In this document: positions 1-64,000 of the stretch, piece by piece
Position numbering within the stretch: position 1 is the stretch's first letter
How the letters are laid out: every line of letters begins with the position of its first letter
Source: an uncultured Rhodospirillales bacterium
GTDB lineage: Bacteria > Pseudomonadota > Alphaproteobacteria > Acetobacterales > Acetobacteraceae
Direction: 5' to 3'
Assembly (NCBI GenBank): GCA_903927465.1
Contig: CAIYMY010000028.1
Coordinates: forward strand, 1 to 64,000
DNA: 64,000 nucleotides
Translations under genes and position numbers: made by a program
Notes under the pieces: generated by a model
The model's input: the letters and a program-made list of their open reading frames with translations, nothing else
Told to the model about the DNA's origin: nothing
Databases searched by the model: none

Positions 1-621
1 GCATTCGATCAAAGGCCGCTGGATATCGCGGGCGTGCTTGGCGCGAAGATGGTGTCCTACCCCTTCACCGTGCGCGATTGCTGCCTGGTGACGGATGGCG
101 GGGGTGCCATTGTGCTGACCTCCGCCACGCGGGCCAAGACGCTGAAAAAGCCGCCGGTTTATGTGCTGGGAACTGGGACCAGCATCACCCATGCGAGCAT
201 TTCAAATATGCCGGATTTGACGCGCACGGGGGCGATTGCCTCAGGTGCTAGGGCCTATCAGGCGGCGGGGCTTGGGCCGCAGGATATGGATATGGCGGAG
301 CTATATGATGCGTTTACCATCAACACCATTCTGTTCCTGGAAGACCTCGGCTTTTGCAAAAAGGGCGAAGGTGGCGGCTTTGTCGCCAATGGGCGCATCG
401 CGCCGGGCGGTGCCTTCCCGGTGAATACCAATGGCGGGGGTTTGTCTTACTGTCATCCGGGTATGTACGGGCTTTTCTTGCTGATTGAAGCCGTGCGGCA
501 AATCCGCGGCGAGTGTGGCGCGCGGCAAGTGGCCAAGCACGATACCGCCATTGTGCATGGCAATGGTGGCGTGCTGTCGGCGCAGAGCACGGTGATTTTG
601 GGCGGCGCGGGGGTGGTTTAG
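1..621 (+). CDS. Thiolase family protein (acetyl-CoA acetyltransferase / SCP-x-like), 5'-truncated by the window
   Basis: This is the C-terminal part of a thiolase; the reading frame is open from base 1, so the start lies before the window. The motif NGGGLSYCHPGMYG carries the His of the thiolase C-terminal half, and the end of the protein has GNGGVLSAQSTVILGG. In classical thiolases that last loop carries a catalytic Cys (CGGGG). Here it reads GNGGV, as in lipid-transfer/SCP-x-like thiolases that are often annotated acetyl-CoA acetyltransferase. The substrate cannot be assigned. The next gene, thrC, is in the same direction about 50 bp away and looks unrelated in function. Confidence 0.85.
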   Translation, partial: AFDQRPLDIAGVLGAKMVSYPFTVRDCCLVTDGGGAIVLTSATRAKTLKKPPVYVLGTGTSITHASISNMPDLTRTGAIASGARAYQAAGLGPQDMDMAELYDAFTINTILFLEDLGFCKKGEGGGFVANGRIAPGGAFPVNTNGGGLSYCHPGMYGLFLLIEAVRQIRGECGARQVAKHDTAIVHGNGGVLSAQSTVILGGAGVV

Positions 622-672
622 GGGGGCGGCCACCCCTCGCGCTTTCGCGCCGCACCCTTTATGTCTCCCGCC

Positions 673-2070
673 ATGGAGTACATCTCAACACGCGGGCAGG
701 CGCCGGCCCGGGATTTTGAAGGCGTATTGCTGGCTGGCCTCGCTGAGGATGGCGGGCTTTTCGTGCCGCGCCATTGGCCAGAGCTTTCGCCCGCCGAATG
801 GCGCGCCATGCGCGGGCTATCCTATCCGGAATTGGCCGCACGCATCATCGGGCTATTCGCCGGGTCTGGCCTGCCGCTCCAAAAGCTGTGCCAGGAAGCC
901 TATGCGGGGTTTGGCCATCCGGCCATTGTGCCCCTCGTGCAGCTTGATCAGCGGTGTTTTGCGCTGGAGCTGTTCCATGGCCCGACGCTCGCCTTCAAGG
1001 ATATGGCGCTGCAATTGCTTGGGCCGCTTTTCGATCATGTGCTCACAAAGCGTGGGGAGCGTGTGACGATTGTTGGCGCGACCTCGGGCGATACGGGTTC
1101 GGCCGCCATTGAAGCCTGCCGGGATCGCGCGGCGGTTGATATCGTCATCCTGCATCCTGAAGGCCGCACCAGCGAAGTACAGCGCCGGCAAATGACCAGC
1201 GTGCTGGCGCCGAATGTCAGCAATATCGCAATCAAGGGCGATTTCGATGCCTGCCAGGATTTGGTCAAGGCCATGTTCAATGACGCGCCCTTCCGCCAGG
1301 AAATGCGGCTTTCGGCGGTGAATTCGATCAATTGGGCGCGGATTGCGGCGCAAATTCCCTATTATGTCGCGGCCGCCTTGGCGCTTGGCGCGCCGGACCG
1401 TCCCGTGGCTTTTAGCGTGCCCACCGGCAATTTCGGCAATGTGCTGGCCGCCTGGGCCGCGATGCGCATGGGCCTGCCGGTGGCGAAGCTGATCGTGGGG
1501 TCGAACCGCAATGACATTCTGGCGCGGTTTCTGGCGACCAATGACATGACAGCGCGGCCGGTTGAGCCATCCCTTTCGCCTTCCATGGATATTCAGGTTT
1601 CCTCCAATTTCGAACGCCTGCTGTTCGAATTGCAGGGCCGCGATGGCGCGGTTACGGCGGAAGCCATGCGCCGCTTCCGCGCCGAAGGGCGCATGCCCAT
1701 CGCGGATGCGGCCTGGCGGGAAACCAACCGGCTTTTCGCGGGCTTCACCCTGGATGATGCCGGGACGCTTGCCGAAATCCGCCATTTGCATCAGGCGGCG
1801 GGGTATCTGGCGGACCCGCATACCGCGATCGGCACCGCCGCCGCGCGCGCCTTGGCGCCGGAGGACCGCGCCATTCCCGTGGTGGTGGCCGCCACCGCGC
1901 ATCCGGCGAAATTCCCCGATGCGGTGGAACGTGCCACGGGGCTGCGCCCCCCTCTGCCCGCGCGGCTCGCCGACCTATATGATCGGGAAGAACGCTTTTC
2001 CACCCTGGCCGATGACCTCGGCGCGGTGGAAGCCGCAGTTCGTACCCATGCCCGTCGCAATGCAGCTTGA
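673..2070 (+). CDS. thrC: Threonine synthase
   Basis: Threonine synthase converts O-phospho-L-homoserine to L-threonine with PLP, the last step of threonine synthesis. The N-terminus MEYISTRG is the family's usual opening, so I start at the ATG at 673 rather than the in-frame ATG at 661, which would add MSPA. The motif LAFKDMALQ holds the PLP-binding Lys at about residue 109, followed by the phosphate-binding GATSGDTGSAA. The protein is about 465 residues, the length of the long bacterial/fungal type. The M16 peptidase gene follows within 20 bp, so the two are probably co-transcribed, an arrangement common in alphaproteobacteria. Confidence 0.95.
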   Translation: MEYISTRGQAPARDFEGVLLAGLAEDGGLFVPRHWPELSPAEWRAMRGLSYPELAARIIGLFAGSGLPLQKLCQEAYAGFGHPAIVPLVQLDQRCFALELFHGPTLAFKDMALQLLGPLFDHVLTKRGERVTIVGATSGDTGSAAIEACRDRAAVDIVILHPEGRTSEVQRRQMTSVLAPNVSNIAIKGDFDACQDLVKAMFNDAPFRQEMRLSAVNSINWARIAAQIPYYVAAALALGAPDRPVAFSVPTGNFGNVLAAWAAMRMGLPVAKLIVGSNRNDILARFLATNDMTARPVEPSLSPSMDIQVSSNFERLLFELQGRDGAVTAEAMRRFRAEGRMPIADAAWRETNRLFAGFTLDDAGTLAEIRHLHQAAGYLADPHTAIGTAAARALAPEDRAIPVVVAATAHPAKFPDAVERATGLRPPLPARLADLYDREERFSTLADDLGAVEAAVRTHARRNAA

Positions 2071-2086
2071 AAAGATAAACGCACCC

Positions 2087-3352
2087 ATGACCGAAGCCGT
2101 CCGCGTTACCCGCCTTGCCAATGGCCTGACCGTTGTTTCCGAAAACATGCCGCGCGTGGAAACCGTTTCCTTCGGCGCCTATGTCTCGGTCGGCACGCGA
2201 CACGAAACGCCGGAAGACAATGGCGTATCGCATTTCCTGGAACACATGGCCTTCAAGGGCACGGGGCGGCGCGATGCGGCGGCGATTGCGCGCGAGATTG
2301 AGAATGTCGGCGGGCATTTGAATGCCTATACCGCCCGCGAACAGACTGCCTATTACGCCAAGGTGCTGAAGGAAGACACCGCACTCGCCGTTGATATCAT
2401 CGGCGATATCCTGACGCATTCAACCTTTGAGCCTGAGGAAGTTGAACGCGAACGCGGCGTGATTTTGCAGGAAATCGGTCAGGCGAATGATACGCCAGAT
2501 GATATCGTGTTCGACCATTTCCAAACCACGGCCTTTCCGGATCAGCCCATGGGCCGGCCCGTGCTGGGCACGGAGGGCTCGATCAAAGCCATGACGCGCG
2601 ACGCGCTCAGGGGCTATATGGGCCGCAATTACGGGCCTTCATCCATGGTGGTCGCCGGCGCTGGCGCGCTGGATCATGACACGCTGCTTGACCTGGTGGG
2701 CAAGCATTTCGCCGATCTGCCCAAGGTGGATATCGCAACGCCGGAAGCCGCGCGCTATGCCGGTGGCGAATTCCGCGAAGAACGCGAATTGGACCAGGTG
2801 CATATTGTGCTTGGCTTTCCTTCCGTCCCCTATCTCGATCCCATGCATTGGCCGACTCAGGTGTTGGGCACGCTTTTGGGGGGTGGCATGTCGTCGCGGC
2901 TATTTCAGGAAATCCGTGAAAAGCGCGGCTTGGTTTATTCCATCTATGCCTTTGCCTCGCCCTTCCGGGATGGTGGCTTGTTCCAGATTTATGCTGGCAC
3001 GGGTGAGAAGGAAGCGGCGGAATTGATGCCCGTGACGCTTGAGGAATTGATCAAGGTGCAGCGTGATGTGACCGAGGATGAATTGGCCCGCGCCAAGGCG
3101 CAACTCCGCGCTTCCTTGCTCATGTCGCTCGAATCCACCGGCAGCCGCTGCGAACAGCTTGCGCGGCAATTGCAGGTGCATGGCCGCGTGATCCCGATTG
3201 AGGAAACCAAGCAGCGCATTGCCTCGGTCACGGTGGAACAGGTGCAGCAGGCCGCCGCACGCGCCTTCCGCCAGCGCCCGACTTTGGCGGTGATGGGGCC
3301 ATCCGGGCAGGTGCCCTCGGTTGCCGCGATCATGGAGAAGCTTGCGGCATGA
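2087..3352 (+). CDS. M16 family zinc peptidase (processing-peptidase-like)
   Basis: This is a single-unit M16 metallopeptidase of about 421 residues, related to the mitochondrial processing peptidase beta subunit. The inverted zinc motif HxxEH reads HFLEH at residues 49-53, and the downstream EEVERERGVILQEI supplies the distal Glu ligand region. A glycine-rich loop GTLLGGGMSSRLFQEIREKRGL is typical of the C-terminal domain. The open frame extends far upstream inside thrC, but homology begins at MTEAVRVTRLANGL. I therefore chose the ATG at 2087; an ATG at 2060 overlapping the thrC end is the alternative. The stop overlaps the next start as ATGA, which indicates translational coupling with pmbA. 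Confidence 0.92.
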   Translation: MTEAVRVTRLANGLTVVSENMPRVETVSFGAYVSVGTRHETPEDNGVSHFLEHMAFKGTGRRDAAAIAREIENVGGHLNAYTAREQTAYYAKVLKEDTALAVDIIGDILTHSTFEPEEVERERGVILQEIGQANDTPDDIVFDHFQTTAFPDQPMGRPVLGTEGSIKAMTRDALRGYMGRNYGPSSMVVAGAGALDHDTLLDLVGKHFADLPKVDIATPEAARYAGGEFREERELDQVHIVLGFPSVPYLDPMHWPTQVLGTLLGGGMSSRLFQEIREKRGLVYSIYAFASPFRDGGLFQIYAGTGEKEAAELMPVTLEELIKVQRDVTEDELARAKAQLRASLLMSLESTGSRCEQLARQLQVHGRVIPIEETKQRIASVTVEQVQQAAARAFRQRPTLAVMGPSGQVPSVAAIMEKLAA

Positions 3353-4674
3353 ACCGGCTGGATGCGCTGGCTGATCTGATCAAGGCCGCCCGCGCGGCGG
3401 GGGCGGATGCGGCGGATGCGTTGCTGGTTGCCTCAACCTCGCTTTCCGTGGATCGGCGCCTGGGGGCGATTGAAAAGCTGGAACGTTCGGAAAGTCTCGA
3501 TCTTGGCTTGCGGGTATTTATCGGCAAGCGCCAGGCGATTGTCGCTTCCACGGAACCGGACCCGAAGGGGTTTGCGGCACTCGCGGAACGCGCGGTGGCG
3601 ATGGCGCGCGTCGTGCCGGAAGACCCCTTTGTCGGCCTGCCGGAAGCCGTTGCCATCCCCGCCCGCGCGCTTGATTTGGAAGACCCAACCGAGCCCACCG
3701 CCGAGGCCCTGCTGGCCCGTGCCGCGCTGGCGGAAGAAGCCGCACTTGCGGTGAAGGGCATCACCAATAGCGAAGGCGCCGGCGCCGGCTGGGGCCGGAC
3801 CGAGATTGCCCTGGTTTCGTCCAATGGTTTCGCCGGTCAATACGCCCGCACATCGCATGGCATTTCCGCGACCGCTGTCGCCGGTGAGGGCACGGGGATG
3901 GAGCGGGATTATGATTACTGGCAATCGGTCTATCTGGCCGATCTGCCGGACCCCGCCTTGGTTGGGCGCGTTGCGGCGGAAAAGGCGGTGCGCCGGTTGA
4001 ACCCGGTGCGCGCCAAGACCGCGCGTATTCCGGTGGTGCTGGACCCGCGCGTATCAGGTTCCATCCTTGGGCATTTGATGGGCGCCATTAATGGTGCGGC
4101 GGTGGCGCGCGGGACGTCCTTTCTGAAGGATTCCATGGGCCAGCAGATCCTACCCAAGGGTCTGACGGTGCATGATGACCCAACCCGCCCGCGCGGCCTG
4201 CGGTCTCGCCCCTTTGATGGGGAAGGCATGCCGGGTGCGCCCCGCGCCATTGTGCAGGATGGCGTGCTGACAAGCTGGGTGATGGATTGGCGCAGCGCCC
4301 GGCAATTGGGCCTGGCTTCCACCGGCCATGCCAGCCGCGGCACCGGCGGCCCGCCCGGCCCGGCGCCGAGCAATCTATGGCTTTCGCCTGGGACTCTGAG
4401 CCCGGCTGAGCTCATGGCCGATATCAAGGAAGGGCTTTATGTCACGGAATTGATCGGCATGGGCGTGAATGGTGTGACCGGCGACTATAGCCGCGGCGCG
4501 GCGGGCTTCATGATTCGGGACGGGGTGCTGGCGGAAGCGGTGAGTGAAATCACCATTGCGGGCAATCTGAAGCAGATTTTCCTGAACCTGACCGCCGCCA
4601 ATGATCTGGTCTTCCGGCGCGGGACGGATTGCCCGACCTTGCGGATTGAGGGGCTGACCCTGGCCGGAGCGTGA
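3349..4674 (+). CDS. pmbA: TldD/PmbA family metalloprotease subunit (PmbA/TldE)
   Basis: The 441-residue protein is colinear with PmbA/TldE, the partner of TldD in a heterodimeric metalloprotease that matures microcin B17 and degrades the CcdA antitoxin in E. coli. Visible signatures are NGFAGQYARTSHGISATAVAG in the N-terminal half and the conserved C-terminal stretch VTGDYSRGAAGFMIRDG. TldE subunits lack the zinc HExxxH of TldD, and none is seen here. No tldD lies in the window. The start overlaps the M16 gene stop by four bases (ATGA), so the two proteases are probably made together. Confidence 0.9.
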   Translation: MNRLDALADLIKAARAAGADAADALLVASTSLSVDRRLGAIEKLERSESLDLGLRVFIGKRQAIVASTEPDPKGFAALAERAVAMARVVPEDPFVGLPEAVAIPARALDLEDPTEPTAEALLARAALAEEAALAVKGITNSEGAGAGWGRTEIALVSSNGFAGQYARTSHGISATAVAGEGTGMERDYDYWQSVYLADLPDPALVGRVAAEKAVRRLNPVRAKTARIPVVLDPRVSGSILGHLMGAINGAAVARGTSFLKDSMGQQILPKGLTVHDDPTRPRGLRSRPFDGEGMPGAPRAIVQDGVLTSWVMDWRSARQLGLASTGHASRGTGGPPGPAPSNLWLSPGTLSPAELMADIKEGLYVTELIGMGVNGVTGDYSRGAAGFMIRDGVLAEAVSEITIAGNLKQIFLNLTAANDLVFRRGTDCPTLRIEGLTLAGA

Positions 4675-4742
4675 GGTGCCATTGACCGCTTGCGTCCTAC
4701 CCCGTGCCTGGGTTACGCAAAACTGTAAGAAAGGCGCCCCTC

Positions 4743-6215
4743 ATGGATCGGCCATTGGCTGAAATCTCTGTCGCTGAATTGATGGCTGCAGCGCGGCAGC
4801 TCCGCCACGCTTCGGCGCTGGTTGTGGGTGATGCCATGCTGGACCGCTATGTTTATGGCCGGGCGCAGCGCATCAGCCCGGAAGCGCCAGTGCCGGTACT
4901 GACCGTGGAACGCGAAATCGCCATGCCGGGCGGTGCCGGGAATGTGGTGCGCAACCTGACCGCGCTTGGTGCCGCCGTGGCCTTTGTTTCCGTGGTTGGC
5001 GATGACCAGGCCGGCAGTGACCTGACCGGGCTGATCGGCGGGCAGCCGGGGGTTGAGCCCTGGTTGCTGGTGCAGAGCGGGCGCGCCACCACGACGAAAA
5101 CGCGCTTTCTGGCCAATGGTCAGCACATGCTGCGCGCGGATCATGAGGAAGTGGGGCCAATCCAGCAGCGGCTTGCGGATAGGCTGGTGCGGATTGCCGG
5201 CGATGCCGCCGCAGCCACCACGGTGATGGTGCTGTCCGATTACGGCAAGGGCGTGCTGATGGGCGATACGGCCGCGCGGCTGATCCAGGCGGCGCGGGCA
5301 GCGGGCCGGCGCGTGGTGGTGGATCCGAAGGGGCGCGATTATAGCCGCTATGCCGGGGCTGATTTGGTGACGCCGAACCGGGCGGAGTTGGCGGAAGCCA
5401 CCGGCATGCCGGTGGATACGGAAGAAGATATCGTCGCTGCCTTGCGGGCGCTGCGCGATGCGCATGGCTTTGGCGCCGTGCTGGTGACGCGCAGCGAAGA
5501 CGGCATGACGCTTTTGGAAGGCGACAAGCTGCATCATTTCCCGGCGGAAGCCGCCGAGGTGCAGGATGTCTCTGGCGCGGGGGATACGGTTGTCGCCACC
5601 ATCGCCGCCGGGCTTGGCGCGAAATTGCCCCTGCCGATGGCCGTGCGGCTGGCCAATATCGCCGCCGGCATTGCTGTCGGTAAGGTTGGCACCGCCGTCA
5701 CGCGGGAAGAGGAAATTCTGGAAGCGCTCGGGCCCGAACGCGGTGCGCTGCGTAAGGTGATGTCTCGTTCTGCTGCGCTTGAGCAGGTGGAACGCTGGCG
5801 CCGGCGCGGCTGGCGCGTGGGCTTCACCAATGGCTGCTTTGATCTTTTGCACCCCGGCCATGTGCATTTGTTGGAACAGTCGCGGTCCTGGTGTGACCGG
5901 TTGGTGGTTGGCCTGAACAGTGATGACAGTGTGAAGCGCCTTAAGGGCCCGGCACGGCCCATTCAGAATGAAGCCGCGCGGGCGGCGGTGCTGGCATCGC
6001 TGGCCACGGTGGATTGCGTCACGGTTTTCGATGAGGAAACGCCGCTGGAATTGATCCGGCTGTTTCAGCCGGAAGTGCTTGTGAAGGGCGCCGATTACAC
6101 CGTGGATACGGTGGTGGGGGCCGAGATTGTGCAGGGCTATGGCGGGCAGGTGAAGCTTGCCCAATTGCTGCCAGGCAATAGCACTACCGCGACAGTTGCG
6201 CGCATGAAGGGCTGA
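4743..6215 (+). CDS. hldE: Bifunctional D-glycero-beta-D-manno-heptose-7-phosphate kinase / heptose-1-phosphate adenylyltransferase
   Basis: HldE (RfaE) makes ADP-heptose for the LPS inner core. Residues 1 to about 315 form a PfkB-type kinase, with GGAGNVVRNL near the N-terminus and the catalytic loop DVSGAGDTVVA. The C-terminal nucleotidyltransferase contains FTNGCFDLLHPGHVHLLE, with its HxGH motif near residue 370. I start at the ATG at 4743 (MDRPLAEIS), preceded by an AAGAAAGG ribosome site; an in-frame ATG at 4704 would add 13 unlikely residues. The protein is full length (about 490 aa). It implies a heptose-containing LPS core, consistent with kdsB further along. Confidence 0.95.
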   Translation: MDRPLAEISVAELMAAARQLRHASALVVGDAMLDRYVYGRAQRISPEAPVPVLTVEREIAMPGGAGNVVRNLTALGAAVAFVSVVGDDQAGSDLTGLIGGQPGVEPWLLVQSGRATTTKTRFLANGQHMLRADHEEVGPIQQRLADRLVRIAGDAAAATTVMVLSDYGKGVLMGDTAARLIQAARAAGRRVVVDPKGRDYSRYAGADLVTPNRAELAEATGMPVDTEEDIVAALRALRDAHGFGAVLVTRSEDGMTLLEGDKLHHFPAEAAEVQDVSGAGDTVVATIAAGLGAKLPLPMAVRLANIAAGIAVGKVGTAVTREEEILEALGPERGALRKVMSRSAALEQVERWRRRGWRVGFTNGCFDLLHPGHVHLLEQSRSWCDRLVVGLNSDDSVKRLKGPARPIQNEAARAAVLASLATVDCVTVFDEETPLELIRLFQPEVLVKGADYTVDTVVGAEIVQGYGGQVKLAQLLPGNSTTATVARMKG

Positions 6216-6221
6216 ACGATT

Positions 6222-6692
6222 CTATTCAAGTTTGAGCGCGGCATTCACTTCCCGCGCTGAATCAGGGTCTTGCAGGGCGGCAAGGCGGCCGGCCGCAAGC
6301 ACGGCGAAGCGGTGCAGAAGCGCGCGGCGGCGGGGTGGTGAAAGCCGCATCAACGGTGCGTCGCGGATCACGGCCACTTCCAGCCTATCCGTCACCAATA
6401 GCCCGACATCTTCCGGCAGGATTTCTCGTGGGAAATCCATGTCCACGGCGAAATAGAGCTGGTCGCACCAATCCCGATAATCCTGCCATTTCTCGTCCGC
6501 GAGGAAATCCTCGGCGGTGGATTTCACTTCTATGGCGATGAAGCTGCCATTATCGGTCAGCGCGATGATATCGGGCCGGCGGCTATCAGGCAGCGGCATT
6601 TGCGCAACCGGCGCCCAGCCGGCCAGCGCGCAATGGCGCATGGCGGCGCGCACGATGCGATTTGCCCGAAGGGCGGCGGTGATCTTGTCCAT
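6222..6692 (-). CDS. mmcB: MmcB family DNA repair protein
   Basis: The 156-residue protein matches the alphaproteobacterial MmcB family (PF06319), named from a Caulobacter damage-inducible gene and thought to be a PD-(D/E)xK-fold nuclease-like protein. The motif RRPDIIAL followed by FIAIEVKSTAEDFLADEKW gives the D...ExK constellation. The open frame runs 28 codons further upstream, but homology starts at MDKITAALRANR, so I use the ATG at 6692. It is convergent with hldE, with only six bases between stops, and divergent from gltB. No LexA-box-like site was recognised upstream. Confidence 0.85.
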   Translation of the reverse strand: MDKITAALRANRIVRAAMRHCALAGWAPVAQMPLPDSRRPDIIALTDNGSFIAIEVKSTAEDFLADEKWQDYRDWCDQLYFAVDMDFPREILPEDVGLLVTDRLEVAVIRDAPLMRLSPPRRRALLHRFAVLAAGRLAALQDPDSAREVNAALKLE

Positions 6693-6809
6693 GGGGGAAG
6701 CTTTCCGTCCCGAAGCGGGCGGCGTCAAGGGAAAAGGTCCCGCCCGCCCAGGGCATGGGAAAATCCCCAAAGCCATGCTGGCGCAAAGCGCAACTCTGAA
6801 TTAAAGACG

Positions 6810-6842
6810 CCCCTCGCCCCATATAAAGGGGCTGGCCAGGGG
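6810..6842 (+). promoter_or_regulatory. Nested inverted repeat in the gltB leader
   Basis: About 36 bp before gltB lies a nested palindrome. An outer CCCCT/AGGGG pair encloses an inner GCCCC/GGGGC pair with the loop ATATAAA. It could be an operator or a leader hairpin controlling glutamate synthase expression. It has no U-tract, so it is not a standard terminator. The role is inferred from position only. Confidence 0.35.
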
Positions 6843-6877
6843 TATTGACCCCGGCGGAGCATTGAAGAGCGAAAGAT

Positions 6878-9800
6878 ATGGGACTGCCCGAAAAGCAAGG
6901 TCTTTACGATCCCCGGAATGAGCATGACGCCTGCGGCGTCGGCTTCATTGCGGATATCAAGGGCCGAAAGTCGAACGATATCATCCGCCAAGGCCTGCAA
7001 ATCCTGGTCAATCTGGACCATCGCGGCGCGGTGGGCGCTGACCCGCTGATGGGTGATGGCGCCGGCTGCCTGATCCAGATGCCCGACAAGCTGCTGCGTC
7101 ACTGGGCCGAAAGCCAGGGCAAAACCCTGCCCGCGCCTGGCCGCTATGCGGTGGCTATGTGCTTCCTGCCGCGGGATGAGGCTTCCCGCGCGGTCGCGAT
7201 CCAAAGCATTGAAGGCTATGTGACCGCTGAGCGGCAGACCCTGCTCGGCTGGCGCGAAGTGCCGACCACATTGGATGGCCTGGGCAAGGCCGTGATCGCC
7301 AGCATGCCGGTGATCCGCCAGGCGATCATCGCGGCCAGTGACAGCATCAAGGATCAGGACGCGTTTGAACGCAAAATCCTGACCATCCGCAAGCAGGCGC
7401 TGAATAAGTTCCGCGAATTGGCCACTGCCAAGGGGCTGCCGGCGGATGCTGACCTTTATATGCCATCCTTTTCGACGCGCACCGTGGTCTATAAGGGGCT
7501 ATTGCTCGCAGGGCAGGTTGGCAGCTTCTATGATGATCTGCGCAACCCGCTGACGGAAAGCGCGCTTGCTTTGGTGCATCAGCGCTTTTCGACCAATACC
7601 TTCCCGTCCTGGAAGTTGGCGCATCCTTATCGCTTCCTGGCGCATAATGGCGAAATCAATACCGTGCGCGGCAATGTGAATTGGATGTATGCGCGGCGCG
7701 GTTCCATGTCTTCGCCGTTGCTCGGGCCGGATTTGGACAAGATGTGGCCGCTGATTCCGCATGGACAATCGGATACCGCCTGCATTGATAACGCCTTGGA
7801 AATCCTGGTGGCGGGTGGTTATTCTCTGTCCCACGCGATGATGATGCTGATTCCGGAAGCCTGGGCGGGTAATCCGCTGATGGATTCGGATCGGCGCGCT
7901 TTCTATGAATATCACGCGGCGTTGATGGAACCCTGGGATGGGCCGGCTGCGATTGCCTTCACCGATGGCCGCCAGATTGGCGCGACGCTCGACCGCAATG
8001 GGCTACGCCCCGCGCGCTACATTATCACCAATGATGACAAGGTTGTGCTGGCATCCGAAGTGGGTGTGCTGCCTATCCCCGAGGAAAGCATTCGCCACAA
8101 ATGGCGCCTGCAACCAGGGCGCATGCTGCTGATTGATCTGGATGCCGGGCGCATCATTGATGATGCCGAAATCAAGCAGAAGCTCGCCAGCGAACACCCC
8201 TATGCCGAATGGCTGAAGAACACGCAGTTCAAGCTGGAAGAATTGCCCGGCGTGCCGGCAGAAATGCCGATGGAGCGCAGCCAGGATGCCAATGGCTTGC
8301 TGCGTGATCAGCAGGCTTTCGGCTATACGCAGGAAGATCTCAATTTCTTCCTGGAGCCGATGGGCCGTGATGGGGATGACCCGATCGGTTCCATGGGGAC
8401 GGATACGCCGCTGGCGGTGCTGTCCAATAAATCCAAGCTGCTGTTCCATTACTTCAAGCAGAACTTCGCGCAGGTCACGAATCCACCGATTGACCCGATC
8501 CGCGAGGAATTGGTGATGTCGCTGGTGTCCATGATTGGGCCGCGGCCTAATCTGCTTGGGCGGCAGGCCGGCCATCATTACCGGCTGGAAGTGGCGCAAC
8601 CGATCCTGACCAATGAGGATCTGGCGAAGATCCGCGGCATCAAGGCGCTGGCCGGCGATGCCTTCCGCACCCAGACGCTGGATGCGACCTGGCCGGCCAA
8701 GGATGGCGCGGATGGGCTGGCGCCAGCATTGGAGAAATTGTGTTCGGCCGCGACGGAGGCGGTGCTGGCCGGCCATAACATTCTGGTGCTGTCTGATCGT
8801 GCGGTATCCGCTGAGCGTATTGCCATTCCATCGCTGCTGGCAACAGCGGCGGTGCATCATCATTTGATCCGCCAGGGCTTGCGGACTTCCACCGGGCTTG
8901 TGGTGGAAACGGGTGAAGCGCGGCAGGTGCATCATTTCTGCGTGCTGGCGGGTTATGGCGCAGAAGCGGTGAACCCCTATCTTGCCTTTGAAACGCTGGA
9001 ACAAATCCGCCAGCGCTTGGATATGAAGCTGAAGCCTTATGAAGTGCAGAAGAACTTCATCAAGGCGATTGGCAAGGGCGTGATGAAGGTGATGTCCAAG
9101 ATGGGCATCAGCACTTATCAATCCTATTGCGGCGCGCAAATCTTCGATGCGGTTGGGCTTTCCACCAGCTTTGTGGAGAAATACTTCACCGGTACCGCCA
9201 CCACGATTGAAGGCGCCGGCATTGCCGAAATTGCCGCTGAAGCCGTGCACCGCCATCAAGCGGCCTTTGGTGACAACCCGATCTATCGCGATTTGTTGGA
9301 TGTGGGCGGCGATTACGCGCTACGCTTGCGTGGCGAGGATCATGCCTGGACGTCCGATAGTGTTTCCAACCTGCAACACGCCGTGCGCGGCAATTCGGCT
9401 GATCGTTACAAGGATTTCGCGAAGGACATCAACGACCAAAGCCGCCGCTTGCTGACCATTCGCGGCTTGATGGAATTCAAATTCGCCGAACAAGCGATCC
9501 CGCTTGAGGAAGTTGAACCGGCGCATGAGATCGTGAAGCGCTTCGCCACGGGTGCGATGAGCTTCGGTTCCATCAGCCGTGAAGCGCATACTACGCTGGC
9601 GATTGCCATGAACCGCATCGGCGGGCGTTCCAATACTGGCGAGGGTGGTGAGGAAGCGGATCGCTTCACGCCCATGCCGAATGGTGATTCCATGCGTTCC
9701 GCCATTAAGCAGGTGGCATCCGGGCGCTTTGGCGTGACGGCGGAATATCTGGTCAATGCCGATGATATCCAGATCAAGATGGCGCAAGGGGCGAAGCCTG

Positions 9801-11515
9801 GTGAAGGCGGGCAACTTCCGGGCCATAAGGTGGACAAGAACATCGCCCGTGTGCGGCATTCGACGCCCGGCGTTGGCCTGATTTCTCCGCCGCCGCATCA
9901 CGATATTTATTCGATCGAGGATTTGGCGCAGCTGATCCATGATTTGAAGAATGTGAACAAGCGCGCGCGCATTTCGGTGAAGCTTGTCTCGGAAGTAGGC
10001 GTCGGCACGGTGGCCGCCGGCGTTTCCAAGGCGCGGGCGGATCATGTGACGATCTCAGGCTATGAGGGTGGCACGGGGGCTTCGCCTTTGACGTCCCTCA
10101 CGCATGCGGGTTCGCCCTGGGAGATTGGGCTGGCGGAAACGCAGCAGACGCTGGTGCTGAATGGGCTGCGCGGGCGCATTGCCGTGCAGGTGGATGGCGG
10201 CTTGCGTACCGGGCGCGATGTGGTGATTGGCGCGTTGCTGGGGGCGGATGAATTCGGCTTCGCCACCGCGCCATTGATTGCGGCTGGCTGCATCATGATG
10301 CGCAAATGCCATTTGAATACCTGTCCGGTTGGCATCGCGACCCAAGACCCGGTGCTGCGTGCGCGCTTCACCGGTATGCCGGAACATGTGATCAATTACT
10401 TCTTCTTCGTCGCCGAAGAAATGCGGGAGCTGATGGCGCAGCTTGGCTTCCGTACGGTGAATGAAATGGTGGGCCGTGTGGATCGGCTGAACATGCGCAC
10501 CGCGATTGACCATTGGAAGGCGAAGGGCGTTGATCTCTCCCGCATTCTCTATCAGCCGAAGCTGGTGGAAGGGGCGGCGATCCATCAATGCGAAACCCAA
10601 GATCATGGGTTGGATCACATCCTGGATGTTGATCTGATCGCCGCCAGCAAGGATGCGCTGGAAAAACAGCAACCGGTGCGCATTGAGCGCAGCATCATCA
10701 ACCTTAATCGCACCACGGGGGCGATGCTCTCCGGTGAGGTAGCGCTGCGTTATGGCCATGCGGGCTTGCCTGAAGATACCATCAGCATCGCTTTCAAGGG
10801 CACGGCGGGGGGCAGCTTCGGCGCCTTTCTCGCGCGTGGTGTCTCCCTGGAATTGACCGGCGATGCGAATGATTACGTAGGTAAGGGGCTATCCGGTGGG
10901 CGCATTGCGGTGAAGCCGCCCGCTGGTGTGAACCGTGATCCTTCGGCCAATATCATTGTTGGGAATACCGTTCTGTATGGGGCGATTGCGGGCGAGGCCT
11001 ATTTCGAAGGTGTCGCCGGTGAGCGTTTTGCTGTGCGCAATTCCGGCGCGGTGACCGTGGCTGAGGGCTGCGGTGATCATGGCTGCGAATACATGACCGG
11101 TGGCGTGGTGGTGGTGCTGGGTGAGACGGGCCGGAATTTCGCTGCCGGCATGTCGGGTGGCATTGCCTATGTTTACGACATCAACGGCAATTTCCGCGAC
11201 ATGTGCAACACCAGCATCGTGGACCTTGAAGCGATTGGCGCCGCTGATGCCAGCGAAGATGGCAGGCCGAAGCAGCGCGCCCCATCCGCCTTTGATAATG
11301 GCATGGGGGATATGCTGCGCTTCGATGCTGAGCGTTTGCGCATTCTGGTGGAGCGGCATTTGCTGATGACCGGCAGCGCGCGTGCCCGCGCTTTGCTGGA
11401 AGATTGGGATGCGGCCCTGCCGCGCTTCGTGAAGGTGATGCCGCGGGATTACCGCCGCGCCTTGCTCGACCTGAAGGCCGAGCAAGCGGGTGGTGTCGCG
11501 GTTGCGGCCGAATAA
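6878..11515 (+). CDS. gltB: Glutamate synthase (NADPH) large subunit
   Basis: GltB transfers the amide nitrogen of glutamine to 2-oxoglutarate. The 1545-residue length fits the bacterial alpha subunit. The class II glutaminase domain begins at HDACGVGF, where Cys19 would become the N-terminal nucleophile after propeptide removal. The FMN synthase domain contains [12 protein letters not shown]. The 3Fe-4S cysteines appear as [15 protein letters not shown] (Cx5Cx4C), and the C-terminal GXGXG domain has [14 protein letters not shown]. It is followed 21 bp later by gltD, giving the usual gltBD operon. A nested palindrome lies in its leader. Confidence 0.97.
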
Positions 11516-11536
11516 GCCGCGAGGAGGAATAGCGTT

Positions 11537-12985
11537 ATGGGTAAGACAACTGGCTTTCTTGAATTCGAACGTGCCGAACGCGGCTATATCAAGCCCGAAG
11601 AACGGCTGAAGAATTACAAGGAATATGTGACACCCCTGCCGGGGGCGGAGCTGACCAAGCAGGCGGCGCGCTGCATGAATTGCGGCATTCCGTATTGCCA
11701 TAATGGCTGCCCGGTGAACAACATGATCCCGGATTGGAATGACCTGGTCTATCGGGATCAGTGGCAGGCGGCGCTGGAAACGCTCCATTCCACCAACAAC
11801 TTCCCGGAATTCACCGGCCGCATCTGCCCCGCACCGTGTGAGGCAAGCTGTACGCTCAACATCACAGAAACGCCGGTCACCATCAAATCCATCGAATGTG
11901 CGATTGTGGATCGCGGGTGGGAAGAAGGCTGGATCAAGCCGCAAATCCCCACACACAAAACCGGCAAGCGCGTGGCCGTTGTGGGCAGCGGCCCGGCGGG
12001 GCTGGCGGCGGCGCAGCAATTGGCACGTACCGGCCATGCGGTGACGCTGTTTGAAAAATATGACCGGATCGGCGGCTTGCTCCGTTACGGTATTCCTGAT
12101 TTCAAGATGGAAAAGCATCTGATTGACCGCCGTGTGAATCAAATGGCTGCGGAAGGCGTTGAATTCCGCACCGGCACGGAAGTAGGCACTACGCTGCCTT
12201 TTGATGTGCTGCTCGCGGGTTACGATGCGGTGGTGCTGACGGGCGGGGCGGAATGGCCGCGCGAATTGGAAGTGGATGGGCGCAATCTTTCCGGCATCTA
12301 TCCCGCCATGGAATACCTGACGCAGCAGAACAAGCGCGTGGCGGGCGATACTGAAGACCGCGCTGCGCCGCGTGGCACCATCTCGGCCAGCGGCAAGCAT
12401 GTGGTGGTGATTGGTGGTGGCGATACGGGTGCCGATTGCATCGGCACCGCGGCGCGTCAGGGTGCGGCTTCCATCACGCAGATTGAAATCATGCCAAAGC
12501 CGCCCGAGCATGAAAACAAGGGCCTCACCTGGCCGAATTGGCCGCATAAGCTTCGCACCGCGCCGGCGCATTATGAAGGCTGCGCGCGTGATTGGGCCGT
12601 GCTGACCAAACGCGCTGTGGGTGAGAATGGCCGCATGACGGCGCTTGATTGCGTGCGTGTGGAATGGGTGCATGAAGCTGGGCGCATGCAGATGCGCGAA
12701 GTGGCGGGCAGCGGCTTTCAGATGAAGGCTGATCTGGTGCTGCTGGCGATGGGCTTCCTTGGGCCGCGCCGTGCGGGGCTGCTGGAGACATCCGGCGTTG
12801 CTTTGGATGCGCGTGGCAATGTGCACGCGGATACGGATGCCTATCAGACCTCGGTCCCCAAGGTATTCGCCGCAGGTGATATGCGCCGCGGGCAATCGTT
12901 GGTGGTTTGGGCCATTCGCGAAGGCCGGCAATGCGCGCGCGCGGTGGATGAATTCCTGATGGGGGCAAGCACCCTGCCGCGCTGA
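11537..12985 (+). CDS. gltD: Glutamate synthase (NADPH) small subunit
   Basis: GltD feeds electrons from NADPH through FAD and 4Fe-4S clusters to GltB. The N-terminal cysteines [14 protein letters not shown] and CPAPCEASC bind the clusters. [14 protein letters not shown] is the FAD Rossmann motif, and GGGDTGADC is the NADPH-binding motif. The length of 482 residues is standard. A strong GAGGAGG ribosome site (from 11520) precedes the ATG. A copy of the dispersed hairpin repeat begins 15 bp after the stop. Confidence 0.97.
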
Positions 12986-12999
12986 GGCGGCGGGGTATT

Positions 13000-13103
13000 G
13001 GAGTATTTTCAAGCCAAACGGAATCATTTGCATCTCGGAAAATACGAACGAAGGAAGATTTAGTGCGTGTCCCGGGAACGAATGTAATCGGGACGCGATC
13101 TAG
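13000..13103 (+). repeat. Dispersed bipartite hairpin repeat, full copy A
   Basis: This copy aligns along its whole length with the reverse complement of 38723-38827. Module 1 is an outer stem GTATTTTC (13003-13010) with GAAAATAC (13038-13045), enclosing CCAAACG...CATTTG. Module 2 runs from TTAGTGCGTGTCCCG to GCGATCTAG (13061-13103). In the outer stem a T-A pair replaces the C-G pair of copies B and C, and an inner G-C pair is replaced by A-T, so pairing is kept. Module 2 is less well paired here than in copy B, suggesting decay. It lies directly after gltD. Confidence 0.85.
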
Positions 13104-13126
13104 GCGCCTATCTGGCAATCCCCCAG

Positions 13127-13158
13127 CCTAGGCGATGTTTGCCTGGGTTTGTCTTTTT
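13127..13158 (+). terminator. Putative rho-independent terminator after gltBD
   Basis: A stem CCTAGGC (13127-13133) pairs with GCCTGGG (13141-13147, one G-T pair) over a seven-base loop and is followed by TTTGTCTTTTT. This is a reasonable intrinsic terminator for gltBD. The rest of the 13104-13483 gap shows no convincing gene or promoter. Confidence 0.5.
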
Positions 13159-13483
13159 GGGATGGGGCAGAAACCTCTGAGCGACCTTCGGAACAGATGC
13201 GCCTGCCTATAACAAAATCATGAAAATAGAATGAGGGTAGCGCAAGGCTGTTTTGCGCCATAAATCGACCTTCGCGACCCCAATGAAAAACGCAATGAAG
13301 GGCAACCGCTGATCCGCCCCCCGGGGGGTATTTGCCAAAATCCTCCCCCGCTGGTCATACTCCAACCAAGTGCATGACGGATCGGGCTTTGCGCTTGCCA
13401 CCTCACTTGGCGCGGCTTCGGTACGCTGGTGCGTTCCTGCCCGCATCGGGCATAGTAAATGCAATAAGGTTTGGCTCGACCCC

Positions 13484-15118
13484 ATGCTAGAAAAAGCTTC
13501 AGTGCAACAATCCGCGACAATCTCCGCCGATGCGGATGCCATCATCATCGGCGCCGGCATCTCCGGCATGTATCAGCTGATCCGGCTGCGAGAGCTTGGC
13601 ATGAAGCTTCGCGTGTTTGAGGCCGGGTCGGATCTAGGCGGCACCTGGTATTGGAATCGCTATCCTGGCGCGCGCTTCGATTCTGAAAGCTGGTCCTATG
13701 GCTATTCCTTTTCAAAGGAACTGCTCCAGGAATGGGAATGGCCGGAACATTTCTCTGCCCAGCCGGATACGCTGCGCTATCTGAATTTCGTTGCCAATAA
13801 ATTCGATCTGCGCAAGCACATCACCTTCAATAGCCGCGTCAAAGCCGCGCATTTCGATGATGCGCAAAATCTCTGGACCGTCACGCTGGAAAACGGTGAG
13901 ACCTGCAGCGCGCCCTTACTGATCACGGGGCTTGGGCCGCTTTCTGCGCCCACCTTGCCCAATATTCCTGGGCGAGACTCTTTCACAGGCCAAGCCTTCC
14001 ATACCGCCCGCTGGCCGCATGATCCGGTGGATTTCAAGGGCAAGCGCGTGGGCATCATTGGCACGGGTGCCACCGCCATTCAGATCATCCAAACCATCGC
14101 CAAGGATGTCGGCCATCTGACGGTGTTTCAGCGCACGCCGAATTGGGCGGCGCCCTTGCATAACCGCAAGATCACGCCGGAGGAGCAAGTGAAGATCAAG
14201 GCAAGCTATCCGGAAATCTTCGCCCGCTGTCGGGAAACCTCGACCTGCTTCATTCACCAGACGGATCCGCGTAAGGCGCTGGAAGTCTCTGCCGAAGAAC
14301 GCGAAGCCTTTTGGGAAAAGCTATACGCGGAACCCGGCTTTGGCATTTGGGTCGGCAATTTCGCCGATGTGCTGACGAATAAGGAAGCCAATGCGCTGGC
14401 AAGCAATTTCATGGCGCGCAAGATCCGCGAAAGGGTGAAGAATCCAACCGTTGCGGAGAAACTCATCCCCAAAAATCACGGTTTTGGTACCCGGCGGCTA
14501 CCTTTGGAAAGCGGCTATTACGAAGTCTATAACCAGCCCAATGTGCGGCTGGTGGACATCAATGAAACCCCGATCGAGAGCATTACGCCTGAAGGCATCA
14601 GAACCAGCGATGATGAATTCGGCTTTGACATTCTGATCTTCTCGACAGGCTTTGATGGTGTGACCGGCCCTTATGACCGCGTTGATATTCGCGGCCCGGG
14701 TGGGCGCAGCCTGAAGCAGGAATGGATTGCCACACCAAAGACCTTTCTGGGCGTGATGGCAGAGGGTTTTCCGAATATGCTGATGGTGCTGGGCCCCCAT
14801 ACCGCGCGCGGCAATATCCCGCGCAATATCGAAGAAATCGTTGATTGGGTAACGGGCCTTGTCATCCATATGCGTAAGCACAGTCTGAAGCGCGTGGAAC
14901 CAAAGTCTGACGCAGTGCAGTGGTGGGATGAAAAGGTAGAAGACGCCGTGGCTGGGTTGCTATTTGCCGAGGTCAATTCATGGCAAACCGGCATCAATCG
15001 CAATGTTGAAGGGCGCGATATTCGCCGCACCCTTGGCTATTATGGCGGCGCTGTGGAATATCGCCGCATCGCGGATGATGTTGCTGCCGGCGGCTACCGC
15101 GAATTCGACTTTGCCTGA
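13484..15118 (+). CDS. Baeyer-Villiger-type flavin monooxygenase
   Basis: The 544-residue protein is a class B flavoprotein monooxygenase of the cyclohexanone/phenylacetone monooxygenase type, which uses NADPH and O2 to turn ketones into esters or lactones. GAGISG at residues 23-28 binds FAD. The family fingerprint FxGxxxHxxxWP is present as FTGQAFHTARWP near residues 167-178, followed by the NADPH motif GTGATA. The start is uncertain: I chose the ATG at 13484, since homology begins just downstream; the open frame reaches 13370 and ribosome-site support is poor. A Bug receptor and an SDR follow in the same direction, suggesting a small catabolic cluster. The substrate is unknown. Confidence 0.88.
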   Translation: MLEKASVQQSATISADADAIIIGAGISGMYQLIRLRELGMKLRVFEAGSDLGGTWYWNRYPGARFDSESWSYGYSFSKELLQEWEWPEHFSAQPDTLRYLNFVANKFDLRKHITFNSRVKAAHFDDAQNLWTVTLENGETCSAPLLITGLGPLSAPTLPNIPGRDSFTGQAFHTARWPHDPVDFKGKRVGIIGTGATAIQIIQTIAKDVGHLTVFQRTPNWAAPLHNRKITPEEQVKIKASYPEIFARCRETSTCFIHQTDPRKALEVSAEEREAFWEKLYAEPGFGIWVGNFADVLTNKEANALASNFMARKIRERVKNPTVAEKLIPKNHGFGTRRLPLESGYYEVYNQPNVRLVDINETPIESITPEGIRTSDDEFGFDILIFSTGFDGVTGPYDRVDIRGPGGRSLKQEWIATPKTFLGVMAEGFPNMLMVLGPHTARGNIPRNIEEIVDWVTGLVIHMRKHSLKRVEPKSDAVQWWDEKVEDAVAGLLFAEVNSWQTGINRNVEGRDIRRTLGYYGGAVEYRRIADDVAAGGYREFDFA

Positions 15119-15147
15119 AGTACCACAAGAAAAAGGGAGGAAAGAAA

Positions 15148-16137
15148 ATGCAGCAAAACCACCTACTATCACGCCGGTCCCTGCTGGCTTTTGGCGCCGG
15201 CGTTACCGCGCTGGCACCTGGCATCACCCACGCGCAGGAAGCCAATTGGCCCAACCGCCCTGTCCGCATCATTGCGGCTTTCCCGGCCGGCAGCGGCACC
15301 GATAGCCTGGCGCGGTTTTATGGTGAACGCTTGGCGCGCGTATTCGGACAAAATTTCCTCATTGAAAATATTGGCGGCGCCAATGGCGCCCTTGGTGCGC
15401 GTGCTGCGGCGCGCGCGGCACCCGATGGCTACACGATCTTGTTCGGCTCCGTCTCCACCCATGCCGCCAATCCGAATCTGATGCGTGAACCGGGCTATGA
15501 TGCGCTCCGTGATTTCGCACCGCTTTCCATGATCAGCATCAACCCGCTTGGCGTTCTGGTGCGCGCGGATAATCCAGCGCGCGATCTGCAAGCCTTCATC
15601 GCCCATGCGCGCGCCAACCCCGGCGCGCTGAATTACGGCATCGGCAATGCAGGCGGGCTTGGCGGCACACATCTTCTCAGCCAGGCTGCCGGCTTCAAGG
15701 CTGAACAAATCTCCTATCGCGGTACGCCCCAGGCCATGGCGGATTTGCTGGGCGGGCGGCTGCATTTCCTGGTGACCGATCTTGGGCCGGCGGTGGAACA
15801 TCTGCGCGCGGGCACCATCCGCGCCCTTGCCGTCACCACGGCGCGGCGCGTGGAGACATTGCCAGATGTACCCACCGTTGCGGAAGCGGCACTACCCGGC
15901 TTTGACTTCGCGTCCTGGAACGGTTCCTGGATGCCGGCGCGCACACCGCCCGCCATCATCGCGCGGCTGAACCGCGAAATGGTCACGATCGGTCAAAGTG
16001 ATGAAGCGAAGCGCCATATCGGCGCGCTTGGTATTGTTTCCACCACCAGCACGCCTGAAGCCCTTGGCGAATTCAATCGCCGGGAGTTGGAGCTTTGGGC
16101 GCGCATCGCAGCAGAGGCGAATGTGGCGAAGGAATAG
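15148..16137 (+). CDS. Bug/TctC family tripartite tricarboxylate transporter substrate-binding protein
   Basis: This periplasmic solute receptor has 329 residues. The N-terminus has a twin-arginine-like signal (SRRSLLAFGAG) with probable cleavage after THAQ. The mature start NRPVRIIAAFPAGSGTDSLAR is the hallmark Bug ligand loop, and VPTVAEAALPGFDFASWNG is the typical C-terminal motif. A GGGAGG ribosome site precedes the ATG. No tctA/tctB membrane genes are nearby, as usual for orphan Bug proteins in Bordetella- and Roseomonas-like genomes. Its ligand may be a carboxylate linked to the adjacent monooxygenase, but that is inference. Confidence 0.93.
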   Translation: MQQNHLLSRRSLLAFGAGVTALAPGITHAQEANWPNRPVRIIAAFPAGSGTDSLARFYGERLARVFGQNFLIENIGGANGALGARAAARAAPDGYTILFGSVSTHAANPNLMREPGYDALRDFAPLSMISINPLGVLVRADNPARDLQAFIAHARANPGALNYGIGNAGGLGGTHLLSQAAGFKAEQISYRGTPQAMADLLGGRLHFLVTDLGPAVEHLRAGTIRALAVTTARRVETLPDVPTVAEAALPGFDFASWNGSWMPARTPPAIIARLNREMVTIGQSDEAKRHIGALGIVSTTSTPEALGEFNRRELELWARIAAEANVAKE

Positions 16138-16223
16138 GCGCCACCTGCGGGTCCTTCATCCGGCTCGCGGTTGACGAACTATTTCCGATTGCCAGGCCCT
16201 TGCACCTTGCGGTTCCCGCCTGC

Positions 16224-16256
16224 GCCCTGGAAAGCCTTAGCCCAGCTTTCCAGGGC
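16224..16256. repeat. Perfect 12-bp inverted repeat between the Bug receptor and SDR genes
   Basis: GCCCTGGAAAGC (16224-16235) pairs perfectly with GCTTTCCAGGGC (16245-16256) over a nine-base loop. No T-run follows on either strand, so it could be a regulator site for the SDR gene 46 bp downstream or a transcript-end hairpin. The function is unassigned. Confidence 0.5.
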
Positions 16257-16301
16257 ACAGGCCGGATGCCATGATGCCATCGACAAACAAGGTGGCAGCT
16301 C

Positions 16302-17033
16302 ATGGCACGCTTCGACGGCAAGGTTATTCTGATTTCGGGCGGTGCGCGCGGCCAGGGTGCTGCGGAAGCGCGCTTGCTGGTTGCGGAAGGCGCCAGCGTT
16401 ATCCTTGGCGATGTGCTGGAAGCCGAAGGCGAAGCCCTGGCGCGTGAACTCGGCCCCGCGGCGCATTTCCTTAGGCTTGATGTGACCGAAGAAGCGGATT
16501 GGGCGCGCGCTGTTGCCGCCGCTGAAGCGCTCGGTGCGCTGAGCGGGCTTGTGAATAATGCCGGCATCTATGTGCCGAAGCTGATGATGGAAACGGATGC
16601 GGCGCTATTCGAACGCCATATGCGCATCAATCAGCTTGGTTGTTTTCTTGGCATGAAGGCAGTGGTGCCGGCGATGGAAAAGGCGGGCGGTGGTTCCATT
16701 GTGAATATCTCCTCCACCGCCGGGCTGCGTGGGTCTGCGCGCGCATTCGCTTATGGGGCGACGAAATGGGCGCTGCGTGGCATGACGAAATCCGCTGCGA
16801 TGGAATTGGCATCACGCGGCATTCGCGTGAATTCCGTCCATCCCGGGCCGATTGCAACACCCATGCTGGATATCCGCTCACCAGAAGAAAACGCGGCGCG
16901 GTTGAAATCCGTGCCCATGGGGCGGCAGGGCACGGCGGAGGAAGTGGCGAAGCTTGTGCTGTTCCTGCTTTCCGATGACAGCACTTATATGACTGGGTCG
17001 GAACTCGCCATTGATGGCGGCGCCACGCTTTGA
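16302..17033 (+). CDS. Short-chain dehydrogenase/reductase (SDR)
   Basis: This is a classical 243-residue SDR. The cofactor motif GGARGQGAAEA replaces the usual TGxxxGxG with SGGARGQG, as in 3-alpha/20-beta-hydroxysteroid dehydrogenase-like members. NNAG is intact, the catalytic Ser lies in VNISSTAG and the YxxxK pair in AYGATKWALRG. Asp in LGDVLEAEG after beta-2 suggests NAD(H) preference. The end MTGSELAIDGGATL is standard. The substrate is not identifiable. It is convergent with the 2-hydroxyacid dehydrogenase, with six bases between stops. Confidence 0.9.
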   Translation: MARFDGKVILISGGARGQGAAEARLLVAEGASVILGDVLEAEGEALARELGPAAHFLRLDVTEEADWARAVAAAEALGALSGLVNNAGIYVPKLMMETDAALFERHMRINQLGCFLGMKAVVPAMEKAGGGSIVNISSTAGLRGSARAFAYGATKWALRGMTKSAAMELASRGIRVNSVHPGPIATPMLDIRSPEENAARLKSVPMGRQGTAEEVAKLVLFLLSDDSTYMTGSELAIDGGATL

Positions 17034-17039
17034 AAGTTT

Positions 17040-17972
17040 TCAGTATCCCAGGCTGAAATCTACCAGATTGATCAGTGGCCGCCCGTTGCGCATGTTATGG
17101 ATATTCTCCACTACCTGAGGCGCGACGCTGGATGGGATGGTGATGCTGGCGGCATGCGGCGTCAGGAACACCTTGGGATGAGACCAGAAGGGGCTTTCCG
17201 GCGGCAGGGGCTCGGGTTCGAAAACATCCAAGGCAGCGCCCGCGATATGGCCGGAATCGAGTGCGGCCAGCATGTCTTGCGCCACCATATGCCCGCCACG
17301 CGCGCCATTGATCACATAAGCCCCGCGCGGCAAGGCCGACAGCAGCTTCGCGTTCAGAACGCCGCGCGTTTCAGGTGTCAGCGGCAGCAGGCAGATCAGA
17401 ATATCGGTTTGCGCTGCCATGGCCATCAGCCCATCCGCGCCATGGAAGGTCTGCACGCCCGGCAGCGTCTTCGCACTGCGCGACCAGCCCATCACCGGAA
17501 AACCAAGCGAGCCCAGCACACGCGCCGAAGCACTGCCCAATTCGCCAATGCCCAGAATGCCGATGCGCCGTTCGGATGTGCTGGGCGCGGATAACTCAAG
17601 CCATTCCTTGCGCTGTTGCAGGGCGCGGTATTCTGGGTCCTGCCTGTGAAAGCGCAGCACATTCAGCAGCACCCATTCCGCCATGGCGCTGGTCAGCAGC
17701 ACATCCTTCAACCGCGCCACCGGAATACCCGGCGGCGGCCCAGGCGCGCGCAGCAAATGATCAACGCCGGCCCCCATCGAAACAATCAGCTTCAAATTCG
17801 GATAGCGGCGGAGTTCCATCATGTCATGCGCGGTCCAAACCACCGCGGCTTCAATCTCGGCCGGGTCGCCCGCATCAGGAAACAGCCGAATTTCCAGGCT
17901 GGGATCAACGGCCAGCAGCGCCGCCTTCCAATCCTGCATCGTATGCGCCTTGGTTGAAAGCAGAATGGCCAT
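17040..17972 (-). CDS. D-2-hydroxyacid dehydrogenase (glyoxylate/hydroxypyruvate reductase A-like)
   Basis: The 310-residue protein belongs to the NAD-dependent 2-hydroxyacid dehydrogenases, closest in form to GhrA. The Rossmann motif is GILGIGELGSASARVLGSLGF. The substrate-binding Arg is in VINGARGGHMV, the Glu in LDVFEPEPLPPESPFW, and the catalytic His in LTPHAASIT. The start ATG overlaps the stop of the upstream small membrane protein (TAATG) and has an AAAGGA site. It is therefore the last gene of the yejABEF-type transcript. Why a hydroxyacid dehydrogenase should be coupled to a peptide transporter is unclear. Confidence 0.9.
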   Translation of the reverse strand: MAILLSTKAHTMQDWKAALLAVDPSLEIRLFPDAGDPAEIEAAVVWTAHDMMELRRYPNLKLIVSMGAGVDHLLRAPGPPPGIPVARLKDVLLTSAMAEWVLLNVLRFHRQDPEYRALQQRKEWLELSAPSTSERRIGILGIGELGSASARVLGSLGFPVMGWSRSAKTLPGVQTFHGADGLMAMAAQTDILICLLPLTPETRGVLNAKLLSALPRGAYVINGARGGHMVAQDMLAALDSGHIAGAALDVFEPEPLPPESPFWSHPKVFLTPHAASITIPSSVAPQVVENIHNMRNGRPLINLVDFSLGY

Positions 17973-18442
17973 TACGCGTTTTCCTTTGAAAGTGCTTCAT
18001 CCAGCCGGCGCACAAAGGCGCGCCAATCATCCCGCCGCGCAGCCGCCCATTCCGTACCATCGGGCAGTTTGGCGTAAAGGCTGAGGATGCTTTTGGACCA
18101 GAGGAGATCAAATTGCTGCGGCGATGAAAGTGCCAAGGCGGAGGTGCGTTCAAACACGCCATCCTTGATTTTCGGCATGATCTTCTTGAGCCACCACCAG
18201 CAGCCAAGGCCCAGCACCACCATGCCAGCCCAGGTGCCGCCCTGCTGCACGCCAAGCGCTTCCAGCGGCGCACCGCCCCATTTCAGGGCAAGGAAGCTGG
18301 TGGTCAAGATGGTCGCGGTTGGCCAGACATTCTCCCAAGTGTGATAAACCGGGGAGCCTGGCGAATTCATGCGGCGCATGCTGACGCCAAGCTTCACTTG
18401 CTCGGCATCCAGCATAACCTTGAGTCGTTCCAATTCACTCAC
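17972..18442 (-). CDS. Unknown membrane protein in the yej operon
   Basis: I do not recognise this 156-residue protein. It has a short polar N-terminus, two hydrophobic segments (about residues 39-58 and 69-87, the second ending in CWWWLKKIMPK), and a C-terminal soluble part with LWSKSILSLYAKLPDG and RDDWRAFVRRLDEAL. The start is a GTG overlapping the yejF stop as GTGA, and its stop overlaps the next ATG (TAATG). Tight coupling on both sides and intact reading make it a real gene. It may be an accessory to the ABC importer, but only position supports that. Confidence 0.75.
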   Translation of the reverse strand: MSELERLKVMLDAEQVKLGVSMRRMNSPGSPVYHTWENVWPTATILTTSFLALKWGGAPLEALGVQQGGTWAGMVVLGLGCWWWLKKIMPKIKDGVFERTSALALSSPQQFDLLWSKSILSLYAKLPDGTEWAAARRDDWRAFVRRLDEALSKENA

Positions 18443-20046
18443 TGCGGGTTCATGGCCTTTGCATTGCTGGTCAATTCGAAAGCGGCCGCCATCAATTGCT
18501 GCGTATAGGCTTGCTTCGGTGACTGCACCAGCACTGCGGCATCACCTTCTTCCACCACAAGCCCATCCTTCAGCACCGCGATACGATGCGCCATGGCGCG
18601 CACCACGCGCAAATCATGGGAGATGAACAGATAGGCAAGGCCATGGCGCGCCTGCAAATCGCGCAGCAAATCCACCACCTGCGCCTGCACGCTGACATCA
18701 AGCGCGCTGGTCGGTTCATCCAACACCACCAAGCTTGGCTTCAGCACCATGGCGCGCGCAATGGCGATGCGTTGGCGCTGGCCGCCAGAAAATTCATGCG
18801 GGTAGCGTTCCGCCATGCTGGGGTCCAGGCCCACTTCGCGCAAAGCCTCCGCCACGCGCGCCAGGCGTTCAGTGCGTGGAAGGCTGGCTTCATGCACTTC
18901 CAACCCCTCACCGATGATTTCCGCGACACTCAAGCGTGGTGAGAGAGCGCCGAAAGGGTCTTGGAAGACAATCTGCATGCGCCGCCGCCAGGGGCGGAGC
19001 GCGCGATTGGAAAGCGCCTGCAAATCCTGCCCCGCAAACATGATGCTGCCCTGGCTATCCGCCATACGCAGCAGCGCGAGGCCGAGCGTTGTCTTGCCGG
19101 AGCCACTTTCACCGACAAGACCAAGCGTTTCACCAGCGCGGAGTGACAGCGAAACGCCATTCACCGCCTTCACTTCCGCGACAACTCGGCGCAGCAGCCC
19201 GCGCCTGATCGGGAAATGCACGCGAATATCGCGCGCTTCCAGTGCGATGGCAGCATCGGTTGGAATTGGTACAGGTGCGCCGCGCGGTTCGGTCGCCAAC
19301 AGCATGCGCGTGTATTCGTGCTGGGGCGCGGCAAAAACCTCCGCCACCTTGCCCTGTTCCACCGCATGGCCATCCTTCATTACCACCACGCGATCGGCAT
19401 GGCGGCGCACAATGGAAAGGTCATGCGTGATCAGCAGCATCGCCATGCCAAGCCGCTTCTTGAGCGAGGCGAGCAAATCCAGAATCTGCGCCTGGATCGT
19501 TACATCCAGCGCCGTGGTGGGTTCATCGGCAATCAGCAGCTTCGGATCATTGGCGAGTGCGGCAGCAATCATCACGCGCTGGCGTTGCCCGCCGGAGAGC
19601 TGATGCGGATAGGCGCCCAAGCGTTCCTCGGCCTGCGGAAAGCCAGCCAGGCGCAGCAATTCAATCACCCGCGCGCGCAAGGCCTCGCCCGCCAAGGGAC
19701 GATGCAGCGTAATGGCCTCGGCAATCTGGCGCTCAATGCTGTGCAAAGGATTGAGCGAGGTCATGGGTTCCTGAAACACCATGCCGGCAACGCCGCCGCG
19801 TAATTCGCGGAGTTGCCTTTCATCCGCATCCAGCACGGAGACGCCATCCAGTGTGATGGACCCAGCCGGGTTGCTGCCGGCGCTGGAAAGCAGGCGCAGG
19901 CAGGAAAGCGCGGTGACGGATTTGCCGCTGCCGCTTTCGCCAACCAGCGCCAGTGTTTCACCGGGCTGCACATCAAAAGAAACGCCGTGCACCACTTCCC
20001 GCCCACGGAAAGCAACCGACAAATCGCGCACTGAAAGCAGCGCCAT
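18439..20046 (-). CDS. yejF: Peptide/microcin C-type ABC transporter, tandem ATP-binding protein
   Basis: The protein carries two complete ABC domains in 535 residues. Domain 1 has Walker [11 protein letters not shown], signature LSGGQRQRV and Walker [13 protein letters not shown]. Domain 2 has [25 protein letters not shown] and [11 protein letters not shown]. Tandem ATPases of this type (YejF) power the YejABEF importer of oligopeptides and, in E. coli, microcin C. The gene follows yejE directly: their junction shares a base at 20046. It overlaps the unknown membrane-protein gene downstream. Confidence 0.93.
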
Positions 20047-21086
20047 CAGCCCTGCCCTCCGGGGAGTTTGCGCGGATCAAAGGCATCGCGCACGGCTTCA
20101 CCCACAAAAATCAGTAGCGTCAGCATGCTGCCCAGCACCAGGAAGCTGGTCAGCGCAAGCCAGGGCGCGTTCAGATTATTCTTACCCTGATTAACCAATT
20201 CGCCGAGGGAGGGTGAACCAGGCGGCAGGCCGAAACCCAGAAAATCGAGCGAGGCCAGAACCGTCACACTTCCTGAGAGAATAAAAGGCAGAAAGGTAAG
20301 CGTGGCTACCATGGCATTCGGCAGGATGTGGCGCTGCATGATGCGCACATCACTGACACCTAGTGCTTTGGCGGCGCGCACATAATCGAAATTCCGGCCA
20401 CGCAGGAATTCGGCGCGCACCACGCTGGTCAGGTTCATCCAGGAAAACAGCAGCAGGAAGATCAGCAGCACCCAGAAGCTTGGTTCGATCACGCTCGCCA
20501 GGATGATCAGCAGGAAAAGCTGCGGCATGCCGGACCAGATTTCGATGAAGCGCTGAAACAGCAAATCCGTGGTGCCGCCGTAAAACCCCTGCACCGCGCC
20601 GGCTGCGATCCCGATGACGGAGCTGATGATGGTCAAGGTGAAGCCAAACAGCACGGAAATGCGAAAGCCATAAATCACGCGTGCCAAAACATCGCGCGCC
20701 TGATCATCGGTGCCGAGCCAATTCCGCGCCGAAGGAGGTGCTGGCGCGGGTCTGCCCAAATCGCGCACCACGGTACGGTAGGAATAGGGGATCAACGGCC
20801 AGATGAGGCTGGCACCTTTCGCCTCAATTTCTTCGCGAAAGCCACGATCATGCCAATCGGCGAGCGTGGGTAGGCCATCTTCAAGGATGTCGCTTTCGGC
20901 GTAATCGGCCAGCACGGGCACATACCAGCGCCCATCAATGCGCGCGACCAGCGGCCTGTCATTGGCGAGGAATTCCGCGAAAAGCGTGATGAAGAACAGG
21001 GTGCCGAAAATGATCAGTGACCAATAGCCGCGCTTATTGGCGCGGAAATTCGCCAGCCGGCGCTGCGTGAGGGGCGAAATCGTCAT
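20046..21086 (-). CDS. yejE: Peptide/microcin C-type ABC transporter permease
   Basis: This 346-residue inner-membrane permease has the YejE-type N-terminus, [18 protein letters not shown], followed by the long periplasmic insert ([20 protein letters not shown]) that distinguishes YejE from plain DppC/OppC. The cytoplasmic coupling loop [20 protein letters not shown] is the EAA motif that contacts the ATPase. Its start overlaps the yejB stop by four bases. It acts with YejB, YejF and the receptor YejA. Confidence 0.93.
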
Positions 21087-22204
21087 CGCCGCGCCTCAAA
21101 ATCAATGCGCGGATCCACCAGCGTATAGGTAAAATCGCCGATGATCTGCATCACCAGCCCCATCAGGGTGAAGATGTAAAGTGTGGCGAACATCACCGGA
21201 TAGTCGCGGCGAATGGCGCTTTCAAAACCCAAAAGCCCAAGCCCATCCAGTGAGAACACAATCTCCACCAGCAGCGCGCCGGTGAACAAGATGCCGATGA
21301 AGGCCGCGGGGAAGCCTGCGATGATCAGCATCATGGCATTGCGGAAGATATGGCCATAAAGCACGCGGCTTTCGGAACCGCCCTTGGCGCGGGCGGTCAG
21401 TACATATTGCTTGCCGATCTCATCCAGGAAGGCGTTTTTCGTCAGCATGGTCAGCGTGGCAAAGCCGCCAATCACCAGCGCAATGGTGGGCAGCACCATA
21501 TGCCAGGCGTAATCCAGAATGCGCGCGCCAAGCGACCACGTTTCCGACCCTGGGCTGTTCAGCCCGCGCAGCGGGAACCATTGGAAGAAGGAACCGCCGG
21601 CGAAAAACACCACCAGTATAATCGCGAACAGAAAGCCTGGTATGGCATAGCCAACCAGCACCACCGCCGATGTCGCGACATCAAAGCGCGATCCATCGCG
21701 CACCGCTTTCCTGATGCCAAGCGGGATGGAGATCAGGTAAATCAGCAGTGTGGACCAAAGGCCAAGCGAAATGGATACCGGCATTTTTTCGATAATCAGA
21801 TCAATCACCGGCCGATCCCGAAACAGTGATTTACCGAAATCGAAGGTCAGATAGCCCAGGATCATTTCCTTGAAGCGCGTGGTTGCGGGCTTGTCGAAGC
21901 CAAAGGCGCGTTCGATTTCTGCGACAATCGCGGGATCAAGCCCGCGCGCCCCGCGATAATTCCCAACCGGCCCATCGCCGCCACCGCCACCGGTGCCGCG
22001 CTGTTCCAGCGCATTGGGCGTGCGGATTTCGCCGCCGCCTTCGCCGGTGATGCGCCCCATGGTCTGGCCTTCGCCGCGCAGTTCGGCCAGCATTTGCTCA
22101 ACCGGCCCACCGGGCGCAAATTGCACCACGGCGAAATTGATCAGGATGATCCCGAACAAGGTCGGAATCACCAGCAGCAAACGACGCAGAAGATAAGCGG
22201 CCAT
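21083..22204 (-). CDS. yejB: Peptide/microcin C-type ABC transporter permease
   Basis: This 373-residue permease is of the DppB/YejB type. It opens with [20 protein letters not shown] and [11 protein letters not shown], followed by an extended periplasmic region rich in Gly (about residues 45-95) typical of YejB. The EAA coupling loop is [20 protein letters not shown]. It is two bases from the yejA stop and overlaps yejE, so the operon reads yejA-yejB-yejE-yejF. Confidence 0.93.
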
Positions 22205-22206
22205 GC

Positions 22207-24063
22207 CTAAAGATTGCGCCGGGCTTCAGCCAAAGCGGCATCTCGCGCGGGGTCTATCCACCAGGCGGTGGGAAAGCCCAAGCCAAAGCGTGGCGTTTTT
22301 TCGGGCCTGCCGAAGCGTTCCCAGAAGGCGATGCGGAAGCTGCGGCTATGCCAATGAGGGATCATGAAGTTATGGTGCAGCAACACGCGATCAAGCGCGC
22401 GGTTGCGCGCGATAAGTTCCACATGGTTGGGGGCGGCGATGACCATTTCCACCAGCTCATCAATCACCGGGTCGCAAATGCCGGCGACGTTTTGGCTGCC
22501 GTTTTCGCGCGCTTTGGCGCAGGTCCAGTAATCGCGTTGTTCATTGCCGGGGTGAAAGCCCTGGCCGATGCTGTCAATGGTCATGTCATAGTCAAAAGCA
22601 TCCACGCGAACCTGATACTGCGCCGGGTCCACGGTGCGCACGCGCGCCGATATGCCAAGGCGTTCCAGCCACTGCACATAAGGCAGCGCGACGCGTTCAA
22701 AAGTCGCACCTTGCAGCAGGATTTCGAATTCAAAGCGCTTGCCTTCCGAATTCACCAGGCGGCGGTCGCGCACGGTCCAACCCGCTTCACGCAGCAGTGC
22801 AAGGCCGCGGCGGAGTCCCTCACGGTTATTGCCTGAACCATCGGTCTTCGGCAGCCGATATTCTTCGGTAAAGACAGTCGCCGGCACACGGCCGCGATAC
22901 TGGTTCAGGATTTCCAATTCACGCCCTTCAGGTAGGCCGCGCGAGGCGAAATCGGAATTGGAGAAATAGCTCTCAGTCCGCGTATAGGCGCCGTAGAACA
23001 GGTTGGTGTTCATCCATTCATAGTCGAACACTTCAATCAGCGCGCGGCGCACCCGCGCATCCTGAAACAGCGGTCTGCGTAGATTGACGGCGAAGGCCTG
23101 CATGCCGGTTGGGATTTCGTGGCGAATTTCCTGCTTGGTAGCCAGGCCCCGCCGCGCAGCCGGGAAGTCGTAGCCCGTGGCCCAATCACGCGCGACATTT
23201 TCCGTGCGGAAATCTATCTGCCCGGCCTTGAAGGCTTCAAAGGCCACGGTCGTGTCGCGAAAATATTCATAGCGAATGGCATCGAAATTCGACATGCCGC
23301 GCGTGGTCGGCAAATCCCGCCCCCAATAATCAGGCACGCGGCGCAGCACCACGCTACGATTGGGTTCAAAGCGATCAATGCGATAGGCGCCAGACCCCAG
23401 CGGCAGATCAAGGCTTGGGCGGGTGAAGTCGCGCCCTTCCCAGTAATGGCGCGGCAAGATGGACATCTCACCCAAAATCAGCGGCAATTCGCGGTTTTCA
23501 TCGGTGCGGAAACGATAGGTTACGCGCCGCGCATCTTCCGCCACCACTTCCGTTACATCCGCCCAATAGGAACGGAAGAAGGGCCGACCATTGGCGCGCA
23601 AAGTAGTGAAGCTGAAGACCACATCTTCGGCAGTGATCGGGCGGCCATCATGCCAACGGGCACCTTCGCGCAATTCGAAGGTCACGCCCTTGCGGTCCGC
23701 CGGCAATTCAATGATGCGCGCCAGATGCGCGTATTGCGACAAGGGTTCATCCAGATTGCGCGACAGCAACGTGTCATAAATCAGGTTGCTGCCAACGGCG
23801 GGCGTACCGCGCAGGATGAAGGGGTTGAAACTGTCAAAGGACCCGATGGCGGTAAGCGTGATTTCGCCGCCCTTTGGCGCGTTGGGGTTTACCCAGGGCC
23901 AATGGGTGAAATCCGCCGGCAAAGCGGGCTCACCGAGTAACGCCATGGCATGGGTGCGCACAACCTGGCCGGGCCTGTCGCCCCCGGCGGGATTGGCGGC
24001 GCGGGCGCCGATTGGCAGGCTGGCAAAAGCGGCGCCAAGCGCCAGAAGGTCACGACGTTGCAT
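22207..24063 (-). CDS. yejA: Periplasmic peptide/microcin C-type substrate-binding protein
   Basis: This 618-residue family 5 extracellular solute-binding protein is the receptor of the yej operon. The start at 24063 gives [17 protein letters not shown], a twin-Arg-like signal with cleavage near GARAANPAG; an upstream ATG at 24099 would add 12 unlikely residues. The early motif [10 protein letters not shown] appears as [14 protein letters not shown], typical of YejA/OppA relatives. FHWTRLP-type details are absent, so it is not OppA itself. As first gene of the transcript it probably has its promoter in the 24064-24113 gap or inside hisN. Confidence 0.93.
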
Positions 24064-24113
24064 GCTGTGTAGGATGGGGTTTCGCGGCCCGGGCGGCAAT
24101 GGCGCGGTGTGCC

Positions 24114-24869
24114 TCAGCCGCGCAGAGTTTGCACTGCCTCCGGCAGCAGCCTGGGGTCACCCAGCGCAATCACGCGCCCATCGCTGCCTGGGTGCAAGGG
24201 CGCGCCGGACCAATCCGTCACGCGCCCGCCCGCGCCTTCAATCACCGGCACCAGCGCTGCCCAATCCCAGATTTGCAAATCGCTTTCCGCCACCACATCA
24301 ATCAAGCCAAGCGCGACAAGCCCATAGGCGTAGCAATCGCCGCCCCAGGTGACGCGCCGCGCGCCCTGGCGCAGCCGATCAAAACCGGGGCGATTGGCGG
24401 GGGAGAACATATCGGGGCTGGTGCAGGAAAGCTCAGCCTCGGCCAGGGTAGGGCAGGGGCGGCAGTGCGCGGTGCCGGCAAAGGGGCCGGTAAAGCGCGT
24501 CGGCTGACCAGCCACGCCCAGCCAGCGTTCGCCGGTGATGGGTTGGTCAATAATGCCAAGCACCGGCTTGCCGCGATGCAAAAGGCCAATCAGGCTGCCA
24601 AAGATCGGCCTGCCGGTCACGAAAGCGCGCGTGCCATCAATCGGGTCCAGCACCCAGACCCATTCGGCATCCGGGCGTTCCGATCCATGTTCTTCGCCGA
24701 TCACGCCATGATCCGGCAGAGCTTCGGCCAGAAGGGCGCGAATCGCTTCCTCGGCCTCACGATCCGCGCGGGTCACGGGGCTGGCATCGCCCTTGGCTTC
24801 CACCAAAAGCGCAGACCGAAACAACGGCCGGATCACGGCCGCTGCCCGATCAGCGGCGGCTTCCGCCAC
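24114..24869 (-). CDS. hisN: Histidinol-phosphatase, inositol-monophosphatase type
   Basis: HisN dephosphorylates L-histidinol phosphate, the penultimate phosphatase step of histidine synthesis. The Mg-binding motifs of the inositol monophosphatase fold are intact: GEEHG (Glu) and WVLDPIDGTRAF (DPIDGT), with the late motif IWDWAALVPVIEGAGG. The length of 251 residues fits. The listed start is a GTG. The frame remains open for several more codons (NFIAVAEAAAD reads like true N-terminus), so the real start may lie slightly upstream, overlapping the cytochrome c stop. CysQ or SuhB activity cannot be excluded, but the overall sequence resembles HisN. Confidence 0.82.
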   Translation of the reverse strand: MAEAAADRAAAVIRPLFRSALLVEAKGDASPVTRADREAEEAIRALLAEALPDHGVIGEEHGSERPDAEWVWVLDPIDGTRAFVTGRPIFGSLIGLLHRGKPVLGIIDQPITGERWLGVAGQPTRFTGPFAGTAHCRPCPTLAEAELSCTSPDMFSPANRPGFDRLRQGARRVTWGGDCYAYGLVALGLIDVVAESDLQIWDWAALVPVIEGAGGRVTDWSGAPLHPGSDGRVIALGDPRLLPEAVQTLRG

Positions 24870-24889
24870 CGCGATGAAGTTCTGCGGGA

Positions 24890-25429
24890 TCAGGGCGCGG
24901 GCGCGTTCGGGGAAATCGAACGCAGATAGGCGATCAGATCGGCGCGGCTTTGCACACTCGCCAGGCCCGCATAGGTCATTTTGTTGCCCGCGACATAGCC
25001 GCGCGGATTGGCGATCCAGGCATTCAATTCTTCATAGCCCCAGGTCTTGCTTGCCATGCCGCGAATGGCGGCGGAGTAATTGAAGCCTTCGCTATGGGCG
25101 TGCTTCGAACCGACAATGGCATGCAGGTTCGGGCCAACGCCGGAACGCCCACCCTCATTGAAGCTATGGCAGGAAGCGCATTGGCGCTGCGCCAATTGCT
25201 GGCCATTCTGCGCATTGGCCGAAGCCAGCAGCGGCGTGATCGGTTCAATCGTCGGCGCCGCGATGGCCGCAACCGCCTGAACCGGGGCGGGTTCGCCAAT
25301 CTGGATGGCGCTGTGATGCGGCATGGTCGGGTGAACGATCAGCCGCCCAATCACGCCAGCAGCACCAAAGGTGACGCCCGCCGTCAGGATGGCAGCGAAA
25401 ATCTTGTTCATTTCAAGACTGTTACTCAT
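24890..25429 (-). CDS. Membrane-anchored class I cytochrome c (c552/CycM-like)
   Basis: The 179-residue protein has an uncleaved N-terminal anchor (about residues 8-25) and an Ala/Pro linker, then a monohaem domain. CASCH binds haem and the Met in GNKMTYAGL is the sixth ligand; GVGPNLHAIVG is typical of CycM-like cytochromes. It probably shuttles electrons from the bc1 complex to a terminal oxidase. The start at 25429 (MSNSLEMNK) is chosen over an upstream ATG. It is divergent from kdsB-pheA, a neighbourhood conserved in many alphaproteobacteria. Confidence 0.9.
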   Translation of the reverse strand: MSNSLEMNKIFAAILTAGVTFGAAGVIGRLIVHPTMPHHSAIQIGEPAPVQAVAAIAAPTIEPITPLLASANAQNGQQLAQRQCASCHSFNEGGRSGVGPNLHAIVGSKHAHSEGFNYSAAIRGMASKTWGYEELNAWIANPRGYVAGNKMTYAGLASVQSRADLIAYLRSISPNAPAP

Positions 25430-25551
25430 GGCCAAGCTCTTCCTCACAACCCACACTGCCCGCCGGTTTGCACCCGGGGACGCGCTTCTTTAAAACGCCC
25501 GGACCATACAGATCACCCTTCCCGCCGGCAAGGCGGCAGGAGCCTTTTTCC

Positions 25552-26283
25552 TTGCGTCCAATCCTCGTCATCCCCGCCCGCATGGCCGCGACCCGCCTGC
25601 CCGGCAAGCCGCTGGCCGATATTCATGGCCGCCCCATGATCGCCCATGTGCTGGACCGCGCCCGGGAAGCCGGGATCGGCCCCCTGGCCGTTGCCTGCGC
25701 CGAGGCGGAAATCGCCGAAGCCGCCCGCGCCGCCGGCGCCCGCGCCGTGCTGGTGGCCGATGATGTGCCATCCGGCACGGATCGGGTGCAGCGTGCCATG
25801 AAGGCGCTGGACCCAGACGGCGAATTCGATGTGGTGGTTAATCTGCAAGGCGATTTCCCAACCATCCGGCCTGAAACGCTGCGCGCCGTGCTGGCCCCGC
25901 TGGAAGACCCTTCGGTGGATATCGGCACGCTGGTCTGCCCCATCGCCAATGAGGATGAAGCGCGCACCGATTCCTTCGTGAAATGCGCCTGCGCCTTTGC
26001 GGGTGATGCCATGGTGGCGCCGGCGCTTTACTTCTCTCGCTTGCCAATTCCCTGGGGGGATGGGCCGCGCTGGCATCATATTGGTGTCTATGCCTATCGC
26101 CGCGCCGCTTTGGACCGCTTTGTGACGCTGCCGGCCAGCCCTTTGGAGCTGCGCGAAAAGCTTGAACAGCTCCGTGCCCTGGAAGCCGGCATGAAAATCA
26201 GCGCCGCCCGGGTGGAACACGGACCCTTCGGCGTGGATACGCCTGAAGATCTGGAACGTGCCCGCGCGTTATTGGCCCCTTGA
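25552..26283 (+). CDS. kdsB: 3-deoxy-manno-octulosonate cytidylyltransferase
   Basis: KdsB activates Kdo as CMP-Kdo for LPS inner-core assembly. The N-terminal nucleotide loop reads ILVIPARMAATRLPGKPL, and VNLQGDFP holds the metal/CTP region. I chose a TTG start at 25552, giving LRPILVIPAR. It fits the family N-terminus and has AGGAG upstream; the open frame to 25468 has no homology. The length is 243 residues. It runs directly into pheA. Confidence 0.93.
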   Translation: MRPILVIPARMAATRLPGKPLADIHGRPMIAHVLDRAREAGIGPLAVACAEAEIAEAARAAGARAVLVADDVPSGTDRVQRAMKALDPDGEFDVVVNLQGDFPTIRPETLRAVLAPLEDPSVDIGTLVCPIANEDEARTDSFVKCACAFAGDAMVAPALYFSRLPIPWGDGPRWHHIGVYAYRRAALDRFVTLPASPLELREKLEQLRALEAGMKISAARVEHGPFGVDTPEDLERARALLAP

Positions 26284-26294
26284 AAGAAAAAACC

Positions 26295-27152
26295 ATGTCA
26301 GCCCATCGCATTGCCTTCCAGGGCGTACTCGGCGCCTATTCTGACCTTGCCTGCCGCGCGGCCTATCCGGGGTCTGACACGCTGCCTTGCCCTTCCTTCG
26401 AAGCGGCCATGGCGGCGCTGCGCGATGGGCAATGCGATCTGGCCATGCTGCCCTGCGAGAATTCCTTGGCCGGCCGCGTGCCCGATATTCACCGCATGCT
26501 GCCCGATTCCGGGCTTTTCGTGGTTGGCGAGCATTTCCAGCGCGTTGAACACTGCCTGCTGGCGCCCAAGGGCGCGAGCCTGGCCACCCTGAAGCGCGCC
26601 CATAGCCACCCGGTTGCGCTGGGCCAGGTGCTGCGGCTGTTGAAGGACATGAACCTGACCCCGGTGATCGAGGCCGATACGGCGGGTGCCGCGGCGCTGA
26701 TCGCCGAACGCGGCGGGGTGGAAGATGCCGCCATTGCCAGCGAATTGGCCGCCGAAATCTACGGCCTGGAAGTGCTGAAGCGGAATGTGGAAGATGAGGC
26801 GCATAACACCACGCGCTTTTATGTGATGTCCCGCGATAGGGCCGATGCGCCGGTGGATGCGCCCAATGTGGTGACCACCTTTGTCTTTCAGGTTCGGTCC
26901 ATCCCGGCGGCGCTTTACAAGGCGCTGGGGGGCTTCGCCACCAATGGGATCAATATGACCAAGCTGGAAAGCTATATGGTCGGCGGGCGCTTCGCCGCGA
27001 CGCAATTCCTGTGCGATGTGGATGGCCACCCGGAACAGCCGGGGCTTCGCCGTGCCTTTGAGGAGTTGGCCTTTTTCTCCTCCTCCATGAAAATCCTGGG
27101 GGCTTATCGGGCGCATCCCTATCGGCTGGAGCAATCCGCCCCGGCGGAATGA
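26295..27152 (+). CDS. pheA: Prephenate dehydratase
   Basis: This is a monofunctional prephenate dehydratase that makes phenylpyruvate for phenylalanine synthesis. The N-terminus HRIAFQGVLGAYSDLACR and LPCENSLAGRV are catalytic-domain signatures, and NTTRFYVMSR ends that domain. An ACT regulatory domain follows (about residues 198-275) with NMTKLESYMVGG, suggesting feedback inhibition by Phe. There is no chorismate mutase domain. The start at 26295 follows GAAAGAAAA, 11 bp after the kdsB stop. Confidence 0.95.
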   Translation: MSAHRIAFQGVLGAYSDLACRAAYPGSDTLPCPSFEAAMAALRDGQCDLAMLPCENSLAGRVPDIHRMLPDSGLFVVGEHFQRVEHCLLAPKGASLATLKRAHSHPVALGQVLRLLKDMNLTPVIEADTAGAAALIAERGGVEDAAIASELAAEIYGLEVLKRNVEDEAHNTTRFYVMSRDRADAPVDAPNVVTTFVFQVRSIPAALYKALGGFATNGINMTKLESYMVGGRFAATQFLCDVDGHPEQPGLRRAFEELAFFSSSMKILGAYRAHPYRLEQSAPAE

Positions 27153-27211
27153 GGGGGGATGCGAGAGAGCCCTTCCCCTTGAGGGGTTGGTCAGGCTAGA
27201 AGCGAGTTGCA

Positions 27212-27288
27212 GGACCCGTAGCTCAGCTGGATAGAGCGTTGCCCTCCGAAGGCAAAGGCCGAAGGTTCGAATCCTTTCGGGTCCGCCA
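27212..27288 (+). tRNA. tRNA-Arg (anticodon CCG)
   Basis: A complete 77-nt cloverleaf includes an encoded CCA. The acceptor GGACCCG pairs with CGGGTCC, the D arm is GCTCAGCTGGATAGAGC, and the anticodon stem TTGCC/GGCAA encloses CTCCGAA with anticodon CCG. The T arm is CGAAGGTTCGAATCCTTTCG. No duplicated 3' end was found nearby, so it does not look like an occupied attachment site. Confidence 0.96.
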
Positions 27289-27326
27289 TTTCATCTGCGT
27301 AAGCATTTGATTTCAGCGGTGGGCGG

Positions 27327-27764
27327 ATGGTTTCGGGGCGGACTGTGGCTTTCGGGTTGGTGGCGGCCGGTGTGGTGGCGGTGATCGGCTTTATCGTTCT
27401 TGCAGCTAATTCGCCCCGCGCCGATTACCACGCCATGCGAACATTCGTTGTATCGCGCTTGAGCGACGAAGATTTGCGTCGCTTCGATGCGCAGGCTCGC
27501 GCTAAATATGCGGCAGAGTATGCCGCCGCGCTGGAACAGGACCGTGCTTGGATGCGGCAGCGATCCGAAGATCGTGCGCGATGTGATGATGTGGCGTTTC
27601 GCACCCGCTCACCCGCTGCTTGCACCATGAGCTTCGGGGAGATGATGCCCTTCGATCCGATCATTGCGTCCGTCGCAATGCGCGTGGAGATGCAGATCAT
27701 GGGCGTTTGTGGCTTTGGCCCGTTAACCGTGCGCGAAGCGCGTCGTTTGGGCTGCCTTCCATGA
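27327..27764 (+). CDS. Hypothetical protein with N-terminal membrane anchor
   Basis: I do not recognise this 145-residue protein. Residues 8-27 (FGLVAAGVVAVIGFIVLAAN) form one hydrophobic helix. The rest is a soluble domain with a charged helical part (RLSDEDLRRFDAQARAKYAA) and four cysteines in the C-terminal half, which could form disulfides in the periplasm. It sits 38 bp after the tRNA-Arg gene. Codon use looks like its neighbours apart from somewhat less G/C at third positions, an impression not a measurement. Confidence 0.6.
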   Translation: MVSGRTVAFGLVAAGVVAVIGFIVLAANSPRADYHAMRTFVVSRLSDEDLRRFDAQARAKYAAEYAAALEQDRAWMRQRSEDRARCDDVAFRTRSPAACTMSFGEMMPFDPIIASVAMRVEMQIMGVCGFGPLTVREARRLGCLP

Positions 27765-27786
27765 TCTCCTATAGTCACGCGATGCG

Positions 27787-28002
27787 GTGACGCGCATCTT
27801 GGCCTTCGTCGCGACAGAAGCCGGCATTGGGCTGCTCGCACTCAATCATCTGGTGCCAGCGGATGATCCCTTGGTGACGGAAGGGCATTGGATGGAGGCG
27901 GTGCGCCGCCACTATGCTGGGCCGCTGATGATTGGACGTGATGGGCTGACATTGCCCCTTGCTTCAGCGCATCTGGGCTCGTCTGCGCCTGGCAAGGCCT
28001 GA
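27787..28002 (+). CDS. Small uncertain ORF (71 aa)
   Basis: A GTG-initiated frame follows the previous unknown by 22 bp and ends before the MBL hydrolase. The product starts with a mildly hydrophobic stretch and has no recognised motif; HWMEAVRRHYAGPLMIGRDGL reads like a genuine soluble protein fragment. It could be a small gene, or the tail of something lost. I report it because it fills the 27765-28042 gap, with low certainty. Confidence 0.3.
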   Translation: MTRILAFVATEAGIGLLALNHLVPADDPLVTEGHWMEAVRRHYAGPLMIGRDGLTLPLASAHLGSSAPGKA

Positions 28003-28042
28003 ACGCCTTTACCTTTCGCGCGGTTCGGGTCAGCTTTCACCC

Positions 28043-28690
28043 ATGACCCTCGCCGCCGCCATCATCCCCGTCACGCCATTCCAGCAAAACTGCGCCCTGA
28101 TCTGGGATCAGGAAACCAAGCGCGGTGTGGTGATAGACCCAGGCGGTGATGTCGCGCGCATTGAAGGCGCGATTGCCGAAGCCGGCATCACCATTGACCG
28201 CATTCTGCTGACACATGGCCATATGGATCACGCCGGCGGGGCGGCGGAATTGGCCGAAGCGCTTGGCAATACGCCCATTGAAGGCCCGCATCGCGCGGAT
28301 GCCTTCCTGCTGGAAGGCCTGGTCGAACAGGGCGCTAAATACGGGCTGGAATGCCGCACCGTCACGCCCAATCGCTGGCTTGACGAAGGTGAACAGGTTG
28401 AGATCGCCGGCATCGCCTTTGATGTGCTGCATTGCCCGGGCCACACACCTGGCCATGTGGTTTTCGTCAAACCAGATATGGGCATTGCCATTGTGGGCGA
28501 TGTGCTGTTTCAGGGCTCCATCGGGCGCACGGATTTTCCCTATGGCGATACAGCTTCTTTGCTGAATGCCATTCGTACAAAACTGTTTCCGCTTGGTGAT
28601 CACATCCAATTCCTCTGCGGCCATGGCCCGGCTTCCAGCTTCGGCGCGGAACGGCAGAGCAATCCTTTTGTCGGAGAAGGCGCAGCATGA
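28043..28690 (+). CDS. MBL-fold metallohydrolase (glyoxalase II-like)
   Basis: This 215-residue metallo-beta-lactamase-fold hydrolase has the zinc motif HxHxDH as THGHMDH, with further ligands in CPGHTPGH, VGDVLF and CGHGP. It resembles the YcbL-type glyoxalase II family, which hydrolyses thioesters such as S-lactoylglutathione. The true substrate is unknown. The ATG at 28043 is chosen because homology starts there; the frame extends upstream into the small ORF. Its stop overlaps the next gene (ATGA). Confidence 0.88.
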   Translation: MTLAAAIIPVTPFQQNCALIWDQETKRGVVIDPGGDVARIEGAIAEAGITIDRILLTHGHMDHAGGAAELAEALGNTPIEGPHRADAFLLEGLVEQGAKYGLECRTVTPNRWLDEGEQVEIAGIAFDVLHCPGHTPGHVVFVKPDMGIAIVGDVLFQGSIGRTDFPYGDTASLLNAIRTKLFPLGDHIQFLCGHGPASSFGAERQSNPFVGEGAA

Positions 28691-29925
28691 GCCCGGTGAT
28701 TGAAACCGCGACCCCTCCCTTGTCGGTGACACGGCCGGAATTGGTCGGCATGTCGCCTGCGCGGCTCGCGCGCATACGCCCGGCGATGGAACGCGAAATG
28801 GCGGCGGGCCGGCTGCCTGGCTGCGTTGTCGCCATCGCGCGGGATGGCAAGCTGGTGCATCTGGAAGCGATTGGCTGGAGCGATCCCGAAAGCCGCGCGC
28901 CGATGCAGGCGGATGCGATTTTCTCCATCGCGTCCATGACCAAGCCAGTGACCGGCGTGGTGGCGCTTTCGCTGATTGAAGAAGGGCGCCTGCTGGTGAC
29001 GGACCCGGTCGGCGCCTGGTTACCGCCGCTGATGCAGATGCAGGTGGCCAAGCCAACCCCGGCGATGCTTTCGGGTGAAGGCCCGATTGAAACTGAAGCG
29101 GCAAGGCGCCCCATGACGGTGCAGGATGCCATGCGCCACACAACGGGCCTGGTTTATGGCGGGCGCGATGGTACGGCCGTGCATGCGGCGGCACCCCCCG
29201 GTTCCTTTTGGGTCGCCGAGAATATGGATACGGAAGGTTTTGCGCAGACGCTTTCTGGCCTGCCGCTGCGCCATCACCCCGGCACGGTCTGGGAATATGG
29301 GCTTTCCACCGATGTGCTGGGCGGGGTTGCCGAACGTGCGGGCGGTGCCTCGCTTGGCGCGTTGATGCGGGAACGTGTTTTTGCGCCGCTTGGCATGGAA
29401 GAAACCGGCTATGTGCTGTCGGCGGAAAAATTGGCGCGTTTTGCGCGGCCCTTTGCCAAGGACCCGGTTACCGGCGCGGCGCAATCCGTGGAAGCGCCGA
29501 TGCGCGCGCCTAAAATGGAAACCGGCGGCGCTGGCTTGGTTTCAACTGCCAGCGATTATCTGCGCTTTGCCGAAATGCTGCGCGCCGGCGGCACACTGAA
29601 TGGTGTGCGTGTGCTGGCGCCGCAAACGGTTGCCTGGATGGCTTCCGATCATTTGCAGGGCATCGAAAATCGCGTGGCCGGCATGGACCCTGCCTTGGAA
29701 GGCTATGGCTTTGGCCTGACGGTTGCCGTGCGGCTGGCGCGTGGTGGTTCTGGCTTGATGGGCGCGCCAGGTGCCTTTGGTTGGTCCGGCGTTTGGGGCA
29801 CGTATTTCTGGGCCGATCCGGCGGAACGGCTGAGTGTGGTGTTCATGGCCCATGTGCCGGGCGAATTGCGTCAGCGCTATCGCCGGCTGATCAATATGCT
29901 GACCTATCAGGCGATTGAGGCATAG
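28687..29925 (+). CDS. Beta-lactamase-family serine hydrolase (EstB/class C-like)
   Basis: The 412-residue protein belongs to the serine beta-lactamase-like / penicillin-binding esterase family. The SxxK nucleophile is in SIASMTKPVTG, and YGLSTDVLG corresponds to the YxN-like second motif. No signal peptide is visible, so it is probably a cytoplasmic esterase (EstB-like) rather than a resistance enzyme. Translational coupling with the MBL hydrolase (ATGA overlap) suggests the two act on related ester or thioester substrates. Confidence 0.88.
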   Translation: MSPVIETATPPLSVTRPELVGMSPARLARIRPAMEREMAAGRLPGCVVAIARDGKLVHLEAIGWSDPESRAPMQADAIFSIASMTKPVTGVVALSLIEEGRLLVTDPVGAWLPPLMQMQVAKPTPAMLSGEGPIETEAARRPMTVQDAMRHTTGLVYGGRDGTAVHAAAPPGSFWVAENMDTEGFAQTLSGLPLRHHPGTVWEYGLSTDVLGGVAERAGGASLGALMRERVFAPLGMEETGYVLSAEKLARFARPFAKDPVTGAAQSVEAPMRAPKMETGGAGLVSTASDYLRFAEMLRAGGTLNGVRVLAPQTVAWMASDHLQGIENRVAGMDPALEGYGFGLTVAVRLARGGSGLMGAPGAFGWSGVWGTYFWADPAERLSVVFMAHVPGELRQRYRRLINMLTYQAIEA

Positions 29926-29937
29926 CAGGCAACGCCA

Positions 29938-30753
29938 TCACTGCACCGCCGCGCCGAACAACCATTTGAGCGAGGCGAATACCAGAAAGCTTGGCGAATC
30001 GTCGCCGATCCCAACCCCGGCGCCGGCGGCCATGATTGGCCCCGCATTCCCAAGCCGATGCCAAAGCCCGGCGGCGATGATATTCTGGTCCTGCTCACCA
30101 ACATCCTGTTTTTGCCGCAAATAGCTTAAACCAAGCGAGGTATCCTGGCCGATGCTTTGCGTGAGCCCGGCGGCAAACTCATAACGCCCGGCCCTTTCAC
30201 CTGGCGCCGCATTGAATAATTCTGACCAGCCGGCATTGAGGGAAAACGCGAGCGGCCGCGGGCCTTCGATGATGGTTTTGCTGAGCAAACCGACAATCTG
30301 TCCGCTTTGCGAAGGCACGCTGGTTTCGCCGTAGGCGGTCCGCACAGCGCCGAAGACACCCATCGCGGGCAACCAGCCATCTTCCTCCATGAACTGCCAG
30401 CGTAGGCCAAGTTGCGAAAGCCCACCCCAAAGCTGCCTTGCATCATCTGCCGGATAAGGCGCCGCGGGGCCGTATTCCGCTGTCTGTGCAAAACGCAGAT
30501 CAAGCCCACGCACCAGCCCCGCTTCGGCTTCAAGCGCGCCACCGTAAAGATTGCGGTTGGCGCCTTCCCGCGCGCGCAAATACCCGAAGCCAAGGCTCAA
30601 TGTTTGGCCACCAGCGGCTGTTGGGGCCACGCCAATGATGCCAAAAGGGTCTTCCATCAGCGGCTCGGTTTCGCCAAACGCCGGCAGGTTGGGCAGCGCC
30701 AGCACAAGCGCGATCAGCACCGTGTAGGAATGTAGCTTCATGGCAGGCTTCAT
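29938..30753 (-). CDS. Predicted outer-membrane beta-barrel protein, unknown function
   Basis: A signal peptide (HSYTVLIALVLALPNLPAFG) precedes about 240 residues of alternating amphipathic segments, including LSLGFGYLRAREGANRNLYG, LGLSYLRQK and FLVFASLKWLFG. The C-terminal region resembles the last strand of a small porin-like or MetA-pathway-type barrel, though the terminus is Val-Gln rather than Phe. The start at 30753 has a GGAG site; 30741 is an alternative. The family is not identified with certainty. It is convergent with the serine hydrolase. Confidence 0.65.
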   Translation of the reverse strand: MKPAMKLHSYTVLIALVLALPNLPAFGETEPLMEDPFGIIGVAPTAAGGQTLSLGFGYLRAREGANRNLYGGALEAEAGLVRGLDLRFAQTAEYGPAAPYPADDARQLWGGLSQLGLRWQFMEEDGWLPAMGVFGAVRTAYGETSVPSQSGQIVGLLSKTIIEGPRPLAFSLNAGWSELFNAAPGERAGRYEFAAGLTQSIGQDTSLGLSYLRQKQDVGEQDQNIIAAGLWHRLGNAGPIMAAGAGVGIGDDSPSFLVFASLKWLFGAAVQ

Positions 30754-30833
30754 GGTCAGGGCTCCGCTGGAAAGATCATTCGCGCTAAGCGACACAGAAT
30801 CCGCCAGTCGCCAGACCTAATAAAGGTGAAATC

Positions 30834-31541
30834 TTACCCGCTCACCAGTGCCATGAAACGCTGCGCCAGCTTCACATCAGCAAGGCGGCCCTGCCGCCGC
30901 GCCTCGGTCTCGGGATCGCTGCCCCAGAATTCTTCCTGGAACACCTCATCTATCACGGCCAGGCGATGCGCTTCTTCGGCATCAAGCCGGCCAAGGCTGA
31001 GCGCCAAGCTAAGCACCAGGCTACCCAGCGCGGGCACGGCAACGCCAAGGGCGGCAAGCCCCGCCGCATCATGCCGCGCAACTGCGGCCTGCAGGGCGGC
31101 AAGGCTTTCAGGGGCTTGCGCCACGGGCATCAGGCCCTGGGTGACCCGCAGCGGCGCATCCAGTGCCAGCGCGGCCCAATCAAGCAAGGGCTGCCATGCT
31201 TCCGCCTGGCGGGCGGCCAGGCGGTGATCCTCGGCCCGGTAGCAAAGCAGATCCGTCTCGCCAAACCTTACGATGCCCACCACCATGGGGTGAGGGTTCG
31301 GGGCGATGCGTTCCTGGGCCGAGCCCAGAAGGCGGGTCAGGGCCACATCTTCCGGGTTCATCTCCCCGCCCTTGGCCCCGCCGGCCTGCTGCCATTCATC
31401 GGCAATCGCCTCTGCCAGGGCGCGGCTTGATGTGGCCAAGATACTGCCACCTGGCAGGCGCAAAGGCCGCCCGTCCAGCACAACGCCATAGCCGCCTTCC
31501 AGACGTGGTACGGCCAGGGCCGCTTCCCAAAAACGCTTCAT
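30834..31541 (-). CDS. ATP12 family F1-ATPase assembly chaperone
   Basis: Alphaproteobacterial ATP12 homologues assist F1 alpha-subunit assembly of ATP synthase, as the mitochondrial protein does. The 235-residue product begins MKRFWEAALAVPRLEGGYGV and has the conserved LDGRPLRLPGG, EWQQ, TDLLCYRAE and LSLGRLDAEEAHRLAVIDEVFQEEFWG. I start at 31541, as the upstream 30 codons lack homology. No atp genes are in the window. Confidence 0.92.
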   Translation of the reverse strand: MKRFWEAALAVPRLEGGYGVVLDGRPLRLPGGSILATSSRALAEAIADEWQQAGGAKGGEMNPEDVALTRLLGSAQERIAPNPHPMVVGIVRFGETDLLCYRAEDHRLAARQAEAWQPLLDWAALALDAPLRVTQGLMPVAQAPESLAALQAAVARHDAAGLAALGVAVPALGSLVLSLALSLGRLDAEEAHRLAVIDEVFQEEFWGSDPETEARRQGRLADVKLAQRFMALVSG

Positions 31542-31705
31542 AAGATGCAATTTAGCGCGCCAGAGGGTAAAGAAAAGCCATGCCCGATGGGTCGGACTTC
31601 GCGCCACCTCATCTGGCTTGACGCCGGCCATGCTCCGGCGCTAGTTACCCGCCCTTCGCAGGTGGATCGCCGCCTCTTCTTCTTTCAGGTTCGAACAGAC
31701 AGCCC

Positions 31706-31972
31706 ATGGCCAATAATTCTTCCGCGCGTAAGCGCATCCGTCAGACCGAAAAGCGCACTGTGCGCAACAAGGCGCGTAAGTCACGTGTGCGTAGTTTCTT
31801 GCGCAAGGTAGAAGAAGCGGTGAAGTCTGGCGACAAGGCTGCGGCGCAAGAAGCGTTTCGCGCAGCCCAACCTGAAATGCAGCGCGCAGCAACCAAGGGT
31901 GTTGTGCATCCCAAGACGGTCTCGCGGAAATTGTCGCGCCTTTCCGCGCGGGTGAAGTCCGTCGGCGCCTGA
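31706..31972 (+). CDS. rpsT: 30S ribosomal protein S20
   Basis: The 88-residue basic protein opens [18 protein letters not shown] and contains [17 protein letters not shown], both diagnostic of S20, which binds 16S rRNA early in 30S assembly. rpsT immediately before dnaA is a recurring alphaproteobacterial arrangement. A weak hairpin follows the stop (GCAGCA/TGCTGC near 32026-32042) without a clear T-run. Confidence 0.97.
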
Positions 31973-32240
31973 CGCTGCGCCCAATTTCCTGACCTTAAAT
32001 TTCTGAAGCGGGCAGTTTGAAACGGGCAGCAGCAAATGCTGCGCCTGCTTTGATGGGTTCTTCACAAGTATTCTGCTTTAGCTTCGCGGTCGCGCTTTAC
32101 AGATACGGCGACATATCTGTTGGACGTTCGTATGGTTGTTGTTCGGCGTTGCAACATTACTAATTCTCAAATGTTCAGAGTTGGGCTTTTTTGCTATTGA
32201 AAATTTGTCTCTGTCAGCACCATGATGAGGACGAACAGGG
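31973..32240 (+). promoter_or_regulatory. rpsT-dnaA intergenic region (probable dnaA promoter; oriC not demonstrated)
   Basis: This 268-bp gap is visibly less GC-rich than its surroundings, especially 32150-32215 (ACTAATTCTCAAATG, GGGCTTTTTTGCTATTG). It must carry the dnaA promoter. I find no good match to the DnaA box TTATCCACA on either strand, so I do not call the replication origin here. No CtrA-type TTAA-N7-TTAA site was recognised either. Confidence 0.4.
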
Positions 32241-33692
32241 TTGGTCGAAATAATGGGAAAAGGGGGCAGCGTTTTGCGAAGCACGGAAAAGCTAAGCGAT
32301 AACACGCCCGTGCATGGTGCGGCCGCCTGGGCTGAACCATGGGCCCGTATTCGCGCCAAGCTGCGCGAAGAAGTGGGCGATGTGGAATTCCGCAGCTGGC
32401 TTCGGCAAATGACACTTGCTTCGGTTGATGGTGATGAAGCGACCATCGCGCTTCCCACGCGCTTTCTGCGTGATTGGGTGAGCAGCCATTACGGCGATCG
32501 GCTTCGTTCCCTATGGCAGCAAGAAAATCCCGCCATTCGTCGGGTTGATCTGCGCGTTGCCGCCAATGGGCGCGCAGCGTCCGGCGAGCCAGCCGAAAAT
32601 GGCGCGCAACCCTTGGCGGAAAGCCTGACACCAGTGGTGGCTCGCGTGGCCGACCCGCGCGGGGATTGGGCCGCACCGCTTGATCCGCGCTTCACTTTTG
32701 ATACCTTCATTGTCGGCAAGCCCAATGAATTCGCCTATGCCTGCGCACGGCGCGTTGCAGAAAGGCCGGCCATGCAGGGCTTCAACCCACTATTCCTTTA
32801 TGGTGGTGTTGGGCTTGGCAAGACGCATCTCATGCATGCCATTGCCTGGGCCATTCGTGAACAACACCCCACGCGCCAAGTTGCCTACATGAGCGCGGAA
32901 AAATTCATGTATCGCTTCATTGCGGCACTGCGCAGCCAATCCACCATGGAATTCAAGGAAACACTGCGTTCGGTTGATGTGCTGATGGTGGATGACCTGC
33001 AATTCCTGATCGGCAAGGATAATACGCAGGAAGAATTTTTCCACACCTTCAATGCGCTGGTGGATGCCGGCAAGCAGATTGTCATCTCCGCCGACAAATC
33101 GCCTTCCGATCTGTCGGGCATTGAAGACCGACTGCGCACGCGCCTTGGCTGCGGTATGGTGGCTGATCTGCACGCCACCACTTACGAATTGCGCATTTCC
33201 ATCCTGGAAGCCAAGGCAGCGTCATCCGGCGTTGCGGTGCCGTCGCGCGTGATGGAATTCCTGGCGCACAAAATCACCTCCAATGTGCGGGAATTGGAAG
33301 GCGCGCTCAATCGCCTGGTTGCCTGGGCCAATCTGTTCGGCCGCCCGATTACCTTGGAAGGCACGCAGGAGGTACTGCACGATATCCTCCGCGCCCATGA
33401 CCGGCGTGTCACGATCGAGGAAATTCAGCGCAAGGTCGCTGAACACTACAATCTCCGCCTGACCGATATGTCCTCGGCCCGGCGGGCGCGCAATGTGGCG
33501 CGGCCCCGTCAGGTGGCGATGTATCTGGCGAAGCAGCTTACCTCTCGGTCCCTGCCGGAAATCGGGCGGCGCTTTGGCAATCGGGACCATACCACGGTCA
33601 TGCATGCCGTCTCCCGCGTGGCGGAGCTTATGCAGGCGGATGGCTCCTTCGCCGAGGATGTGGAGCTTCTCCGGCGCATGCTGGAAACCTGA
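32241..33692 (+). CDS. dnaA: Chromosomal replication initiator protein
   Basis: DnaA binds DnaA boxes and melts the origin. Domain I ends before about residue 100. The AAA+ domain has Walker A GGVGLGKTHLMHA, Walker B VLMVDDLQFL and the arginine-finger region DRLRTRLGCGM. NVRELEGALNRL is the sensor-II/lid region. Domain IV has the box-binding motif FGNRDHTTVMHAV. A TTG at 32241 has a GAGGA site nine bases upstream; the ATG at 32253 is the alternative start, with weaker ribosome-site spacing. The length of about 480 residues is normal. Confidence 0.96.
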   Translation: MVEIMGKGGSVLRSTEKLSDNTPVHGAAAWAEPWARIRAKLREEVGDVEFRSWLRQMTLASVDGDEATIALPTRFLRDWVSSHYGDRLRSLWQQENPAIRRVDLRVAANGRAASGEPAENGAQPLAESLTPVVARVADPRGDWAAPLDPRFTFDTFIVGKPNEFAYACARRVAERPAMQGFNPLFLYGGVGLGKTHLMHAIAWAIREQHPTRQVAYMSAEKFMYRFIAALRSQSTMEFKETLRSVDVLMVDDLQFLIGKDNTQEEFFHTFNALVDAGKQIVISADKSPSDLSGIEDRLRTRLGCGMVADLHATTYELRISILEAKAASSGVAVPSRVMEFLAHKITSNVRELEGALNRLVAWANLFGRPITLEGTQEVLHDILRAHDRRVTIEEIQRKVAEHYNLRLTDMSSARRARNVARPRQVAMYLAKQLTSRSLPEIGRRFGNRDHTTVMHAVSRVAELMQADGSFAEDVELLRRMLET

Positions 33693-33901
33693 GGCGCCGA
33701 GTAAGGCCCCAAAGCAAGCTTTCCACAGTCCAGGTAGCTTTTCTGACCCCGTCCGGGCTGGTATGAAGAAAGGAATCCGGGCGCTTTTCCGTGCCGATTC
33801 GGCAGGTTTGTCGCCCGGGCAGGATATCACTGGCGATTTGCCGCCCGGGACACATCCGGTGGCGGCTTGGATCGTCATAACAAGATCGGGGCGTCGAAAC
33901 G

Positions 33902-35034
33902 ATGAAATTCTCGGTTGACAGGGCGGTATTGCTCAAGGCGCTGACCCATGTGCAAAGCGTGGTTGAGCGTCGCAACACTATCCCCATCCTCGCCAATGTG
34001 ATGATCGAAGCAAATTCGGCCGGCGCGCTGAAATTGACCGCGACCGATATGGAAATTGCGGTGGTGGAAGATATTGTGGGTGTGACTGTTGCGCGCGCTG
34101 GCCGCACCACGGCGCCGGCTTCAACCCTTTACGAAATCATTCGCAACCTGCCCGAAGGGGCGCGCGTTGAATTCGATCATGGCGGTGGCGACGGGCCGCT
34201 CACGCTGCGCTCCGGCCGCTTCAATACCAGCCTTGCCGTGCTGTCAGTGGATGATTTCCCTTCCATGACCGAAGGGCGCATGCCGGTGCAATTCAGCATC
34301 GCGGCTGGCGTATTGCGGGACCTGATTGACCGCACGCGGTTCGCGATTTCCACGGAAGAAACGCGCTATTACCTGAACGGGATTTATATCCACGCGACCG
34401 AAAGCGAAGGCCAGCCGGTGCTGCGCGCTGTCGCGACCGATGGGCATCGGCTCGCGCGCGTGGAATTACCGCTGCCGGAAGGCGCCAAGGCCATGCCCGG
34501 CGTCATCATTCCGCGCAAGACCGTGAATGAAATTCGCAAGCTTGCTGAAGAAATCAGGGATGAGAATGAGATTAAGGTGTTGCTTTCAGACACCAAGGTG
34601 CAATTCGCGCTCGGAACCGTCACGCTCACCAGCAAGTTGATTGACGGCACCTTCCCCGAATATGAACGCGTGATCCCGCGCGGCAATGACAAGAAGCTTG
34701 TTGTGCCGCGCAAGGATTTCGCCGATGCAGTGAAGCGCGTAGCCGCGATCAGCAGCGAGAAATCGCGCCCGGTCAAACTTAGTCTTGGTACAAATCATTT
34801 GCGCGTATCGGCGGCCAGCCCTGATCAGGGCGAAGCGCAGGAAGATTTGGAAGGCGATGATGTCGCCTATACCAGCGGCGCATTGGAGATCGGGTTCCAG
34901 GCGCGATACTTGGCCGACATCACTGATCTGGTGCAGGACAAGTTGGAATTCTTGTTTTCCGATGGCGCGGCGCCCACAATTGTGCGTGACGCATCCCGGC
35001 CGGAAGCCCTGTTTGTCCTGATGCCGATGCGGGT

Positions 35035-35038
<4 letters not shown>
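33902..35038 (+). CDS. dnaN: DNA polymerase III sliding clamp, beta subunit
   Basis: The 378-residue beta clamp tethers Pol III to DNA. It starts MKFSVDRAVLLKALTHVQSV, contains NTIPILANV and the repeated clamp folds, and ends with VLMPMRV, the usual M-P-M-R terminus. It follows dnaA after 209 bp; that gap holds one imperfect DnaA-box-like CTTTCCACA near 33719-33727 and no gene. Its stop overlaps recF (GTGA). Confidence 0.97.
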
Positions 35039-38705
<3,667 letters not shown>

Positions 38706-38722
38706 GGGCGGTATGGGATGGG

Positions 38723-38827
38723 CTAGTGCGCGACCCATTCACATTCGTTCACGGGACACGCACTAGAACTTCGTGTGGTCGCATTTTCCGAGCCGCCAAG
38801 TGATGCCACTTGGCTTGAAAATGCTCT
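38723..38827 (-). repeat. Dispersed bipartite hairpin repeat, full copy B
   Basis: This copy runs opposite to copy A and is the best-paired one. Module 2 is bounded by perfect CTAGTGCG (38723-38730) and CGCACTAG (38759-38766). Module 1 has outer GCATTTTC (38781-38788) and GAAAATGC (38817-38824) around CCAAGTG/CACTTGG. It fills almost the entire space between convergent gyrB and the D-threonine-aldolase-like gene, touching the stop codon of the latter, so it could end transcription from both sides. Confidence 0.88.
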
Positions 38828-39932
38828 ATGCCATCCCACCCCGCGCAGATACTGGCCACAAGCACTCCACACGCCCCTTGCGGACGCCGACATACCAATC
38901 ATAGCGATCAACCGTCGGGTCGCAGTGGCCGGGCACCAGGCGCAGCTTTTCGCCAAGCTTCGGCACGCTGCCATCTTCGATCACGATCTTGCCATGTTCA
39001 TCAGACGCGCCCGCATAGCGCAGCCCAGGGCGTTGCCAGACCTGCGGCATGCCGGAATCAACCGAAACACCCTTATGCCCGCAATCCAGCACGGCAATGC
39101 CCGGCCCTGCGGTGCTCATGACTTGCGACAGCACGAAAAGCGATTGCCGGAAGGGCGGCGCATCCTCATTCGCCGCATAATCCGCATCCATGAAGCAGTA
39201 AGACCCCGCCTGGATTTCGGTATAGACGCCGCTCGCCGCCTCATGCCGGAAGGTGCCGGTGCCGGCCCCGCCCACAATCGGGCATTCCAGCCCGCGCTGG
39301 CGGAGTTGTTCCACCGTGCGCCGGGACCGCGCCACGGCCTCACCAATCGCCGCCGCGCGTTCTTCTGGTGCGCGCTTGTGCTGCGCTGAACCGTGATAGG
39401 CCTGCAAGCCGCCAAAACGTAGATGCCGGCTGGCGGCGATGCGTTCCGCCAGTGCCACGGCAGGCGGCCCATGTTCCACCCCGCCGCGCGCCATGCCGAC
39501 ATCAATTTCCACCAGCACCGGCAGGCGCACGCCAGCGGCTTCGGCGGCGGCTTCAATCAGGGCAATCTGCGCGGCGTCATCCACACACACAGCGACTTCC
39601 GCGATGCGCGTAAGGGCCGCGAGCCGCGCCAATTTGCGCGGGCTGACCACCTGGTTGGTGACCAGAATATCCGGAATGCCGCCCCAAGCCAGCGCTTCGG
39701 CCTCGGCCACTTTTTGCACGCATTGCCCAACGGCGCCGCGCGCCATTTGCAGCTTGGCGATGACGCTGGATTTGTGGGTTTTCGCATGCGCGCGAAGCTT
39801 AGCGCCAGTTGGCGCCAGCAGCGCCGCCATGGTGTCAAGGTTATGTTCAAAAGCATCCAGGTCTATCACCAGCGCGGGGGTATCAATGTCTTCTTCGCGC
39901 ATGCCGGGTTCGGCGGGTGGGTGTTGCAGCAT
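38826..39932 (-). CDS. DSD1-type PLP enzyme (D-threonine aldolase / D-serine dehydratase-like)
   Basis: The 368-residue protein has an alanine-racemase-type N-terminal barrel: DTPALVIDLDAFEHN, then RAHAKTHKSSVIAK, where the Lys in AHAKTHK binds PLP. The C-terminal domain has the metal ligand pair His and Cys in VPGHCDPTVD, typical of D-threonine aldolase, 3-hydroxy-D-aspartate aldolase and eukaryotic-type D-serine dehydratase. Sequence alone does not separate these activities. It is convergent with gyrB and its stop abuts repeat copy B. Confidence 0.88.
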   Translation of the reverse strand: MLQHPPAEPGMREEDIDTPALVIDLDAFEHNLDTMAALLAPTGAKLRAHAKTHKSSVIAKLQMARGAVGQCVQKVAEAEALAWGGIPDILVTNQVVSPRKLARLAALTRIAEVAVCVDDAAQIALIEAAAEAAGVRLPVLVEIDVGMARGGVEHGPPAVALAERIAASRHLRFGGLQAYHGSAQHKRAPEERAAAIGEAVARSRRTVEQLRQRGLECPIVGGAGTGTFRHEAASGVYTEIQAGSYCFMDADYAANEDAPPFRQSLFVLSQVMSTAGPGIAVLDCGHKGVSVDSGMPQVWQRPGLRYAGASDEHGKIVIEDGSVPKLGEKLRLVPGHCDPTVDRYDWYVGVRKGRVECLWPVSARGGMA

Positions 39933-40017
39933 GGGGAATCCTCCGTGACTGCCGCATCATAGCCATGCCCATGCGTTCCGCGCCAATCGCGCAAGCCAGG
40001 GGGGAAGCACCAGGCAT

Positions 40018-40050
40018 AAAAAAAGCGGCAGGGTTTCCCCTGCCGCCTTT
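40018..40050 (-). terminator. Rho-independent terminator of the porin gene
   Basis: A perfect nine-base stem GCGGCAGGG/CCCTGCCGC (40025-40046) with a TTTC loop is followed, on the minus strand, by a run of seven T residues (40024-40018). A short T-run on the plus side (CCTTTTTG) could make it work in both directions. Confidence 0.88.
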
Positions 40051-40069
40051 TTGCCGAATGATCCGAAGA

Positions 40070-41629
40070 TCAGAAGGCGACGCGCACGCCGGCGACCAGC
40101 ACCTGGATGTCGCGGGTGGTGCTGCCGCTTGCATTGAACTTCGCCAGCGTGGTGCCTGCGCCGGCTGAACCAGCGGCAATCATGCCAGTACCAGCGGAGT
40201 TCACAGAAGCGCCATTCAGCGGAATGTTCTTGTCCTGGACCTGGTTGTAGTTCGCGAACAGGGTCATGCCCGGCGCGAGAATATAGGCCACACCAAAGCC
40301 AAGATAGGTCTGCTCACGATCTTCAAGGGCTGCACCCTGCGTCTGACCAAGCTGGCCGGACGCCGTGCCATTGTCCTGCGTGCCCTTACCATACATGGCA
40401 CCAAGAGACACAGCACCGATGGTGTAGGTACCGCTACCGACCCAATGGTTGCTGCCATCGAGGCCCTTAGCAAGCGCGGCGTTACCTGCTGAGGAGCCGT
40501 TATAGTTACCCCAGGTGTATTCGCCACCCACCGCGAAGCCATAGGCGCGCAGCACTAGGCCCGCCGAATAGGCGGTCACGTTCTGCGGCTTGTTGGTAAG
40601 AGACTGACCAGCCGCGGTCAGGGTCGGCGCATCCGCAAAGGCAGCGACGAAGGAGGTCTGAAGACCCACATCACCAAATGTACCACGATAACGCAGCGCA
40701 CCGGTGACCTGGTTGGTCAGGTTCGTGAAGTCACGCTGGAATTGTGTCGTGTTGGACGGGTTTAAGAAGTTCTCCCCTTCGAAGGGATTCGCCGCATAGG
40801 AGATACCGGCATCAAAGCCCATCAATTGCGGGGACAAATAGATCAGCTTGGTCGCGTCATTACCGTCATTCACGCCGGACATGATGTAAGGCGAGCCGCC
40901 TGGCTGGTTGACGACGAATTCATCCCACGCATCGTCCGTACCCATCCACAGCACGGAAGGACGACGGACCTGCATCAAGGACGCAGCGCTGTCTTCGTTA
41001 CCGAAGCGCAATTCACCCCAGCCACCCTTCACGAAACCGTAGAGTTCATCATAGTCAGTGCCCGTGCCGGTGCCAGCGGTGGTGATCTGGGCGTCCATCT
41101 GCACTTCGAACACCGCGCCGTAGCGCATACCGTTCGCCGCGATGCCATCAACATAAATGTTGAATTCGGATTCAGTGCGGAAATCATTGCGCTGACGGCC
41201 GTTGGCGTTGGTGATCACGCCAGCCGTATTCGCAACGCCCCCGGTGCCGTTCGCGGCAGCGGCGGAGAAGGAGACCGGCGCCATGTTGTTGCGGAACCAT
41301 GCCCCGTCGGAGCTATCCGAAACATTGCCCATGGAGAAGTCGAAGAAGCCACCCAAGCGCACGACCAAGCCGCTGGTCGTCGGCGTGGCCGGACGGTTTG
41401 GCACGCCATCCGCACCATGCGGACCGGCGCCGGTGATGCCAACCGGGGTCTGATACATGGCAGCGGCGGTGCCGGTGGGCGCCACGGAAGTGGCAGGCAG
41501 CGCGGGCGGGGCGGCCGGCGCGGCAACCGGAGCCGGACGAGCGGCCGGGCGGGCTTGTTGGGCGTTGGCAGCCTGCGCAACGAGCGCGAGACCAACAACA
41601 GCAGTTGTCCCCAGAAGAATTTTACGCAT
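40070..41629 (-). CDS. Alphaproteobacterial outer-membrane porin
   Basis: This 519-residue porin has a signal peptide (KILLGTTAVVGLALVAQAANA) and an unusually long Ala/Pro-rich linker (about residues 24-60). The barrel begins LVVRLGGFFDFSMGNVSD. Strand motifs such as YGAVFEVQMDAQ, WGELRFGNED and YLGFGVAYILAPGMTLFANYNQ follow, and the protein ends in the beta-signal VLVAGVRVAF with terminal Phe. A strong GAGGAGG ribosome site and a canonical terminator suggest high expression. It probably allows general diffusion of small solutes. Confidence 0.92.
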   Translation of the reverse strand: MRKILLGTTAVVGLALVAQAANAQQARPAARPAPVAAPAAPPALPATSVAPTGTAAAMYQTPVGITGAGPHGADGVPNRPATPTTSGLVVRLGGFFDFSMGNVSDSSDGAWFRNNMAPVSFSAAAANGTGGVANTAGVITNANGRQRNDFRTESEFNIYVDGIAANGMRYGAVFEVQMDAQITTAGTGTGTDYDELYGFVKGGWGELRFGNEDSAASLMQVRRPSVLWMGTDDAWDEFVVNQPGGSPYIMSGVNDGNDATKLIYLSPQLMGFDAGISYAANPFEGENFLNPSNTTQFQRDFTNLTNQVTGALRYRGTFGDVGLQTSFVAAFADAPTLTAAGQSLTNKPQNVTAYSAGLVLRAYGFAVGGEYTWGNYNGSSAGNAALAKGLDGSNHWVGSGTYTIGAVSLGAMYGKGTQDNGTASGQLGQTQGAALEDREQTYLGFGVAYILAPGMTLFANYNQVQDKNIPLNGASVNSAGTGMIAAGSAGAGTTLAKFNASGSTTRDIQVLVAGVRVAF

Positions 41630-41805
41630 TCAAGTCCTCCTCATAGCCGGACAATCCGGCAGTGTTCCTCGGCCCCTGCCCCCGGCAGGAAGGACGCCCC
41701 AAACACCCAATAAGGGCGTTCGTGGTATCCAGACCTTGAAAGACTATGAACATTTCAGCGCGCCTGCCGCAACCTCTCAGAAAGGTCTGGCGCGACTTGG
41801 TCACA

Positions 41806-42456
41806 TCACTGTGGCAAACGTGCAACAGGGGGCGCGAGCCCCCCAATGGCCGCGACCCCCGCCGCGCGGCGGGGCACGGCGCCCAGCCGCGCGGGCGTGA
41901 TGCCCCCCAAGGCCAGGCAGGGCACCGGCAGCCCCCGCGCCAGTCTGGCCCAACGCAGCGGGCCAAGCGACAGCGCGCCGGGGTGGCTTTGCGTGGGGAA
42001 AAGCGGGGAAAGAAACAGGCAATCCACGCCAAGCCGCCTGGCCCGCGCCGCGCCGCGCTGCCCGCCATGCGCGGCCATTGCCAATATAAGGTGGCCCGGT
42101 CCCGCCCGGCGCGCCAGCAAAAAGGGCAGCAGGCCCGCGCTTGCCCGCCGATCTGGCAGATGGAGCCCCACCCCTAAAGCCAGCGCGGCCCGCCCATCGC
42201 CAGCGATCAGCAGGCGCAGCCCTCGGCGGCGGGCGAGCAGCGCCACGGGTGCCAGCAGCGCCGGCGCCAAGCCCCGCGCGACCACCCCGGAGCCACGCGG
42301 TAGGGCCGCCATGGCCAAGCGGGGGTCCGGCAGGCGTAGGGGGTCGCTGAACAGCCACAGCCGGGGCAGGCCGCCGGGCGCTGGGCGGGCAAATCGGCCC
42401 CAAGATGGGCGCGCCCCTGGAATCCTGCTCGATTCCCTGCCATTTGGCTTTGCCAT
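41806..42456 (-). CDS. ThiE/TenI-like thiamine phosphate synthase family protein
   Basis: The frame encodes a small TIM-barrel protein of the thiamine phosphate synthase/TenI superfamily. LRLWLFSDP-like LPRLWLFSDPLRLPDP is strand 1, and LGVDCLFLSPLFPTQSHPGA and VPCLALGGITPARL are the phosphate-binding parts. It is very rich in Ala, Arg and Leu. The best start is the ATG at 42456, overlapping the yggS ATG on the other strand (shared CATG). A non-ATG start nearer LPRLWLF is possible. It is probably a thiE-like enzyme rather than the regulator TenI, but the active site was not checked residue by residue. Confidence 0.7.
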   Translation of the reverse strand: MAKPNGRESSRIPGARPSWGRFARPAPGGLPRLWLFSDPLRLPDPRLAMAALPRGSGVVARGLAPALLAPVALLARRRGLRLLIAGDGRAALALGVGLHLPDRRASAGLLPFLLARRAGPGHLILAMAAHGGQRGAARARRLGVDCLFLSPLFPTQSHPGALSLGPLRWARLARGLPVPCLALGGITPARLGAVPRRAAGVAAIGGLAPPVARLPQ

Positions 42457-43129
42457 GACCGATACAATTGCCATTGCCGAAAACCTCTCCCGCATTCGGG
42501 CGCGAATCACCGAAGCCTGCGCCCGCGCCAATCGCCCGGCAAATGCCGTGACCCTGGTGGCCGTTTCCAAAACCAACCCGGTGGAAGCCGTGGAAGCCGC
42601 CCTCGCCGCCGGGCAGATGGTGTTTGGCGAAAACCGGGTCCAGGAAGCGGCGCAGAAATTTCCGGGGCTGCGCGCCGGCCATCCGGGGCTTCTTTTGCAT
42701 ATCATTGGCGGCTTGCAGACCAATAAGGCACGGGATGCCGTCAGGATCGCGGATGTGATCGAAACGCTCGATAGGCCCAAGCTGGCCGAAGCCATTGCGG
42801 ACGCCATGGCCAAGGAAGGCCGCCGGCCCGATCTGCTGGTGCAGGTGAATACGGGGGATGAGGCGCAGAAGGCCGGCTGCCCGCGGGCAGAAGCCGATGT
42901 CTTCATTCGCGCCGCGCGGGATGATTTCGGCCTGCCGGTGAAGGGCTTGATGTGCATCCCGCCTGTGGAAGGCGACCCGCGCCCGCATTTCGCCTACCTC
43001 GCCAATCTGGCGGCGAAGCATGGGCTGCCTATCCTTTCCATGGGCATGAGTGGCGATTTTGAAGCTGCGATTGCCGAGGGTGCGACCCATGTGCGCGTCG
43101 GCAGCGCCATTTTCGGCGCGCGCGGCTGA
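42455..43129 (+). CDS. yggS: YggS family PLP homeostasis protein
   Basis: The 224-residue protein is the single-domain alanine-racemase-fold PLP carrier (PLPBP/YggS) that balances vitamin B6 and amino-acid pools. VAVSKTNPVEAV holds the PLP-binding Lys; FGENRVQEA, GGLQTNKA and the late phosphate-binding MGMSGDFEAAIAEGATHVRVGSAIFG are intact. The ATG at 42455 shares CATG with the divergent thiE-like gene, so each promoter would lie inside the other gene. Confidence 0.93.
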   Translation: MTDTIAIAENLSRIRARITEACARANRPANAVTLVAVSKTNPVEAVEAALAAGQMVFGENRVQEAAQKFPGLRAGHPGLLLHIIGGLQTNKARDAVRIADVIETLDRPKLAEAIADAMAKEGRRPDLLVQVNTGDEAQKAGCPRAEADVFIRAARDDFGLPVKGLMCIPPVEGDPRPHFAYLANLAAKHGLPILSMGMSGDFEAAIAEGATHVRVGSAIFGARG

Positions 43130-43205
43130 TCACGCATCCGCCGCTTGACGCCAGGGGCATAGCGCGGGATCACGCGACATCGTTTTTTCCACGGTGAACA
43201 AGCCC

Positions 43206-44207
43206 ATGACGCGCGTCTTTTCCGGCATTCAGCCTTCCGGCGTTCCAACCCTTGGCAATTACCTGGGCGCCATCCGCAATTGGGTGCCGATGCAGGATGC
43301 GCATGAAAGCATTTTCTGCATTGTGGATTTGCACGCCATCACCGTCTGGCAAGACCCGAAGGAGCTGTCGCGCCAAACCCGCGAAATGGCCGCGGCGCTG
43401 ATTGCCTGCGGGCTTGATCCCAAGCGGTGCACTTTGTTCGTGCAATCCCATGTGCCGGCGCATGCCGAATTGGGGTGGATTTTCAATTGCGTTGCGCGCA
43501 TCGGCTGGCTCAATCGCATGACGCAATTCAAGGACAAGGCAGGCAGGGATCGGGAAGCGGCATCCGCCGGGCTTTATGTTTACCCCAATCTGATGGCGGC
43601 CGATATTCTGGCCTATCACGCGACCAAAGTGCCGGTCGGTGATGACCAGAAGCAGCATCTGGAATTGGCGAATGATATCGCCCAGAAATTCAACCATGAT
43701 TATGGGGTGGATTTCTTCCCAACCATTGAGCCGCTGATTCAGGGTGTTGCGGCGCGTGTCATGTCGCTGCGTGACGGCACCAAGAAAATGTCGAAGTCGG
43801 ACGCTTCGGACCAATCGCGCATCAATTTGACGGATGATGCGGATTCCATTGCGCTGAAAATCCGCCGCGCCAAGACGGATGCGGAACCCATCCCCGAACA
43901 CATGGCAGGGCTGGAAGGCCGCCCGGAAGCGCGCAACCTGGTTGGTATTATGGCGGCCATTACCGGCACGCTGCCGGAAAACGTGCTACGCGAACATACC
44001 GGCCAGGGCTTTGGCGCCTTCAAAGGCACGCTGACGGACGCACTGGTTGCGCATCTTTCCCCTATTGCCGCCGAAATGCGCCGCCTACTGACCGACCCCG
44101 GCGCCCTGGACGCCGCGCTGCATCTGGGGGCAGAGCGCGCCAATGCGGTGGCGGCACCCATCATGAAGCAGGTGCGGGAGATCATCGGGCTGCTGCCGGC
44201 AAGATGA
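43206..44207 (+). CDS. trpS: Tryptophan-tRNA ligase
   Basis: TrpS charges tRNA-Trp. The 333-residue class I synthetase opens [22 protein letters not shown], where PTLGNYLGA is the HIGH-equivalent. [12 protein letters not shown] and [14 protein letters not shown] are family signatures, and KKMSKSD is the KMSKS loop. I prefer the ATG at 43206, as an in-frame GTG at 43194 has no ribosome site. Confidence 0.96.
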
Positions 44208-44290
44208 CTTCAGACTTGCCTTGCGTGCCATCCTGACAAGTCGTTAAACTTTTCTTGGCATGACTGCGCCATGGAAAGGGGGCAGCCGGC

Positions 44291-45181
44291 ATGATCGGGC
44301 TGGATTGGGGAACCACATCTTTGCGCGCCTATCGGCTGGATCAGGCCGGGGCAGTGCTGGACAAGCGCGAAAGCAAATCGGGCATCCTGTCCGTGAAGCC
44401 CGGCGGCTTTCCTGATGAATTGCGCAAAATCGCCGAGGATTGGCTGGAAGCTGGCGAAAAGCTGGTGGTGATTTCCGGCATGGCCGGCAGCAAGCAGGGC
44501 TGGGCGGAAGCACCTTATCTGGCCTGTCCTGCCAGCGTGGCAGAGATCGCCCGCGCCACTCTGCCTGTGCCCTTCCCGGCGACCCGTGTGCGCCTGGTGC
44601 CGGGCCTGAAGGCGCGTGATGCCGATGGCGTGCCGGAAGTGATGCGTGGTGAGGAGACACAAATCCTGGGCGTGCTGGACCGCTTGCCCGAACAGGAGGT
44701 AACGCTTTGTCTGCCCGGCAGCCATTCCAAATGGGTGCGGGTGCGTGGTGGGCAAATACTTGATTTCTCCACGCATATGACGGGCGAGGTCTTCGCCGCC
44801 CTATCCGCCCATACGATCCTGGCGCGCAGCCTGCATCGCGGCGCGGCGCATCATGCGGGCGCCTTTGCGCGCGGGCTTGATCGTGCGCGGCAGGGGGGCG
44901 GCTTGCTGCATCAGCTTTTCGGCCTGCGCAGCCTTTCGCTGTTTGATGCGATGCCGCAGATGGAAGCGGCTTCCTATCTTTCGGGCCTGCTGATCGGGCA
45001 TGAGGTCGCATCGGCCCTGGAAGCGGGTGTGGCGCCGCCCGTGCATATCATCGGTGCTGCGGCGCTGACCCAGCGTTACAGTGCTGCACTGGCGGCCTTT
45101 GGTGTGCCGAGTGTCGTCGAAGAAGAAGATGCAGCCGCTGCTGGGCTTTTTCGGATTGGTGCGGTGATCGAGGCTGCGTGA
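44291..45181 (+). CDS. dgoK: 2-dehydro-3-deoxygalactonokinase
   Basis: DgoK phosphorylates 2-keto-3-deoxygalactonate in De Ley-Doudoroff galactose breakdown. The 296-residue protein begins with the kinase phosphate loop MIGLDWGTTSLRAYRL. It contains ISGMAGSKQGW, VPGL, MRGEETQILG and LPGSHSKWV, all DgoK hallmarks. The usual partner aldolase gene dgoA does not follow; instead there is a decayed segment, so the pathway may be incomplete here or encoded elsewhere. Confidence 0.9.
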   Translation: MIGLDWGTTSLRAYRLDQAGAVLDKRESKSGILSVKPGGFPDELRKIAEDWLEAGEKLVVISGMAGSKQGWAEAPYLACPASVAEIARATLPVPFPATRVRLVPGLKARDADGVPEVMRGEETQILGVLDRLPEQEVTLCLPGSHSKWVRVRGGQILDFSTHMTGEVFAALSAHTILARSLHRGAAHHAGAFARGLDRARQGGGLLHQLFGLRSLSLFDAMPQMEAASYLSGLLIGHEVASALEAGVAPPVHIIGAAALTQRYSAALAAFGVPSVVEEEDAAAAGLFRIGAVIEAA

Positions 45182-45182
45182 C

Positions 45183-45460
45183 TTAAACTGCGCTGATGAT
45201 GCGCTTCATCTCGGACGCTATTTTCGTCCAGGTCAGCCCGGCCAATAGCTTCGCGCGCGCCGCGCCGATTTCAGTCGCCCGCGCGCGATCAGTGTAGCGT
45301 ATTTCCAGCGCAGCGACGATTTCTTCGATATGGCTGTCACGCCAACCTATGGCAGATCAAGATGGTCGGCATGAGTGTATTCGGCACCACACCAAGATCC
45401 AGAAATTGCTCTGCCACCATGCTGCGCCGGGCCATCAGGAAAGACGAGAGTGCAAACCCC
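45183..45460 (-). pseudogene. Decayed gene remnants, probable glycosyltransferase C-terminus
   Basis: The 45182-45514 gap contains no intact gene but has coding-like fragments on the minus strand. Reading from about 45357 to the TAA at 45183-45185 gives GWRDSHIEEIVAALEIRY and then ARAKLLAGLTWTKIASEM. This is the style of a group 1 glycosyltransferase C-terminus, with no start. Another minus-strand frame to about 45460 reads SMVAEQFLDLGVVPNTLMP before a stop. The two frames are offset by stops, consistent with a frameshifted or deleted gene. The glycosyltransferase call is by resemblance only. Confidence 0.45.
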
Positions 45461-45514
45461 ATGGACAGCGCCCCGCCCCGCCGCTTATGACGCGTGCAAC
45501 AAAGGAAACTCGCC

Positions 45515-46480
45515 ATGCTGATGTCCCGCCGCGCCTTAATGGCCGCCACCGCCGCTCTGCCTTTCGCTGCCAGCGCACAGGCGCCCTGGAAGCCATCGCG
45601 CCCGGTGACGCTGATTGTGCCCTTCGCTGCCGGGTCGGGGACCGATTCGGTCTCGCGCCTGCTGGCGAGCCTGTTGGAACAGGAATGGGGATCGCAGGTG
45701 GTGGTGGATAACCGCCCCGGGGCCAATGGTGCCATTGCCGCGGTGGCCACGGCCCGCGCCGCGCCTGATGGCCATACGGTGATGATCACCACCAATAGCC
45801 CGCATGGCGCGACACCGGCGCTGATGAAGCGCCCAACCTATGACGCCATCAATGATTTCACGCCAATCGGGCGCATGGGGACTTACATTTTCGTACTCGC
45901 GGTGAATGACCAGGTGCCGGTGCGCAACCTGCAGGAGTTTCTGGCGCTGGCGCGGTCCCAGCCCGGCAAACTGACCTATGCTTCGGGCAATACAACCGGC
46001 GTTGTGGGCGGCGCCATGCTGACTTCCATCGGCAATATCCAGATGGAGCATGTGCCCTATCGTTCCACCCCACCCGCCATGACGGATGTGATTGCGGGGC
46101 GTGTCACCGGCATTATTGTGGATGTGGCTGCATCGCGCGGCTTTTTGCAGGAAGGGAAGATGCGTTCGCTTGGTATTACTTCCGCCACGCGCACACCGCT
46201 TTTGCCGAATGAACCAACACTCGCCGAAGCGGGTCTGCCGGGATTTGAATTGCTGTCCTGGATGGGCGCGGTTGGCCCGGCGCGCATGCCGCCAGAAATC
46301 GTCACCGCCTGGAACGCTGCAATGCGTAAAGTATGGGAAAGGCAGGAAACCGCTGATCGGCTGGCGACCTTTGGGATCGAACGTGTGACCTCCACGCCTG
46401 AGGAATTCGGCGCCTTCATCCGCAGCCAGATCGAAACCTGGGCGCGCCAGATCAAGGCAGCGGGGATCGAGCCGGAATAG
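45515..46480 (+). CDS. Bug/TctC family tripartite tricarboxylate transporter substrate-binding protein
   Basis: This second Bug receptor has about 321 residues. The signal MSRRALMAATAALPFAASAQA is twin-Arg-like, and the mature start SRPVTLIVPFAAGSGTDSVSR carries the Bug ligand loop. EPTLAEAGLPGFELLSWMG is the conserved late motif. AAAGGA precedes the ATG at 45515; 45521 is possible. It is clearly a family member of the receptor at 15148 but not a recent copy. No TctA/TctB partner is nearby. Confidence 0.92.
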   Translation: MLMSRRALMAATAALPFAASAQAPWKPSRPVTLIVPFAAGSGTDSVSRLLASLLEQEWGSQVVVDNRPGANGAIAAVATARAAPDGHTVMITTNSPHGATPALMKRPTYDAINDFTPIGRMGTYIFVLAVNDQVPVRNLQEFLALARSQPGKLTYASGNTTGVVGGAMLTSIGNIQMEHVPYRSTPPAMTDVIAGRVTGIIVDVAASRGFLQEGKMRSLGITSATRTPLLPNEPTLAEAGLPGFELLSWMGAVGPARMPPEIVTAWNAAMRKVWERQETADRLATFGIERVTSTPEEFGAFIRSQIETWARQIKAAGIEPE

Positions 46481-46601
46481 GGCGTATCAAATTTTGGCCA
46501 TTTGCGGCAGCGCAAGCCTTGAAATCGCCACCTTTGCTTATCATTTAAGCTGAAATGCCATCGGGGAAGGCTGCGCAAAGCGATCAACCAAGGGGATTAT
46601 C

Positions 46602-46931
46602 ATGACCATTTCCTATAATGCTGCCGCCCAAGGGCTTGAGCGTATTCTTTCGGAACTGGCCGATTCCTGCCCAATGGAACGCGCCCGCCTTGACGCGGCT
46701 GCGCGTATCCTGACTGTGGCCCGCCGCGCCGCCGGCTTCCATCTTCCCGCTTCCGACGCCACACGGGCTGTCGCCGAGATCTTGCGCCATTGGGACCCCC
46801 AAGCGGTGACGGCTCTTGAATATGTTGAAACCCTGCCGGAAGCGGCCTTGGACCGCCTTTTGCGCGCCGCCCCTGCCTGGGCCGCGGCTGCCCGCCGCGC
46901 CATCGCCACGCCCGATCGGCACGCAGCCTGA
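46602..46931 (+). CDS. Small hypothetical protein, predicted all-helical
   Basis: This 109-residue protein is not recognised. It is Ala-rich, without Cys pairs beyond one Cys, membrane segments or a signal, and it looks wholly helical: GLERILSELADSC, RLDAAARILTVARRAAG, ATRAVAEILRHW. A good AAGGGG ribosome site and a proper terminator downstream (46952-46993) make it a real, independently transcribed gene. Function unknown. Confidence 0.7.
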   Translation: MTISYNAAAQGLERILSELADSCPMERARLDAAARILTVARRAAGFHLPASDATRAVAEILRHWDPQAVTALEYVETLPEAALDRLLRAAPAWAAAARRAIATPDRHAA

Positions 46932-46951
46932 CTTTTTGCGCCTCCCCCATG

Positions 46952-46993
46952 ACGGCCCGGCTACCGGATGGTAGGCGGGCCGTTTTCATTTTA
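46952..46993 (+). terminator. Rho-independent terminator
   Basis: The stem ACGGCCCG/CGGGCCGT encloses an inner CTACC/GGTAG hairpin with a GGAT loop, followed by TTTTCATTTT. It closes the small helical-protein gene. Confidence 0.8.
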
Positions 46994-47064
46994 GGCTGGT
47001 TTCCCAAAGGCGCATGCCCGCCTATAAGGCTGCATCCTGGGCCGTTGGCCGGAGTTTCAGTGCA

Positions 47065-47832
47065 ATGATGGAAAAACGAAGCAAGCCGAATGAACCGCGA
47101 CGGGTGCTGCTGCTGACAGGCGCCTCCCGCGGGATTGGGCATGCCACGGTGAAGCGCTTTTCTGCGGCTGGCTGGCGCGTGATCACGGTGTCGCGGCAGC
47201 CCTTCCCGGAACAATGCCCCTGGGAAATGGGGCCTGAAGATCACATTCAGCTTGATCTGGGCGACCCCGTGCTGACCGAGGCAATGATCCCGGAAATCCG
47301 CGCCCGTTTGGCCCCGGATGGCGGCATGCTGCATGCGCTGGTGAATAACGCCGCGATTTCGCCAAAGGGCGAGGGTGGGGCGCGGCTTGGCACGCTGACC
47401 ATGCCGACGGATGGGTGGCGCCGCGTTTTTCAGGTGAATTTCTTCGCCCCCATTCTGCTGGCGCGGGGCTTGGTGGAAGAATTGGCGCGCGCCAATGGTT
47501 CGGTGGTGAATGTGACGTCCATCGCCGGCGGGCGGGTGCATCCTTTTGCGGGCGCGGCCTATTCCACATCCAAGGCGGCGCTGGCGGGGCTGACGCGCGA
47601 AATGGCAGCAGATTTCGCCCCGCGCGGCGTGCGCGTGAATGCGATCTCACCGGGCGAGATTGATACCTCCATCCTTTCCCCGGGGACGGACAAGATCGTG
47701 AAGGAACAAATCCCGATGCGTCGGCTTGGCCGGCCAGAGGAAGTGGCGCAGGCCATTTACTTCCTGTGTACCGAGGCGTCTTCCTATGTGAATGGCGCAG
47801 AAATTCATATCAATGGCGGGCAGCACGTTTGA
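47065..47832 (+). CDS. Short-chain dehydrogenase/reductase (SDR)
   Basis: A 255-residue classical SDR. TGASRGIGHATV binds the cofactor, with Ser-Arg in TVSRQPF suggesting NADP(H) preference. NNAA replaces NNAG, the catalytic Ser is in VTSIAGG, and YSTSKAAL provides YxxxK. The end SSYVNGAEIHINGGQHV is typical. I use the ATG at 47065 (GGAG site upstream) rather than 47014. Half a copy of the dispersed repeat overlaps its stop codon. The substrate is unknown. Confidence 0.9.
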   Translation: MMEKRSKPNEPRRVLLLTGASRGIGHATVKRFSAAGWRVITVSRQPFPEQCPWEMGPEDHIQLDLGDPVLTEAMIPEIRARLAPDGGMLHALVNNAAISPKGEGGARLGTLTMPTDGWRRVFQVNFFAPILLARGLVEELARANGSVVNVTSIAGGRVHPFAGAAYSTSKAALAGLTREMAADFAPRGVRVNAISPGEIDTSILSPGTDKIVKEQIPMRRLGRPEEVAQAIYFLCTEASSYVNGAEIHINGGQHV

Positions 47833-47930
47833 AGCATTTTCAAGCCAAGCGGCTTGGCTTGGCGACCAGGAAAATGCGACCCATTAACAGCCGAGAGCAT
47901 TTCAGCCGTGCGAATGCGTGGCCGAAATGC
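47831..47930 (+). repeat. Dispersed hairpin repeat, module 1 copy C plus a related hairpin
   Basis: Module 1 is present at 47831-47882: GCATTTTC (47834-47841) pairs with GAAAATGC (47870-47877), and inner CCAAGC pairs with GCTTGG. The CTAG-ended module 2 is absent. In its place a second hairpin, GCATTTC/GAAATGC (47898-47904 with 47924-47930) with an inner GCC/GGC, occurs 15 bp on. The first hairpin overlaps the SDR stop. The exporter gene starts 18 bp later. Confidence 0.75.
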
Positions 47931-47948
47931 GCGAAGGCGTTCTGAAAC

Positions 47949-49745
47949 GTGACGCGCGCTCCGCGCACCAGCCTAGCCGCCCTTGGCCTGCTGCTACCGC
48001 TACTGAAGCCCTATCTGCCGCGCGTCCTGGCCGCAATCGCGTCGCTCTTGCTGGCGGCTGGGCTGACACTCGCGCTTGGCCAGGGCCTCAAGCACCTGAT
48101 TGATGATGGCTTCGCCGGCGGGCACGGCACGTTGGACAGCGCCGCGCTGGTGATGGGCGCTTTGATCACCGCCTTGGCCATCACCACCACCACGCGGTTT
48201 TATCTTGTGTCCTGGTTGGGTGAACGGGTGGCTGCGGATTTGCGGCAGCGCTTTTTTGACCATGTCACCGGGCTTTCGCCCAGCTATTTCGAATCCGCAC
48301 GCATCGGCGATGTCATGTCGCGCCTGACGGCGGATATTGGGCTGCTGCAATCGCTGATTGGGTCTGCCATTTCCATGGGCGTGCGCCAGGCCATCACGGG
48401 CGCTGGCGCCTTCCTCATGCTGGTGCTGACAAGCGCGAAACTCGCGGGGTTGATTGCGCTGATCCTGCCCATGGTCGTGCTGCCTTTGGTGTTTTTTGGC
48501 CGGCGCGAAAGGCGACTATCCAAGGCAGCACAGGAAAGGATCGGCGATCTGGCGGCGCAGGCGGAAGAAACGCTGGGCGGCATTCGCGCCATTCAGGCTT
48601 TCACGCAGGAAGATCGCGCACGAGCCCGCTTTGCCGCAGGATCGGAAGCCGCAGTGCGTGCCGCGCTCCGGCGCGTATTCTCTCGCAGCCTGCTGATCCT
48701 GCTGGTTATTCTGCTTGGCTTCGGCGCCATCACCTTCAGTCTTTGGGTGGGTGGCCGCGATGTGATTGAAGGGCGGATTTCGGGCGGCGAATTATCCGCC
48801 TTTGTTTTCTACGCCGTGCTGATGGCCTCATCTGGCGCCACGGTCAGCGAATTATGGGGCGAGATCCAACGCGCGGCGGCGGCGGCGGATAGGCTTGGCG
48901 AGGTCCTGGCCATTGCGCCCGCCATCGCAGCGCCCGCGAACCCTTTGCCCCTGCCGCCCGCCCAGGGCCGCGTGGTGTTTGAAGCGGTGACGCTGCGCTA
49001 CCCGACGCGGCCGGATACTCCGGCGCTCAGCGATTTCAGCCTGGTGGTGGAACCGGGGGAGGCGATTGCGCTGGTTGGCCCCTCCGGCGCCGGCAAGACA
49101 TCCGTGCTGTCGCTGCTGCTGCGCTTTTATGACCCAAGTGCTGGGCGCATTCTGTTGGATGGGGCGGAGATTACGCAGCTTGACCCGCGCGCGTTGCGGT
49201 CCCGCCTGGGGCTGGTGCCGCAGGAGCCGGTGATTTTTAGCGCCAGCATCGCCGAAAACATCCGGCTCGGCCGGCCCGACGCCAGTGATGCGGAAGTGGC
49301 AGCGGCGGCTGAGGCAGCGGCGGCAGCGGAATTCATCGCCGCCCTGCCGCAGGGCTTTGCCACCGAACTGGGCACGCGCGGTGTGACGCTTTCCGGCGGG
49401 CAGCGCCAACGTATCGCCATTGCGCGCGCCATCCTGCGCGACCCAACGGTGCTGCTGCTGGATGAGGCGACGAGCGCTTTGGATGCGGAAAGCGAATTCG
49501 CGGTGCAACAAGCGCTGGCGCGGCTGTGCAAGGGGCGCACCAGCATTACGGTGGCGCATCGCCTGGCCACTGTGCGGCGTGCGGATCGGATTGTGGTGAT
49601 GGATGCAGGCCGCATTATCGCCACCGGCACGCATGAGGCGCTGCTGGCCGAAGGCGGGCTTTATGCGCGGTTGGCGGCGTTGCAGTTTACGGATGGGGAG
49701 GGGCGCGGTGCGGTGCCGTCATCCCAAAGCGCGACGCAGGAATAA
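47949..49745 (+). CDS. MsbA-like ABC exporter (fused membrane and ATPase domains)
   Basis: This 598-residue half-transporter has a six-helix type I exporter domain (residues 1 to about 320) and a C-terminal ATPase. Walker A is GPSGAGKTSV, the Q-loop region LGLVPQEP, signature [14 protein letters not shown], Walker B VLLLDEATSALD and switch His in VAHRLATV. It works as a homodimer, exporting a lipid or hydrophobic compound. MsbA itself is possible but not proven, as no lipid A genes adjoin. A GTG start is used. Its 3' end overlaps the convergent DehI-like gene by 27 bp. Confidence 0.88.
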   Translation: MTRAPRTSLAALGLLLPLLKPYLPRVLAAIASLLLAAGLTLALGQGLKHLIDDGFAGGHGTLDSAALVMGALITALAITTTTRFYLVSWLGERVAADLRQRFFDHVTGLSPSYFESARIGDVMSRLTADIGLLQSLIGSAISMGVRQAITGAGAFLMLVLTSAKLAGLIALILPMVVLPLVFFGRRERRLSKAAQERIGDLAAQAEETLGGIRAIQAFTQEDRARARFAAGSEAAVRAALRRVFSRSLLILLVILLGFGAITFSLWVGGRDVIEGRISGGELSAFVFYAVLMASSGATVSELWGEIQRAAAAADRLGEVLAIAPAIAAPANPLPLPPAQGRVVFEAVTLRYPTRPDTPALSDFSLVVEPGEAIALVGPSGAGKTSVLSLLLRFYDPSAGRILLDGAEITQLDPRALRSRLGLVPQEPVIFSASIAENIRLGRPDASDAEVAAAAEAAAAAEFIAALPQGFATELGTRGVTLSGGQRQRIAIARAILRDPTVLLLDEATSALDAESEFAVQQALARLCKGRTSITVAHRLATVRRADRIVVMDAGRIIATGTHEALLAEGGLYARLAALQFTDGEGRGAVPSSQSATQE

Positions 49746-50504
49746 CCCAACCGGCACCATGCCGGGGATTACCTCACGCACAAAAACCTCAAGCCGTGTC
49801 AGGAATGCCGGCAAGGCCGAAGGTAGCGCCGGCGCTGCGCCGAGTGCGGCGATCAAGCCAGGTGCGGCAAGGTGCGCGGCTTCTACCGCGGTGTCTCGCC
49901 AATGCGCCAAGCCTCCATCGGCGCGCAACGGTGCCAGCATATCGGGCAGCCGCGCCAGAACATCCGGCCATAACGCCAGATGCAAATAAAGGCTCGGCAC
50001 CACCGCGCCATCGGAAAGCTCATGCGCGGCCGTCAGGGTATGAATTTGCGCCTGTAACGCCGGGGCCAAGGCCGTAAGCCGCGGCAAAGGCGGCGGCGCG
50101 GACAGCATCGGGCCGCGCGCGGCAGGCACCATCGGTGCACCAGGCGCCATGCCCTGCTGACGCAGCAATATCGCCGTCAGCAGGCCAAGATTCGTCGTAT
50201 TGCCGCGATGATAAACCTCCACCAGCGCGGCAATGCCGGCCGGCACGGCAGCAGGCGCCGGTGCAGAAGAAGGCAGCGTGATGGCCGCCGTTATGCGATC
50301 CCGCGCCGCCGCAGCAGCGCCGGAAGCAAGCGCTGGCGCCGCCTGCGCGCAAAGCCAATCAAGCACACCAGGCAGGGCAGCGGCATGGCGCCAGATCAGG
50401 TTCACCTGGCCAATGCCAATCCCCTCATTCAAGCCAGTATAAATCGCGGCAATCGCGGGCGGGGCTTCCGCTTCGCGGATTTCGGGAAGGCTGGTGGCGG
50501 ACAT
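49719..50504 (-). CDS. DehI-like (halocarboxylic acid dehydrogenase family) protein
   Basis: The 261-residue helical protein looks like a DehI-family member (PF10778), the fold of group I 2-haloacid dehalogenases. It shows two internal, weakly similar halves: EAEAPPAIAAIYTGL with QVNLIWRHAAALPGVLDWL, and ALAPALQAQIHTL with VVPSLYLHLALWPDVLARL. Many family members are not proven dehalogenases, and I did not verify the catalytic Asp/Asn, so no activity is assigned. It is followed three bases later, upstream on the strand, by the racemase-superfamily gene, suggesting an operon. Confidence 0.6.
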   Translation of the reverse strand: MSATSLPEIREAEAPPAIAAIYTGLNEGIGIGQVNLIWRHAAALPGVLDWLCAQAAPALASGAAAAARDRITAAITLPSSAPAPAAVPAGIAALVEVYHRGNTTNLGLLTAILLRQQGMAPGAPMVPAARGPMLSAPPPLPRLTALAPALQAQIHTLTAAHELSDGAVVPSLYLHLALWPDVLARLPDMLAPLRADGGLAHWRDTAVEAAHLAAPGLIAALGAAPALPSALPAFLTRLEVFVREVIPGMVPVGLFLRRALG

Positions 50505-50507
50505 GCA

Positions 50508-51257
50508 TCAGAACTCCTCAAAAATTCGGCCACAGCCTTCACGCTTTTCTGCAATCCCATTGGTGCGCAGCGCATGCCAATAGGTGGCAGCATTGATGGC
50601 CAAGACCGGCTTGCCCAACCAAAGCTCCGCCGCTGCCGCCACGCGGATCATGGAAAGATTGGTACCCACCTGCACAATCGCATCCACATCATCACCATCA
50701 AGCCGCTTCAAGGCCGCCACACATTCAGCCGGCGTCACCTGCGCAATGCCGGTCCAACTGCGGCATTGCAGCGCAATGTCACGCACCACACTGAAACCCA
50801 TATCGCCGAAATAACGCGCCACTTCCGCATTCATCACCGGCCAATAAGGTGTGAGCACCGCAAGGCGCCGAATACCGCCAAAGGCATTCAAGGCCGCGGT
50901 GCAGGAATGGCTGCCAATGCTGATCCCAAGGCCAGAGACATCCCTGACCTGCGCCACAAAATCATCAGCGCCCTTCTGGCCACCAAAGAAGGTAATGGCC
51001 GACATGCCCATCACCAGATAATCCGGATGGCAGGTCATCACACTGCGCACCGCATCCATCGTGTTGCCACTGATCACCGAAATCCCGGCACGAAAACTTT
51101 CATTGGAAACGGCATCCGAATCAGGCGTGAAAATGCGGCTATAGTGATTGGTCACACCCGCCGGGCGCAGCGCGTCATAATCCGGCTGCACCACCGTATT
51201 GGTGGAAGGACCCATCACACCAAAAAGCTTTCGCCAGCCTAGGATATCGCGGGACAT
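50508..51257 (-). CDS. Asp/Glu racemase superfamily protein (maleate isomerase / arylmalonate decarboxylase-like)
   Basis: The 249-residue protein opens with FGVMGPSTNTVVQPDYDALRP, the GPSxNTxxxP element of the maleate cis-trans isomerase/AMDase branch. The strand loops where maleate isomerases carry catalytic Cys read YLVMGMSAITFFGG and DAIVQVGTNLS, so Ser and Gly replace the expected Cys residues. Other Cys (TCHPDY, SHSCTAAL) are present but misplaced. It is probably a variant-function enzyme on a dicarboxylate or malonate. AGGAG precedes the ATG at 51257. It is probably co-transcribed with the DehI-like gene. Confidence 0.78.
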   Translation of the reverse strand: MSRDILGWRKLFGVMGPSTNTVVQPDYDALRPAGVTNHYSRIFTPDSDAVSNESFRAGISVISGNTMDAVRSVMTCHPDYLVMGMSAITFFGGQKGADDFVAQVRDVSGLGISIGSHSCTAALNAFGGIRRLAVLTPYWPVMNAEVARYFGDMGFSVVRDIALQCRSWTGIAQVTPAECVAALKRLDGDDVDAIVQVGTNLSMIRVAAAAELWLGKPVLAINAATYWHALRTNGIAEKREGCGRIFEEF

Positions 51258-51399
51258 GGGTGCACTCCTGGTTAGAAAAGCATCATAACAGAAGCGGGAG
51301 GGCTCTGCCCTCCCGCACCCGCCCGCCAAGGGCCGTGAGGCCCTTGGAACCCAATACTTGGGCCTGTGCAGCGGCAGAAGGGCACGCTAAAGCCCCATC

Positions 51400-52563
51400 A
51401 TGCGCTTCGAACCCACCCCCCGCCCCGCCCTTGCTGAAATCCCCGGCTCCTTGATCCGAGAGGTCTCGGAAGTCGGGCGCTATATGCCCGATGTCATTCC
51501 CCTCTGGTTTGGGGAACCGGATACGGTCACGCCGGATTTCGTGCGGGAAGCGGCGAAGCTGGCGCTGGATGAAGGCAAAACCTTCTACGCGCCCAATCCA
51601 GGCATCCCACCGCTGCGGGAAGCCATCGCGGCTTACCTCAAGCGCAATAATCGCCCTGTCGGCACATCGCGCGTGGCCGTCACGGCATCGGGCGTCAATG
51701 CGCTGATGCTGGTGGCGCAAGCCCTGCTCTCGCCGGGTGATCGCGTGGTCATACCCGCCCCCGCCTGGCCCAATATGGATGGTATTGCGCGCGTGATGGG
51801 CGCGGAAGTCACCGATATGCCGCTTCGCTTGATGAACGGTATCTGGCGCGCGGATTTGGATGAATTGCTCGCCGCCATCACGCCCGATACCAAGCTGCTT
51901 TTCCTGAATAGCCCCGGCAATCCCACGGGCTGGACACTGACTGCCGAAGAACAGCGCGCCATTCTGGCCAAATGCCGTCAGACCGGCACCTGGATCCTTT
52001 CAGATGAGGTCTATGAAAGGCTCTATTTCGCCGGCGATGCTGCGCCGTCCTTTCTTGAAATTGCGGATGAGCAGGACCGCGTGGTCTCAGTCAATTCCTT
52101 CTCCAAATCCTGGGCCATGACCGGCTGGCGGCTGGGCTGGATTGTCGCACCACCGGCGCTGATGGATGCCATCGGCAAGCTCAATGAATTCAACATGTCA
52201 TCCGCGCCCACCTTCATCCAGCATGCGGGTGTGGTGGCGCTGGACAAGGGCGATGCCTTCATCGCGGAAACCCGCGCGCGGTATTTGAAAGCGCGTGATA
52301 TCGCCCATGCCGCGCTTTCCTCCGTGCCCGGCATCACCGCACCGCGCCCGGATGGCGCGATGTATCTGTTCCTGAAGGTGGAAGGCTGCACGGATAGCCT
52401 GGCGCTTGCGAAGTCCCTGCTGCATTCGGCCCGCGTTGGCATAGCGCCTGGTGCGGCCTTTGGTGCGGGCGGGGAAGGCCATTTGCGGCTGTGCTTCGCG
52501 CAAAGCGAGGCGCGCATCCGTGAAGCGAGTGGGCGGCTGGCTGAGGGGCTCAGCAAGCGCTGA
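51400..52563 (+). CDS. PLP-dependent class I/II aminotransferase
   Basis: The 387-residue fold-type I enzyme has TFYAPNPGIPPLREAIAAYL (substrate/cofactor entry), NSPGNPTGWTL, ILSDEVYERLYF (Asp to pyridine N) and SFSKSWAMTGWRLGW, where the Lys of SFSK binds PLP. The end has LRLCFAQSEARIREA with the substrate-carboxylate Arg. It resembles alphaproteobacterial aspartate/aromatic-type aminotransferases, but the substrate is not determinable. It faces away from the racemase-like operon and ends at repeat E. Confidence 0.9.
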   Translation: MRFEPTPRPALAEIPGSLIREVSEVGRYMPDVIPLWFGEPDTVTPDFVREAAKLALDEGKTFYAPNPGIPPLREAIAAYLKRNNRPVGTSRVAVTASGVNALMLVAQALLSPGDRVVIPAPAWPNMDGIARVMGAEVTDMPLRLMNGIWRADLDELLAAITPDTKLLFLNSPGNPTGWTLTAEEQRAILAKCRQTGTWILSDEVYERLYFAGDAAPSFLEIADEQDRVVSVNSFSKSWAMTGWRLGWIVAPPALMDAIGKLNEFNMSSAPTFIQHAGVVALDKGDAFIAETRARYLKARDIAHAALSSVPGITAPRPDGAMYLFLKVEGCTDSLALAKSLLHSARVGIAPGAAFGAGGEGHLRLCFAQSEARIREASGRLAEGLSKR

Positions 52564-52569
52564 TGAGCG

Positions 52570-52625
52570 CTAGTGGTGCGATTCACGCTGCTGCCGGGAA
52601 CCGACAGCAGCGACCGGACCACTAG
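52570..52625. repeat. CTAG-ended double hairpin E, related to module 2 of the dispersed repeat
   Basis: Perfect outer arms CTAGTGGT (52570-52577) and ACCACTAG (52618-52625) enclose a second perfect stem GCTGCTG/CAGCAGC with the loop CCGGGAACCGA. It shares the CTAGTG boundary and GGGAAC core with module 2 of copies A and B but not the rest. It occupies the whole space between convergent genes, and its right CTAG supplies the TAG stop of the minus-strand gene. There is no T-run. Confidence 0.75.
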
Positions 52626-52939
52626 CGGCGCAACTCCCCCGCAAATTCCAGGATTTCCCGAGACCGCGTGACCCGGCTGCCCCAGACGCGGTCAAATTCC
52701 GCGATCAGCTTGCTGAGCGCGGGTGAACCCGGCAGGGCTTCAACCGCCGCCATGCTCGGAAATTCATAAAAGGCGAAATGGAGCGATGGGTCCGTCTTGC
52801 TCCAGCAGCGCCAGGCATGGGCGACGCCAAAGGCGGTCAGCGCATCGGGCAAATGTTCCTTTTCATACCAGGTGTCGAAACCGGGCCGGTCGGCTGGGTC
52901 GGCGACCACGGCGCGCACCATGAAGAAAGCCTTGGACAT
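52622..52939 (-). CDS. Small ferredoxin-like-fold protein (EthD/Dabb-like), unknown function
   Basis: The 105-residue protein MSKAFFMVRAVVADPADRPG continues FDTWYEKEHLPDALTAFGV, the WY..EHLPD pattern of the alpha-beta barrel EthD/Dabb-like dimeric families, and FAFYEFPSMAAVEAL. These are often accessory or degradative enzymes, but no function can be assigned. AGGAAAC precedes the ATG at 52939. Its stop codon is formed by the CTAG end of repeat E. Confidence 0.75.
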   Translation of the reverse strand: MSKAFFMVRAVVADPADRPGFDTWYEKEHLPDALTAFGVAHAWRCWSKTDPSLHFAFYEFPSMAAVEALPGSPALSKLIAEFDRVWGSRVTRSREILEFAGELRR

Positions 52940-53281
52940 GTATGTTTCCTGTATTGAACGGCCCGACTGGGCGACTGTGGCTATAGGGGCATATTGCGAT
53001 TGGGATATCAACGCTTGGGCGGCCCAGCCTGGTGCGCTGAGGCCATGCACGGGAAGCGAACGCGCTTGTGTCAGTGGCTAAAGGCCTGCCACAATATGTT
53101 GGAAGCAGTGTAGCGAATTTTGTGTCGAGTCGCGCGTTGCGGATTTGTTCTTTTTATTGTCTTTATCTACTTGAAAAACAAAGAAAAAATAATTAATGTA
53201 CTTCGTTAATGGTTGCCGCTTTGTTCACTGCTTTCAGGAAGGGCGCCTTATCACCTCGCGAATCGGGCACCCCAGCACCCC
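52940..53281. other. Intergenic region with a marked AT-rich segment
   Basis: The 340 bp between the small protein and the MFS gene contain no convincing gene. About 53090-53225 is strikingly AT-rich for this genome (for example TTTTTATTGTCTTTATC and AAAAAATAATTAATG). It may hold the promoter of the small minus-strand gene or be a relic of foreign DNA. No inverted ends or transposase fragment were found. Confidence 0.4.
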
Positions 53282-54463
53282 TCAGCGCCGCGCCAAAAGC
53301 AGCGCCAGCACCATGATCCCACCCGCCGCCAGCCCCAGCGTGGCCGGCAAGCCAAAGATCATATCCCCTAGCCCATAGAAGATCGGGCCAAGCGATTGGC
53401 CGCCAAAAAAGGCAAAGGCATGCAAGGACATGGCGCTGGCCCGCGCCTGAGGGGCGAGCTCGGTCGCGCGGGTCTGGATGGCGTTGTGGATCATGTAGAA
53501 CCCAAGCCCGAGCCCAAGCCCCGAGAGGGCCGCGATCACCAAGGATGGCGCCAGCGCAAAACCAATCAGCGCGGCCGCTGCGGTGGCGCCGCCAATGCGG
53601 ATCACGCCGGCCTGGCCGAAGCGGGCCAGCAGGGGGGCGACCAAAGCGGCAAAGACCAGCCCGCCAAGGCCAAAGGCGCCAATGGCGAAGCCTGCTTCCA
53701 TGGTGCTGCCAATGCCGCGTTCGATCAGCAGGGGCGCGATGAAGGGAAAGGTGCCAAAGACCAGGCCACCTTCCACCGCCACCGCAGCGAATAGCGGCAG
53801 TGCGGCAGGATTGGCGATGATGCCGCGATAGCGTTGTAGTGCGACCACCGGGTCATAGCGTGTCATGACTTCGCGTGCGGCGCCTCGGGCGGCCAGGATC
53901 AGGGCGACAAGCCCGATGAAAGCGGCGATGGCGCAAACCACCAGCACGCCGCGCCAGCCGGCAATGGCGGCAATCGGCCCTGCCACCACGCCGCCCGCAA
54001 TCTGCCCGCTGATGCCAAAGACCAGAATGCGCGATAGCGCCACCTGTCGGTATTTCAGCGATACCGCGTCCCCCATGATGGCGAGCGTGAGTGGCATCAT
54101 GCCCCCCGCCGCCATGCCGGAAGCTGCGCGAAATGCCATCAACCAGCCAAAGCTCGCCGAAACCGCCGCCGCCAGCAGCATGACGCCCAGCATTGCCACG
54201 CAGATCATGACAATCCGCCGCTTGCCGATGGAATCCGCGACCGGCCCCAGGATTGGCTGCACCAGGGCGAAGGGCAGGGTATAGGCGGTGCCGAGCAAGG
54301 CGGCCTCGGCCACGGTCACGCTGAATTCCCCGGCGATTTCGGCGACGGTGGGGTCAGTGACGCGTGTCGCAAAGGCGCCGGCAAAGACCGCCGGGCCGAA
54401 AATCGCCAGCACGCGGCGCATCTTGGCCTTTTCGGTGGCTTCGCTTTCTTCGCTTGCCGTCAC
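53282..54463 (-). CDS. MFS transporter
   Basis: A 393-residue, 12-helix major facilitator. The loop 2-3 motif reads GPVADSIGKRRIVM, and the N-terminal half has VTVAEAALLGTAYTLPFALVQP as in DHA1/AraJ-like drug and sugar exporters. The start is a GTG overlapping the trpF stop (GTGA), so it is the last gene of the lapA-pyrF-trpF unit. The substrate is unknown; its place where trpBA often follow trpF is incidental or recent. Confidence 0.85.
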   Translation of the reverse strand: MTASEESEATEKAKMRRVLAIFGPAVFAGAFATRVTDPTVAEIAGEFSVTVAEAALLGTAYTLPFALVQPILGPVADSIGKRRIVMICVAMLGVMLLAAAVSASFGWLMAFRAASGMAAGGMMPLTLAIMGDAVSLKYRQVALSRILVFGISGQIAGGVVAGPIAAIAGWRGVLVVCAIAAFIGLVALILAARGAAREVMTRYDPVVALQRYRGIIANPAALPLFAAVAVEGGLVFGTFPFIAPLLIERGIGSTMEAGFAIGAFGLGGLVFAALVAPLLARFGQAGVIRIGGATAAAALIGFALAPSLVIAALSGLGLGLGFYMIHNAIQTRATELAPQARASAMSLHAFAFFGGQSLGPIFYGLGDMIFGLPATLGLAAGGIMVLALLLARR

Positions 54464-55101
54464 GCGCGGGCGGCTTTGGCATGGGCGATGAAGGCAGCGA
54501 TGGCGGCGGGGTCCTTGATGCCCCGCGCGCGTTCAACGCCGGACGACACATCCACGCCCGTCGCGCCGGAAGCGATGATGGCCTCGGCCACATTCTCCGG
54601 CGTCAGCCCGCCCGCGAGCAGCCAGGGGCGCGGCGGGTGTTCGCCCTTCATCAGCGACCAATCAAAGGCCAGCGCATTTCCCCCAGGCAGGGTACTGCCA
54701 GGCGGTGGGCGGGCATCGAGCAAGAAGTAATCCACCTGATCGGCGTAATCCGCCAAGCGCGCGAGATCGGCCTTGCTGCCAATGCCAAGCGCCTTCATCA
54801 CGGGCTTGCGGAAACGGGCGCGGATTTCGCCGGCCCGGGCTGGGGTTTCTTCGCCATGCAATTGCAAGATATCGAGCGGCACTTCGGCCAAAGTCACGGC
54901 CAGGGTGGCGTCATCGGGGTCCACAAACAGCCCAACGCGCTTCGGGCCGCCCGCATAGGAACGCACAAGCAAACCAGCCTCGGCGGGCGTCACAGCGCGC
55001 GGGGAGGGTGGGAAGAAGACGAACCCTACCATATCCGCCCCTTCTTCACGCGCGGCTTCCAGCCCGGTCACGTCCTTGATGCCGCAAATCTTGACCAGCA
55101 C
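54460..55101 (-). CDS. trpF: Phosphoribosylanthranilate isomerase
   Basis: TrpF catalyses the Amadori rearrangement in tryptophan synthesis. The 213-residue barrel begins with VKICGIKD (catalytic Cys) and contains VGFVFFPPSPRAV, LQLHGEE, LLAGGLTPENV and VDVSSGVE. I use the GTG at 55101, five bases after the pyrF stop; the longer frame runs through pyrF in another phase and is not real. trpB and trpA, usual downstream partners in alphaproteobacteria, are not in the window. Confidence 0.94.
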   Translation of the reverse strand: MLVKICGIKDVTGLEAAREEGADMVGFVFFPPSPRAVTPAEAGLLVRSYAGGPKRVGLFVDPDDATLAVTLAEVPLDILQLHGEETPARAGEIRARFRKPVMKALGIGSKADLARLADYADQVDYFLLDARPPPGSTLPGGNALAFDWSLMKGEHPPRPWLLAGGLTPENVAEAIIASGATGVDVSSGVERARGIKDPAAIAAFIAHAKAARA

Positions 55102-55105
55102 CGCG

Positions 55106-55813
55106 TCAAAGCCCTGCCGCGATGGCGGCGGCGGCGGCTGCCGGGTCCGGCGCGCCGGTGATGGGGCGGCCAACCACGATCCAATCCGCGCCGGCGGCAA
55201 CAGCCTCGGCGGGCGTGGCGGTGCGGGCTTGGTCGCCAAGCGCGCTGCCGGCGGGGCGCACACCTGGCACCACCAGGAAGGGGGAAGGGCCAAGGGCTGC
55301 ACGCAGCACGCCGGCTTCCTGCGGGCTGCACACCAGCCCATCCGCCCCGGCGGCGAGCGCCAGGCGCGCCAGGCGCAGCACCTGATCGGCAGGGCTTGCG
55401 GCGACACCCGTGCTGGCCAGGGTGTCGGCGTCAATGCTGGTTAGCACCGTGACGGCCAGCAGCATGGGGCGATCAGCGCCGGCTTTCTCGGCCTCGGCCC
55501 GCGCGGCGGCGATCATGGCGGCACCGCCGGCGGCATGAAGCGTCATCATGGCGGGTTTTAGCGGCAGCAGGGAACGCACGGCACCGGCCACGGTATTCGG
55601 GATGTCGTGCAGCTTCAGATCCAGGAAAATGGGGCGATGCCGCGCCAGGGCGCTGACAATGCCGGGGCCGGCGGAGGTAAAAAGCTCAAGCCCCACCTTC
55701 AGTACACCGCAATGGGGCGCGAGGCTTTCCGCCAGGGCCTGAGCGCGCGCCGCATCGCCTGAATCAAGCGCTGGGATGATGCGGGCTGTGCCGCTAGTGG
55801 GGCGCGGGATCAT
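55106..55813 (-). CDS. pyrF: Orotidine-5'-phosphate decarboxylase
   Basis: PyrF makes UMP from OMP. The catalytic Lys and Asp lie in [13 protein letters not shown]. The N-terminal IIPALD, the central MMTLHAAGG and the late VVPGVRP and WIVVGRPIT are family motifs. Length 235 residues. It overlaps lapA (ATGA) and is followed by trpF; the two barrel genes together resemble other alphaproteobacterial ihfB-lapA-pyrF/trpF neighbourhoods. Confidence 0.95.
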
Positions 55814-56121
55814 GATTGGGTCAGGGCCCTTTGGTCGGCGACCTCCTGGGCGGCGCTGGCGTTGAGTGCGGTGATCCGCGCTTCAAGTTCCGCCACGCGG
55901 CGTTCTGCGGCGCGGCCACGGCGGCGCGCGGGCAGTGCTGCGGCCCAGGCGATCAGCGCGCCCAACAGGAAGGCCACAGCCGCGATGGACAATACGGCAA
56001 TCGCGGCAGAGGCGGTCCAGGCAACATCAAAGGGCCAGAGGCGCAATTCGATATTCTGCGGGTTGGAGAGCATGAAGAGCACCACCAGAATGGCGAGTGG
56101 CAGAAAGATGAACCAGCGCAT
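55810..56121 (-). CDS. lapA: LapA family (DUF1049) membrane protein
   Basis: The 103-residue protein has two transmembrane helices (about 1-18 and 37-62) around the short motif [13 protein letters not shown], then a coiled-coil tail ([16 protein letters not shown]). This is the LapA architecture; in E. coli LapA works with LapB in LPS assembly control. No lapB gene is seen. The start at 56121 is preferred over 56151. It sits between ihfB and pyrF as in many alphaproteobacteria. Confidence 0.85.
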
Positions 56122-56273
56122 TGCGAGGCCTTTGGGGATCAGGTTGGCCACACAATCCCCGGTGGCGCCTTCGCGTCAAGGTTTAATCGCGCAAGGCGTG
56201 CCAGGCGCGAGGAGCATGGAGCGAAAAATCCACTATTGTCACTAATCAGAAAACGACGGGCAGCCTCAGCGCT

Positions 56274-56597
56274 TCACGCCCGGCGCGCTGCTGCGCGCTT
56301 GGCGGGTGCGGCCTGCTTCTTCGCGTTGATGCGTTCGCGTAATTCCTTGCCTGGCTTGAAATAGGGTACGGATTTCGGTTCTACCGGCACGGATTCCCCG
56401 GTGCGCGGATTGCGCCCGGTGCGGCCTTCGCGCGATTTCGTGGAAAACGCCCCAAAGCCGCGCAATTCCACACGATCACCGCGCGCAAGCGCCGCAGTAA
56501 TTTCACCGAAAATCGTCGCCACAATCGCTTCCACATCGCTTTCGCGCAAATGTGGGTTGCTCGCGGCCAATTGCGCGATCAGTTCCGATCTCGTCAT
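56274..56597 (-). CDS. ihfB: Integration host factor subunit beta
   Basis: This 107-residue DNA-bending protein of the HU/IHF family begins [17 protein letters not shown], an IHF-beta hallmark. It has [20 protein letters not shown], the DNA-intercalating [10 protein letters not shown] arm, and [15 protein letters not shown]. The Lys/Ala-rich tail is longer than in E. coli. It pairs with IhfA (not in the window). It lies in the rpsA-sppA-ihfB-lapA order. Confidence 0.94.
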
Positions 56598-56722
56598 GCC
56601 GGGTTTTCTCCCTCAGCGTTTTTTGTTCGGGAACCAATATTTGCTTGGGTACCCTTACACCTCACCTGCAGAAAGCAAGCCCACAAAGCTGCACGCCTTG
56701 CCTGCACCGAACAGAACCTGCC

Positions 56723-57637
56723 CTATCTGGAAAGGTGCCAGACAGCGCGAGGGGCGTCAACGACAAACCATTCCGTCATCAGCGTTTTCACGAGGCCGCC
56801 CATAAACCTGTTAAGGAATTTCTCCACCTTGTCGCGCGGTTCCAAATCCCGCACCGGCAGGGCTTCCGCAACACCCTTCTGGGCGGCGAGCCAGGCGCGG
56901 GCCTCGGCCTCCCCGCCAATGGCGTCAATGAGGCCCAGGGGAAGCGCCTGGCGCCCGGTAAAGACCCTGCCATCTGCCAAGGGGCGCACGCGCGCTTCAT
57001 CCATGCGCCGGCCGCTCGCCACCATGGTGATGAATTGGCCGTGCAAATCTTCCAGAACGCGCATCATCTCGGCCCGGCCCTGATCGGTCAGCGGCTGGAA
57101 GGGGTTGGGCTGCGCCTTAAAGGGGCCGGTCGCCAGGATATCGGGTCGTACGCCAAGCCTCGCCATCAATTCCGAGACATCGAAGCTTTGCAGCAGAACG
57201 CCGATCGAACCCGTGATCGTCGCCTCCCGCGCCAGTACATGCTGCGCGGGCATGGCGATCATATAACCCGCCGAAGCTGCTGTGCCGCCCATCAGCGCAA
57301 CGATCGGCTTTTTCTCAGCGAAGCGCTTGAGCGCGCCGTGCAAAGCCTCGCCCCCCGCCATGCTACCGCCGGGGCTGTCTATCACGAGTAGCATCGCTTG
57401 GGCGGAGGTATCGCGGCTTGCTTCTTCGATCACCTCCAGCAGGCGGCGGTCTTCCAGGATGGTGCCTTCAATACGGAGCCTGAGCACATGATCATTGGAA
57501 GCTAGACCGCCCAGGCTGCCCCCGCCGAACATCAATGCAAGCGCTGCGATCACGCCAAGCACCGCAAGCGTGCGCCAAAGACTGACACGGCGCGACAGGC
57601 GGCGCCGTTCGGCGATGAGGTCGGCTTCAAGAGACAT
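56723..57637 (-). CDS. sppA: Signal peptide peptidase SppA (single-unit type)
   Basis: This 304-residue S49 peptidase digests released signal peptides in the membrane. One transmembrane segment (about residues 21-45) precedes the catalytic domain. The nucleophile Ser lies in TITGSIGVLLQ, the candidate general-base Lys in ATGPFKAQPNPF, and GRVFTGRQALPLGLID is conserved. I start at 57637 (MSLEADLIAERRR); an upstream ATG at 57721 would run the protein through the palindromic leader. A 13-bp perfect inverted repeat lies about 45 bp upstream. Confidence 0.9.
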   Translation of the reverse strand: MSLEADLIAERRRLSRRVSLWRTLAVLGVIAALALMFGGGSLGGLASNDHVLRLRIEGTILEDRRLLEVIEEASRDTSAQAMLLVIDSPGGSMAGGEALHGALKRFAEKKPIVALMGGTAASAGYMIAMPAQHVLAREATITGSIGVLLQSFDVSELMARLGVRPDILATGPFKAQPNPFQPLTDQGRAEMMRVLEDLHGQFITMVASGRRMDEARVRPLADGRVFTGRQALPLGLIDAIGGEAEARAWLAAQKGVAEALPVRDLEPRDKVEKFLNRFMGGLVKTLMTEWFVVDAPRAVWHLSR

Positions 57638-57681
57638 GGATTGTTTGTGGCGCGCGGCGCGCGGCGGGGCAAGGGGTAGAT

Positions 57682-57714
57682 CAGACAATGACCCTTTTTC
57701 TGGGTCATTGTCTG
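57682..57714. promoter_or_regulatory. Perfect 13-bp inverted repeat upstream of sppA
   Basis: CAGACAATGACCC (57682-57694) and GGGTCATTGTCTG (57702-57714) pair perfectly over the loop TTTTTCT. Read on the minus strand it lies between the rpsA terminator and the sppA start. With no T-run following, it fits a dimeric repressor operator or a stabilising leader hairpin better than a terminator. It is less GC-rich than the surroundings. Confidence 0.6.
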
Positions 57715-57738
57715 GTATCATCCGTGGATGAGGCGTTA

Positions 57739-57770
57739 AAAAACCCCGGGGCATTGCTGCCCCGGGGCTG
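57739..57770 (-). terminator. Rho-independent terminator of rpsA
   Basis: CCCCGGGGCA/TGCCCCGGGG (57744-57767) forms a perfect ten-base stem with a four-base loop, followed on the minus strand by six T residues. It ends rpsA transcripts 27 bp after the stop and separates rpsA from sppA. Confidence 0.9.
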
Positions 57771-57796
57771 ATACTCTGTCAGTCAAGAACCAGGGA

Positions 57797-59512
57797 TTAT
57801 TCTTCCCCGGCAGTTTCCCGGCGGCGGCGGATGGCCGCGCCCAGAATATCGCCGAGCGAGGCACCAGAATCGGCGGAGCCATATTCGCGCATGGCTTCGC
57901 GTTCTTCTTCCACTTCCTTGCCCTTGATGGTCAGCGTCAGGCGGCGCGCGGCGCGGTCAACCGCTGTGACCCTCGCATCCACCTTTTCGCCAATGGCGAA
58001 TTTGTCGGGACGCTGGTCGCCACGGTCACGGGCCAATTCAGCGCGACGAATGAAGCCGGTAAGCACCTCATCCACCTTCACTTCAATGCCGTTCTGTTCG
58101 ACCTTAGTAACGATACAGGTGACAATATCACCCTTGCGCACGCGGTCGAGCACTTCGGCAGCCGGGTCGGCCTGAAGTTGCTTGATGCCGAGCGAGATGC
58201 GTTCCTTTTCCACATCCACATCCAGCACCTTCGCCGTGACCATCTGGCCCTTGCTGTAATGCTGCATCGCGGCTTCGCCGGCTTCGTCCCAGGAAATATC
58301 GGACATGTGAACCATGCCGTCGATTTCCGCACCGACACCGATGAACAGGCCGAATTCAGTGATGTTGCGAATCTCGCCTTCGATGGTTGAACCCACCGGA
58401 TGCGCTTCCACAAACAGCTCCCACGGATTGCCCTGCGCCTGCTTGAGGCCCAAGGAAATGCGGCGCTTCGGTTCATCCACATCCAGGATGATCACATCCA
58501 CCTGTTCTGAGGTGGCGACAATCTTGCCGGGATGCGCGTTCTTTTTGGTCCAGGACATTTCGGACACATGGACCAGGCCTTCAACACCGGCTTCGAGTTC
58601 CACAAAGGCGCCGTAATCGGTGATATTGGTCACGCGGCCAGAGAATTTCGCGGCAACCGGATATTTGAGCGCCACACCATCCCAAGGATCGGACATGAGC
58701 TGCTTCATGCCAAGGCTGATGCGCTGCGTTTCCTGGTTGAAGCGGATCACCTGCACCTTCACCGGCATGCCGATGGTCAGCGCTTCGGACGGGTGGTTGA
58801 TACGCCGCCAGGCGATGTCGGTAACATGCAGCAGGCCATCCACGCCGCCGAGGTCCACGAAGGCGCCGTAATCGGTGATGTTCTTCACAACACCATCCAG
58901 GATCATGCCTTCTTTGAGGCCCTGGATCAGCTCGCTCCGCTGTTCCGCGCGGGTTTCTTCCAGCACGGCGCGGCGGGAGACAACGATATTGCCCCGTGCG
59001 CGGTCCATTTTCAGGATCTGGAAGGGCTGCGCATTGCCCATCAGCGGCGTCACATCACGCACCGGGCGGATATCCACCTGAGAGCCCGGTAGGAAGGCAA
59101 CCGCCCCGCCAAGATCAACGGTGAAGCCACCCTTCACACGGCCGAAGATCACGCCATTCACGCGGATGCCGGCCTGGTGGGATTTTTCAAGTGTCGTCCA
59201 GGCTTCCTCGCGTCGCGCCTTTTCGCGCGACAGCACGATGGACCCATCGCGATCTTCATAACGCTCGATGAAAAGCTCATAGACATCGCCGGCTTTCACT
59301 TCGGCCTTCTGGCCCGGGGCTGCGAATTCCTTGAGCGGGACGCGGCCTTCGCTTTTCAGGCCGACATCTAGAACAGCGGAATCGCCATCAATGCGTAGCA
59401 CGCGCCCGGTGACGACAGAGCCGGCAAAACCCGTATCCGGGCCAAGCGTGGCATCGAGAAGTGCAGCAAAATCCTCCTCGCCGGCATAGGCGAGGCTGGT
59501 GGCAGTAGCCAT
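57797..59512 (-). CDS. rpsA: 30S ribosomal protein S1
   Basis: S1 brings mRNA to the 30S subunit. The 571-residue protein has six S1 (OB-fold) repeats: two degenerate ribosome-binding ones (VVTGRVLRIDGDSAVLDVG first) and four with the GxVxNITDYGAFVDLGGxDGLLHxSD pattern, for example KNITDYGAFVDLGGVDGLLH. I use the ATG at 59512 (MATATSLAY); the frame to 59686 has no homology. It follows cmk by 216 bp, a gap with no other gene, and has a strong terminator. Confidence 0.96.
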   Translation of the reverse strand: MATATSLAYAGEEDFAALLDATLGPDTGFAGSVVTGRVLRIDGDSAVLDVGLKSEGRVPLKEFAAPGQKAEVKAGDVYELFIERYEDRDGSIVLSREKARREEAWTTLEKSHQAGIRVNGVIFGRVKGGFTVDLGGAVAFLPGSQVDIRPVRDVTPLMGNAQPFQILKMDRARGNIVVSRRAVLEETRAEQRSELIQGLKEGMILDGVVKNITDYGAFVDLGGVDGLLHVTDIAWRRINHPSEALTIGMPVKVQVIRFNQETQRISLGMKQLMSDPWDGVALKYPVAAKFSGRVTNITDYGAFVELEAGVEGLVHVSEMSWTKKNAHPGKIVATSEQVDVIILDVDEPKRRISLGLKQAQGNPWELFVEAHPVGSTIEGEIRNITEFGLFIGVGAEIDGMVHMSDISWDEAGEAAMQHYSKGQMVTAKVLDVDVEKERISLGIKQLQADPAAEVLDRVRKGDIVTCIVTKVEQNGIEVKVDEVLTGFIRRAELARDRGDQRPDKFAIGEKVDARVTAVDRAARRLTLTIKGKEVEEEREAMREYGSADSGASLGDILGAAIRRRRETAGEE

Positions 59513-59728
59513 GAAGTTTATGTGTCCTGTACGGGCCGCAGCTGCGGCCATATGGTCTGCGCCCTTCCGCCCTTGGGGGAAGCACGGCTTGGCCTCGGCG
59601 CTTTGCGCTGGCAGGCCCAAATGTGATGAGCAGGATAACGGTCTGCTCTTTGCCGGCCCAATCACGGGCGCTGCACCGATTTGCACCGGTACCGGATGCG
59701 GGTGCTTAGAGCCTGACAGCTTGCCGCG

Positions 59729-60373
59729 TCAAGCGGATTCAAGCCTTTTGCGGATCAAAGCCAGGGCGGCGTTGAAGGCTTGGTCAGCATCCAGCGCGGT
59801 TGTGTCTATTTCGATGGCATCCGGGGCTGGCTTCAGCGGCGCCACGGGGCGATTGGCGTCTTGCGCGTCGCGGTCGCGGATTTCAGCTTCCACCTGGGCG
59901 GGGTCGGCGGCGACACCGCGGGCGGCGAGTTCCAGAAAACGGCGGCGGGCACGTTCGGCCACACTTGCGGTGATGAAAAGCTTTACCCGCGCATCGGGGA
60001 AGACCACGGTGCCGATATCCCGCCCATCCAGCACAGCGCCCTCAGTGGCGCCGAAGCGGCGCTGGAAATCAAGCAGGGCGGCGCGCACGGCGGGGATGGC
60101 GGCGACCTTGCTGGCGGCCATGTCAGCCAAGGAACCGCGCAAATCGCTGCGCGCGAGGTCTTTGGGTGTGAGCGCGCGCGCCTCGGCTTCGGCCACGCGG
60201 GCATCCTGGGGGTCTATGCCGCGATCCAAAACGCGCCGGCCCACCGCGCGATAGAGCAGGCCGGTATCGAGGTAAGGCAGGCCAAGCTCGGCAGCCAGAC
60301 GCCGGGCCAGCGTGCCCTTGCCCGCGGCGGCGGGGCCGTCGACCGCTATCACCGAGCCTGTGGGCAGCTTCAT
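59729..60373 (-). CDS. cmk: Cytidylate kinase
   Basis: Cmk phosphorylates CMP and dCMP. The 214-residue P-loop kinase has [17 protein letters not shown], the NMP-binding [11 protein letters not shown] and [14 protein letters not shown]. It overlaps the aroA stop by four bases, giving the aroA-cmk-rpsA order conserved across proteobacteria. Confidence 0.95.
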
Positions 60374-61716
60374 GCGGCGCGGATCGCGTCCGAGCCGGCC
60401 AGGCGGTTCATCAGCGTGGCAAAACCGGGGAAGGAGGTGTCAATGAAGCTGGCGTCATCCACCGTGACCGGATTTTGCGAGGCAAGGCCCATGACCAGCG
60501 CAGCCATGGCGATGCGGTGATCCATATGCGTGGTCACCAGCCCGCCGCCGGTGGGCGGTGCGCCGGTGCCATGGACCAGCAGATCATCGCCTTCAATGCT
60601 GACCTTGGCGCCATTGGCTTCCAGCAGCGCGGCGGTGGCCGCCAGCCGGTCACTTTCCTTCACGCGCAATTCGGTAAGGCCGCGCATGCGTGTGGTGCCC
60701 TTCGCAAAGGAAGCCGCCACGGCCAGGATTGGGTATTCATCAATCATCGAAGGCGCGCGCCCGGGCGGCACATCCACAGCCTTCAGCGCGGTATATTCGC
60801 CGATGATATCGCCCACGGCCTCACCGCCTTCGAGTCGGGCGTTTTCGATCTTGAGCGCGGCGCCCATTTCCCTGAGCGTCGTGAAAAGCCCGGTGCGCAG
60901 CTGATTGAGCCCGATTTGCGTGAGGCGGATCCGTGACCCGGGCACTAAAAGCGCCGCGACCAATGGGAAGGAGGCTGAGGATGGATCGCCCGGCACGCTG
61001 ATGGGCGCGGCCTTCAATTCCGGCTGGCCATCCAGGCGGATGACGCGGCCTTCGGCTGTGTCTTCCACCGCCACCATGGCGCCGAAATGGCGCAGCATGT
61101 TTTCAGTATGGTCGCGCGTGGGTTCCGGTTCCACCACGCGGGTGATGCCTGGCGCACAAAGCCCCGCCAGCAGGCAGGCGCTTTTCACCTGGGCGGAAGC
61201 CACAGGCAGACGGTAATCGAGCGGCAGGGGGTCCTGCGCGCCGCGCACGGCCAGCGGCAGGCGGCCACCCTCACGGGTCCAGAACTGAGCGCCAGTGGCC
61301 GAAAGCGGGTCTGTCACGCGCTTCATGGGGCGGCGGCGGAGCGAGGCATCGCCCGTCATCACCGCGAACAACGGATGGCCCGAGAGCAAGCCCAACAATA
61401 GCCGTGCCGCGGTGCCGGAATTGCCCATATCCAGCACATCGGCCGGTTCGGTCAGGCCGCCTACGCCGCGGCCCGAAACGCGCCATTGGCCGGGGGCAAG
61501 CTGTTCCACCTCGGCGCCGAGTGCCCGCATGGCGGCTGCGGTGCGCAGCACATCCTCGCCTTCCAGCAGGCCGGTGATATCGGTTGTGCCCACCGCCAGC
61601 GCGCCGAACATGAGCGCACGGTGGCTGATGGATTTATCGCCCGCCACGCCGGCTTGGCCGGAGAGCGGGGCGGTGGGTTTGCTGGCGCGGAAGGGGCGGG
61701 GGGGGGCGGTGGACAT
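60370..61716 (-). CDS. aroA: 3-phosphoshikimate 1-carboxyvinyltransferase (EPSP synthase)
   Basis: AroA makes EPSP in the shikimate pathway. The 448-residue protein has [18 protein letters not shown] (catalytic Lys) and [16 protein letters not shown]. The PEP-site motif is [13 protein letters not shown]; the alanine in the SGDASLR/LAVRGAQ region resembles the class II, less glyphosate-sensitive forms, but this is an impression. [13 protein letters not shown] contains the catalytic Asp region. The start at 61716 fits homology. It is divergent from the FYDLN-protein gene. Confidence 0.94.
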
Positions 61717-61863
61717 GGGGGCCGTTTGACATGGCAGGGCCGGGCGTGGCAATGCGCGCCACCCTATTTTCCGGGTCGCGTCGCGGCGTGGCGGGTTTTA
61801 CCTGCCTATCCGTGGCGTGCCCAAACCATATACCGCGCCCTGCGGTCTTCATGAGGCGTTTCC

Positions 61864-62187
61864 ATGGCAAAGCCCGAACTCGGCCTGAAGCGGACCTGCG
61901 TAGGTTGCGGCGCGAAGTTCTACGATATGACGCGCAGCCCGGCGCATTGCCCGAAATGCGGTGTCGAACAGCCGGCCGATCAGCCGCGCCTGCGGCGCGG
62001 TGCGGCGAATATACCCGATGAGCGGCCGAAGAAGGCCTCCGGCACCCCAGCGGCGGAGCCCGATGATATCGAAGTGGAAGATATCGAAGGCGATGAGGCG
62101 ATTGAAGACGCCGAGGAGCTGGAGGATGATGCCGAGGATATCGCGGAAGATATCGAAGTCGGCACGGATCGCGACGAAGAACACTGA
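61864..62187 (+). CDS. TIGR02300 / FYDLN-acid family protein
   Basis: This 107-residue protein has an N-terminal zinc-ribbon-like part, LKRTCVGCGAKFYDM and CPKCGV, with two CxxC pairs. The tail is extremely acidic (EDIEVEDIEGDEAIEDAEEL). That is the TIGR02300/FYDLN-acid family, restricted to alphaproteobacteria and usually divergent from aroA, as here. Function unknown; four Cys suggest Zn binding. Confidence 0.9.
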   Translation: MAKPELGLKRTCVGCGAKFYDMTRSPAHCPKCGVEQPADQPRLRRGAANIPDERPKKASGTPAAEPDDIEVEDIEGDEAIEDAEELEDDAEDIAEDIEVGTDRDEEH

Positions 62188-62190
62188 AGC

Positions 62191-63060
62191 TTAGCGCCTG
62201 CGCCAATCCCCTGTTGTGATGATTGGCGCATCGCGTAATTTTTCTGGGCTCATCACATAAGCCCAGGCGCGGCGCTGTTGGCCCATGGCGTCCGTGGCAG
62301 TGATGATGGTGCGGCGATACATTCCGGTATCGGCGCCCTCCGGCGCTGTGTCCTCAATCTCATCCAAAATGGGCAGGGCGGCGGCGATATCCTTAAAGGT
62401 CAGGATTTCGCCTTGCACCGGCGCCCTATCCGCAAGGGTGAGGGCTGGGTAATCGCCCAGATCATGCAGCCGCCCTTGTGCATGTGCCGGCGTGATGGCC
62501 GTGATACCGGCCGCCTGCGCCGGGGCATGCCAGAAGCCGCCTTGCATCAGCGTGCCATAGACGAAGACATCTGAGAGCACGTGGCAGCCTTCCCCATTGC
62601 GCGCGGCTGCCACAACGGGCGCGGTATCCAGCCCATGCGCGGCAAAGCCCCGGCAGACAATCTCCACATACTTGGCTGATGGCGAGACGAAATCTTCGCA
62701 GCGTTCCGGACGCACCTGATAAGCGATGGCGGCTTCGGCATTGCCTGTGGCGGTGATGATCTGGCGCAGGCGCGGCTGATAGGCTTGCGGCACGCCTTCC
62801 TTCTGATCCAGTGCGCGCCAGGCGGGTTCGGTCACTTCCAGCAGCACGCCTTCAACATAACCGCCAAGCCGGGGCTGGAAATTGAGCACTCCGCCGCCTC
62901 GGCCTTTTCCGAAGAAATCGAAACAAAGACGAGCATCGGGCATGAGCCCCGTTCCCACAGGGCGCAGCGCCGATGGATCATGCCCATGGCGCGCGCACCA
63001 ATCCTGCCAATCCGCCGCATCCGTATTGGAACCATAGGCGAAGCTATAGGCGGGGCGCAT
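62191..63060 (-). CDS. Tandem gamma-glutamylcyclotransferase (AIG2-like) domain protein
   Basis: The 289-residue protein carries two gamma-glutamylcyclotransferase-like domains. The first begins FAYGSNTDAADW and includes EGVLLEVTEPAWRALDQKEG, with the catalytic-Glu region LDQKEG. The second begins VFVYGTLMQGGFWHA and includes ILDEIEDTAPEG. Both keep the YGS/YGT substrate loop. The family cleaves gamma-glutamyl peptides or acts in defence-like AIG2 roles, so the substrate is uncertain. It is convergent with the FYDLN gene. The uppP stop lies 11 bp upstream. Confidence 0.82.
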   Translation of the reverse strand: MRPAYSFAYGSNTDAADWQDWCARHGHDPSALRPVGTGLMPDARLCFDFFGKGRGGGVLNFQPRLGGYVEGVLLEVTEPAWRALDQKEGVPQAYQPRLRQIITATGNAEAAIAYQVRPERCEDFVSPSAKYVEIVCRGFAAHGLDTAPVVAAARNGEGCHVLSDVFVYGTLMQGGFWHAPAQAAGITAITPAHAQGRLHDLGDYPALTLADRAPVQGEILTFKDIAAALPILDEIEDTAPEGADTGMYRRTIITATDAMGQQRRAWAYVMSPEKLRDAPIITTGDWRRR

Positions 63061-63070
63061 GGCGGTGATC

Positions 63071-63874
63071 TCAGCGGAAGGCAAGCACCGCCAGCATCAA
63101 TGTACCGAGCGCGATGCGATAATAGCCAAAAGGTGTGAAGCCGATGCGCCCGATCAGCGCCAGCACGGCGCGCACGGTGATGAAGGCGACGATGAAGGCC
63201 GCAATGAAACCAACGCCAATCTGGCCGAAGGCGCTGGGGTCAATCTCGCTCCGCACTTTCCAAAGGCTGTAGAAGCTGGCGGCGAACATGGTCGGGATGG
63301 CGAGCATGAAGGAGAATTCGGCCGCGGTGCGGCGTTCCACCCCGATGAGCAGCGCGGTGATGATGGTGGCACCAGACCGTGATGTGCCCGGGATCATGGC
63401 CAGCGCCTGGCCAAGCCCGACCAGCACGGCGGCGAGGGGGCCGATTTCCGGCACGCTATGGATGCTCGGCGCCGGGCGCAGCTTTTCGATGGCGATAATG
63501 GCAATGCCGCCCAGGATGAGTGCCACGGAGACCACCCAAGGATTGAACAGCAGCGTGGTGATGGTTTTGTGAAATAGTAGCCCGATAATGGCCGCTGGCA
63601 GAAAGGCGAGCATCAGGTTGATGACGTAAAAGCGTTCCCGCCCCGGGCGCCACATGCCTCGCAACAGATCCACGATCAGCGCGCGATAAATCCAGCACAC
63701 CGCGAGGATCGCGCCGAGTTGGATGGAGATTTCAAAAACCTTGCCGGGCGGGCCTTCAAAGCCGATCAACTCGCCGAGCAGAATCAAATGCCCGGTCGAG
63801 GAAATGGGCAGGAATTCGGTGAAGCCTTCGACGATACCCATTAGCAGGGCAGAGAAAAGGGCGCTCAGGTCCAT
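63071..63874 (-). CDS. uppP: Undecaprenyl-diphosphate phosphatase (BacA/UppP)
   Basis: UppP recycles the undecaprenyl carrier for peptidoglycan and LPS synthesis and can confer bacitracin resistance. The multi-helix protein (about 267 residues) has the two catalytic motifs EGFTEFLPISSTGHLIL and PGTSRSGATI. Start choice lies between 63874 (MDLSALF) and 63883 (MKRMDLS); I use 63874. A copy of the dispersed repeat starts about 100 bp upstream, at the window end. Confidence 0.95.
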   Translation of the reverse strand: MDLSALFSALLMGIVEGFTEFLPISSTGHLILLGELIGFEGPPGKVFEISIQLGAILAVCWIYRALIVDLLRGMWRPGRERFYVINLMLAFLPAAIIGLLFHKTITTLLFNPWVVSVALILGGIAIIAIEKLRPAPSIHSVPEIGPLAAVLVGLGQALAMIPGTSRSGATIITALLIGVERRTAAEFSFMLAIPTMFAASFYSLWKVRSEIDPSAFGQIGVGFIAAFIVAFITVRAVLALIGRIGFTPFGYYRIALGTLMLAVLAFR

Positions 63875-63977
63875 GCGCTTCATCCATATCCGGCGCGGGC
63901 TGGCTGCCCGATTCGCGCGACATGCGCTCTTGCGCCGGGGCACGGCCAATGTCCAGGCCCCGGCGAATTGAGTTCCG

Positions 63978-64000
63978 GAGTATTTTCAAGCCAAGTGGAA
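63978..64000 (+). repeat. Dispersed hairpin repeat, copy D cut by the window end
   Basis: The last 23 bases begin GGAGTATTTTCAAGCCAAG, nearly identical to the start of copy A at 13000 and sharing its T variant of the outer stem. Only the left arm is in the window, so the fold cannot be checked. Confidence 0.7.

Follow-up and report, generated by a model that had tools for sequence, protein, structure and literature searches.

A two-hairpin repeat family of an Acetobacteraceae genome as a probable CIR-type miniature element inserted at TA

Repeat copies in the window and their fold

The window analyzed here is a 64-kb stretch of contig C28, which belongs to a 3.78 Mb assembly of 220 contigs that is 98.5% complete. 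Between its open reading frames (ORFs) lies a non-coding repeat of about 104 bp, made of two hairpin modules joined by a linker. Copy A (13001-13103, plus strand) is full length, with module 1, linker and module 2, and has a decayed inner stem; it starts 15 bp beyond a 482-codon ORF (11537-12985) that by eye looks like the small subunit of glutamate synthase. A terminator-like hairpin with a T-run follows just 3' of it, at 13125-13149. Copy B (38724-38828, minus strand) is also full length and runs from TA at 38827-38828 through GAGC...GCAC at 38726-38826 to TA at 38724-38725, and the stop codon of the minus-strand ORF 38826-39932 is formed by TA plus the first G of the copy. The whole of copy B sits in the loop of a terminator-like inverted repeat (TGGGATGG...CCATCCCA, 38714-38838), whose arms occupy 38831-38838 and 38714-38721. 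Copy C (47829-47935, plus strand), again full length but with a diverged module 2, docks at the TGA stop codon (47830-47832) of ORF 47014-47832. Copy D (63975-64000, plus strand) is a module-1 copy cut by the window end: 26 positions at its start lie inside, and the rest runs on to contig position 64064.

The original observation of an end-to-end match of about 104 bp between copies A and B was confirmed by within-window comparison of 13001-13103 with the reverse complement of 38723-38826, which gave 78.8% identity over 104 bp with an E value of 9e-20. Covariance model R1, made from 28 copies of the same genome, found both copies at high score (38723-38829 on the minus strand, 119.8 bits; 12998-13103 on the plus strand, 100.3 bits) and two further plus-strand matches more weakly. 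One of these, at 62.3 bits, makes a real member of the piece proposed at 47831-47882 and extends it to a whole two-hairpin copy at 47829-47935; the other, at 21.8 bits, upholds the piece proposed at 63978-64000 as a match at 63975-64000 cut by the window end. The last proposed piece, 52570-52625, does not belong: the plus-strand hairpin at 52568-52626, which is nested, CTAG-bounded (module 2b) and located between two convergent ORFs, gave no match, at E values up to 10, with either R1 or the wider model R2. Since it is part of a different repeat, the count for the window falls from five copies to three plus a truncated one. This other hairpin is very stable (folding z -7.61), and among the loci compared a 91% identical hairpin is present in two further genomes of the genus, adjoining another CTAG-bounded hairpin. 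A search of the window against Rfam at gathering thresholds returned nothing but one tRNA.

The element consists of a TA-containing target, module 1, an A-rich linker (CCAAACAAAG) and module 2. In the consensus of module 1, GAGC begins an outer stem of 8 pairs, followed by an internal loop that is short on the left and longer on the right and by an inner stem of 8 pairs closed by a 4-base loop, and the consensus of module 2 is an 18-pair hairpin that ends near CTAR. The two arms fold independently, and the only terminal repeat of the element is the short GAGC...GCTC. Folding bore out the claimed structures, nested stems in module 1 and a CTAG-ended hairpin in module 2, with z scores of -6.67 for copy B and -2.67 for copy A. 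Of the two compensatory changes proposed from copies A and B, the outer-stem change from C-G to T-A on both arms is real (C-G in 22 of 28 copies, T-A in 5 and unpaired in 1); the inner change from G-C to A-T is also real in copy A, the one copy of 28 to carry it, but the adjacent pair is broken and one stem base is missing there, so that copy A must be regarded as a decayed copy.

Covariation was assessed on 49 aligned sequences, namely 37 S1 copies of the genome itself, six S2-like copies of the genus and six plasmid copies from Sinorhizobium, Novosphingobium, Sphingobium and Methylobacterium. Both sides change in 27 of 34 pairs and 89.3% of cells are paired, a score that favors the structure because the structure was derived from S1 copies; none of 500 shuffles of the same sequences reached any of the measures, and slid columns were only 31-43% paired. 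A similar picture was obtained for 28 copies found by R2 in other genomes, with changes on both sides in 32 of 34 pairs and 90.4% of cells paired in an alignment fitted to the model. A2 rows, whose loop is unconstrained in their retrieval pattern, were excluded from module-1 covariation because this pattern fixes the module-1 stems. Covariation above background was thus found against shuffles and column slides alike, and the original description was right: the family is dispersed, has two hairpin modules and shows compensatory changes.

Distribution, subfamilies and mosaics

A blastn search with copy A gave 48 matches in its own genome, and R1, with 150 of 1296 candidates scored, gave at least 141 at E<=1, some of which overlap in tandem arrays; all are at 4.5e-7 or better except one (0.003). 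The forecast of dozens to hundreds of copies therefore held. Within the genus, 21 of 22 other genomes match R1 at E<=0.01, with a best E below 1e-23 in nine. R1 was also run on 80 of 90 loci of labeled metagenome-assembled genomes (MAGs), and among the matches listed the core occurs in MAGs labeled Roseomonas sp., Asaia bogorensis, Rhodospirillales and Alphaproteobacteria bacterium; these loci cannot be added to the genus counts because the two sets overlap. A MAG labeled Asaia bogorensis and one labeled Roseomonas sp. share a filled site with flanks 91-93% identical (L068, L093 and others), and one of the two labels looks doubtful.

Beyond the genus, R2 matched at E<=1e-5 in at least 27 of 289 genomes of the class, including the genome studied here, with 13 candidates scored per genome. 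The positive genomes other than this one (at least 26) carry full-length relatives and represent 18 families of Alphaproteobacteria; three other genomes of the same family in this survey, each with 13 candidates scored, gave no match at that threshold. Among 28 copies from other genomes, 13 start with YTAGAGC and 19 finish with GCTCTAR. Furthermore, a model-free search with the S1 consensus hit just two plasmid records at E<=1e-5: pNGR234b of Sinorhizobium fredii NGR234, with a 77% identical element (E 1e-6), and one of Novosphingobium, with a module 1 at 86% identity. No match came from phage records or viral contigs.

Contig comparison brought out a second 104-bp repeat, S2, which has the plan of S1 with different stems and whose hallmarks are GGAATC in the loop, a linker containing AAACAAAG and a module 2 with GTGAAC...GTGAAC (for example, L171:15645-15748 and L172:12582-12689). 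It has 22 matches in the genome studied and at least one in each of 14 genus genomes tested. The 18 other S2 copies listed from this genome are 89-98% identical to the reference, apart from a 67-base piece at 100%, and the closest non-self full copy among the matches listed is 98% identical. S2 looks younger than S1, to judge from the sequences, because its copies vary less. In two genus genomes of 5.5-6.3 Mb (G001 and G009) S1 matches are weak, but 27 and 35 diverged S2-like matches are found; G010 and G004 have few S1 copies together with 2 and 1 S2 matches, respectively.

Modules also occur in other arrangements. Head-to-tail S2 dimers about 103 bp apart lie at G019:C1:93325-93529, G005:C56:249810-250018 and G022:C231:26284-26490, and the junction of the S2 dimer at L222 is a single shared TA. 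Module 2b, as in the window at 52568-52626 and at L181:293-351, L216:1377-1500 and L277:1360-1480, adjoins S2 or replaces module 2 beside module 1, which produces mosaics. In addition, six solo copies of module 1 have element-free orthologues. These solo copies may be deletions rather than insertions: L144 is module 1 alone where L084 has both modules, and loss of module 2, as there and in copy C of G007, also yields solos, so that module 1 may or may not be mobile by itself.

Empty sites, stop codons and the search for a transposase

Orthologous sites in related genomes are filled in some and empty in others. At the copy B site, the element is present in one of nine relatives (G022) and absent in eight, of which G014, G008 and G007 provide short clean empty sites and five are empty but more divergent. 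The empty site of G008 is a terminator-like hairpin, TGGGATGG CGTAACG CCATCCCA, with one TA; the hairpin is slightly changed in G014, which likewise has a single TA, and in G007, which has CTGA in place of TA. In G019, the corresponding locus (L165) contains an unrelated stretch of about 150 bp that is hairpin-rich by eye. At the copy C site, five of nine relatives are empty (G014, G019, G005, G012 and G002) and four are filled, the copy being whole in G008, G022 and G017 and having lost most of module 2 in G007.

The clearest case is the C39 copy, where the element is absent in five of six relatives compared and G008 is filled, with an extra tandem module 1. The empty sites of G007, G019 and G005 hold a single TTAA and the filled site reads TTA-element-TAA, so that TA is duplicated at this site; two empty sites deviate, G014 with TTAG and G022 with TTAA twice within a locally repeated stretch. 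Further composite pairs of filled and empty sites are L012/L089, L015/L142, L021/L121 and L091, L068 and L093/L072, L109/L150, and L084 with the window; the pair L024/L107 was dropped as not collinear. Lengths at L068 and L093 against the empty L072 fit a TA duplication, and the L012, L015 and L021 pairs are too divergent for duplication to be read. The duplication is therefore clean at C39; at L068/L072, and at copy B when compared with G008 and G014, whose loops differ in the rest of their sequence, the data are only consistent with it. Among 38 S1 copies of the genome, TA flanks both ends in 10, the right end only in 20, the left only in 1 and neither in 7; TA is thus found on the right in 30 and on the left in 11, and the left end is often changed. 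In S2, the left end is TTA or CTA in 14 of 20 copies and the right end CTAA or CTAG in 17 of 20. The element shares with MITEs a short, non-autonomous, dispersed makeup, sites that some relatives have filled and others empty, and, at C39, a TA target site duplication.

Stop codons are frequent neighbors of the element. A crude ORF script, applied to S1 and S2 with orthologous copies of different genomes counted separately, called a neighboring ORF left and right of 110 copies, 43 of them between convergent and 7 between divergent ORFs; another 42 copies were left out as being near locus ends, spanned by an ORF or short of two called neighbors. Of 69 copies oriented like their upstream ORF, 26 have the left end 0-2 bases from its stop. 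Because the left end of the element can itself supply a stop codon, docking has to be judged against orthologues, and in all seven docked sites compared with an empty orthologue (B, C, L109, L084, L119, L106 and L113; alignments by eye) the stop codon has the same position without the element. In 642 kb, YTAR occurs 0.83 times per kb in coding and 6.06 times per kb in non-coding sequence, about seven times more rarely in the former, and stop codons make up 19% of the non-coding YTAR sites, with repeat copies unmasked. A TA or YTAR target combined with loss of harmful insertions goes some way to account for docking. The target is at best TA with loose context, and only loosely YTAR because some empty sites differ, that of copy B being GTAA and some stops being TGA.

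The position of copy B inside a palindrome has a weaker general counterpart. Flanks pair at -16 kcal/mol or better in 10 of 69 copies against 4.5 expected (122 of 20000 permutations; 192 of 20000 for mean flank pairing), with some orthologous copies counted twice in this test. Flank palindromes were rejected as a general target, and they have only a minority effect at most.

What, then, could mobilize the element? DDE_3 transposases (IS630 type) are present in nine of 14 genus genomes, and among the 15 of 21 DDE_3 loci examined, two have TA-flanked end candidates, which are unlike the element. Four of the five genomes that are free of DDE_3 carry many repeat copies (three of these four are less than 90% complete), and IS630 as the present driver, though conceivable, is unsupported on both counts. 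PF13586 transposases occur in eight of ten genus genomes; three of 12 loci have end candidates, and one, a TA-flanked candidate in G001, starts with GAGC and shares nothing further. Altogether, five of the 27 loci of insertion sequences (IS) of these two types have TA-flanked end candidates, none is like the element beyond GAGC, and no transposase with ends matching the element was found among the 27. Insertion sequences do meet the repeats: at L282:1414-1480 (G000:C84) one interrupts an S2 copy at an internal CTAG, and at L203 and L217 sequence resembling IS ends, by eye, abuts S2. IS711 is an element of the IS5/IS427 kind, and by analogy a driver of this kind is a plausible guess. IS711 targets YTAR, duplicates TA and prefers the Bru-RS repeats, according to PMC2266754.

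Explanations and known systems

Together, these results suggest that the repeat is probably a CIR-type, MITE-like miniature element of Alphaproteobacteria, about 104 bp long and inserted at TA by a transposase acting in trans. The transposase would insert the element at TA and duplicate the TA, insertions inside genes would mostly be lost, and copies would persist at non-coding TA sites such as stop codons and the loops of terminator-like palindromes; the loop of module 1 would ancestrally have been of GANTC type. The polarity (gain rather than loss) and DNA transposition in trans are the parts of this account that we infer.

Other readings share some of this evidence. A functional RNA element of 3' untranslated regions, which protects or terminates mRNA ends and moves only incidentally, would agree with the strong covariation among copies and subfamilies and with the excess of copies between convergent ORFs, yet sister species differ in its presence at the same stop codon, copies A and B have no terminator-like T-run themselves, decayed copies such as copy A exist, and the covariation may stem from selection on a DNA hairpin during transposition; we consider this reading unlikely. 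A role as carrier of GANTC sites for CcrM methylation in cell-cycle control, as speculated for CIR, is less probable again. Most S2 copies, half of the S1 copies of the genome and the Sinorhizobium and Novosphingobium copies carry GAATC in the loop of module 1, but GANTC persists there in only 21 of 38 S1 copies of the genome and 28 of 100 matches from related MAGs (16 of 20 in S2), although pairing in the surrounding stem stays at 97%; it is missing from the Sphingobium and Methylobacterium copies, and some distant copies have a GGAACC-type loop. GANTC looks like an ancestral loop state that is decaying, and conservation in S1 gives a methylation role no support.

The same presence and absence could also reflect ancient, vertically inherited repeats that have only been lost, a reading helped by the internal deletion of copy C in G007 and by the fact that gain is inferred. 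It is very improbable in view of the same single TTAA in three relatives at the C39 site and of S2 copies at different sites that are mostly 85-98% identical to one reference. Least credible of all is a REP element whose movement depends on a RAYT, a Y1 tyrosine transposase. Such an element would show tandem arrays and scattered extragenic hairpins close to stop codons, but Y1_Tnp (PF01797) was found in none of 14 genus genomes by a search that was positive in five of 14 control genomes; REP is unlikely because of this absence, and the TA duplication at C39 and a length of 104 bp with two different arms, against 20-40 bp for REP elements (PMC3733652), point the same way. Of the REP/MITE likeness first noted, the MITE half thus stands, by empty sites and TA duplication, and the REP half does not.

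With insertion at TA as the preferred reading, a wider proposal can be advanced tentatively, as one that we take seriously without yet favoring it. The two-arm repeats of Alphaproteobacteria (CIR and the rhizobial and sphingomonad look-alikes) may form one class-wide lineage of mini-transposons with a TA target, in which stems were completely recoded and the plan, length and GAGC...GCTC ends were kept; stop codons and terminator loops would be safe sites, YTAR being rare in coding sequence, and the driver would be of IS5/IS427 type.

The kind of element is already known. CIR repeats, attributed to Chen and Shapiro 2003 in PMC2229807 and PMC10969869, are described as about 110 bp long, with two arms and a linker, GANTC at one terminal loop and 5'-TA-3' termini (PMC2229807). 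The present family fits this description of CIR: it is similar in length, has two long inverted repeats as arms plus a linker, is alphaproteobacterial and intergenic, and has GANTC at the loop of one arm in the consensus as well as TA termini. It is unlike CIR in that GANTC is lost in many copies and that solo module 1 and swapped modules occur. The impression that no described family was involved appears to hold for the subfamilies, which have no Rfam match and no fitting title among those listed, and fails for the kind. Among the titles and abstract openings listed, none concerned such repeats in Acetobacteraceae.

The Rhizobium intergenic mosaic element RIME1, from the Rhizobium chvI region, is 108 bp long with two large palindromes, and by this description it resembles the present element in length and two-palindrome plan; the pNGR234b element is a candidate RIME1. 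Bru-RS1 and Bru-RS2 of Brucella, at 103 and 106 bp, are palindromic and intergenic (PMC10800456, PMC2266754) and are reported hot spots for IS711 insertion at YTAR with TA (PMC2266754). Compared by description, they are similar in length, palindromes and intergenic location, and the IS in the CTAG of an S2 copy recalls their use as IS targets. RUP of pneumococcus, ERIC and NEMIS/Correia are likewise small MITE-like repeats with TA termini, but their two ends pair with each other when they fold (PMC2229807); in the present element each arm folds by itself, and the terminal repeat is limited to a short GAGC...GCTC.

Repeats of CIR type have been on record since 2003, and the element is of an ordinary kind; the evidence on its insertion is new. 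The 2007 review lists the target site duplication of CIR as '?', leaves the mobility mechanism open and states that more information on CIR movement is needed (PMC2229807). Here, a TA duplication is seen, and together with stop-codon insertion and with sites that are empty in sister species it makes the mechanism testable. In addition, repeats that bear separate names in several alphaproteobacterial genera can be searched for with a single tool, the covariance model.
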